This document shows positions 1 through 36,712 of a DNA stretch of 36,712 bases, piece by piece. A program made the translations under genes and the position numbers. The notes below the pieces were generated by a model. The model made no database searches. It worked only from the letters and a program-made list of their open reading frames with translations, and was not told the DNA's origin. The stretch covers positions 1 through 36,712 of the forward strand of contig NZ_AUHY01000026.1 of NCBI RefSeq assembly GCF_000423425.1, given 5' to 3'. How positions within the stretch are numbered: the stretch's first letter is position 1; every line of letters begins with the position of its first letter. This DNA is from Meiothermus rufus DSM 22234. GTDB taxonomy: Bacteria > Deinococcota > Deinococci > Deinococcales > Thermaceae.

Positions 1-223
1 CCTTTTCTTTTAGGGCTTTTTTCCAGCGGTGGTAGGTGGCCCGGCTGATCCCGACCAGGTCCTGGATCTCCTTCCAGCTCTTTTTACTTTCACGCAGGGC
101 TTTGACCAGTCGGAGCTTGCGCAGACGTTCCTTGACCTCTGGGTCGCCTGCTTTGGCCTCGGCCAGCCTCTGTGCTTGTCTAGCGCCTTGCCATATCTCT
201 CGGCCAACGGTGGTAAACTGCAC
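1..223 (-). CDS. Transposase N-terminus (HTH), cut by window edge
   Basis: Read on the minus strand from a GTG at 223-221, this frame stays open to the window edge (74 codons). It has a good Shine-Dalgarno (AAAGGAGG, plus-strand 232-239). The visible part is basic and ends in a helix-turn-helix with the core GISRATYHRWKK, the N-terminal DNA-binding arrangement of rve-type transposases (IS481/IS3-like). The catalytic domain would lie outside the window, so the family is an inference and intactness cannot be judged. An ORF in another frame over 10-207 is a shadow; this frame is better supported by the RBS and the recognisable HTH. It lies just downstream of the alkyltransferase-like gene, in the same orientation. 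Confidence 0.6.
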   Translation of the reverse strand, partial: MQFTTVGREIWQGARQAQRLAEAKAGDPEVKERLRKLRLVKALRESKKSWKEIQDLVGISRATYHRWKKALKEK

Positions 224-310
224 CTGGGGAACCTCCTTTCTTGGTTGGTTCCCCTCTTTTTATCCCAGCTTAGAGTCTCACATGTGTTTGTCCGGGTTCA
301 GCCTTTTTCC
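224..310 (-). mobile_element. Probable IS terminal region with RBS-masking hairpin
   Basis: This stretch separates the transposase start from the stop of the alkyltransferase-like gene at 322. It contains a perfect 8-bp inverted repeat, GGGGAACC at 226-233 and GGTTCCCC at 247-254, with a 13-base loop. In the transposase mRNA the 3' arm overlaps the end of the AAAGGAGG ribosome-binding site. The outer part carries a sequence on the minus strand around ACATGTGAGACTC (plus about 276-288) that could belong to the IS end. The exact tip and any target duplication cannot be fixed because the other end is outside the window. Confidence 0.4.
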
Positions 311-321
311 CAGGTAACCCT

Positions 322-783
322 TCAAACCTGTCTAGAGTTTGCTTCAAAGCGCAGCAGCCAGGCTTTCAGCCCCTCATGGCCGGCGAACCCCCCCAGCCGG
401 CCATCGGCGTGGATAACCCGTTGGGCGGGCACCACAAGAAAAAAGGGGCAGACCCGCAAGGCTGCCCCGGCGGCCCGAGGGGTTAGACCGCACAACTTTC
501 CCATCTGGGCATAGCTGCGGGTTTCCCCCAGGGGAATCCGCCGCACCGCCTCGTACAGGGCTATGCGGCGGGGGTCGAAGGCGGCATAGTCCAGGGGAAG
601 ATCCAAAAAAGCCTCGCCCTGAGCAGCAAAATACCTCTCCACCCGGCGAGCTAGTTCGCGTAAAAGGGCATTGGGCCGGTCGGGGAAGCCCGCTTGCAGC
701 CGCAGCTCTACCCGTTGCAAGGCTTGGTGGGTGGCCTGGGCCCAGAGCAGCCCTACAGGAGTGGGAATCCACAGGCTGTACAT
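322..783 (-). CDS. DNA alkyltransferase-like protein (ATL), Cys replaced by Ala
   Basis: This 153-residue protein has the fold signature of the C-terminal domain of O6-methylguanine-DNA methyltransferase: SYAQMG (about 90-95), an arginine-bearing segment near 103, and RVIHADGRLGGF after the active-site loop. Where true methyltransferases have PCHRV, this protein reads PAQRV (119-123; codons CCC GCC CAA at plus 429-421), so the acceptor cysteine and the following histidine are both missing. It should therefore bind O6-alkylguanine but not repair it. ATL proteins are known to flag such lesions for nucleotide excision repair through UvrA; Thermus thermophilus has a relative with Ala at this position. 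The ATG at 783 fits the family N-terminus. It follows the TetR gene by one base, so the two are probably cotranscribed. Confidence 0.88.
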   Translation of the reverse strand: MYSLWIPTPVGLLWAQATHQALQRVELRLQAGFPDRPNALLRELARRVERYFAAQGEAFLDLPLDYAAFDPRRIALYEAVRRIPLGETRSYAQMGKLCGLTPRAAGAALRVCPFFLVVPAQRVIHADGRLGGFAGHEGLKAWLLRFEANSRQV

Positions 784-784
784 C

Positions 785-1414
785 TCAAGCCTTGCCAGCT
801 TTTTCTCGTTTGGGTGTCTCCCGTGCCACCGCGCCTTCTAGCATCAGGTTGAGAAACTTATTCATCTCGTCTTTGAGCTGTCGCTGTGGGGTGTAAGCCG
901 CCCAGCGCAGGGCTGAGAGCAGGTAAACATCGGCAATGGAGCGGGAGATGCGCTCGAGGGACATGTCCTGGCGCAGCTTGCCCTGGGCCCTGAGGGGGCG
1001 CAAAATTTCACCGATGAGGTCGCCTAAAGGCAGGGCCTCAAAGGCGGTCTTGGCCCGCTGAGGGTCGGGGTTGAGCAGCTCGTAGGCCAGGGGGGAAAGC
1101 AGTACCCGTTCCCGTTCGCTCACCTCGGCCAGACGCTCCCACAGCCGGCGCAGCACCTCGAGGGGAGGGTCTCCTCGGCCTAGCTCAGCTAAGGCTTGCT
1201 CGCGCAGTTCACCCAGAAGCTGAGCGCCAAAATCCAGCAACACCGCCTCCTTGTAGGCGTAGTAGTTGAAAAAGGTTCCCCGCGAGACGTGCGAAGCCTT
1301 GGCGATATCGGTGGCGGTGGTCTGGTGAAAACCCTTCTCCCGGAACAGGTGAATGGCGGTGCGAAATATGCGGTCGCGGCGGCGCTGCTTCTGCCTTTCC
1401 CGAAGACTGAGCAT
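785..1414 (-). CDS. TetR/AcrR family transcriptional regulator
   Basis: The protein (209 residues from the chosen ATG at 1414) starts with a basic stretch and a TetR-type DNA-binding domain: IFRTAIHLFREKGFHQTT, then the HTH core TDIAKASHVSRGTFFNYYAYKEAVL. The remaining roughly 150 residues are helical and would form the ligand-binding and dimer domain; the ligand is unknown. An upstream TTG at 1462 would add 16 residues unlike the family. The ATG at 1414 is preceded on the minus strand by TACAAT with exactly six bases between, fitting a leaderless message. The gene ends one base before the alkyltransferase-like gene and diverges from the phospholipase D-like operon across 112 bp, so it may regulate itself, the ATL gene or the divergent operon. 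Confidence 0.85.
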   Translation of the reverse strand: MLSLRERQKQRRRDRIFRTAIHLFREKGFHQTTATDIAKASHVSRGTFFNYYAYKEAVLLDFGAQLLGELREQALAELGRGDPPLEVLRRLWERLAEVSERERVLLSPLAYELLNPDPQRAKTAFEALPLGDLIGEILRPLRAQGKLRQDMSLERISRSIADVYLLSALRWAAYTPQRQLKDEMNKFLNLMLEGAVARETPKREKAGKA

Positions 1415-1426
1415 GAAGAGATTGTA
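1415..1426 (-). promoter_or_regulatory. Leaderless -10 of the TetR gene
   Basis: The minus strand reads TACAAT followed by six bases and the ATG at 1414. A -10 box at that distance puts the transcription start at or next to the start codon. There is no convincing -35 hexamer at 16-18 bp and no clear Shine-Dalgarno. The same arrangement (TACAAT, six bases, start) recurs at aroE. Confidence 0.5.
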
Positions 1427-1526
1427 CCCAAGTCTAATAAACTGTGCTAGTTGCCTTTGCAACGAACTACCTGGCTATTGGCCCCCATCCTTATTCAAAG
1501 TCCCCGTTGTAGAGTAAGCACTTGCC

Positions 1527-2645
1527 ATGCAGCGTCGGCTGGTCTCGGAGATTTTTTCCCTTTTACGCGGCTATAAGCGCAGAAGGGGCCGTCGGCAGCG
1601 GGGTAGCCCACTCTGGCTGGCCCTGTTGCTTTTGGGTCTGCTGGGATACGGGCTGTGGGAGACCTACTTTCGTCCCCTTCCCCAAACCTATAAAGCCCCG
1701 GGGGGCCTCGAGCTCTACTTTGCCCCTCAGCAGGGCCGCGAGGCCAAAGCGCGCCTCATCCGCCTGATGGATGGGGCCCAAAACCGCCTCGAGCTAGCCG
1801 TCCACGAGCTCGAGGATCGGGAAATCGGGCAGGCCCTGGTTCGGGCAGCAGCCCGGGGGGTGCAGGTGCGGCTGTTCAGCGAGTCCAACTACCGCCGCGA
1901 GGCCCGCGAGAGCCTGGGCATTCGCAGCCATAATCCGGCTCGCTGCGAGACCTTGCAAAAGGTGCAGGTCTGCTACGATAGCCGTGAGGATGCCCTGATG
2001 CATCACAAGTTCGTGCTGGTGGATGACCAGGGGGTCTGGACCGGCAGCACTAACCTGACCTGGAACGCTTTTGAGCGCAACAACGAGAACAGCCTGTGGC
2101 TTCCGGTAGAAGGCCTGGTGACCCTCTACCGACGGGAGTTCGAGGCGTTGTTTGGCGGCCAGGAAAGTGGACTGGGCCTTTCGGGGCGTTTTCAAATCGG
2201 TACGCTGGAAGGCCAGGTCTACTTCAGCCCAGCAGGAGGGCGCCAGGGGCGGGAAGCCCTGCTCGAGCGGTTGCGGCAGGCTAGGCGGGAGGTCTGGGTG
2301 GCCGCCTTTGTTTTGACCGATGCGACGGTGGTGGAGGCCCTGGTGGCGGCCCATCGGCGTGGGGTGCGGGTGCGCGTGCTGCTGGAAAGCCGCAATCTGC
2401 AAAACTCCGCCCATGCAGCCCTGACCCAGGCTGGCCTCGAGGTGCGCCGGGATGGCAACCCCTACACCATGCACCACAAGGTGATGGTTCTGGATGGCGA
2501 GTGGGTGGTTACCGGCAGCTACAACTTCACTACCTCGGCCTACCGGCGCAACAACGAAAACCTGCTCATCCTGCGCGACGCGGCGCTGGCCCAGCGTTAT
2601 TTGCTCGAGGTAGAAGCTATTTGGAAGGCGGGGGTAGGCTTGTGA
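1527..2645 (+). CDS. Membrane-anchored phospholipase D-like protein, two HKD motifs
   Basis: The 372-residue protein has a basic N-terminus, one transmembrane segment (about 29-44) and two phospholipase D repeats. The first HKD motif is H159, K161, D166 with GSTNLTWN following; the second is H316, K318, D323 with GSYNFTTS following. Each is followed by an RNNEN motif. Both catalytic histidines and lysines are present, so it should be active as a phosphodiesterase or phosphatidyltransferase. The family includes cardiolipin synthases and nucleases; the sequence alone does not decide. One N-terminal anchor and a basic cytoplasmic tail suggest the catalytic part lies outside the membrane. The gene overlaps maf by four bases (GTGA) and heads the mreCD/PBP2 operon, hinting at an envelope role. 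Confidence 0.85.
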   Translation: MQRRLVSEIFSLLRGYKRRRGRRQRGSPLWLALLLLGLLGYGLWETYFRPLPQTYKAPGGLELYFAPQQGREAKARLIRLMDGAQNRLELAVHELEDREIGQALVRAAARGVQVRLFSESNYRREARESLGIRSHNPARCETLQKVQVCYDSREDALMHHKFVLVDDQGVWTGSTNLTWNAFERNNENSLWLPVEGLVTLYRREFEALFGGQESGLGLSGRFQIGTLEGQVYFSPAGGRQGREALLERLRQARREVWVAAFVLTDATVVEALVAAHRRGVRVRVLLESRNLQNSAHAALTQAGLEVRRDGNPYTMHHKVMVLDGEWVVTGSYNFTTSAYRRNNENLLILRDAALAQRYLLEVEAIWKAGVGL

Positions 2646-3223
2646 CTGGGCTACCGACCCTGGTGCTGGCCTCGCAGAGCCCCCGCCGGGCGGAGCTTTT
2701 GCAAAGGCTTGCCCTTCCCTTGCGGATCGTACCAGCCTACCTCGATGAGGAAGCTTTGGGGCACCTCGAGGCCGCCACTATGGCCCAACAACTGGCCTTG
2801 CACAAAGCCCAGGCCGTATGGCGGCCCGGAGAGTGGGTGTTGGCGGCTGATACCGTGGTGGCCCTCGAGGGGGAAAGCTTGGGTAAACCATCTGGTGTCG
2901 AGGAGAACAAGGCTTTTTTGCAACGTCTATCGGGGCGCACCCACAGCGTTTACACCGGCTTCGCCCTCTTTGGGCCGGAGGGGCAGCTGCACGTTGAGGT
3001 GGTCGAGGCCCGGGTCACCTTCCGGGCCTTGGCGGCATGGGAGATAGACTGGTATGCCCAAAGCGGCGAGGGGCTGGACAAGGCTGGGGGCTATGGCATT
3101 CAGGGTTTGGGCATGGTTCTAGTAGAGCGCATTGAAGGGGATTTTTATACCGTGATGGGCTTGCCGGTAAGCCGGGTTTGGCAGCGCCTGGGCGAGTTGG
3201 GCTACTTTTGCCCTGTGCGTTAG
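2642..3223 (+). CDS. maf: Maf family nucleotide pyrophosphatase
   Basis: The GTG at 2642 overlaps the upstream stop codon (GTGA), giving a 193-residue protein of normal Maf length. It begins with the signature LASQSPRRAELL (9-20). D70 in AADTVV is the position of the catalytic aspartate. DKAGGYGIQG and the GDFYTVMGLP segment near the C-terminus are also conserved. Maf proteins hydrolyse non-canonical or certain canonical NTPs (dTTP/UTP types) to monophosphates and are linked to septum and division control. A longer reading from an ATG at 2501 lies wholly inside the upstream gene and is not supported. Position between an envelope enzyme and mreC is the common maf-mre arrangement. Confidence 0.93.
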   Translation: MTGLPTLVLASQSPRRAELLQRLALPLRIVPAYLDEEALGHLEAATMAQQLALHKAQAVWRPGEWVLAADTVVALEGESLGKPSGVEENKAFLQRLSGRTHSVYTGFALFGPEGQLHVEVVEARVTFRALAAWEIDWYAQSGEGLDKAGGYGIQGLGMVLVERIEGDFYTVMGLPVSRVWQRLGELGYFCPVR

Positions 3224-3242
3224 ACTCTGTTGGGGGTAGGGT

Positions 3243-4034
3243 GTGCGTGAAACCCTGGTGCGGCGGACGTTACTGGTAAGCCTGCTTTTGCTGGGGCTCC
3301 TGCTAGCCACCCTCACCCGGCAGTCGGTGCCCACGCTACCGGGTGAGTTCGCGGCCCGCACCGCTCCTTTGTTTGGCTTGGCCTACCGTCTGGGGCAGAA
3401 CACCCGGGCCAGCCTCTCGGCCTTTTTCGACCGGCGCGACCTGCGGGCCGAGCAGCGCAGGATGCAGGCCGAAATACAACAGCTTAGACAGGAAAACCAA
3501 CGCCTGCTTTTGGAAAACCGCCGTCTCCAGGCCACCCTCAGGGTTCAGGCCGTGCAGGGCCTGGGGGTGTTGGCAGTGGTACCGGTCATCGACGACGACG
3601 CCTCGGGCCTCTACCGTCGGCTCTACCTAGGCGCTGGTACGGCCCAGGGGTTGCGGGTGGGCATGCCGGTGACCACTGCAGAAGGGCTGGTAGGGGTGAT
3701 TACCGAGGTGACCACCCATAATGCGGTGGTGCGCACTATCCTCGATCCCGAGTCGCGGGTGGGGGTGCGGCTGGCCAATGCCCCTGGACGGGGTATAGCC
3801 TATGGTGCCCCGCCGCGCCGGCTCCGGGTGGAAGTAGCCCCGGAAGCCAACGTCAAACCGGGAGACAAGGTGGTTTCGGGGGCCTTACAGGGCCTGTACC
3901 CTGCGGGGATTACCGTGGGCACGGTCGAGCAGGTGCTGCCCGCCTCGCCGGGAGACCTCAAGAAGATTTTGCTGGTGCGCCCTGCGGTGCAGATGGCCCT
4001 TTTGGAGGAAGTGCTGGTGCTAAAACCCCTATGA
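3243..4034 (+). CDS. mreC: Rod shape-determining protein MreC
   Basis: The protein starts at a GTG (3243) and has 263 residues. It shows an N-terminal transmembrane helix (about 8-24), a heptad-rich coiled coil (about 63-100, many Gln, Arg, Leu and Glu) and the two beta-rich domains of the MreC family, including GLVGVITEV (about 150) and the GDKVVSGALQGLYPAGITVGTV region near 207-229. MreC forms periplasmic filaments and links MreB and PBP2 in the elongation machinery. It lies 19 bp after maf, and mreD and PBP2 follow. mreB itself is not in this window. Confidence 0.96.
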   Translation: MRETLVRRTLLVSLLLLGLLLATLTRQSVPTLPGEFAARTAPLFGLAYRLGQNTRASLSAFFDRRDLRAEQRRMQAEIQQLRQENQRLLLENRRLQATLRVQAVQGLGVLAVVPVIDDDASGLYRRLYLGAGTAQGLRVGMPVTTAEGLVGVITEVTTHNAVVRTILDPESRVGVRLANAPGRGIAYGAPPRRLRVEVAPEANVKPGDKVVSGALQGLYPAGITVGTVEQVLPASPGDLKKILLVRPAVQMALLEEVLVLKPL

Positions 4035-4088
4035 CCCTTTTTGCTGTGCCTAGCGGCCCACTTCGTTGAATGTGTTGAGTTGTGTATT

Positions 4089-4565
4089 ATGCGGATTCTC
4101 CTAACTGTCGTCCTGGCCTTTTTTATCCAGGGGTTTTTTTCCGGCTTGCTGGGCGAGTATCTGGTTCCCCCCGATCTGATTCATCTGGTGGCGTTGCTAC
4201 TCGCCGCTAGGCTATCTCCCTACGCGGGTCTGCCGCTGGCCTTTGCCCTGGGGCTTTTGCAGGACCTACTCTCGGCAGGGTACCCCGGTTTGCATGCCGT
4301 GGGGCTGTTATTCGCTGCCTATGCCTACTACCGCCTCTCGCGGCTGGTGCACTGGGAAGAGCCGGTAGGCCAGGCGGTGATTCTGGGGGGCAGCTTTGTA
4401 GCCAAATGGGTGGGCCTTTGGCTGGTGGCCTTCTGGTTGCGGCTGGGGTATTTCAACCCTCTCACCCTAGGGCCGGTTATCGTACCGGAGATGCTGCTGA
4501 CCTTCCTGGTCGCCCCTATATTGATCCGGCTTTATGCGCGTTTTTTTCCCTCGCCTAGTCTGTAG
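4089..4565 (+). CDS. mreD: Rod shape-determining membrane protein MreD
   Basis: The protein (158 residues from the ATG at 4089) is almost entirely hydrophobic, with about five membrane helices, as MreD usually has. An open frame extends up to 4041, but the added residues are hydrophilic and cysteine-rich and unlike the family, so the ATG at 4089 was chosen. Recognisable segments are PDLIHLVALLLAARL and a conserved helix with FALGLLQDLLSAG. Identification rests on these features and on the position between mreC and the class B penicillin-binding protein. It is an inner-membrane scaffold of the elongasome. Confidence 0.9.
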   Translation: MRILLTVVLAFFIQGFFSGLLGEYLVPPDLIHLVALLLAARLSPYAGLPLAFALGLLQDLLSAGYPGLHAVGLLFAAYAYYRLSRLVHWEEPVGQAVILGGSFVAKWVGLWLVAFWLRLGYFNPLTLGPVIVPEMLLTFLVAPILIRLYARFFPSPSL

Positions 4566-4574
4566 GAGCCACAG

Positions 4575-6332
4575 GTGAACAACCGTGTCTGGGTCTTACT
4601 AGGGCTTTTCTACCTGCTAATGTTGCTGTTTGTGGGGCGGCTTTGGTATTTGCAGGTTGTTTTGTATGACCAGTACGCTACCCGCAGCCAAGGCAACTAC
4701 CTCCGTACCGAGACCACCTTAGCCCCTCGAGGGCGTATTCTGGATCGCAATGGGCAGGTCATCGCCACCAATCGCTTAGCGGTGGACCTCATTTATGCTG
4801 GCGGTGAGGTTCGTTTCAAAGAGCGTATTCTGGCCCTTGCTGGGCTTGAGGCGCTGCCCAGAGTGGAGCGACAGCCTGTTGAGCTGATGGTGAACGTTCC
4901 CGAGGCCCTGGTGCCTACCCTGGCCGAACTCACCGCAATAGAGCCCAACCTAAGGCTTCAGGAGCGGATGGAGCGGGTTTATCCCAACCCCATTGCTGGG
5001 CCGGTTATCGGCTATACCGCCCTGCCCAACCAGGAGCAGCTCAAAGCCGGTTACGATCCCGAGGAACTGGTGGGGGTCGCTGGCCTCGAGGCTGCCCTGG
5101 AGCCGTATTTGCGCGGCCAAAAGGGCCTGGTGCTGGCGGAGGTCAACGCGCGGGGCCAGCGGCTGCGCTACCAGGAACTCAGGGCACCCCAGGCCGGCAG
5201 CGATGTCTACCTGACCCTCGACCTGGCTTTGCAGCGGGTTGCCGAGCAGGCCCTGCGCGAAGGGGTAGAGGACATCAACCGCATCCGCCTTCGCAACGGC
5301 CTGCCCCTAGCCCGCCAGGCCAAGGGGGCCATTGTGGCCCTGGACCCTCAGAGCGGTGAGGTGCTGGCCATGGCCACTGCTCCAGCTTTTGACCCCAACC
5401 TGTTTGGCCGGCGGCCTCGTCCCAACGAGCAGATTCGTGAGCTGTTCAGCGATCCAGACCGACCGACCTTGAACCGGGCGGTCAATGCCTACCCTCCTGG
5501 CTCAACCTACAAGCTGGTGACCTCGAGCCTGGCTTTAGAGGGCGGCTATGTGAGTGCGGGAACCACCTACCGCTGCAGCCCTTACATCGTTTTTGGGGGT
5601 ATCCGGCGCAACTGGGCCCGCTACGACATGGGGCCTATGACCGTAAAGGAGGCCATTGCCCAAAGCTGCAATACCTGGTACTACCAGCTGGCCATGCAAG
5701 ACCCCATCGGCATGGTAGACCGGCTGCACAAGCGGGCACTGGAGTTAGGGGTGGGGCGGCCTACCGGGTTGGAGATTGGGGAGCAAGTGGGTATCGTGCC
5801 TACCTTGCAGTGGAAGCGGCAGAACATTCCCCGCGACCCCCGCTGGTGGCCGGGGGAGACCCTCTCCATCGCTATTGGGCAGGGCTACAACAAGGCCACC
5901 CCAGTGCAGATTGCGCGGATGCTGGCCACCATCGCCCAGGAGGGACGGCAGCCCGAGCTGCACCTGGTGCGACGGATTGGCCCTCAGCTGGTTCAGCGGC
6001 CTGTGGTGCAGGTGCCAGGCCGGCACTGGAAAACCCTGCAGGAAGGGCTGCGCCTCACGGTAACCTGGGGCACGGCCCGGCACGTGCTGGGTAGCTTTCC
6101 GGTGGCTACGGCAGGCAAGACCGGTACCGCGCAGAACGAAGCCCAGACCCCGGGCCTCGAGCACGCCTGGTACATGGGCTACGGGCCGGTCGACCCCACC
6201 GACCCCCGACCCCCGCTGGTGGTGGTGGCCTTTTTCGAGAATGGGGGCGAGGGCAGCGGGGTGGCCCTGCCTGCGGTGCGCAAGGTGATGGCGGCCTACT
6301 GGAAAGTGGGCCAAGAGTTCGCCACCCGCTAG
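4575..6332 (+). CDS. mrdA: Penicillin-binding protein 2 (elongation transpeptidase)
   Basis: This 585-residue class B penicillin-binding protein makes the peptidoglycan cross-links needed for cell elongation. It has an N-terminal membrane anchor (about 5-27), the PBP dimerisation region with APRGRILDRNG (50-60), and a transpeptidase domain. The three catalytic motifs are all present: S310-TY-K313, S364-C-N366 and K515-T-G517. A Shine-Dalgarno (TAGGAG) precedes the GTG at 4575. It is the last gene of the mre operon; the rodA partner common in other bacteria is absent here. Its 3' end overlaps the convergent carotenoid gene by four bases. Confidence 0.95.
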   Translation: MNNRVWVLLGLFYLLMLLFVGRLWYLQVVLYDQYATRSQGNYLRTETTLAPRGRILDRNGQVIATNRLAVDLIYAGGEVRFKERILALAGLEALPRVERQPVELMVNVPEALVPTLAELTAIEPNLRLQERMERVYPNPIAGPVIGYTALPNQEQLKAGYDPEELVGVAGLEAALEPYLRGQKGLVLAEVNARGQRLRYQELRAPQAGSDVYLTLDLALQRVAEQALREGVEDINRIRLRNGLPLARQAKGAIVALDPQSGEVLAMATAPAFDPNLFGRRPRPNEQIRELFSDPDRPTLNRAVNAYPPGSTYKLVTSSLALEGGYVSAGTTYRCSPYIVFGGIRRNWARYDMGPMTVKEAIAQSCNTWYYQLAMQDPIGMVDRLHKRALELGVGRPTGLEIGEQVGIVPTLQWKRQNIPRDPRWWPGETLSIAIGQGYNKATPVQIARMLATIAQEGRQPELHLVRRIGPQLVQRPVVQVPGRHWKTLQEGLRLTVTWGTARHVLGSFPVATAGKTGTAQNEAQTPGLEHAWYMGYGPVDPTDPRPPLVVVAFFENGGEGSGVALPAVRKVMAAYWKVGQEFATR

Positions 6333-7825
6333 CCCTCTTTGGCCTCGAGGGCGGGGTGGAAGGGGGCAGCCAGGCCCAACCGGGCCAGTATCAACGCGGC
6401 TACCCGCTCGCCGCCTAGGGCCACAGCCGGTACCGACTGCCCAGGAAAAATGGTCTCGCCCACCCGCCACAGGTTGGGGTAGGGGGTGCGGGGGCTCGAG
6501 GTGCGCCAGGGGTGTACCTGGGGATACCCGCCTACCCAGCCCGCCTGCCGCCGGGTGTAGAAGCGGTAGGTTTGGGGAGTGGCCCCTAGGACGAGCTGGG
6601 CGGCCTCGCGAAAACCAGGCAGAAGGCGCTCCACCTGGCCTTCTACTCGAGCCTGCCAGGCCTGTTTCTTAGCCCGGTAGGCCTCCCGATCCAGCCCCTG
6701 CCATTCGGCCAAGGGGGTGTGCACCGAAGCGGAAAGAACCCGCTGGCCCTCAGGGCTACGCAGGGGGTCGTGTGGGTCAGCCAGGCTAAGGAAGACCCAC
6801 TCCCCCTCTCCCGCCCACTGCCGGTACAACGCGCCTGGGGGCACCAGTGAGGCCGGTACGACCGCGTGCAGCACGAATGCCCCCCAGCCGTCGGGGGGAG
6901 GGGGAGAGGGACGCTTTTGCGGCAGCAGGGCCCAGAGGTCGCCGGGGGTTAGGTTGGCCACGAAGACCTCTGCCCTAAAGGTCTCCCGCTCGCCGCGGCG
7001 GCGCCCTCCCAGGGCCACGTCCACGGCCCGCACCCGGCCCCCTTCTACCCACAGCCTTTCCGCCCGGTGCCGGTAAAGCACCCGCCCGCCATAGCGCTGC
7101 ACCACCTGGGCCAGGGTCTCGGCGATGGCCCCCATGCCGCCCAGGGGCACGGCTGGGCCCCGGTGGGGTAGGTCTAAAGCGGCGGCGCCAAACAAGGCAT
7201 AAGTGTGGGCGATATCGCTCTGGGAGGCAATCAAGAGCTGGGCCTCGAGGAAGCGGCGGAAGCCAGGGTCGGGTGGGGTGTGGATCCGGATGGGCCGCAC
7301 CAGGTCGGTCAGTAGTCCGGGAAGCTGCCTTCCCTGATCCAAAGCCCAGGGCAGCCCGCGCCCAAGCAGTAATAGTCCTTCGCGCAGGTCGGCAGGGGGA
7401 AAGGGCAGGCCCGGGGCTAGGGCCCATAGAGCCTGGGCCCGCTCGGCCTGCCAGCGCCAAAAGGGGAGAACTTTGGAACCGAAGGCCGCTCGCTGGGCCC
7501 TTAGCTCCTCTTCCCGCCCTACTGGGCGCACCACCACCCGTCCATCGGGCAGCCAGACCTCCATCAGCGGCTCCCCTGGGGGTAGAAGGCGTACCGGGAA
7601 GCGAACCCCTAGCCGCTGCTCGAGCCGGCGGAAGACCCCTCCCTCCTCGAAGCCGGCCAGCAGGGTAGCCCCCGCGTCAAAGCGAAAACCCCTGTGCCAG
7701 AAGGTGCCGGCGCAGCCGCCGGGGTAGGTGTGGTGCTCCAGGACGGTGACCTCGAGGCCGGCCTGGGCCAACAGCGCGGCGGTAGTGAGCCCGCCCACTC
7801 CCGCCCCGATCACCACTGCATGCAT
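6329..7825 (-). CDS. FAD-dependent carotenoid desaturase, CrtD/CrtI-like
   Basis: The 498-residue protein begins with an FAD-binding Rossmann motif (VVIGAGVGGLTTAALLAQAG) and continues with YPGGCAGTF and FDAGATLLAGFEEGG, the pattern of the CrtD branch (carotenoid C-3',4' desaturase) of the phytoene-desaturase superfamily. The C-terminal FAD-binding stretch is LWRVGETIFPGQSVPAVALGG. Carotenoids of Meiothermus are reported with 3',4'-double bonds, so such an enzyme is expected, but other desaturase or isomerase activities are possible. The start lies 13 bp after a peroxiredoxin gene, so it is probably cotranscribed with the two peroxiredoxins, a link between membrane pigment and oxidative stress. 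No other carotenoid gene is nearby. Confidence 0.75.
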   Translation of the reverse strand: MHAVVIGAGVGGLTTAALLAQAGLEVTVLEHHTYPGGCAGTFWHRGFRFDAGATLLAGFEEGGVFRRLEQRLGVRFPVRLLPPGEPLMEVWLPDGRVVVRPVGREEELRAQRAAFGSKVLPFWRWQAERAQALWALAPGLPFPPADLREGLLLLGRGLPWALDQGRQLPGLLTDLVRPIRIHTPPDPGFRRFLEAQLLIASQSDIAHTYALFGAAALDLPHRGPAVPLGGMGAIAETLAQVVQRYGGRVLYRHRAERLWVEGGRVRAVDVALGGRRRGERETFRAEVFVANLTPGDLWALLPQKRPSPPPPDGWGAFVLHAVVPASLVPPGALYRQWAGEGEWVFLSLADPHDPLRSPEGQRVLSASVHTPLAEWQGLDREAYRAKKQAWQARVEGQVERLLPGFREAAQLVLGATPQTYRFYTRRQAGWVGGYPQVHPWRTSSPRTPYPNLWRVGETIFPGQSVPAVALGGERVAALILARLGLAAPFHPALEAKEG

Positions 7826-7838
7826 AGCCCTGGCCTAC

Positions 7839-8339
7839 CTAACGCCTTATCTGGCGCACATAGGCCAGCGCCACATCAGCGTCGCGGAAGGGGTTAACAT
7901 TGCGCCAGATGCGCTCGATGCGGCCTTGGGGGTTGACCAGGATGGTGTCGCGGTTGTAAAAGCCGAAAACCCCGCCTACCTTGAAAAGCTTGGCTAAGGT
8001 GCCTTCCTTGTCGGGCAGCATGGCTCCTTTGAGGGCCATCTGTTCGATGAAGGCGCACTGCTCGGCGGCTGGATCGGCGCTGACACCGTAAATCTCCACC
8101 CCCAGCCGGGCAAACTCCGGGTAAAGCTCGGCATAGCGCTTGCCCTGGGCAGTGCAGCCCGGGGAGCTGGCCTTGGGGTAGAACCAGAAGAGCAGGTACT
8201 TGCCCTGACGGGCCACCTCGGCTAGGTCAACGGGGCGGCCATAGGAGTCCTGTACCCTGGGCAGCGCAACCGGGTCGCCCGGGGCCAGGGCCAGAACCGG
8301 TAGGGCCAGAAACAGCAACATCCAGCCAAAGCGTTTCAT
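7839..8339 (-). CDS. Exported peroxiredoxin, BCP/PrxQ type
   Basis: The chosen ATG at 8339 gives 166 residues with a clear signal peptide (MKRFGWMLLFLALPVLALA), so the protein is probably secreted or lipid-facing outside the cytoplasm. The AhpC/TSA domain has FWFYPKASSPGCTAQG with the peroxidatic cysteine in PGCT and a second cysteine in AAEQCAFIE that could resolve the disulfide. An upstream extension to 8447 would run through the previous gene and is rejected. It is a close paralogue of the next gene upstream (shared YPKASSPGCTAQGK, NRDTIL and RNVNPFRDA), a tandem duplication in which one copy gained or kept an export signal. It is followed 13 bp later by the carotenoid desaturase. Confidence 0.88.
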   Translation of the reverse strand: MKRFGWMLLFLALPVLALAPGDPVALPRVQDSYGRPVDLAEVARQGKYLLFWFYPKASSPGCTAQGKRYAELYPEFARLGVEIYGVSADPAAEQCAFIEQMALKGAMLPDKEGTLAKLFKVGGVFGFYNRDTILVNPQGRIERIWRNVNPFRDADVALAYVRQIRR

Positions 8340-8388
8340 ATGCCAACAGTTTTTTCTCAAAAGGCCCTGGTGCGCTGTAGGCCAGGCT

Positions 8389-8871
8389 TCAGGTTGGAGC
8401 CTCCTGGGCCTTGGCACGAAGGTAGGCCAGCACCACCTGGGCATCACGGAAAGGGTTAACGTTGCGCCAGACGCGTTCGATGCGGCCCTGGGGATTGATC
8501 AAAATGGTGTCGCGGTTATACAGCCCCAGAAGCTGACCAAACCCCAGCCAGCCCCCCACTCCGAAAGCCCGGCCCACGGTACCGGAGGGGTCGGGGATCA
8601 TCCCGCCCTCGAGGGCCAGCTTCTCGATAAAGCGGCACTGAGCTGAGGCCGGGTCGGCGCTTACGCCAAACACTTCGGCCCCCAGCGCTTTGAAGGCCGG
8701 GTAGAGTTCGGCATACTGCTTGCCCTGGGCGGTGCAGCCTGGGGAGCTGGCCTTGGGATAGAACCACAGCACGATGTAGCGCCCTTGCCCTACCAGCTCG
8801 GCTAGATCAATGGTTTTACCCTGGGCGTCTTGTACCTGGATAAGGGGGGCAGGGTCACCTGGCTTAAGCAT
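8389..8871 (-). CDS. Cytoplasmic peroxiredoxin, BCP/PrxQ type
   Basis: This 160-residue thiol peroxidase has no signal peptide. It shares its core with the downstream copy: LWFYPKASSPGCTAQG with the peroxidatic cysteine, ASAQCRFIE with a possible resolving cysteine, and LYNRDTILINPQGRIERVWRNV. Compared with its paralogue it has a small insertion around GGWLGFGQLLG. It should reduce hydroperoxides at the expense of a thioredoxin-like donor. It is the first gene of the prx-prx-desaturase group and starts inside an operator-like palindrome (8871-8890). The gap to the upstream kinase gene is 60 bp. Confidence 0.9.
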   Translation of the reverse strand: MLKPGDPAPLIQVQDAQGKTIDLAELVGQGRYIVLWFYPKASSPGCTAQGKQYAELYPAFKALGAEVFGVSADPASAQCRFIEKLALEGGMIPDPSGTVGRAFGVGGWLGFGQLLGLYNRDTILINPQGRIERVWRNVNPFRDAQVVLAYLRAKAQEAPT

Positions 8872-8890
8872 GTTTTCAGTATGGAAAACA
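8871..8890 (-). promoter_or_regulatory. Operator-like palindrome over the peroxiredoxin promoter
   Basis: The plus strand reads TGTTTTC at 8871-8877, a six-base centre, and GAAAACA at 8884-8890, a perfect 7-bp inverted repeat. On the minus strand the centre is CATACT, a plausible -10 hexamer lying six bases before the ATG. The site thus coincides with the presumed core promoter and the first base of the start codon, which suits repression by a dimeric regulator. Which regulator binds is unknown. Confidence 0.45.
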
Positions 8891-8931
8891 CCAGGCCACC
8901 TGGCTGTGGGGTGGGCCAGAATTGCCCCGGC

Positions 8932-10953
8932 TCAGTCGAAGGCTCGGGCGGATAGGTCTTCCCAGGCTCTAGACCGTTCGAGCAGCACGTTGTGCCAGAG
9001 GTCTATGCCCCGTAGCGGAGCGTAGACCTCGAGGCTGGGCAGGGACTGGCCCTCTAGCCCTATGCGGTGAATTTTGGTGCTGCCCCGGCGGATAGCGTAA
9101 ATCGTATCGCCCAAAACCACCATTTCCACTTGGCTGGTGGGGTCTTCGCCCTCTAGCACCGGCAGGGGTAAGGAGAGCACCACCTCGCCTTCGAGGGAGA
9201 GCTTGCGAATTTTCTGGCTGTCGGCGTCGTAGATGAGCAGGTGGTCGTCGGGGGTCAGGCCCAGCCCTCCCAGCAGCCGGAGTTCCTGGGACTCCCGGCT
9301 TTTGCGGAAGGCATAGCGGGAGACGTACCGGCCATCGAGCTCGAGGCGTTGCACCTGGCGGTTGCCATAGTCCAGCACGAAGATGTACTCGTGGCTGGCC
9401 CGAATCACCCGGGGTGACTCGAAGGTGCCCCGGCCCGGGCCGGCTGCGCCAAAGCGGGCTACGGCTCGGCCCTCGAGGTCGAAACGGGTGATGGTACAGG
9501 CCTCTCCATCCAGGACTAACAGGCCATCGGGGAGGGCCGCCAGCGAGACAGGGTAGAGCAACTCGCCCAGCTTCATGCCGTAAGGGGCAATGGAGTGGGT
9601 AATCTCGCCTTCGGCGTCGAAGCGGTGTACTAGACGCACTGCGCCCCCGCCATACTCAAACAGACTGATCCAGAACCCCCCCTCCTTATCCACCGACAGG
9701 GCCAGCGGGGGTGAAGGGAACATTCCCCGGCCACTGCCCACCCCACTCCACATACGCACCAGGTTGCCGTTCAAATCCACCAGTCGCAGGGTGCCTTTCT
9801 TGTTCTCCACCGCTAGGGCCAGATAGACCGGAGCGGTGAGGCCGGGGTCTTCCTGCCACTTGCCCCGCAGCACCTCCAGGATGGCCTCCAGTCCGGGCCG
9901 CTTCTCTGGGTCCTTCTCCAGCATGCGGTAGACCAGATCGGAGAGCGCCTGGGGAATTTCGGGGTTGATCTGTTTGGGTGGGGTGGGCATCTGGGTGATC
10001 TGCTGGTGAATGACCGCTTCGTAGGCCCCTTGGAAGGGGGGCTGACCGCACAGCGCCTCGTAGAAGACCACGCCAAAGCTATAGATGTCCGATTTGTGGT
10101 CGATGCGCTGCCCCTTGGCCTGCTCAGGGCTCATGTAGACTGGGGTGCCGATGCGGGCTCCGGTGATGGTCAGGCGGGTCAGCACTTTGCCTGCCGCAAT
10201 GCCAAAGTCCATCAGGCGTACCCCTCGAGGGTCCACACTGCCGTCCTCGCGCACGGCGTTCCGGAGCACCATGATGTTACCGGGCTTGATGTCGCGGTGA
10301 ATGATGCCCTGGGCATGGATGTGTTGCAGGGCTTCGGCTACCCGGATCATCACCTCGACCAGGCTTTTCAGAGGAAGGCGCTTGTTCTCGATCAGGCGAT
10401 CCAGCCCCTCGCCATCCAGGAACTCCATGGCGATGTAGTGCGTATCGCCCTGGTTGCCGTGGTCATAGACCTTGACAATGCCGGGGTGGTCGAGGTGGGC
10501 CAGCAGCTCGGCCTCACGGTGAAAGCGGCGCACGAAGCGGGGATCGCCCACATACTTTTCCTGAGGTATCTTCAAAGCTACCAGCCGTCCATCCTTTTTG
10601 CTGCGGGCCTTGTAGACGGTGGCCATTCCGCCGATGCCTACCTTCTCTTGAATTTCGTAAAGCGCCTCGAGGCCTGTGACGTTGTTCAAGGAGGCTTTGG
10701 CACTGGCTTTGGCCTTAGCCGGGCGGGGGGCCGGTTTGGGACGCGGTTTGAAGGAGACCCAGGTAAAGCGGGGCAGCCACAGCGAGGCCAGGCCCAGCAG
10801 CAAGGGGGCTGCCAGCCCCAGCGGTTGGGCTCCCAGCATCCATACCCCCCCCACCACCAGGGCGATGAAGAGCAGCATCAGCCAGGGCCGCCCAGTGCGC
10901 AGCAGCAGTGCGGTTGAGATAACCACTAAAGCTAAGGTAATCAGATAGCTCAT
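8932..10953 (-). CDS. Membrane Ser/Thr protein kinase with C-terminal beta-propeller
   Basis: The ATG at 10953 overlaps the phosphatase stop (ATGA) and gives 673 residues. The N-terminal 60 residues form two or three membrane helices. A basic Pro/Ala/Lys linker (68-88) follows, then a complete Hanks-type kinase domain (about 95-365): glycine loop GIGGMA (106-111), K128 in VALKIP, HRDIKPGN (219-226), D249-FG, and YMSPEQ (273-278). From about 375 to the end are repeated strands of NHL/WD-like blades (for example RVIRASHEYIFVLDYGNRQVQ). No membrane helix separates kinase and propeller, so both should face the cytoplasm. This differs from PknD-type kinases, whose NHL propeller is extracellular. 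It forms an operon with the PP2C phosphatase. A longer start at 11058 lies within the phosphatase and is rejected. Confidence 0.92.
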   Translation of the reverse strand: MSYLITLALVVISTALLLRTGRPWLMLLFIALVVGGVWMLGAQPLGLAAPLLLGLASLWLPRFTWVSFKPRPKPAPRPAKAKASAKASLNNVTGLEALYEIQEKVGIGGMATVYKARSKKDGRLVALKIPQEKYVGDPRFVRRFHREAELLAHLDHPGIVKVYDHGNQGDTHYIAMEFLDGEGLDRLIENKRLPLKSLVEVMIRVAEALQHIHAQGIIHRDIKPGNIMVLRNAVREDGSVDPRGVRLMDFGIAAGKVLTRLTITGARIGTPVYMSPEQAKGQRIDHKSDIYSFGVVFYEALCGQPPFQGAYEAVIHQQITQMPTPPKQINPEIPQALSDLVYRMLEKDPEKRPGLEAILEVLRGKWQEDPGLTAPVYLALAVENKKGTLRLVDLNGNLVRMWSGVGSGRGMFPSPPLALSVDKEGGFWISLFEYGGGAVRLVHRFDAEGEITHSIAPYGMKLGELLYPVSLAALPDGLLVLDGEACTITRFDLEGRAVARFGAAGPGRGTFESPRVIRASHEYIFVLDYGNRQVQRLELDGRYVSRYAFRKSRESQELRLLGGLGLTPDDHLLIYDADSQKIRKLSLEGEVVLSLPLPVLEGEDPTSQVEMVVLGDTIYAIRRGSTKIHRIGLEGQSLPSLEVYAPLRGIDLWHNVLLERSRAWEDLSARAFD

Positions 10954-11708
10954 CTGAACCTCGCGGCAACCACCGTGATGTTGTCGGTGCCTCCCCGCAT
11001 CAGGGCCTTGCTGACCCAGCCTTCGATGGAGGCCTGCAGATCGCTGGAGAGGGTCCATTCCTCCGGGGGCACCAGGCCATACAAACCATCGGTGGCCAGC
11101 ACCAGCACCTCACCAGGGGCGAAGTTGACTGACAGAATATCGTGCCGAACATCAGAAAGACCCAAAGCCTGGGTCAGCATGTGCTTCCAGGGGTGATCCT
11201 CGGCCTGGTCGGCGGTTAGCACCCCCTGCCGTACCTGCTGGGCCACCCAGGAGTGATCTTGGGTCAGTAGGGTCCAGCGTCCTGAGGAGTAGCGGTAGGC
11301 CCGGGTATCGCCCACGTGCCCGATGACTGCCTGCCGGTTCCACTCGGTCAGGAGGACCGCGGTGAGGGTAGTCCCCATGCCTTTGTGCGAGGGCACCCGC
11401 TCTCCTTCTTGCAGAATGCGCCGCTGGCACAGCTTGAAGGCCTTGTCCATCACCAGGTTGAGCCCTACCCCGGGGCGGCCCGTGGCGGTGTGCTCAGCGT
11501 AGGACTTGGCCGCCGAGCTGACCCCTTCGATGGCCAGCTTGCTGGCCAGCTCGCCCGCCTCTGCACCACCCATGCCATCGGCCACCGCCAGTAACACCAG
11601 GTTGCCTGCCGGTGTAGGGTGTACCGCTACCCGGTGGAAGTCCTCGTTGTTCCGACGACGACGACCGATATTGGACTCTGAGGCAATTTCCAGCCGTGCC
11701 AACCGCAT
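10950..11708 (-). CDS. PP2C family Ser/Thr protein phosphatase
   Basis: The 252-residue protein is a bacterial PPM phosphatase of the PrpC/Stp type. Metal-binding and catalytic motifs are all present: RRRNNEDF near 18-25, VADGMGG (about 43-49), GHVGDTRAYRY, LLTQDHS, LATDGLYG and GGTDNITVV near the C-terminus. It should remove phosphates placed by the downstream kinase, with which it overlaps by four bases (ATGA). It has no membrane segment. Its start lies next to a symmetric -10 region shared with the divergent 597-residue gene, so the two are probably co-controlled. Confidence 0.95.
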   Translation of the reverse strand: MRLARLEIASESNIGRRRRNNEDFHRVAVHPTPAGNLVLLAVADGMGGAEAGELASKLAIEGVSSAAKSYAEHTATGRPGVGLNLVMDKAFKLCQRRILQEGERVPSHKGMGTTLTAVLLTEWNRQAVIGHVGDTRAYRYSSGRWTLLTQDHSWVAQQVRQGVLTADQAEDHPWKHMLTQALGLSDVRHDILSVNFAPGEVLVLATDGLYGLVPPEEWTLSSDLQASIEGWVSKALMRGGTDNITVVAARFR

Positions 11709-11730
11709 GACACCTTATAATACCCCCTGA
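11709..11730. promoter_or_regulatory. Shared symmetric -10 for two divergent leaderless genes
   Basis: Only 22 bases separate the phosphatase ATG (11708) from the divergent ATG (11731). They contain TTATAATA at 11715-11722. On the plus strand TATAAT (11716-11721) ends nine bases before ATG 11731. On the minus strand TATTAT (11722-11717) ends eight bases before ATG 11708. The two -10 boxes overlap almost completely, so polymerases cannot occupy both at once, and neither message would have room for a Shine-Dalgarno. No strong -35 boxes are visible on either side. Confidence 0.6.
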
Positions 11731-13524
11731 ATGAAGGCGGGCTTGGTTGAATTACTCGAGCTGTATGAGTACAAGGTTGACGACCTAGCTGCCGGGGTTG
11801 AACCCAAAGGGGGCATGGTCAGCCTGGCTCGTCTGCGTCAAACCCTGATTCAGGCCAACCTGCCCGGCCCTTTGGCCAAAAGGTTTCGTGAGATTGATGC
11901 CCGCTTCAAAGCCCACCGGCCCGGCTACAAAACCACCGTGGAGGAAGGGTCTGGGCCAGACCTGGGGGCCATTCTCCTGGAGGAGGACAGCCCCGTGACC
12001 AATCCCGAGCAGGAGGTGTTGGAGAAGCTGGCCGAGGCGGTTTACTGGGGCCGGTTGGAACGCGAGTTGCAGCGCGTTGCCAAGGCTTTTAGTCAGGGCA
12101 AGCGCGATGAGCTGCGCATGGCCTACGCCATCCTGCAAAATCTGGAAGCCTACGGCAAAACCCCCCAGTTCACCCAGGACTACAACCTTTCCCGTTTCAC
12201 CCTGGCGCACCCTATCCCAGGTGTTGCCGATCCCAGGGTTCAGTTTGAGGACCTTACCGTAGCCAAGAACCTGCTGATGGAGCTTTTTCGCGAAGCCTTC
12301 GCGCTTGCCCCTCGGCTCAGACTGCCTCCCGAGGAAACCGTTCCCTACCTACGGCGCTTTGCCCGGCGGATACTGGAAAGCGAGGGGTCTTTGCGCACAG
12401 GCATCCGAGGGCCCAGCCTCGAGACCCTGCGCCGGGCCCTCGAGGAAGCCCACCGGCAGAACCTGAGCCCAGGCGAGATTCGCGCCCTAGAGGAACGCAT
12501 CCAGCAGGTCGCCGCTGAGGAGCGACGCCTAGCTTTGGTCGTAGAAGAGGATCGGGTGCGTTTTTCGGCGGCCATTGAACACCTGGTTTCTTTGCTAACC
12601 CGCTACCTGCCCAGCCCTCGAGGTGAGGCTAGCTGGCCCCAGATGCCCGCTAAGATTCTGGGTAGCCAAAGCCCAGAATACGCTTTGCCAAGCGTCCCTT
12701 CCGATGCCAAGGCCCTCAGTCTGCGGCTGATGCCCCTGCGCTTTCACTTTTACCACCAGGAGGTGGCCATCTCCCAGGCTGGCCAGGTGTTTGGTCTGGG
12801 TGTGGGAGGGCAGGAACGCATCCTCGAGGAAAACGCGGCTTTTAGCCTGCCGCTGCCCGATGCAGAGCTGCACGTAGTGCGCTACAAAGACTACCTCCAC
12901 CTGTGGATCGAACCCCGCGAAACCGCTACCCTCGCCAGCCTTCTGGCCGAAGGGCGTATCCTCAGTTTCCTGATGTGGCCGGAGAACCATTTTGCCTACC
13001 TGCGCCTTTTGCGGGCCTTCTCGGCCCGCTTTAAGGGCGAGGTCAACTACGCGCTTTTCGAGGCCGAATCGGCCGGAAAATACGCCGAGGCCCCCATCGA
13101 CAACCTGCAAGACTTCGCTCGAAAAGGCCTCGAGGTGGTCCGAAGCCGTATCGAGAAAACCCCAAATTGGACCGCTTACCTGGCTGAGGTGGCCCGGGGG
13201 CTGGGCCTCGAGGCCTACGCCCAAGTACTGCGGCTCGAGCTTGCCGAATGGCTAGGCTTTAGCCCCCCCTCGCGCGATACCCTAGGGGAGGGTGTGGCTT
13301 CAATCACCGTGGGGGAAGCACCCAGCACCATCAAAGCGGGTAGTACTATCCTCTCCTTGCGCTACCAAAACGATGCGGTCTATGTTTCCTCTACAGGCCT
13401 CATTCCGCGCAAGCTGATCGACCTTATGGTCTGGCGGGTTCCGGAGGGCGGGCTGGTGCTGGCCCGCGAGGGGGTGCGGGTGGCCCATAGCCTGGTGTCC
13501 ATACCGCCTCAGAGTACCTCCTGA
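11731..13524 (+). CDS. Conserved-looking protein of unknown function, 597 residues
   Basis: I do not recognise a family. The protein is soluble (no signal peptide or membrane helix), rich in Leu, Glu and Arg, and mostly helical in its first half, with a charged, coiled-coil-like stretch around 235-275 (RALEEAHRQ to AAEERRLALVVEED). A Pro-containing linker at about 290-325 leads to a more beta-like second half containing LSLRLMPLRFHFYHQEVAI and, at the end, TILSLRYQNDAVYVSSTG. The gene has normal codon use for the window. It starts on a leaderless message from a promoter shared with the phosphatase-kinase operon, suggesting a role as substrate, scaffold or effector of that pair; this is inference from position only. 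Confidence 0.8.
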   Translation: MKAGLVELLELYEYKVDDLAAGVEPKGGMVSLARLRQTLIQANLPGPLAKRFREIDARFKAHRPGYKTTVEEGSGPDLGAILLEEDSPVTNPEQEVLEKLAEAVYWGRLERELQRVAKAFSQGKRDELRMAYAILQNLEAYGKTPQFTQDYNLSRFTLAHPIPGVADPRVQFEDLTVAKNLLMELFREAFALAPRLRLPPEETVPYLRRFARRILESEGSLRTGIRGPSLETLRRALEEAHRQNLSPGEIRALEERIQQVAAEERRLALVVEEDRVRFSAAIEHLVSLLTRYLPSPRGEASWPQMPAKILGSQSPEYALPSVPSDAKALSLRLMPLRFHFYHQEVAISQAGQVFGLGVGGQERILEENAAFSLPLPDAELHVVRYKDYLHLWIEPRETATLASLLAEGRILSFLMWPENHFAYLRLLRAFSARFKGEVNYALFEAESAGKYAEAPIDNLQDFARKGLEVVRSRIEKTPNWTAYLAEVARGLGLEAYAQVLRLELAEWLGFSPPSRDTLGEGVASITVGEAPSTIKAGSTILSLRYQNDAVYVSSTGLIPRKLIDLMVWRVPEGGLVLAREGVRVAHSLVSIPPQSTS

Positions 13525-13634
13525 AGCTTTTCTTGCGAGGAGAGACCTATACCACTTTGCGGGGCCAGGCACAATTCAACTTATTTCAAGCCCCTGCCAA
13601 GGCCCACAGCCGAGGATTCTAAACCCAGTCTATA

Positions 13635-13663
13635 TTTACGAGTTGGGGTTGACCATTTATGAT
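13635..13663 (+). promoter_or_regulatory. Probable promoter of the MFS gene
   Basis: TTTACG (13635-13640) and TATGAT (13658-13663) are separated by 17 bases, and the ATG at 13675 is 11 bases further on. The transcript would have a leader of only a few bases. The rest of the gap after the preceding gene (13525-13634) shows no gene and no convincing terminator. Confidence 0.5.
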
Positions 13664-13674
13664 AGGCCCAATCT

Positions 13675-14874
13675 ATGTGGAGTGCATTAGTATACCCTGG
13701 ATTCCGTTGGCTTTTTCTATCCAGCTTAGTCTCGCTAATCGGCAGTAAGATACACCGCATCGCCTTGCTCTTCGTGGCCTACCAGGAGACCCAGAATGCT
13801 GTCTGGATCTCGTTGGTTCTGGGGGGCGCAATTCCTGGTACCGCGGTGCTGGGGCCGTTGCTGGGCCCTTTGTCTGACCGCTACGACCGCCGTACCCTGA
13901 TGGCGCTTTCCAACCTGCTGCGGGCGGCCCTGGTGGCCTGTATTCCGCTTTTTGCTATTGGCTCCCTACCGCTATTGATGGTCATTTCCTTTTTCATGGC
14001 GGCGCTGGAGTCGGTGCACTATGCCGCCAGCAACAGCGCTATTCCCGAGATGGTGCCCGAGTCAGCCTTGGACAGTGCCAACGGCCTGATGACCTTTGCC
14101 ATGCGCTTTGCCGATGTAGGCTTTGTGGCCTTGGGAGGGGTGCTAGTGGCTGCAGTGGGGCCGGTGCCAGCTTTCTGGATCAACGTGGCTACCCACGGCC
14201 TGGCTGCCGCTCTTTTGCTTTTTATTTCCTCCCTTCCGGGCAAAGCGCAAAAAGGGAACTACTTCGCTGCGGTGGTCGCTGGTATCCGCCCCCTATGGCA
14301 GAATCCCATTCTGCGCCGCACCATAGGCACCCTGGCCCTAGCCGCGGCATTTGGTTCGGTGGAAGCAGCCTTGGGAATCGTGTATGCCGTGGGGGCGCTC
14401 AAAATAGGGGTGCAGGGCTTTGGCCTCTTCGAGGCCCTCATGGCCGGGGGAGCCATCCTGGGGTTGTTCGTGACCATGCCCCTGATTAAGCGTAGCTCAC
14501 GCGAGGCAGTGTTTTTGTGGAGCCTGGGTATCTGGGGGGTTTTTATGGCCTCAATTGGCCTCTTCCCTCAACCCATCTGGGCCGGGATTGCTATGGTGTT
14601 CCTTGGGCTGCTCAACACCATGTTTATTGTGCCGGCTCGCTCCATCATCCAGCTAGCTGCTCCGCCTGAGCTGCGCGGGCGGATTATGGCGGCTTTTAGT
14701 GCGACCATGCAGAGTGCTGTGCTGATGGGTACCTTTTTGGCCGGGGTGTTGGAACCTCGGCTGGGAGTTCTTGTTGTCCTTTCCCTATCTGGCCTTGCGG
14801 TCTCTTCGGTAGTCTTTATAGTGTCTTTGCGCGGCGGCATTCCCCGCCCGGTCCAGCAAGTTCAGCCGGGTTGA
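13675..14874 (+). CDS. MFS transporter, DHA3-type efflux family
   Basis: This 399-residue integral membrane protein has about 12 hydrophobic segments. It carries the MFS motif between helices 2 and 3 (GPLSDRYDRRTLM) and a repeat-like motif in the second half (APPELRGRIMAAF). The pattern, including ALESVHYAASNSAIPEMVP and LDSANGLM, resembles drug-exporter DHA3 members (MefA/enterobactin-exporter-like). The substrate cannot be told from sequence. It is transcribed from its own probable promoter, and ybaB follows 40 bp after its stop. The 3' end is Pro/Gln-rich and without further domains. Confidence 0.85.
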   Translation: MWSALVYPGFRWLFLSSLVSLIGSKIHRIALLFVAYQETQNAVWISLVLGGAIPGTAVLGPLLGPLSDRYDRRTLMALSNLLRAALVACIPLFAIGSLPLLMVISFFMAALESVHYAASNSAIPEMVPESALDSANGLMTFAMRFADVGFVALGGVLVAAVGPVPAFWINVATHGLAAALLLFISSLPGKAQKGNYFAAVVAGIRPLWQNPILRRTIGTLALAAAFGSVEAALGIVYAVGALKIGVQGFGLFEALMAGGAILGLFVTMPLIKRSSREAVFLWSLGIWGVFMASIGLFPQPIWAGIAMVFLGLLNTMFIVPARSIIQLAAPPELRGRIMAAFSATMQSAVLMGTFLAGVLEPRLGVLVVLSLSGLAVSSVVFIVSLRGGIPRPVQQVQPG

Positions 14875-14914
14875 GGCCCTGGGATGCTGCAAGGGTGCAA
14901 TAGCGGAGGCATAG

Positions 14915-15229
14915 ATGAACATTCAGAAGCTCATGAAAGAGGCCCAAAAGGCCCAGAGAAAGGCGGCCGAAGTACAGGAAAGACTCGGCCAGATGACGGT
15001 GGTGGGCAGTGCAGGTGGGGGGCTGGTTGAGGTTACCGCCAACGGACATGGGCAGATTCAGGCGGTTCGGCTCAAGCCCGAAGCAGTGCACCAAGACGAC
15101 CTCGAGGCCCTGGAAGACCTGCTTCTGGCCGCTATTCAGGATGCCCAGCAGAAGGCCCACCAGCTCAGCGAGAAGGAGATGAGCCGTGAACTGGGTGGCA
15201 TTGGTAGTATGCTGGGGAACCTGCTCTAG
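14915..15229 (+). CDS. YbaB/EbfC nucleoid-associated protein
   Basis: The 104-residue protein starts MNIQKLMKEAQKAQ, continues through a helix of alternating charges, and has the conserved core GLVEVTANGHGQIQAVRL (about 36-53), followed by DLEALEDLLLAAIQDA. This is the YbaB/EbfC family of small DNA-binding dimers. A Shine-Dalgarno (GGAGG) lies six bases before the ATG. In most bacteria ybaB sits directly before recR; here the pair is kept but split by about 390 bases of structured non-coding sequence. Confidence 0.94.
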   Translation: MNIQKLMKEAQKAQRKAAEVQERLGQMTVVGSAGGGLVEVTANGHGQIQAVRLKPEAVHQDDLEALEDLLLAAIQDAQQKAHQLSEKEMSRELGGIGSMLGNLL

Positions 15230-15235
15230 AGAAAA

Positions 15236-15608
15236 GAGGGGGTGTGGGGGAGCTATAATCCCCCGGACTTTCCGTCCGTGGGATTGCGCCGCGTGAGGCG
15301 CAATCTGACTCCCCCACGTCCGTCAGAGGCGGACATAGCATGGCGAGTGGCGCATGGGTGGTATGATACCGTTGGGGAGCGGCGCTCCCCGTGCACCTTG
15401 AAACCTGGGGTAGGGGGTTCCACCGGGTAGTCCGGTGGGTAAAACTCCAGACGTAAACTCGTGGCAGAGCCAGAAGCATTGCGCTCGCCTGCCGATACGG
15501 AGTCAAGGTATTGCGTCGCAATGCGATGCTGGGCCCGGACAGGGCCTTCGGGCATAGCCATGCTATGATTCCCGAGAAGCCCCGGACTTCAGTCCGGGGA
15601 GTCGTCAC
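15236..15608 (+). mobile_element. Structured gene-free element, IS200/IS605-derived (MITE-like)
   Basis: No credible gene lies between ybaB and recR (390 bases). The stretch is packed with perfect stem-loops. In order: CCCGGAC-type hairpin 15260-15282; 8-bp stem 15283-15290/15297-15304; 5-bp stem 15318-15322/15330-15334; 7-bp stem 15374-15380/15384-15390; 7-bp stem 15420-15426/15432-15438; 6-bp stem 15510-15515/15517-15522; 6-bp stem 15553-15558/15562-15567; and 9-bp stem CCCCGGACT (15580-15588) with AGTCCGGGG (15591-15599), followed by AGTCGTCAC. First and last hairpins share CCCCGGACTT, and GACTCCCC near the left end is mirrored as GGGGAGTC at the right. The right end is typical of IS605-family ends and of the omega RNA at the 3' end of tnpB. 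Neither tnpA nor tnpB is present, so it would be non-autonomous. Exact ends are estimates. Confidence 0.5.
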
Positions 15609-15619
15609 GCAAGGCTCCT

Positions 15620-16207
15620 ATGCGCTACCCCCATACGCTGCTCAGGCTGGTGCGTGCCCTGGCTACCCTTCCGGGCATTGGGCCTAAAAGTGCCCAGAAG
15701 CTAGGGCTTTTCCTGGTACAAAACCCCCAGGTCTTGGCCGAGTTGCGGCACAGCCTGGAGGCGGCCCAGGCCTTGCACCCCTGTCCTCGCTGTGGCAATC
15801 TGGCTGAGGCCGAGGTGTGCCCTATCTGCGCGGATGATGAGCGGGATACCTCGCTGATTTGCGTGGTCGAGAGTGTTTCCGACCTGATGGCCATCGAGCG
15901 CAGCGGCGAATACCATGGCCTGTACCACGTGTTGGGGGGGGCGCTCAATCCGTTGGAGGGAATTGGCCCCGAAGAGCTCAATCTGGAGGGGCTTTGGGCC
16001 CGCCTCGAGGGGGTGCAGGAGGTTATCCTTGCTACCAGCATGACGGTAGAGGGGGAGGCCACCGCCAGCTACCTGGCAGAATGTTTGCGTCAGCGCCAGA
16101 TTCGCTCGACCCGGCTGGCCTATGGTTTGCCGGTAGGGGGGAGCCTTGAGTACGCCGACGAAGTGACCCTGGCTCGAGCTCTGGAAAATCGCCGAGGATA
16201 CCCGTAG
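15620..16207 (+). CDS. recR: Recombination mediator protein RecR
   Basis: The 195-residue protein has the RecR order of parts: an N-terminal helix-hairpin-helix (LATLPGIGPKSAQKLGLFL, about 15-33), a C4 zinc finger (CPRC and CPIC, 55-70), a Toprim domain starting ICVVESVSDLMAIE, and the C-terminal segment with AYGLPVGGSLEYADEVTL. It acts with RecO and RecF to load RecA at gaps. The ATG follows the right end of the structured element by about a dozen bases; the only Shine-Dalgarno-like sequence is AAGG. Its upstream region therefore appears to have been replaced by the element. Confidence 0.97.
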   Translation: MRYPHTLLRLVRALATLPGIGPKSAQKLGLFLVQNPQVLAELRHSLEAAQALHPCPRCGNLAEAEVCPICADDERDTSLICVVESVSDLMAIERSGEYHGLYHVLGGALNPLEGIGPEELNLEGLWARLEGVQEVILATSMTVEGEATASYLAECLRQRQIRSTRLAYGLPVGGSLEYADEVTLARALENRRGYP

Positions 16208-16313
16208 GGTGGCTCCCTCATGTAACGGGGTGGTGTGCAATTGGGGGCAAATCCCGATATAAGCTGTGCTAGGCTGAGGCCCGTATGGATTGGGACGTGC
16301 GGGAGGGTGCGGC

Positions 16314-16646
16314 ATGAGGATGCTCGAGACCCTCGTACCCTTGGGTGTGCGTCAGGCGGTGCTGGCTGGCTTGGATGGGCTGGTTATCGAAAGCGCCGGT
16401 AAGGAAAATCCGGAGCCCGAACTCCTGGCTGCCGAGCTAGCAGCCATAGTCCGGGCCAGCCGTACCCTAGCCAAAAGCCTGGGAGGCGAGCTAAAACGCT
16501 TCACCCTGGCCACCGAAGAGCGCGAGGTGCTGGTGGTGGTTTTCGGCGATTACTGCCTGGGAGCGGTGGTGGATAAGGGGGGCAATCGCAAGGGCATTGG
16601 CAGCGAACTTTTGCGCCTGGCCCAGCGCCTGGCCCAGGCTCTTTAG
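16314..16646 (+). CDS. Roadblock/LC7 domain protein (first copy)
   Basis: The ATG at 16314 follows GGGAGG by seven bases and gives 110 residues. The pattern is that of a roadblock/LC7 (MglB-like) domain: an N-terminal helix, LAGLDGLVIESAG, a long helix, then TLATEEREVLVVVFGDYCLGAVVD. Such small proteins form dimers and usually act as GTPase-activating or scaffold partners of Ras-like GTPases of the MglA type. No GTPase is encoded nearby. The next gene, eight bases on, is a second roadblock protein, so the two may form a heterodimer. A further upstream start (16290) has no ribosome-binding site. Confidence 0.75.
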   Translation: MRMLETLVPLGVRQAVLAGLDGLVIESAGKENPEPELLAAELAAIVRASRTLAKSLGGELKRFTLATEEREVLVVVFGDYCLGAVVDKGGNRKGIGSELLRLAQRLAQAL

Positions 16647-16654
16647 GAGGTGGC

Positions 16655-17008
16655 ATGGTACAAGAAGTGCTGGGTGAACTACAAGCGACCAAAGGGGTGC
16701 TGGCCTCGGCGCTGGTAGCCGAGGACGGTTTTGTGATCGAAAGCTTGAGGGCGGATCAGGCTCCAGATGTGGACTTTTTGGGAGGGGCAGCCTCCACCGC
16801 CATGGCCTCGGCCCGGGCCTTGTCCCAGGAGCTAGGCCGGGGCGAGGTGGAGGAAGTCATGGTAGAGTACCCCCAGGGGCCAGTTTTGCTGGTTCCGCTC
16901 GAGGAAGGATACCTGCTGGTGGTGTTGATGGACTCCATGCAAAGCCTGGGCCGGGTACGCTTCCAGCTCAAAAAGAGTATCCCCCGCCTCAAGGAGGCTT
17001 TATCGTGA
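16655..17008 (+). CDS. Roadblock/LC7 domain protein (second copy)
   Basis: This 117-residue protein repeats the fold of its neighbour more typically: a first helix, GVLASALVAEDGFVIESL (about 14-31), a long helix with ASARALSQELGRGE, VEYPQGPVLLVPL and a hydrophobic strand GYLLVVLM. It starts eight bases after the first copy, with AGGAGG before the ATG, and overlaps the DUF3467 gene by four bases (GTGA). The three genes are therefore one translation-coupled unit. The function is probably regulatory, through an unlinked GTPase. Confidence 0.82.
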   Translation: MVQEVLGELQATKGVLASALVAEDGFVIESLRADQAPDVDFLGGAASTAMASARALSQELGRGEVEEVMVEYPQGPVLLVPLEEGYLLVVLMDSMQSLGRVRFQLKKSIPRLKEALS

Positions 17009-17298
17009 GTGAAGTGTCGCAAATGCCCGAACTACGCGTGGATATCGACCGTGAGACGGCCTTGGGCAAGTACGCCAACTTTGCCATCTTCTCCCATCAA
17101 AAAAATGAGTTTTACCTCGACTTTGCCTTGATGCAGCCCAGTGCTCAGCCCAATCAGATGGTGGCCCTGGTCACCAGTCGGATCATCACCAGCCCACAGC
17201 ACGCTAAGGCCCTGCTTAGGAGCCTGGCAGAGAATATCCAACGCTACGAGGAGACCTACGGGGTTATCCCCGAGGCCCTCGACGGTTCCAAAGCCTGA
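17005..17298 (+). CDS. DUF3467 domain protein
   Basis: The GTG at 17005 overlaps the preceding stop. The 97-residue protein shows the DUF3467 pattern: YANFAIFSHQKNEFYLDFAL (about 23-42), then RIITSPQHAKALLRSLAENIQRYEETYG (59-86). The family is widespread in bacteria and archaea and uncharacterised; it has no catalytic motif I can name. Coupling to two roadblock proteins suggests it belongs to the same complex or pathway, but that is inference. Confidence 0.82.
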   Translation: MSEVSQMPELRVDIDRETALGKYANFAIFSHQKNEFYLDFALMQPSAQPNQMVALVTSRIITSPQHAKALLRSLAENIQRYEETYGVIPEALDGSKA

Positions 17299-17342
17299 GC
17301 GGGGTTTGTGGCCTTCAATCCAGGAAGACCTTGGTGAACCCA

Positions 17343-17367
17343 AACGGGCCTTCGATGAAGGCCCGTT
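17343..17367. terminator. Hairpin between convergent genes
   Basis: An 11-bp perfect stem, AACGGGCCTTC (17343-17353) with GAAGGCCCGTT (17357-17367), closes on a three-base loop. It lies between the end of the DUF3467 gene and the end of the S9 peptidase gene, and could stop transcription from both sides. Neither side has a U-run, so it may act more as a transcript-stabilising end. Confidence 0.6.
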
Positions 17368-17373
17368 GAGCGC

Positions 17374-19224
17374 TTAGAGATGGGTTTTGAACCAGTCCAG
17401 GTAGGTCTCCAGCCGGGCGATACGGCGGTCGGGCCGGCCTGCGCGAGAGAGTTCGTGTCCCTCCTCGGGGCAGCGGAAAAAGCGGGTGGGCACCCCCCGT
17501 TGCAACAGAACGGTGAACCAGGTTTCTCCTTGGTCAATGGGGCAGCGGTGGTCCTGCTCGGAGTGCACCACCAGGGTAGGGGTCTGTACCTGATGGGCCA
17601 GGGAGAGCGGGCTTTTTTGCCACAAAACCTCGGGGTTTTCCCAAGGGGTGGCCCCTAGCTGCAAGTAGGTGAAGCGTGGCCCGATGTCAGCGGCGCCAAA
17701 GAAGCTGGTCCAGTTACAGATGCTGCGATCGGTGACGGCGGCCTTGAAGCGCTGGGGGTGGCGGGCGGTGAGCCAGTTGGTCATATAGCCGCCGTACGAC
17801 CCCCCAGCCACCGCCACCCGCTTGGCCTCGAGGGGAAACTGGGCCAGTACGACGTCTAAAAAGCCGAGTAAATCCTGCTCGTCGATCTCCCCCCAGCGTT
17901 TGCCCAGATCGGTGTAGTCCTGCCCGTAGCCCGTCGAACCCCGGGGGTTGCAGTAGGCCACTGCGAAGCCTGCAGCGCGGAAAAGCTGGAGTTGCAGCAT
18001 GAGGGCATGGCCGAAAGCGGTGTGCGGCCCACCGTGAATGTACAGAATCAGCGGGTGGGGGCCTTCGCCCTCCGGCAATAGGACCCATCCCTGCACCTGG
18101 TGCCCCTCGGCAGCCTGGTAGCGTACCTCCTGGGGAGGGGGTAACTCGGGCAGTACCCCGGCGTTGGGGTCGAAGAGCACCTCTGCGCCACAGGCCAGGC
18201 GGGCCCCGTGGGTGGCGTCTTCCATCAGGGTGTACAGCGTAGGGCCACAGAAGGTAAAGCCCAGAACGCTGCTGGCCTCAGGGCTCATGTACTCGGCTTT
18301 CCCCTCGAGGGAAACCGCCAGCAACCGGGCAGCCCCGGCTTGGGTCTGCACCACATACACCCGCCCATCTGGCCCCACCCGCGGGGTCTGCACCCCTGCC
18401 CCGATGCGCATATCCGAGTTGACTGAGTTGAGGAAAGAACCCTCAGCAAGCAGGCGAGTCTTACCCTCCGGGTCGCGGTAGTACAGCCTAAGCTCAGTGC
18501 CGCCCCCCCGCTCCCAGGCATGGGCCAGATAGATCAGGCCCCCCTCGGGGGTGGGCTCGAGGCCTACAATGGGCCCCACCCCGCCGAAAAGCTCGCTGAC
18601 CTCGCCCTCCAGGCTGACCCGGTAGGCCCGCTGCTTCCAGGCCCAGCGCTCCTGGGGCGAGCCTGGGACGGTGAAGTACAACCCTTGTCCGTTTGTCTCC
18701 CAGGCCACTTCCTCCACATCCTGCTCCAGGCCAACCAGCCTTCGGGAGACTCCCTCCTCCCAAAGCCAGAGTTCTCTAGGCTGCTCCGGCAGCAAGCCTC
18801 GAGCGTCGAGCTTCACCGGCCAGGTTTGGTAAACCCGGGGCTGGTCGGGTTTGGGGGCTTCGTAGTCGGCCCGGGTCAGTAGGGCAATCCGGGTGCCGTC
18901 TGGGCTGACCCTGTAGCCTTCGATGCCGGCTTTGAAGCGGGTGAGTTGCTCGGGTTCTCCCCCTTTGAGGGGCAGGCGGAAGAGCTGGGGCACCTGCTCT
19001 ACCTTTCGGAGGAAGTAGATATACGCCCCCCGCCAGAATGGAGCCTTGGCCTCCCCCTGGGTTAGAAAGCAGAGGCCCTTTTCCCAGGTAGCCAGACGCG
19101 AGCGGTAGCGGGGGGGATCTTTTTCAGGCCGCTCGATATCGGTATAGACGAAAAGGGGCTTGCCCTCTGGGCCTTCGGTCAGGTCGGACAAAAAGCGAAG
19201 TTGGTATAAAAGCTCAGGTGTCAC
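17374..19224 (-). CDS. S9 family serine peptidase (acylaminoacyl peptidase-like)
   Basis: The 616-residue protein has an N-terminal beta-propeller of about 360 residues and a C-terminal alpha/beta hydrolase domain, the layout of prolyl oligopeptidase family S9. The catalytic triad is visible: S476 in GGSYGGY, D558 in SEQDHR and H590 in EEGHELS, with the oxyanion region HGGPH at 397-401. There is no signal peptide, so it should work on short peptides or acylated residues in the cytoplasm. The GTG start at 19224 is preceded on the minus strand by TAGAGT and AGGGGG, the former a possible -10 of a leaderless transcript. It diverges from the LysW-like gene. Confidence 0.9.
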   Translation of the reverse strand: MTPELLYQLRFLSDLTEGPEGKPLFVYTDIERPEKDPPRYRSRLATWEKGLCFLTQGEAKAPFWRGAYIYFLRKVEQVPQLFRLPLKGGEPEQLTRFKAGIEGYRVSPDGTRIALLTRADYEAPKPDQPRVYQTWPVKLDARGLLPEQPRELWLWEEGVSRRLVGLEQDVEEVAWETNGQGLYFTVPGSPQERWAWKQRAYRVSLEGEVSELFGGVGPIVGLEPTPEGGLIYLAHAWERGGGTELRLYYRDPEGKTRLLAEGSFLNSVNSDMRIGAGVQTPRVGPDGRVYVVQTQAGAARLLAVSLEGKAEYMSPEASSVLGFTFCGPTLYTLMEDATHGARLACGAEVLFDPNAGVLPELPPPQEVRYQAAEGHQVQGWVLLPEGEGPHPLILYIHGGPHTAFGHALMLQLQLFRAAGFAVAYCNPRGSTGYGQDYTDLGKRWGEIDEQDLLGFLDVVLAQFPLEAKRVAVAGGSYGGYMTNWLTARHPQRFKAAVTDRSICNWTSFFGAADIGPRFTYLQLGATPWENPEVLWQKSPLSLAHQVQTPTLVVHSEQDHRCPIDQGETWFTVLLQRGVPTRFFRCPEEGHELSRAGRPDRRIARLETYLDWFKTHL

Positions 19225-19310
19225 CCCCCTACTCTAAGCCAAGTTGAGCAAAACGCCACCTGCCGCGCTGGCCTTTGCCCAAAGGGTGGTAAGCTGCAGG
19301 GGGGTAGAGG

Positions 19311-19487
19311 ATGGTTGAGGTAGCGAAGTGCCCGGTTTGCGGCGGGTTGGTGGAATTAGCCAACCCATGGGTGGGCCTCGAGGTAGAGTGCCCGGAGTGC
19401 GGCGAGGGGCTGCGGGTGGTCTCGCTCCAGCCACCTCAGCTTTACTATGCGGTGGGCTTTGAGGAGGAGCCCCTGCCCGAGGAGTAG
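19311..19487 (+). CDS. LysW-like small zinc protein, 58 residues
   Basis: An ATG at 19311 with a purine-rich ribosome-binding site (AGGGGGGTAGAGG) opens a 58-codon gene. Two Cys pairs, CPVC (7-10) and CPEC (27-30), form a zinc ribbon with the spacing of LysW, and the following EGLRVVSLQPPQLYY matches the LysW segment after the second pair. LysW is the amino-group carrier of lysine and arginine synthesis in Thermus, where the substrate is attached to a C-terminal Glu in an EDWGE tail. Here the tail is acidic and ends in PEE, so a C-terminal Glu is kept but EDWGE is not. No lysine gene is nearby. It may be a carrier for another pathway or a simple zinc-ribbon protein. Confidence 0.75.
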   Translation: MVEVAKCPVCGGLVELANPWVGLEVECPECGEGLRVVSLQPPQLYYAVGFEEEPLPEE

Positions 19488-19489
19488 CC

Positions 19490-20719
19490 CTAAGGGGTTG
19501 GGGGGCCTAAAACCACCACCACATCGTAGCCTTTGGGCTCGAGGCGGATGCGGGTTTGTAAGGGTAGGTGCAGCAGGTCGGCATAGTCCCGGGCCAGCAA
19601 AAAAGCAGGGGCATCGCGACCCACGACCGAGGCCCCGCTGCGTACCCAGACTGCGCTGAAGCCGCCTACCGGCCCCTCTTGTACCTCAGGGGGCGGTAGG
19701 CCCAGCTCGATAAAGCCCTGGCGGTAGCGCTGGCCGAGCCCCACCCCGCTTTGATCCAGCAGCAGGGTCTTGAGGCCTAAAGCCTCGGCTTGCACCAGCC
19801 GGGCTACGGCCTCGGTGTCGGTTCTGTGCCCCAGCAGGCTGGCGCTAAACGAGACCATGGCGGCCTGGTCGAGCACTAAGTCGCGCCCCTGCTCGAGGGT
19901 AGGTAGGGTGGCGCTTTTCAGGCTCAAGCCCCGCAGGCTGGGCAGCAGGCTGAGGGCAGTGGTGAGGGGGAGGCTGGTCTCGAGGTTGTTCCACAATGCC
20001 GCGGCCACCCCAGGCAGGCGGGGCCAGTAGCGGAGCTGCTGGGCTTTTTGGACAGCTAAGCCAATCACCTCTTTGATGCGATCCAGCCGGCCCAGGTCGG
20101 CCCCTTCCCAGCGGCGAAAACGCATGTACTTAACCGCATCCTTGCCGTTGAGGTGAAGCGGGCCCGCGGGAAAATCTATGTATAGGCCGGCTGCCCGGTC
20201 GGTGTACTTCATGGGCTGGGGCAGCACTACCTCCACCCCGTCTACTGCGTCTACTAGCTTCATCACCGCCTCGAAGGTCAGGATGAGGTAGTGCTCGACC
20301 GGCACGCCCAGCAGGCTCTCCACGGCTAAGCGCAGGCCTTCCGCCCCGCTGCGCTCGTACACGGCGTTGATTTTGCCTTCGTAAAAGCCGCTTTGGGTCT
20401 CACCAGAGTAGCGCAGGTCGCGAGGAATAGCCACCAGGGTAGCCTCCGAGCCTTTTAGGCGCAGGTAAAAGATGGTGTCGGTGCGCTTGCCTGGGCCGCA
20501 AGGGGTGTGGTAGCCGCAGTACTCGGTGTCGCGGGCGGCGACCACCAAGCTTAGCTCCTCAGATAAAGGGCTGGGGCGGTATTCACTGAAAAACCCGCTT
20601 CGCCCCTCCTCGAGCCACGGCCCGTAGGCCAGGGCCCCCGCCAGGGCCAGCAAGGCCAGCCCTAAGAACAAGAGGGAAAGGCGGGGGCCTCCCCGGCGGG
20701 CTGGGTGGGGACGCGCCAT
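19490..20719 (-). CDS. LytR-CpsA-Psr (LCP) family protein
   Basis: From the ATG at 20719 the protein has 409 residues: a short basic cytoplasmic tail, one membrane helix (about 15-35) and an extracellular LCP domain. Conserved pieces are RTDTIFYLRL, AIPRDLRY, KINAVYERSGAEGL, the DAVDGVEVVLP segment and an Arg-rich stretch RFRRWEGADLGRLDR. LCP enzymes move polymers from lipid carriers to peptidoglycan or other acceptors. After the LCP domain comes a region of about 130 residues ending in YDVVVVLGPP that resembles a LytR C-terminal domain. The start at 20770 is less likely. Its stop lies two bases from the convergent LysW-like gene. Confidence 0.85.
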   Translation of the reverse strand: MARPHPARRGGPRLSLLFLGLALLALAGALAYGPWLEEGRSGFFSEYRPSPLSEELSLVVAARDTEYCGYHTPCGPGKRTDTIFYLRLKGSEATLVAIPRDLRYSGETQSGFYEGKINAVYERSGAEGLRLAVESLLGVPVEHYLILTFEAVMKLVDAVDGVEVVLPQPMKYTDRAAGLYIDFPAGPLHLNGKDAVKYMRFRRWEGADLGRLDRIKEVIGLAVQKAQQLRYWPRLPGVAAALWNNLETSLPLTTALSLLPSLRGLSLKSATLPTLEQGRDLVLDQAAMVSFSASLLGHRTDTEAVARLVQAEALGLKTLLLDQSGVGLGQRYRQGFIELGLPPPEVQEGPVGGFSAVWVRSGASVVGRDAPAFLLARDYADLLHLPLQTRIRLEPKGYDVVVVLGPPTP

Positions 20720-20760
20720 GCGCCTAAGCTTACAAAATCGGCGGCTGGCTGGGTAGGCGC

Positions 20761-20790
20761 TTGACGCCATTTCCCGCTTGGGCGCAGAAT
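20761..20790 (+). promoter_or_regulatory. Probable promoter of the glyS leader
   Basis: TTGACG (20761-20766) and CAGAAT (20785-20790) are 18 bases apart. Transcription would start near 20797, just before stem I of the T-box, giving a leader of about 270 bases. The -10 match is modest. Confidence 0.45.
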
Positions 20791-20796
20791 GCTAGG

Positions 20797-21040
20797 TGCG
20801 CTGGTTCGCAGGAGTAGCCCGGCGTTCAGCTACAGCGAGCCTGGGAGGGTGTGAGCCAGGTAGCTAAGAACCGGGTGAAGGGCGGCGAGGTCAAAGCCGG
20901 CGCAAGCCAAGAGGTGCTCGGGGTGTAATGTGGTGCCCGTTTTTTGCCCGGTGCGCCCGCAGATCCCGGGAACTGGGGTGGAACCGCGAAAGATTCGCCA
21001 GGAACTTTCGTCCCCAGGCATCCGTGCCGGGGGATTTCTG
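20797..21040 (+). promoter_or_regulatory. T-box riboswitch controlling glyS (tRNA-Gly sensing)
   Basis: All main T-box parts are visible. Stem I: CCCGG/CCGGG and GTTC/GAAC helices, an upper stem AGCTAC/GTAGCT, and an apical GGGTGTGAGCC like the AG-bulge/distal-loop region. Specifier loop: AGTA on the 5' side (20811-20814) and GAA (20877-20879) followed by GGG/GGC, both glycine codons. T-box: GGGGTGGAACCGCG (20975-20988) whose bulge TGGA can pair with the UCCA end of tRNA-Gly. Its 3' partner is CGTCCCC (21009-21015), forming the antiterminator. A competing hairpin, TCCCC-A-GGCA / TGCC-G-GGGGA (21011-21034), followed by TTTCTGCTTT, would stop transcription when the tRNA is charged. Confidence 0.9.
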
Positions 21041-21065
21041 CTTTACCTGGCCGAAAGGAGAGGTC

Positions 21066-22595
21066 ATGCCTGCGGAAACATTGGAGGAGCTGGTGAGCCT
21101 GTGCAAACGCCGGGGGTTTATCTTTCCCGGCTCAGAGATTTATGGCGGACTGCAAGGTACCTACGACTATGGCCCTCTGGGCGTTGAGCTCAAGAACAAC
21201 CTAAAGGCGGCCTGGTGGCGGGCCAATGTGTACGAGCGCGACGACATAGAAGGTCTGGATGCCAGCATCCTGACCCACCGCCTAGTGCTTTTTTACTCAG
21301 GCCACGAGGCCACCTTTGCCGACCCTTTGGTGGACAACCGCATCAGCAAGAAGCGCTACCGCCTAGATCACCTGCTCAAAGAACAGAAGCTCCAGGTACT
21401 AGCGGTGCTGGCCCAGACCATGGGGCTACACGAAGGGGAGAACCTGGCGGCCTTGGTCTCGCGCCTGCTGGCTGAGCCGGATAAGGCCGCTTTGGCCATG
21501 AACACCGCCAGGGTGGTAGACCCAGCCGATGGGGCTCCAGGCGACTGGACTCCCCCACGTCCTTTCAACATGATGTTCAAAACCCAGATTGGGCCGGTAG
21601 CCGATGAGGATTCGTATGGCTACTTGCGCCCCGAGACAGCCCAGGGCATCTTCATCAACTTCAAAAACGTGCTGGATTCCACCTCGAGGCGCCTTCCCTT
21701 TGGCATCGCCCAGATTGGCAAGGCCTTCCGTAACGAGATTACCCCGCGTAACTTCATCTTCCGAGTGCGGGAGTTTGAGCAGATGGAGATCGAGTACTTT
21801 GTGGAGCCAGGTACCGATGAGGCCTGGCACCAACGTTGGCTCGAGGATCGCCTGGCCTGGTGGGAGGCCCAGGGGATTCCCCGCGAGCAGATCCGGGTGC
21901 TAGACGTACCCAAGGAAGATCTCTCGCACTACTCCAAGCGCACCTTCGATCTGATGTACAACTTCCCCACCCTGGGTTTCGAGGAAATTGAGGGCATTGC
22001 CAACCGCAGCGACTACGACTTAGGCAGCCACACCAAGGGGCAGGCTGAGCTTTCCATCCAGGCCCGGGTGCTGGAAAACCGCGACTCCACCGCCCGCTTG
22101 GCGGTGCAGGATCCGCAGACCAAGCGCTGGTTCGTGCCTTTTGTCATCGAGCCTTCGGCGGGGGTAGACCGGGGGGTACTGGCCTTGCTTTCCCAGGCCT
22201 ACACCCGTGAGAGGCTGGACAATGGTGAAGAGCGCATCGTCTTGAAGCTCAAGCCGCACCTGGCCCCCATCAAGGTAGCGGTGATCCCCCTGGCTAAAAA
22301 CAAGGAAGAAATTACCAGCTACGCCCGCCGGCTCAAGGCCGAGCTGCAGCGTCTGGGGCTGGGCCGGGTGCTCTACGAGGACACCGGCAACATCGGCAAG
22401 GCCTACCGGCGCCACGACGAGGTGGGTACCCCCTTCTGCGTTACGGTGGACTACGACACCATCGGCAAAAGCCAGGACGGCAGCACCACCCTCAAGGACA
22501 CCGTGACGGTGCGCGACCGCGACACCATGAAGCAAGAGCGCGTGGCGGTTGCCGAGCTAGGGCAGTTTTTGCGGGAGCGCTTAGGTTTGGTGTAG
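21066..22595 (+). CDS. glyS: Glycyl-tRNA synthetase, alpha2 type
   Basis: The ATG at 21066 follows AAAGGAGAGG and gives 509 residues, typical for the single-chain dimeric enzyme. It starts with [25 protein letters not shown] and has class II motifs 2 ([19 protein letters not shown]) and 3 ([13 protein letters not shown]), then a C-terminal anticodon-binding domain ([10 protein letters not shown] onwards). It charges tRNA-Gly. An upstream open frame to 20928 is the T-box leader and not coding. The 3' end overlaps the convergent cdd by 15 bases. Confidence 0.97.
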
Positions 22596-22988
22596 GTAAC
22601 GCTTACCAAAAGCATGGGGCAGGAGTTCGCCCAGGGTCACGTGCAGCTCAGAGCCACCTGTGCTCAGGCAGTGTACCGGGGTTTCTGGGCGGGCGAACTC
22701 GCTGAGCACCTGCCGACACCCCCCACAAGGGGTGGCGGGCTGGGGCCCTTGGCTCAACACCCAGACCTCGGCAATCTCGCGCTCACCGGCGGAGACCATC
22801 TGCAAGGTGGCCGACTGCTCGGCGCAGCGGGAAAGGGGATAGGCGGCATTTTCTACGTTGACGCCGCCGTATAACCGGCCTGTGCTCGAGCGCACCACTG
22901 CAGCCACGGGGTACTGGGAGTAGGGGGCGTAGGCTCGGCTGAGCAAACGTTGCAGCAGCTCTAGGACTTCGCGTGGGGTTGCAGGCAC
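22581..22988 (-). CDS. cdd: Cytidine deaminase
   Basis: This 135-residue protein is the short, tetrameric type of cytidine deaminase. Zinc ligands C55, C88 and C91 and the catalytic E57 are visible in RCAEQSA and PCGGCRQ, and NVENAAYP (44-51) is the substrate-binding strand. It converts cytidine and deoxycytidine to uridines for salvage. A GTG at 22988 is used, with TATGCT six bases upstream on the minus strand, so a leaderless secondary promoter is possible. The gene follows the CorC-type gene by 21 bp and probably shares its transcript. Confidence 0.95.
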
Positions 22989-23009
22989 CCCTACAGCATA
23001 CGCCCAGAG

Positions 23010-24377
23010 CTAAGCCTCCGGGGTGAGGGGCTGGGTGGTCTCCTCACGCGGGGCAGGGGTTTTGCGCTCGGCCCGCACCCGCTCGATACCCCGGGGGTCG
23101 GCCGCCTCTACCGTGAAGCGGTAGGGGCCGTACTCGAGCTGCTCCCCCACCTCGGGGATGTGCCGGAAGGCGTTCATCAGGAAACCCGACAAGGTGTCGT
23201 ACTCCCCTTCGGGTAGCTCGATGCCCAGCTTTTCTGAAGCGTCTTCCAAGGGAATTGAGGCGTCCAGCACGAAGACCCCCTCGGCCACCTCCTGCACCGG
23301 GGCTGCTTCTTCCTCGTCCGACTCGTCGTAGATTTCCCCGATGATTTCCTCGATGATGTCCTCGAGGGTGATCAGGCCGGCAGTGCCCTTAAACTCGTCC
23401 ACCACAATGGCCATGTGGGTTTTGCGCCGCCGCATCTCCCGCAACAGCTCGCGAGCCCCCATGGTCTCGGGCACGAAATAAGCCGGATGACAGACGCTAC
23501 CCACTCGGATGGCATCCAGTTCTTTTTCGCTATAGTCCAGCAGATCCTTGCTGTAGGCGATGCCGATGATGTTGTCGATGGTCTCTTGGAAGACGGGCAC
23601 CCTGGAGTAGCGGTGCTCTCGGGCGGTGTTCCAGAACTCCCGCAAGGTGGCCTCGGCAGAGATGGTCACCATCTCCACCCGGGGCACCATAATCGAGCGA
23701 ACCGGGGTCTCCTCGAGGTCGAGAATCTGGCTGATGATCTCTCCCTCGCTCTCGTCCAGCACCCCTTGCTTGGAGGAGGCCTCCACGATGAGCTTAAGCT
23801 CTTCTGCCGAACCCACCATGGAGTGGGAGGGGGCTTCGCGTAAGCCCAAGAGCCGCAGAAAGAAGTTGCCGCTTTGGGTGAAGAGCCAGACCAAAGGGGC
23901 GGTTAGGCGCTGGAACAGGTTGAGCGGAAGGATGGCCAGGCTGGCTACCTGCTCGGTGCGCTGAAGGGCAATGCCTTTGGGGATTAGCTCGCCAAAGAGC
24001 ACGGTGAAGAAAGTGATGATAATCACCGAGAGGGCGAAGCTGAAGGTAGATAGCAGGCTGCTCTCAGCGGCCATAGCGGCCTGGGGCTGTCCGAACAACG
24101 CAGCGATGCCGGCTACAATCAGAGCGGTTACATAGGGCTCGCCAAAAGCCCCCAGAATCAGGTTGGTCGCGGTGATGCCAAGCTGGGTGGTGGCGATGTA
24201 GGTATCGAGCTTGCCGATGGCCTGTTTGAGCAGATGCCCCTGCCAGGCACCGTCTTCTGCCATCTGTTCTACGCGGCTACGCCGGATCGCCACTAGGGAG
24301 AACTCCGCGGCCACAAAAAATGCGTTGACGAGGATGAGTAGAACGATGATGCCAAAACTGCCAGCGATGCTTTCCAT
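23010..24377 (-). CDS. CNNM/CorC-HlyC family membrane transporter
   Basis: The 455-residue protein has the three parts of this family: a CNNM (DUF21) membrane domain with about four helices (1-200, beginning GSFGIIVLLILVNAFFVAAEF), a pair of CBS domains (about 215-340; VPRVEMVTISAEA and HMAIVVDEFKGTAGLITLEDII), and the C-terminal CorC_HlyC domain (about 360-430; YDTLSGFLMNAFRHIPEVGE). Members are linked to magnesium or cobalt efflux; older annotation calls them hemolysins. The ATG at 24377 is used. It lies in the phoH-ybeY-dgkA-cdd cluster, where a corC-type gene is often found. Confidence 0.9.
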   Translation of the reverse strand: MESIAGSFGIIVLLILVNAFFVAAEFSLVAIRRSRVEQMAEDGAWQGHLLKQAIGKLDTYIATTQLGITATNLILGAFGEPYVTALIVAGIAALFGQPQAAMAAESSLLSTFSFALSVIIITFFTVLFGELIPKGIALQRTEQVASLAILPLNLFQRLTAPLVWLFTQSGNFFLRLLGLREAPSHSMVGSAEELKLIVEASSKQGVLDESEGEIISQILDLEETPVRSIMVPRVEMVTISAEATLREFWNTAREHRYSRVPVFQETIDNIIGIAYSKDLLDYSEKELDAIRVGSVCHPAYFVPETMGARELLREMRRRKTHMAIVVDEFKGTAGLITLEDIIEEIIGEIYDESDEEEAAPVQEVAEGVFVLDASIPLEDASEKLGIELPEGEYDTLSGFLMNAFRHIPEVGEQLEYGPYRFTVEAADPRGIERVRAERKTPAPREETTQPLTPEA

Positions 24378-24410
24378 AAGGTTCGCGTCCGGCCCCTGCA
24401 GAACTAGCTT

Positions 24411-24430
24411 GCCCTGGAGCGCTCCAGGGC
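24411..24430. repeat. 20-bp perfect palindrome before the CorC-type gene
   Basis: GCCCTGGAGC is followed directly by its reverse complement GCTCCAGGGC with no spacer. It lies in the 104-base gap between dgkA and the CorC-type gene, about 33 bases before that gene's ATG. Without a loop or a U-run it is an unlikely terminator; an operator or an RNA stem in the leader are alternatives. Confidence 0.6.
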
Positions 24431-24481
24431 CGTGCCACGGCTAGGTTGGGCGGGGGAGTCCATACGCTACTAACAGGGAGT

Positions 24482-24886
24482 CTACCACAGGCCCAGGCGC
24501 TCCACAAGCGGCGGCAAGAACAGCAAAACCCCGATCAGAACGGCAATTATGCAGACAATTAGCACTCCCCCTGCTGCGATGTCCTTGGCGGCTTTGGCCA
24601 GGGGATGGTAGTGTGGGGAGGCCAGGTCGACCACCGCCTCGAGGGCGGTGTTGAGCAGCTCCAGACCCAGCACCAAAGCCAGCAGGAGCAGCACCGGCAC
24701 CAGGTTCACTTGCAGCCAAAGCGCCATTCCCAGGGCGAGAGTGCCTATGTAGACCTCCAGGCGGAAGTTGCGCTGGTTCTTCCAGGCATAGCGCAGTCCG
24801 GCCCAGGCATAGGCAAACGAGGCTCGCAGACCCCGCAGGGGCTGGGGATCGGTACTGGGCTTGGGTGGGGGCGGTAGGGTGGACAT
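24482..24886 (-). CDS. dgkA: Diacylglycerol kinase family protein (DgkA-type)
   Basis: The ATG at 24886 overlaps the ybeY stop by one base (TGATG), giving 134 residues. After a Pro-rich N-terminus come FAYAWAGLRYAWKNQRNFR (about 24-42) and three membrane helices, with the signature ELLNTALEAVVDLASPHYHPLAKAAKDIAAG (about 75-105), which holds the active-site Glu and Asn. In this position in Gram-positive-type clusters the enzyme often prefers undecaprenol, recycling the cell-wall lipid carrier. A longer start at 24970 would overlap ybeY heavily and is rejected. Confidence 0.9.
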   Translation of the reverse strand: MSTLPPPPKPSTDPQPLRGLRASFAYAWAGLRYAWKNQRNFRLEVYIGTLALGMALWLQVNLVPVLLLLALVLGLELLNTALEAVVDLASPHYHPLAKAAKDIAAGGVLIVCIIAVLIGVLLFLPPLVERLGLW

Positions 24887-25332
24887 CAGAGCTCGAGGAT
24901 GCGGGCCTGAACCTGGCGGAATCCGGCCCATTCCGCCTCGCTGGTGTGGTCGTGGCCCAAGAGGTGCCACAGCCCGTGGGCGGCCAGTACTTTGACCTCG
25001 TCGAGCAGCCGGTGGCCCTGTGCTTTAGCCTGGCGCTGGGCGGTTTCCAGGCTGATTACGATATCCCCCAGGTGTGGTGGCATGAAGGGGTCGCCTGGCT
25101 CGTAGGTGGGGAAGGAAAGCACATCGGTAGGGCTGTCTTCGCCCCAGTGTTGGCGCTTGAGGGCACGAATTTGGCTGTCGTTGGTTAGGACCAGGGTAAG
25201 GGCCTTGTCCGGGTGGCCTAGCTCGCGCAATAGACCCGAGAGCGCCCGGCGCAGGGCAGGGCGCAGGCCCCGGGGCAGGGGGGTGTGGGCCACTAGGTTC
25301 ACCTGGGCGCTTGGGGTTGGGGGAGTACGCAT
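24886..25332 (-). CDS. ybeY: Endoribonuclease YbeY (16S rRNA maturation)
   Basis: The 148-residue protein carries the zinc-binding signature HGLWHLLGHDH (the H-x3-H-x5-H pattern) near residues 119-129 and the preceding LGDIVISLETA strand, both diagnostic of YbeY. It processes the 3' end of 16S rRNA and takes part in ribosome quality control. It sits between phoH (three bases upstream) and dgkA (overlapping), the classical phoH-ybeY-dgkA order. Confidence 0.96.
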   Translation of the reverse strand: MRTPPTPSAQVNLVAHTPLPRGLRPALRRALSGLLRELGHPDKALTLVLTNDSQIRALKRQHWGEDSPTDVLSFPTYEPGDPFMPPHLGDIVISLETAQRQAKAQGHRLLDEVKVLAAHGLWHLLGHDHTSEAEWAGFRQVQARILEL

Positions 25333-25335
25333 GGC

Positions 25336-26328
25336 TCAACCGGGCTGTCGTTCGCTTTCGTGCTCGTAGCTCTCGTAGGCCTTGATGATGCGGGCTACCA
25401 GGGGGTGGCGCACCACATCCGACTCTAAAAAGCGCTGCTGGGCGATGCCCTGGATGCCCTTTAGGATGCGCAGCGCCTCCACTAGGCCGCTTTTCTGAGC
25501 CTTGGGTAGGTCAATCTGGGTAATGTCGCCGGTAATGACCACCCGGCTGTTGAAGCCCATGCGGGTCAGGAACATCTTCATCTGCTCCGGGGTGGTGTTT
25601 TGCGCTTCATCGAGGATGATGAAGGCATCATTCAGGGTGCGGCCCCGCATAAACGCCAAGGGGGCCACCTCTATCACTCCCGATTGGATGTACTGCTCGA
25701 AGCGTTCGGCGTCAATCATGTCGAACAGGGCGTCGTAAAGGGGCCGCAGGTAAGGGTCAATTTTAGCCTGTAGATCGCCGGGCAAAAAGCCCAGGCGTTC
25801 CCCAGCCTCCACCGCGGGGCGGGTTAGGACGATACGCTTGACCTTTTTGGCCTTGAGGAAGGCTACCGCCATGGCCACCGCCAGGTAGGTTTTGCCGGTA
25901 CCGGCTGGGCCAATGCCAAAGGTGATGTCGTGGGTACGGATGGCCTCGATGTAGCGCCGTTGCCCGGGGGTTTTGGGTTTTAGCCTGCCGGGAAGGGTGA
26001 TCTCGCTATCCAGGCTGGAGGCAAGGTCTTCTACCTCGGCAGGGAACGAGCCACCGCCCTCGGCTACAGCGATGACCTGCTCGAGGGTACTCACGTCCAA
26101 ATCGGCCCCTTGGCGGATCAGGGTAACCAGGTCGCGCACTACCCGCTCGGCCAGGCGTACCTGGTCAGGCGCACCGGAAATTTGCACTTCCTGTCCCCGA
26201 ACCACCAGCTGGGCGGGCAGCAGCTTGCGCAGGATTTTGAGGTGCTTGTCGCTATGGCCCAGCAAGGCCAGGGCTTCTTGAGAGGAGCGGAGGGGCACTA
26301 CCGCTTTGGTCTGCGTACTCTTCTCCAA
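25336..26328 (-). CDS. phoH: PhoH family ATPase
   Basis: The protein is 330 residues from a TTG at 26328, which has AGGAG seven bases upstream. It has an N-terminal KH-like region (EALALLGHSDKHLKILRKLL), then the PhoH P-loop domain with Walker A GPAGTGKT (140-147), Walker B FIILDEAQNT and the sensor TGDITQIDLP. PhoH proteins are predicted RNA-related ATPases/helicases linked with YbeY. The start is uncertain: a GTG at 26298 overlaps the previous stop (TAGTG) but has no Shine-Dalgarno. The TTG choice gives a 31-base overlap with the upstream gene. Confidence 0.92.
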   Translation of the reverse strand: MEKSTQTKAVVPLRSSQEALALLGHSDKHLKILRKLLPAQLVVRGQEVQISGAPDQVRLAERVVRDLVTLIRQGADLDVSTLEQVIAVAEGGGSFPAEVEDLASSLDSEITLPGRLKPKTPGQRRYIEAIRTHDITFGIGPAGTGKTYLAVAMAVAFLKAKKVKRIVLTRPAVEAGERLGFLPGDLQAKIDPYLRPLYDALFDMIDAERFEQYIQSGVIEVAPLAFMRGRTLNDAFIILDEAQNTTPEQMKMFLTRMGFNSRVVITGDITQIDLPKAQKSGLVEALRILKGIQGIAQQRFLESDVVRHPLVARIIKAYESYEHESERQPG

Positions 26329-26819
26329 TATCGGCTCCTGGGTTCGGCCAGTATCTGGTGCCAAACCACACCGTTCAGAATAGCATGGGGCGTGACGGAA
26401 AGGGCCCACTCCTCTGTGGGTTTGGTGGTTGTAGCGGTGGGCTTGGCCGCTATAGGCTGCGGGGGTTCTTTGACCGGACGGGGCCTCGAGCGCCCCAAGC
26501 GTTCTCGCTCGATTTCCTCGAGGGTCTTAGGTCTTGGGCTGGTCGGGGTTTTAGGCCGGGGGGTTGTGGGAGGCGAGGAGACCAAGGGGCGGGAAGGGGC
26601 CGGAGGGTTGCTCGGCGCAGCGGTGGGAGAGGCTGGGGGGCTGCTGGCCTGGGCTGGTGGGGTTGGCTGGGTGGGAGGACGCTTTTCCCCTGGCAGAGGT
26701 ATCTCGTCCGGCTCAAAATCCTTGGGCACCTGTTGGCCCCGCCGCAGTAGCCCCTGCAAGGCCGGCAGGATGATGAAGAAGAATAAAAACAACAGACCTA
26801 AAAGATCGTCCAAACCCAT
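26298..26819 (-). CDS. Pro-rich membrane-anchored protein, unknown function
   Basis: The ATG at 26819 follows GGGAGGG and gives 173 residues. An N-terminal membrane helix (about 5-24; LLGLLFLFFFIILPALQ) is followed by a long low-complexity Pro/Ser/Thr/Ala region (about 40-105) and a short C-terminal conserved-looking tail with HAILNGVVWHQILAEPRSRY. I do not recognise a named family. The low-complexity part is probably a flexible linker or extension. It lies between floA and phoH in a co-directional cluster, so its product may work at the membrane with the flotillin. Confidence 0.7.
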   Translation of the reverse strand: MGLDDLLGLLFLFFFIILPALQGLLRRGQQVPKDFEPDEIPLPGEKRPPTQPTPPAQASSPPASPTAAPSNPPAPSRPLVSSPPTTPRPKTPTSPRPKTLEEIERERLGRSRPRPVKEPPQPIAAKPTATTTKPTEEWALSVTPHAILNGVVWHQILAEPRSRYWRRVRRPKR

Positions 26820-26888
26820 GCAGCCCTCCCTGCATTCCCCAAGCAACCCTTCGGCTTGGTCTGCACTCGCCGCAGCCGCAGCGCTAGC

Positions 26889-27881
26889 CTAGCGGTTCGG
26901 CCCTTCCGAGCCAGCCTCGCCCCCTCCACTGGCCTTGCTGATAGACTCCCGCATGTCGGTATCGGCCTCGATATTTTTGAGCTGATAGTAGTCCATCACC
27001 CCCAGCCGCCCGGCCCGCAAGGCCTCGGCCATGGCTAGGGGGACTTGGGCCTGGGCCTCCACCAGCTTGGCCCGCATGGCCTCCACCAAAGCCCGGTTCT
27101 CCTGCTCGGCAGCCACCGCCATGGCCCGGCGTTCTTCGGCTTTAGCCTGGGCGATTTTCTTATCGGCTTCAGCCTGGTCGGTGCGAAGCTGGGCGCCAAT
27201 ATTCTTGCCCACCTCTACATCAGCAATGTCCACCGAGAGAATTTCAAAGGCTGTACCGGCGTCGAGGCCCTTGGCCAGCACGGTTTTGGAAATACGGTCA
27301 GGCTGCTCGAGCACCAGCTTGTGATCCTCTGACTGGCCAATGGAGGCCACGATGCCTTCGCCCACCCGGGCCACAATGGTTTCCTCACCCGCCCCGCCGA
27401 CCAGCCGGTCGATGTTGGCCCGCACGGTGATGCGGGCGGTGGCCAGAAGCTGAATGCCATCTTTGGCCATACCGGCCACCATGGGACTGGTAATGACCTT
27501 GGGGTTGACCGAGAGCCGTACCGCGTCCAACACGTCGCGCCCGGCTAGGTCGATGGCCGCGGCGCGGTCGAAATTGAGTTTGATACCGGCTTTGTCGGCG
27601 GCAATCAGGGCATCCACCACCCGATCCACGTTGCCCCCGGCCAGGTACTGGGCCTCGAGCTTGGCGGTTTCCACCGGGATACCCGCCTTGAAAGCCTTGA
27701 TCATCGGATTGACAATCTTGGCCGGAGGAACCCGCCGGAAACGCATGCCGATAAGTGAGAGCAAGGAGACATTGACCCCCGAGAAGAGGGCGGTGATCCA
27801 GAGGGGAACGGGCACCAGGTAGAAAAACAGGAAGATGGCTAAGAGGGCGATACCCGCAACGATGAGCGCACCAAACTCCAT
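26889..27881 (-). CDS. floA: Flotillin-like protein FloA
   Basis: This 330-residue protein matches bacterial FloA: an N-terminal membrane hairpin (about 1-45), then [19 protein letters not shown] (about 49-67), the SPFH-like core with [21 protein letters not shown], and a C-terminal helical region rich in Ala, Glu and Arg (about 225-290). FloA organises membrane microdomains. It follows the nfeD-type gene by 73 bp; flotillin and NfeD genes are often paired, with NfeD acting on or with the flotillin. Confidence 0.95.
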
Positions 27882-27954
27882 GAGAACCTCCTCGATAAGC
27901 TATAGACCAGGCTCCCGGACAAAACCAGGGCAGCTCTAGGCTACCACGGGCATA

Positions 27955-29229
27955 TCAGGACTCCACCCGGCGCACCACCACCCGGGGGCCTTCTACTTGC
28001 ACCACCCGGATGCGCTCTCCCCGGTCGATGAATTCACCCGCCGCCACCACGTCCACCCGCCGGTCGCCAAACTGGGCTATGCCGGCAGGCCGCAGATCGG
28101 TGAGGGCTTGGCCAATAGCCCCTAGCAGGGACTCGAGCTCGTTTTTGGGTGGGGCCACTTCTTCTACTGCGCTGTTGAGTACAAGTGGCCGAGCTAGCCG
28201 GGCCCGCGGCAGGAAGCGGAAGATTAAAAACAGCCCCACCGCCAGCCCGATGATGGCATAGGAGCCCACCTGCAAGGCCTCGTCGCCGAAGGTGAAGTAG
28301 ATAGAAGCCCCAATAAGTCCTAGGCCCAAAAGGCCGGGGATGCCGAAGCCGGGGGTGACGAAAAGCTCGAAGGCCACCAGCAGAAGCCCCCCAAAGAGCA
28401 GGATGATGGTAAGGGCGCTGGAAAGGCCCGCCAGGTACCCGCCCAGGAAGAACAGACCCAGCGCGGTCAGGCCGATGATAGCGGGCACGAAGGTGCCGGG
28501 GGTGAAAAACTCCAGCACAAGTCCCAGCACCCCCACCGCCAGGAGAATAGCCGCAATGGTGGGGTCGGTGAGGAAACGGGCTACCCGTACCTGGGGGCCT
28601 GGTTCTAAGGTCTGGGTCTCGGTGCTGAAGCCGGCTTGCTCGAGGGCTACCCGCAAGCTGCTGACCTCGGCATCGGCCACTTTAAGCTCAACCGCTTTGC
28701 GGGCCGAAAGGGTAAGGGGCTCGCCCCGGGTGGTGATGCCCCGCACCTCCACCTCAGGATCGACCATGGCCTCGGCGATGTTGGCTGGGCGGTTACGGGC
28801 CTCGGCTACCGCGCGGAACTTGCCCTTCAGGGCCGAAATGACCTTGCGGTCGGCGGCGTTGGTGTTGCCGATGACTGGGGTAACCGTAATGGGCAACGCA
28901 GCCCCGATGTTGGAGCCGGGCAGCATCATAAGCTGTTGGGCGGCCAAGGAGATTAGCGCCCCAGCGGAAAAGGCGTTTTCCACTACGGCTAAGGTGGGCA
29001 GGGTGGAGGCCAGAATCCGGTCGGTGATGCGGATGGCGGCATCCACCCGCCCACCCGGGGTGTTGACCCGGAGAACCACCCCGCTAGCGCCCTCGCGCTC
29101 GGCCCGCTCAAAGGACTGTTCGATAAAGGTGGCCAGAGGCCCGTCGATGGTCCCTTCTACGGGGATGATGTAGGTTCGGGCCTGGCCCCAGGAGGCAAGC
29201 AGGATAGCGGCGAACAGTAGGTTTCTCAC
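27955..29229 (-). CDS. NfeD family membrane serine protease (ClpP class)
   Basis: The GTG at 29229 gives 424 residues beginning with a signal-like helix (RNLLFAAILLASWGQA). A periplasmic ClpP-like protease domain follows (about 20-200): GVVLRVNTPGGRVDAA, the likely nucleophile in ENAFSAGALI, and a lysine in AADRKV, the Ser/Lys pair of long NfeD proteins. Then come about five membrane helices (240-355) and a C-terminal OB-fold (RPAGIAQFGDRRVDVVAAGEFIDRG). It probably cuts a flotillin or stomatin partner; floA is next. An upstream frame to 29352 is less likely because TAAGAT, a -10 like sequence, lies just before the chosen GTG. Confidence 0.92.
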   Translation of the reverse strand: MRNLLFAAILLASWGQARTYIIPVEGTIDGPLATFIEQSFERAEREGASGVVLRVNTPGGRVDAAIRITDRILASTLPTLAVVENAFSAGALISLAAQQLMMLPGSNIGAALPITVTPVIGNTNAADRKVISALKGKFRAVAEARNRPANIAEAMVDPEVEVRGITTRGEPLTLSARKAVELKVADAEVSSLRVALEQAGFSTETQTLEPGPQVRVARFLTDPTIAAILLAVGVLGLVLEFFTPGTFVPAIIGLTALGLFFLGGYLAGLSSALTIILLFGGLLLVAFELFVTPGFGIPGLLGLGLIGASIYFTFGDEALQVGSYAIIGLAVGLFLIFRFLPRARLARPLVLNSAVEEVAPPKNELESLLGAIGQALTDLRPAGIAQFGDRRVDVVAAGEFIDRGERIRVVQVEGPRVVVRRVES

Positions 29230-29280
29230 CACGGTTATCTTACCAAGTTGGCCGGGGTGGAGTGTAAGGTGAGGGTGGCT

Positions 29281-29316
29281 TTGGCAGCATAGCAAAGCAA
29301 TGCGTACAATCTTGCT
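29281..29316 (+). promoter_or_regulatory. Strong leaderless promoter of aroE
   Basis: TTGGCA (29281-29286), an 18-base spacer and TACAAT (29305-29310) each match the sigma-A consensus in five of six positions. The GTG start is six bases after the -10, so transcription should begin at or very close to the G of the start codon. There is no Shine-Dalgarno before it. Confidence 0.8.
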
Positions 29317-30129
29317 GTGAAGCTGGGCTTGATCGGATTTCCCCTCGAGCACTCCCTCTCACCGGTTATGCAGGAGGCCGCCCTTAGGTCTGCGGGTCTG
29401 GAGGGTTCGTACCGCCTCTTGGAAACCCCACCGGCCTTCTTGCGGGCCCGCTTGCAAGAGGTGCGGCGAGTGTATGCTGGGGTCAATGTGACCATTCCCC
29501 ACAAAGAGACGGTGCTGCCCTATCTCGATGGGCTAAGCCCGGAGGCCCAGGCCATCGGTGCCGTCAACACCATTGTGCGCGAAGGGGATCGCCTGATCGG
29601 GCACAACACCGATGCTCCAGGGTTCATCTCCGGTCTAGATGAGGCCGGGATCGCCTATCGCGGCAGGCGGGCTTTGATTTTGGGGGCGGGGGGGGCGGCT
29701 CGGGCTGTGGCCTATGCGCTAAAGGAGGAGGGGGCCCAAGTGGCCCTTTACAACCGCACGCCAGAGCGGGCCAAGGCGCTGTGCCAGGCTTTGGGGTTGC
29801 ATCTGGTGACCGTGGAATCGTTGGAGATAGCGGTGCGGAGTGCCGACCTGCTGATCAACACCACCAGTGTGGGCCTGAAGGACCCCTCGAGCTCGCCTTT
29901 GCCCCCTGGGCTGTTGCCGCGGGCTGGAGTGGTGGTGGATATCGTCTATAACCCCCCCATCACCCGCCTGCTGCGCGAGGCCCAGCAGGCGGGCCTGCCC
30001 ACCTTGGGTGGCCTGCCCATGCTGGTCTGGCAGGGGGCGCTGGCCTTCGAGCTATGGACCGGTTACCGAGCGGACGTCCAGGCCATGTATGCCGCGGCCA
30101 GGGCGCAGCTTGCCCAGACCCCCATATGA
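29317..30129 (+). CDS. aroE: Shikimate dehydrogenase
   Basis: The 270-residue protein starts at a GTG right after the leaderless promoter. It has the substrate site residues S13/S15 in EHSLSPVMQ, K63 in TIPHKET, N84 in GAVNT and D99 in NTDAPGF. An NADP-binding glycine motif LGAGGAARAV (about 120-130) with NRTPERA follows. It reduces 3-dehydroshikimate in aromatic amino-acid synthesis. It overlaps the yigZ-type gene by four bases (ATGA). Confidence 0.96.
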   Translation: MKLGLIGFPLEHSLSPVMQEAALRSAGLEGSYRLLETPPAFLRARLQEVRRVYAGVNVTIPHKETVLPYLDGLSPEAQAIGAVNTIVREGDRLIGHNTDAPGFISGLDEAGIAYRGRRALILGAGGAARAVAYALKEEGAQVALYNRTPERAKALCQALGLHLVTVESLEIAVRSADLLINTTSVGLKDPSSSPLPPGLLPRAGVVVDIVYNPPITRLLREAQQAGLPTLGGLPMLVWQGALAFELWTGYRADVQAMYAAARAQLAQTPI

Positions 30130-30713
30130 GTCCAGTGCAGACCCTAGCTGCCCCCTTTCGCCTCGAGCGCGAGATAAAGCACTCCCGCTTCATCGCCCAG
30201 GCCGCCCCGGTGAACAGCCCCGAGGAAGCCCTGGCTTTTTTGCAGGCCGTGCGCGATCCTGCCGCTACCCACAACTGCTGGGCCTACAAAGTGGGCTCCC
30301 TCTACCGCTTCTTTGACGATGGTGAGCCTGCCGGCACCGCAGGCCGGCCCATTCTGGGGGCCATCCAAGGCCAGGGCTTGGACGGGGTGATGGTGGTGGT
30401 TACCCGCTTTTTCGGTGGGGTCAAGCTGGGCGCAGGAGGGCTGGTGCGGGCCTATGGGGGGGTGGCCGCCGAGTGTTTGCGCCAGGCTTCCAAGCGAACC
30501 CTGGTTCCTCGAGTACGCTGTGTGCTTCAGGCGCCCTTTGCCTACAGCAGCCGATTGTTCCCTCTTTTGCAGGGCCTCGAGGTGGAAGAGCAGACCTACG
30601 ACCAGGCCGGGGTTCGCCTGGTGGTGCGCCTGGAAGAAAAGCGGCTAGGCGAGTTTGAGGAGGTGGTGCGCGATCTAACCCGAGGCCAGGCCCGGCTGCA
30701 TTTGCTGGAGTAG
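30126..30713 (+). CDS. YigZ/IMPACT family protein
   Basis: The ATG at 30126 overlaps the aroE stop, and the protein has 195 residues. Typical segments are EREIKHSRFIAQAAPV, ATHNCWAYKVGSLYRFFDDGEPAGTAGRPIL and VVVTRFFGGVKLGAGGLVRAYGG, the UPF0029 N-terminal domain. A C-terminal DUF1949 domain (about 130-195) follows. The biochemical role of bacterial members is not settled; eukaryotic IMPACT regulates the Gcn2 kinase in translation control. Its 3' end faces RNase J three bases away. Confidence 0.92.
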   Translation: MSPVQTLAAPFRLEREIKHSRFIAQAAPVNSPEEALAFLQAVRDPAATHNCWAYKVGSLYRFFDDGEPAGTAGRPILGAIQGQGLDGVMVVVTRFFGGVKLGAGGLVRAYGGVAAECLRQASKRTLVPRVRCVLQAPFAYSSRLFPLLQGLEVEEQTYDQAGVRLVVRLEEKRLGEFEEVVRDLTRGQARLHLLE

Positions 30714-30716
30714 GGC

Positions 30717-32447
30717 CTAGCCCTCGATCACAATGGGCAGGATAACCGGGTTGCGTCCGGTGTTTTTGGTGATGAATTTCTTCACCGGGTAGTAGATGTC
30801 GTCGCGAATCTCCTCCAGGCGCTTTTTCTCCCGGATACCCCGGTAAAGGGAGTCCAGGGCCATCTTGCGCACCTCGCCCAAAAGGCGCTCCCCAGCCTTG
30901 ACAAATCCCTTAGAGATCACCTCCACCAGCGGTTCCCGGCTGACCAAAGCGGTAATGACCACCACTCCCTCTGCGGCCATGTGGTTGCGATCCTCCAGGA
31001 TTTCGTCGGTGATATCGCCCACCCCCAGCCCGTCCACATAGAGCTGGCCGTGGGGCACTTTACCGTCGAACTCGATGTTTTGAGCGGTCAGCTTGATGAG
31101 CCGTCCGTTCTCGGGAATCAGGATTTTCTCTGGGGGTTGGGGGAGGCTCTGGGCCAGCCATTTCAGGTTGACCTGGTGGCGGATTTCGCCGTGCCAAGGG
31201 AGCAGAAACCTGGGCCGGGCCAGGTTCAGCACCATCTTCAGCTCCTCGTGACTAGCGTGGCCCGAGGCGTGCACACGGTAGCGCGGTGGATAGAAGACAT
31301 AGGCCCCCAGCGCATACAGCTTGTTGATCACGTAATTGACCGCTTCTTCGTTGCCAGGAATGGGGCTGCTGCTGAGGATGACCGTATCGCCCTCACGGAT
31401 GCTCATCTTGGCGTGTGTGCCAGTGGCCAGACGGGCCAACACCGCTTCGGGCTGCCCCTGGGAGCCGGTGGTGAGTACCAGTACCTGCTCGTCGGGTAGG
31501 TCTTTGATTTCGTCTAGGGTGTAGAAGCGGTCCTTTTGGCGAAAGTAGCCTAGCTCGAGGGCGATCCGGGCATATTTGAGCATGGAGCGCCCCTCCACCG
31601 CAACCTTCCGCCCGTATTTCTCTGCTGCCGTGACCACCGACTGGATGCGGTGGATGTGCGAGGCAAAGGTGGTCACAAAGATGCGGCCTTTAGCGGCGCC
31701 GATCACCTTGTCCAGCTCGGCGGCCACCTCGCTTTCGCTGGGAGTGATGCCAGGCCGTTCGCCGTTGGTGGAATCAATGATGAGGCAGAGAACCCCCTCG
31801 CTCCCGGCCTGGGCGATTTTTTCCAGGTGGGAGGTCTGGCCGTCGATGGGCTGCTCGTCGAGCTTGAAGTCGCCGGTGTGCACAATTAGACCGATGGGGC
31901 TGTGGATGACCATGCCGAAGTTGTCGGGGATGGAGTGGGTCATGCGGAACAGGTCGAGCTGGAAGTAGCGCCCCATGGAGATGCGGTCGTCGGGAGAGAC
32001 CTCTTTGAAGTGAAAGTCTCCCGGATTAATCCCGAACTCCTCTAGCTTGGCCCGAACCAGTCCCAAGGTAAGCTTGGCCCCGTAGACCGGAACCTTGGGC
32101 AGCTGGGGGAACAGATAGGGTAAGGCCCCGATGTGATCCTCGTGGCCGTGGGTTAGAACCCAGCCTTTGATCAGGTTCTTGTTCTGGATCAGATAGTCGA
32201 TGCGGGGAATGACGATGTCCACACCCAGCATATGGGCCTCGGGAAAAGCCAGGCCCCCGTCGATGATGAACATCTCGTCCTCGTATCGTATGGCGGTGAT
32301 GTTTTTGCCGATCTCGCCCGTTCCGCCGAGGAAGACAATCTCCACGACGCCATCGGGCTTACCCAGGAGGATGGGCCCTTTGGCTTTGGGCCGTTCCTGC
32401 CGCCGGCGCGGCCCCCGGGGTCGGCTAAAAGGGGGGGTGTTGTTCAT
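30717..32447 (-). CDS. rnj: Ribonuclease J
   Basis: From the ATG at 32447 (AGGAG seven bases before) the protein has 576 residues. A basic Pro/Arg N-terminal tail of about 30 residues comes before the metallo-beta-lactamase domain with FLGGTGEIGKN, THGHEDHIGALP (H100, H102, D104, H105) and HTGDFKLD. The beta-CASP insert has STNGERPG and TTGSQGQPEA. ASGHASHEELKMVL and LPWHGEIRH complete the active site, and a C-terminal dimerisation domain follows. It is a 5'-3' exonuclease and endonuclease in mRNA decay and rRNA maturation. It lies 78 bp after pnp in the same direction, which joins the two main decay nucleases. Confidence 0.96.
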   Translation of the reverse strand: MNNTPPFSRPRGPRRRQERPKAKGPILLGKPDGVVEIVFLGGTGEIGKNITAIRYEDEMFIIDGGLAFPEAHMLGVDIVIPRIDYLIQNKNLIKGWVLTHGHEDHIGALPYLFPQLPKVPVYGAKLTLGLVRAKLEEFGINPGDFHFKEVSPDDRISMGRYFQLDLFRMTHSIPDNFGMVIHSPIGLIVHTGDFKLDEQPIDGQTSHLEKIAQAGSEGVLCLIIDSTNGERPGITPSESEVAAELDKVIGAAKGRIFVTTFASHIHRIQSVVTAAEKYGRKVAVEGRSMLKYARIALELGYFRQKDRFYTLDEIKDLPDEQVLVLTTGSQGQPEAVLARLATGTHAKMSIREGDTVILSSSPIPGNEEAVNYVINKLYALGAYVFYPPRYRVHASGHASHEELKMVLNLARPRFLLPWHGEIRHQVNLKWLAQSLPQPPEKILIPENGRLIKLTAQNIEFDGKVPHGQLYVDGLGVGDITDEILEDRNHMAAEGVVVITALVSREPLVEVISKGFVKAGERLLGEVRKMALDSLYRGIREKKRLEEIRDDIYYPVKKFITKNTGRNPVILPIVIEG

Positions 32448-32525
32448 GCTAACTCCTGAATAGGTTGGCTCGAGGCCCACGACCGCCCCTGCTGGCCTCC
32501 TGCAGAAGGGCACAGGGCCCCGAGG

Positions 32526-34670
32526 CTAACGCTTGGCCGGGGGCTTGCGCGGAGCGATCAGGCCCTCGAGCTCCGGACGAATCAGATCTACCCGGCCCTG
32601 CTCGTCAATCTGGTTGACCTTGACCTTGATTTTCTGGCCCAGTTTCAGCACATCTTCCACCTTGGCCACCCGTCCTTGGGCTAGCTGGCTGATGTGCAGC
32701 AGGCCGTCTTTGCCCGGTAGAATCTCCACGAAAGCGCCAAAGTTGGTGATGCGGGTGACGGTGCCCTCGTAGATTTCACCCACTCTGGCCTCGGCCGTCT
32801 GGCTCAGGATGCGGGCCTTGGCCTCCTCAGCGGCCGCCGCATTGGCACTGTAGAGGCGGATGGTGCCGTCCGGCTCGATGTCGATTTCCACCCCCAGCTC
32901 CTCGAGCTGGCGGATGTTTTTGCCCCCTGGCCCGATAATGCCCCCGATCTTCTCGGGGTTGACCTTCAAGGTTAGAATACGTGGCACATGGGGTTTCATT
33001 TCAGCACGGTGGGTGGGGAGGGCAGCCTCCATCAGCCCCAGGATGTGCAGTCGGGCCTCGCGCGCCTGGAGCAGCGCAGCCCGCATGACATCGGGGGTCA
33101 GCCCCTTGATCTTGATGTCCATTTGCAAGGCGGTTATGCCGTCGCGGGTGCCCGTCACCTTGAAGTCCATATCGCCCAGGGCATCTTCCAGCCCCAGAAT
33201 ATCGGTGAGCACCACCGCCCGCTCGCCCTCTTTAACCAGGCCCATGGCTACCCCGGCCACGTGCTTCTTCAGGGGTACCCCGGCGTCCAGCAGGGCCAAG
33301 CAGCCCGCGCAGACGGTGGCCATGCTAGAAGAGCCGTTCGACTCTAGCACATCACCCACCACCCGGATGGTGTAGGGGAAGTCCTCCCGGGAGGGCAGCA
33401 CGGCCCTTAGGCCGCGCTTGGCCAGGTTGCCGTGGCCCACCTCCCGCCGGCTGACCCCCCGCAGGCGCCGCACCTCGCCGGTGGCGTAGGGGGGGAAGTT
33501 GTAGTGCACCAGGAAAGGCTCTTCGGTCTCGAGGCCCAGGTCGTCTACGAGTTGGGCATCCCGCCCGGTGCCCAGGGTCACCACTCCCAAGACCTGGGTC
33601 TCGCCCCGGGTAAAGATGGCCGAGCCATGAGCCCGGGGCAGCACATCGGGCTCGATCCAGATGGGGCGCACCTGGGTGGGGGTGCGGCCATCCGCGCGTT
33701 TGCTCTCTTCCAGAACCAGGCGGCGTAGCTCCTGCTTGACGACCTCATCGAAGCCCTCAGCCACCAGCCTGCGGCGCTCGAGGTCCACGGTGCCGTCCTC
33801 CTGGGGAGGTACGAACTCCTGCAAAAGGGCCTCGGCAAAAGCCTCCAAGGCTTTGGAGCGTTCCCCTTTAGCTGCCGTCTGCAGCACCTGGGAAAGCCCC
33901 TTTTCTATGGCCCGCTGGTAGAGAGCAGCCTGGGTTTCGGCCTCTAGCTTAGCCGGTGGGGTAAAGGCGAACTTCTCTTTGCCCTCCTCGGCCCGCATCT
34001 GCTCCTGGATTTCCAGAATGGGCTGCATGCTTTGGTGGGCGAACTCGAGGGCCTCGACCAACCGCTCTTCCGAGACCTCCTGGGCTGCTGCTTCCACCAT
34101 GATGATGGCCTCTTTAGAACCAGCCACCACCAGGTCAAGCTGGCTTTCCTCCTGGGCGGTGGGGTTGAGCACCAACCGGCCTTCCTTCAGGCCCACCCGT
34201 ACCGCGGCAATGGGCCCCTCCCAAGGGATGTCCGAGAGCATTAAGGCCGCGCTAGCCGCGATGGGCCCCAGGATATCCGGGGTGTTTTCCTGATCGGCAG
34301 AGAGCACCGTCAGGATAACCTGAACCTCGTGTCGGAAGCCCTTGGGGAAAAGGGGCCGGATGGGCCGGTCGGTTAGCCGGGCGGAGAGAATAGCTTTTTC
34401 ACCCGGTCGCCCCTCACGCCGCATAAAGCTGCCGGGGATACGTCCAACGGCATAGTGCCGCTCCTCAAACTCCACGGTCAGAGGGAGGAAGTCGGCCTGA
34501 ATGGGGGCCTCTGAAGCCTGGGCGGTAGCCATGACCACTGTTCCGCCGTAGCGCACCCAGACCGAGCCGGAGACCTGCTTGGCGTATTTCCCTGTCTCGA
34601 TGGTTAGCGTGCGGCCCCCCACATCCACGCTGTAGCGCTTGCCTTGGGGTTGTGTGTTGCCTTCAATCAT
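32526..34670 (-). CDS. pnp: Polyribonucleotide nucleotidyltransferase (PNPase)
   Basis: The ATG at 34670 follows AGGAG and gives 714 residues, normal for PNPase. Two RNase PH-like domains, with [25 protein letters not shown] (first) and [20 protein letters not shown] (second), are joined by a helical domain. KH ([18 protein letters not shown], near 568) and S1 ([27 protein letters not shown], near 630) domains finish the chain. It degrades RNA 3'-5' with phosphate. The rpsO-pnp order is conserved in many bacteria. A long upstream frame to 34880 is the mRNA leader. Confidence 0.97.
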
Positions 34671-34982
34671 GCTAGCTCCTGATTCTAAGAGCGCTGAACG
34701 CGCTTGTTGCCTAAGCCAGACCCTTTCCGTACCAACCCCGGGCGCACAGAATGGGGTGCGGGGTGGGCGGGAGGCTCGCCGTGAGCGCGGGGGGACGGTG
34801 TGGGCGCAGACATTGTTGTGAACTTTCAAGCGGGGTTGCTTTCCCGACCCCGCTGGCCGAGTCAGCCTCATTCTACACAATAAGCTACGTCCAGGGGTTT
34901 CCCCAGACGTAGCCTCGAGCCAAACCCTTGCGAGTGGCCGGACTCACCTACACCGTGAGGGGCCGTAGGAGCGAGAAGGGGT
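34671..34982 (-). other. rpsO-pnp intergenic region with several stem-loops
   Basis: These 312 bases hold no gene. They contain the terminator-like hairpin after rpsO (34884-34913), an 8-bp stem AGCGGGGT/ACCCCGCT at 34829-34836/34847-34854, and a 5-bp stem AGCGC/GCGCT at 34690-34694/34700-34704 just ahead of the pnp ribosome-binding site. In other bacteria the pnp leader is folded, cut and bound by PNPase for self-control; the stems here would suit that, but no direct match to a known leader is claimed. TAGAAT occurs on the minus strand at 34875-34870 as a possible -10 without a clear -35. Confidence 0.5.
34884..34913 (-). terminator. Terminator-like hairpin after rpsO
   Basis: GCTACGTC (34884-34891) pairs with GACGTAGC (34906-34913), and an inner GGGG/CCCC stem closes on TTT. 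On the minus strand the hairpin is followed by TTATTGTGT, partly U-rich. It could stop part of the rpsO transcript or define its processed 3' end. Confidence 0.65.
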
Positions 34983-35252
34983 TTATTTGCGCAGACCGAG
35001 CTTCTCGATGAGCGCTTTGTAGCGGGCCTTGTCCTTGCTTTCCAGGTACCGCAGCAGGCGCTTGCGCTGCCCAACCAGGATGAGCAGACCGCGCTTGGCG
35101 GCCATGTCCTTTTTGTTTTCGGTAAGGTGGGTGGAAAGGCGGTTGATGCGCTCGGTGAGCAGGGCGACCTGCACCTCAGTGGAGCCGGTATCGCCAGGCT
35201 TTTGGGCGTATTGCTCGATTACGCGGGTCTTATCTTCTTTAGTAAAAGGCAT
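34983..35252 (-). CDS. rpsO: 30S ribosomal protein S15
   Basis: The 89-residue protein has the full S15 sequence pattern: [39 protein letters not shown] and [24 protein letters not shown]. It binds 16S rRNA early in small-subunit assembly. The ATG has AAGGAG upstream. It is transcribed from a near-consensus promoter inside the end of the MFS gene. Confidence 0.98.
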
Positions 35253-35316
35253 GGATTGCTCCTTGTCGGGTGGGCCGCAGTCTTTTGACCGTGGCCTCCT
35301 CGTGGCTTAAGGCCAA

Positions 35317-36483
35317 CTAGCAAGTATAGGGCTGCCGGCGGGTAGGGTCAAGTAGAAACAACACTAGGGCTAGCCCAGCAAACCCGGCTGCGGTGAAGAA
35401 GGCCACCTGGGGGTCGAACTGTTGCCACAGAAAGCCGAAGAGAGCACTAGCCGGCAGCAGGAGAAGGCCCACCAGGGTGTGGTAGAAACCAATGGCGCTG
35501 GCTTTTTCCTCGGCGGGGATGATCTGGGCCAGATAAGCCCGGCTGCTGCCCTCGAAGGCCGCACTGTAAAGTGCATACAACATGAACAGGGCGATGCCCT
35601 GCCAAGCTGCAAAGCTAAATCCAAACCCTAGGTACACCAGGGCATACAAAGCGAAGCCTCCCAGTACCAGGTGTCGGGCCCCCACCCGGTCGCCCAGAAC
35701 CCCCAGGGGGTAGGCCATAAGGGCATACAGCAAATTGTAAAGGGTATATACCAGGGTAGACTGGGCTGCGCTGAGGCCCAGGTCGCTAAGCCGCAGAATC
35801 AGGAAGGCGTTGGAGGCCAGTCCTAGGGTATAAATTCCGCTGACTAACAGGAACCAACGGTACTGAGGTGAGAAGTTGGAGAGCCGTAAAGGGGGTAGGG
35901 GTCTGGCCAGGCCCCGTTTTTCCCTCAAGAAGAGTAAAAGAGCGGTGGCCAGGAGGGCCGGGAGGGCCGAGACCCAGAACACCCCGCGAAAATCCAGCAG
36001 GGGCAGAAGCAAAAAGGCCAGAAGTGGGCCCAGGGTGGCACCCAGGCTGTCCATGGCCCGGTGGAAGCCATAGGCGCGACCGTAGGTTTCCTGGGGGGTT
36101 ACCTCGGCGATCAGGGCGTCTCGAGGTGCCGTGCGCACCCCCTTGCCCACCCGGTCCAAAAAGCGGTAGGCCAGCACCATCCAGGGGGCCGTGGCCAGAG
36201 CCAGCATGGGGCGCAGCAAGGCAGGGAAGCCGTAGCCAAAGAGCAGCAAGGGCTTCCTGGCGGCGATGCGGTCGGATACCCGTCCCCCTACGACCTTGAA
36301 AAGACTAGCGGTGGCTTCAGCGATGCCTTCCACCAGCCCCACTACCGTGGTCGAAGCTCCTAGGACGCCGGTGAGGAATAGGGGCAGGAGGGGGTAGATC
36401 ATCTCGGAGGCGATATCGGTGAACAGGCTGACTGCGCCTAGAAGGTAGACCTCGAGGGGTAGCTTCTTCTTCACGGCCCTCAC
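35317..36483 (-). CDS. MFS transporter
   Basis: From a GTG at 36483 the protein has 388 residues and about 11-12 membrane helices. It begins KKKLPLEVYLLGAVSLFTDIASEMIYPLLPLFL, the typical first helix of a widespread MFS subfamily, and has GGRVSDRIAARKPLLLFGY after helix 2 and DRVGKGVRTAPRDALIAEV, a conserved loop. The substrate is unknown. The IS-like sequence begins only about eight bases upstream, so starts farther up (36525, 36585) lie within the insertion and are unlikely. A GTG at 36474 is also possible. The native promoter has probably been displaced by the insertion. Confidence 0.85.
   Translation of the reverse strand: MRAVKKKLPLEVYLLGAVSLFTDIASEMIYPLLPLFLTGVLGASTTVVGLVEGIAEATASLFKVVGGRVSDRIAARKPLLLFGYGFPALLRPMLALATAPWMVLAYRFLDRVGKGVRTAPRDALIAEVTPQETYGRAYGFHRAMDSLGATLGPLLAFLLLPLLDFRGVFWVSALPALLATALLLFLREKRGLARPLPPLRLSNFSPQYRWFLLVSGIYTLGLASNAFLILRLSDLGLSAAQSTLVYTLYNLLYALMAYPLGVLGDRVGARHLVLGGFALYALVYLGFGFSFAAWQGIALFMLYALYSAAFEGSSRAYLAQIIPAEEKASAIGFYHTLVGLLLLPASALFGFLWQQFDPQVAFFTAAGFAGLALVLFLLDPTRRQPYTC
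35323..35351 (-). promoter_or_regulatory. Strong promoter of rpsO
   Basis: On the minus strand TTGACC (35351-35346), a 17-base spacer and TATACT (35328-35323) form a near-consensus sigma-A promoter. It lies within the last codons of the MFS gene, so transcription would start near 35316, giving a leader of about 64 bases with its own ribosome-binding site. Confidence 0.8.
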
Positions 36484-36488
36484 TTTAC

Positions 36489-36712
36489 TGCTGTAGGAGT
36501 TACGCAGTTGCAGTTGACTGGACATTCTTCTGTGTGCTAGGAGGAGAGTGCTTAGCCAAGCTTCTCCAAAGGGGGTGATGCCCATGAACCCACCGAAGTG
36601 CGATGACCTGGACTACATCCACTTTCTCATCGCCGCTCAGCGGGTCTTCACCTGTACCGAGGCCGCTCGCTGTAGTCCAAAGGAGAAGAGCCCTCCCGCC
36701 CATGATGCCTTT
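36489..36712 (+). mobile_element. Left part of an insertion sequence, cut by window edge
   Basis: Starting near CTGTAGGAGTTACGCAG (36491-36507) the sequence changes to a 90-base non-coding lead into a transposase gene (36584). The lead has the position and character of an IS terminal region. The exact tip, the family and the target duplication cannot be determined because the right end is outside. Confidence 0.6.
36584..36712 (+). CDS. Transposase N-terminus, DDE family (IS701-like), cut by window edge
   Basis: Forty-three codons are visible from the ATG at 36584, which follows GGGGGTG by about six bases; an ATG at 36578 is too close to that site. The start MNPPKCDDLDYIHFLIAAQ and the following RVFTCTEAARC with PAHDAF match from memory the N-terminus of IS701-like DDE transposases in Thermales and relatives. 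The catalytic part is beyond the window, so intactness is unknown. It is divergent from the MFS gene. Confidence 0.7.
   Translation, partial: MNPPKCDDLDYIHFLIAAQRVFTCTEAARCSPKEKSPPAHDAF

Follow-up and report, generated by a model that had tools for sequence, protein, structure and literature searches.

Cas12 descends from TnpB, whose guide RNA is as a rule firmly joined to the tnpB gene itself. In the case of ISDra2, the RNA used by TnpB (reRNA) combines the tnpB 3' end with the right end of the element and approximately 16 nt of the flank, and TnpB cuts the post-excision site beside the TAM, after which repair restores the transposon (PMC8612924). Derivatives of IS605 that lack a transposase gene, the palindrome-associated transposable elements (PATEs), are already known as well (PMC3119063, PMC7290912). 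Here, we describe an element with IS200/IS605-type ends that carries a conserved structured domain, named M, between them.

The window, i.e., the whole stretch of 36,712 nt that was analysed, stems from a Meiothermus-like draft assembly (2.74 Mb, 121 contigs) whose nearest named relative in a recR comparison is M. granaticius. All features of the window are given on the + strand. The element comprises 379 bases (15230-15608) between ybaB/ebfC (14915-15229, TIGR00103) and recR (15620-16207, TIGR00615; ATG at 15620), and no plausible gene is found within it. The earlier note had reported a structured, gene-less stretch at this place, which is borne out: the predicted fold has -193.8 kcal/mol compared with -157.6 +/- 5.7 in dinucleotide shuffles (z = -6.3), and none of 100 shuffles folds as well. 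The right limit of the reported extent (15236-15608) holds, while the left one has to be moved six bases further left, to 15230. Similarly, the reported number of at least eight perfect stem-loops depends on the stem length. It holds for stems of at least 5 bp, of which the element has nine (mononucleotide shuffles, n=200: mean 2.4, maximum 6), and not for stems of at least 6 bp, of which it has six (mean 0.8, maximum 4).

Comparison with related genomes identifies this stretch as an insert. Sixteen other genomes of the genus have a ybaB-recR spacer of 3-89 nt, four more of the family one of 3-93 nt, and the element is missing from the site in all 20 relatives compared. In the source genome the spacer is 390 nt long; thus, a variable spacer was lengthened, rather than a normal spacing removed as had been stated earlier. 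Five copies of about 340-380 bp, the window copy included, are present in the source genome. The four others, of about 342-379 bp, are 79-83% identical to the window copy and scattered over contigs, several partial copies occur in addition, and related copies are found in many Thermaceae. The flanks of 32 copies were compared. Most left flanks read TTAG, where the last three bases (TAG) belonged to the search pattern and the T at -4, present in 30 of the 32, was not forced; the right flank is not duplicated, i.e., there is no target duplication. TTAG, the family consensus, is the presumed TAM. The window copy deviates with CTAG (15226-15229), the TAG of which is the stop codon of ybaB (15227-15229). 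Most copies examined lie at gene ends or in intergenic regions, e.g., at the gcvT/gcvH boundary in one genome (G014). In one copy (G003), the left flank is another repeat. An abundant short Meiothermus repeat family (L246; G003:C152:8985-9137) adjoins one M element and occurs at many other places in G002, G003, G004 and G006. Judged by the empty sites and dispersed copies, the mobility of the element is well supported, and it can be regarded as a mobile insertion.

Both ends belong to the IS200/IS605 type. The left end (15230-15282), beginning with AGAAAAGAGGGGGTGTGGGGGAGCTATAATCCCCCGG, consists of a purine run and two hairpins, GGGGG(AGCTATAAT)CCCCC and CCCCCGGAC-TTTCC-GTCCG. The right end (15580-15608) reads CCCCGGAC-TTCA-GTCCGGGG-AGTCGTCAC, finishes with ...GAAGCCCCGGACTTCAGTCCGGGGAGTCGTCAC and recurs as the right end in IS605 elements of the same genome, so that the earlier assignment of this end to the IS200/IS605 type proves right. 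Both ends occur on tnpB-bearing elements. In the source genome these are C18 (8841-10462), C27, which shares the right end only, and the deleted element C94; others are found in relatives. Between copies and tnpB elements, the right-end hairpin (15580-15599) varies by compensatory changes that give the pairs CCCCGGAC/GTCCGGGG, CCCCGTTC/GAACGGGG, CCTCGGAC/GTCCGAGG and CCCCGCTC/GAGCGGGG, and near-terminal palindromes are present in the element. Behind the left end follows a leader (15283-15367) that resembles the region before tnpA in intact elements (C94, G002T and G003T were compared). It contains a -10-like TATGAT (15362-15367), and most copies have a recurring TANNAT box a few nucleotides ahead of M; a scan for a full sigma-70 promoter gave no match. 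By its sequence, the element is a non-autonomous IS200/IS605 element of the PATE type. The earlier note had named three outcomes as refuting its reading: no similar ends at any tnpA or tnpB element, no other copies, and the same sequence at this site in all relatives. None of them occurred; the ends are shared, copies were found, and the sites of the relatives are empty.

Regarding the proteins, the draft source genome yields only truncated TnpA matches, and several relatives have an intact TnpA. Because of the truncation, the element may no longer be mobile. The TnpB proteins of C18 and C27 are full-length, with NF040570 scores of 337-341 bits (cut-off 100 bits). They match TnpB of ISDra2 (for C27 against structure 8bf8, E is about 2e-56) and keep the motifs GIDLG, HE(D/N)LN and HRDVAA, and thus all three catalytic residues (D/E/D).

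The part of the element that its ends do not explain is the M domain (15372-15510, ~139 nt), which is closed by ACCTTGA/TCAAGGT and sits between the left end with its promoter leader and the omega-RNA-like right end. The earlier note made no mention of it; the region is neither an IS end nor tnpB. Among 14 representative copies, M has a mean identity of 88%, compared with 53% in the preceding 110 nt and 66% in the right-end domain. As M is better conserved than the parts flanking it, this pattern points to selection on M and not merely to recent spread. The core of M (15405-15450; helix P1, loop AGGGGGTT, helix P2, loop GTAAA) is built of two variable helices around invariant loops, in the order P1 (7 bp), loop A(G/U)GGGGUU, P2 (7 bp), loop GUAAA and P1'. 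In 18 distinct cores, 99.6% of the pair cells are standard, a figure that is biased upward since the collection demanded at least 6/7 and at least 5/7 pairs. Of the 14 pairs, 12 covary by double-sided changes, with 60 such cells compared with 14 in shuffles, and none of 500 shuffles is as good. The covariation was also examined with the natural loops, and sliding the pairing destroys it. On the + strand G-U pairs are frequent, with hardly any of the reciprocal A-C cells, which assigns the fold to an RNA of the + strand. M is shown to be under structural selection.

Rfam 15 contains no family that reaches the gathering threshold over the element, and none for M; Acido-Lenti-1, sroE and TB11Cs3H1 were rejected with scores far below threshold. 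None of the 12 tnpA/tnpB elements searched contains the M core, which dismisses M as a remnant of tnpB or tnpA coding sequence and indicates that TnpB has no need of M.

A covariance model of M (CM R1) matches in 18 of 111 Deinococcota genomes, all of them Thermaceae and distributed over four genera, with up to 22 copies in one genome (G075). Nearly all copies are followed by an IS605-type right end, and relatives of the M core occur in IS605-ended elements with other right-end types. In L310 (L310:420-980; G020:C25), located beside an amino-acid-kinase-like gene, a divergent M core precedes a right end that resembles HgcC (RF00062; its 47.3 bits fall slightly short of the threshold of 50 bits), and L311 combines a core relative with a GTGGGAGTGTCAAC-type right end. 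Two viral contigs from IMG/VR (L346:6840-7320 and L354:2040-2490) carry the M core together with non-Thermaceae IS605 right ends. The right end of L354 is of a cyanobacterial type and has a match on a Chroococcidiopsis plasmid, 4 bp downstream of a gene annotated as transposase; for the L346 element, a BLAST search of plasmids and phages gave no match. The viral members were found by the loop sequence and at most three or four loop-adjacent bases of P1, without any pairing requirement. A second model (CM R2) assigned 58-72 bits to the pattern matches in viral contigs that have IS605 ends, compared with 13-22 bits for the seven without. The match L356 was judged by eye to be due to chance, as was the one weak match (27.9 bits) of CM R2 in 50 mixed-phylum genomes, which has neither core nor IS ends. 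L346 and L354 suggest that the distribution of the M core crosses phyla.

Downstream of M, an omega-RNA-like right-end domain (15531-15608) is 84% identical to the tnpB 3' end/right end of C18 and common to tnpB elements. The earlier note had proposed that the element, if transcribed, could supply an omega RNA, guided by the adjacent start region of recR. The proposal fits the anatomy of the element because its 3' ~78 nt are the counterpart of the tnpB-3'-end/right-end segment that TnpB uses in ISDra2, and we infer a guide function from this correspondence. By the architecture of the ISDra2 reRNA, the putative guide would be the host flank at the recR start, GCAAGGCTCCTATGCGCTAC (15609-15628). 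Shorter elements are found in Thermus phage phiLo (MH673673.1), which has three minimal, IS605-ended noncoding elements of about 131-229 nt (around 45561-, 84251+ and 150419-). Two of the three keep the 3' tail of M, and in an M-deleted minimal derivative a TATAAT-like box immediately precedes the omega domain. The phage also has several annotated IS605 OrfB (TnpB) genes, and its minimal elements are possible phage-borne guide-RNA genes.

The best reading, to which we give somewhat better than an even chance, is that the IS605-ended element with M makes a guide RNA usable by TnpB in trans, with M as its 5' part. It draws on the TANNAT box before M, the box of the phiLo derivative, and the retained right end and flank position. 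The element would have kept both ends recognised by TnpA as well as a tnpA-type promoter leader, the tnpA/tnpB body being replaced by M. The empty sites and shared ends show that it entered the locus by insertion, behind the CTAG at the stop codon of ybaB; presumably, a TnpA acted in trans. Transcription would probably run from the leader-internal promoter towards recR and give an RNA of ~235 nt, with M, the omega-RNA 3' domain and a guide from the recR start in this order. By analogy to ISDra2, a TnpB from another locus of the genome could take up this RNA and cut the empty site left by excision, and repair would then restore the element. Candidates for this role are the TnpB proteins of C18 and C27, the elements with the same right end whose presence in this genome the earlier note had left to be checked. 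Speculatively, M would most likely substitute for the tnpB-mRNA part, scaffolding or stabilising the RNA from its 5' side. Counting against this reading, the omega part is less conserved than M (66% compared with 88%), which is odd if TnpB binding is the main constraint; the CTAG at the window copy, the truncated TnpA matches, the tnpB elements without M and the failure to match a full sigma-70 promoter point in the same direction.

The conservation pattern raises the question whether M itself is the functional product, with the IS605 ends as its vehicle only and no guide activity at all. M would then be a selfish or regulatory structured RNA, be it a decoy, an inhibitor of TnpB or TnpA, or an RNA interacting with the host. 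We consider this a less likely, yet serious alternative: the conservation of M greatly exceeds that of the omega domain and the leader, and M occurs together with right ends of different types, but the IS605-type right end follows M in nearly all copies, and phage copies lose M and retain the omega domain. A plain PATE or MITE, i.e., IS605 ends fused into a dead element that is not transcribed and whose stem-loops serve TnpA as single-stranded DNA and have no other role, is improbable to a higher degree. In its favour, fused IS605 ends have been described for PATEs (PMC3119063, PMC7290912), and an intact TnpA was not found in the draft source genome. This explanation accounts for the ends, but not for the internal M domain and its covariation, and it leaves the strand-specific G-U pairs and the conservation across genera unexplained.

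IStrons are a known case of IS605-type elements that carry structured RNA, and a self-splicing or IStron-like insertion comes to mind for this reason. With no intron match in Rfam, and with the copies examined lying mostly outside ORFs, it has very little probability. A noncoding RNA gene resident at the ybaB-recR locus, to which the strong structure alone might lead, has practically none; the 20 relatives with an empty site rule it out, and copies are dispersed elsewhere in the genome. An origin from HEARO/IscB was rejected, too: the source genome has neither an RF02033 nor an RRXRR match, and the HEARO loci of relatives are unlike M. These loci are near-identical in G007, G016, G018, G020 and G008 (L159-L162, L166), with a truncated-looking RRXRR match, and their occurrence in different genera suggests recent transfer.

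Returning to the trans-acting guide with M as its 5' part, M-elements would, if this holds, equip transposons and phages with guides for TnpB proteins that other loci encode. A widespread family of elements without proteins, which retain the guide-RNA end, have gained a strongly conserved RNA domain and reach 22 copies, would amount to natural guides encoded in trans or to parasites of TnpB, and also to a step toward a separated effector and guide as in CRISPR. Our wider proposal is tentative: M could be an undescribed class of structured RNA that spreads between phyla on IS605-ended elements without genes and serves as the 5' domain of omega-type guide RNAs acting in trans. The M fold is specific enough for direct searching and testing.

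What is known already are PATEs and omega RNAs; the fold of M is described in no RNA library (Rfam 15). In Rfam and the open-licence papers searched, no PATE class was found that is built around a conserved RNA domain common to unrelated right-end types; a prior description may exist beyond the open-licence literature. HgcC RNA (RF00062) resembles our elements only in the divergent L310 with its HgcC-like right end; HgcC has no M, and the window element has another right-end type. HEARO, the omega RNA of IscB (RF02033), is likewise a guide-RNA element of the IS605 superfamily and occurs in some Thermaceae, but the window element matches it neither in sequence nor by covariance model, and the source genome has no IscB. 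With the omega RNA of TnpB, or reRNA, of ISDra2, the element shares a 3' domain formed by the right end with its terminal hairpin, followed by the position of a flank-derived guide. It differs in having no tnpB in cis and in a 5' part that is M instead of tnpB 3' coding sequence, and its use by TnpB is putative. Like the PATEs of, e.g., Haloquadratum and Halanaerobium, it is short and transposase-free, has near-terminal palindromes resembling IS605 ends, makes no target duplication and would be moved in trans. The PATEs described consist mainly of fused ends, whereas this element holds a ~139-nt RNA domain of other origin between them.
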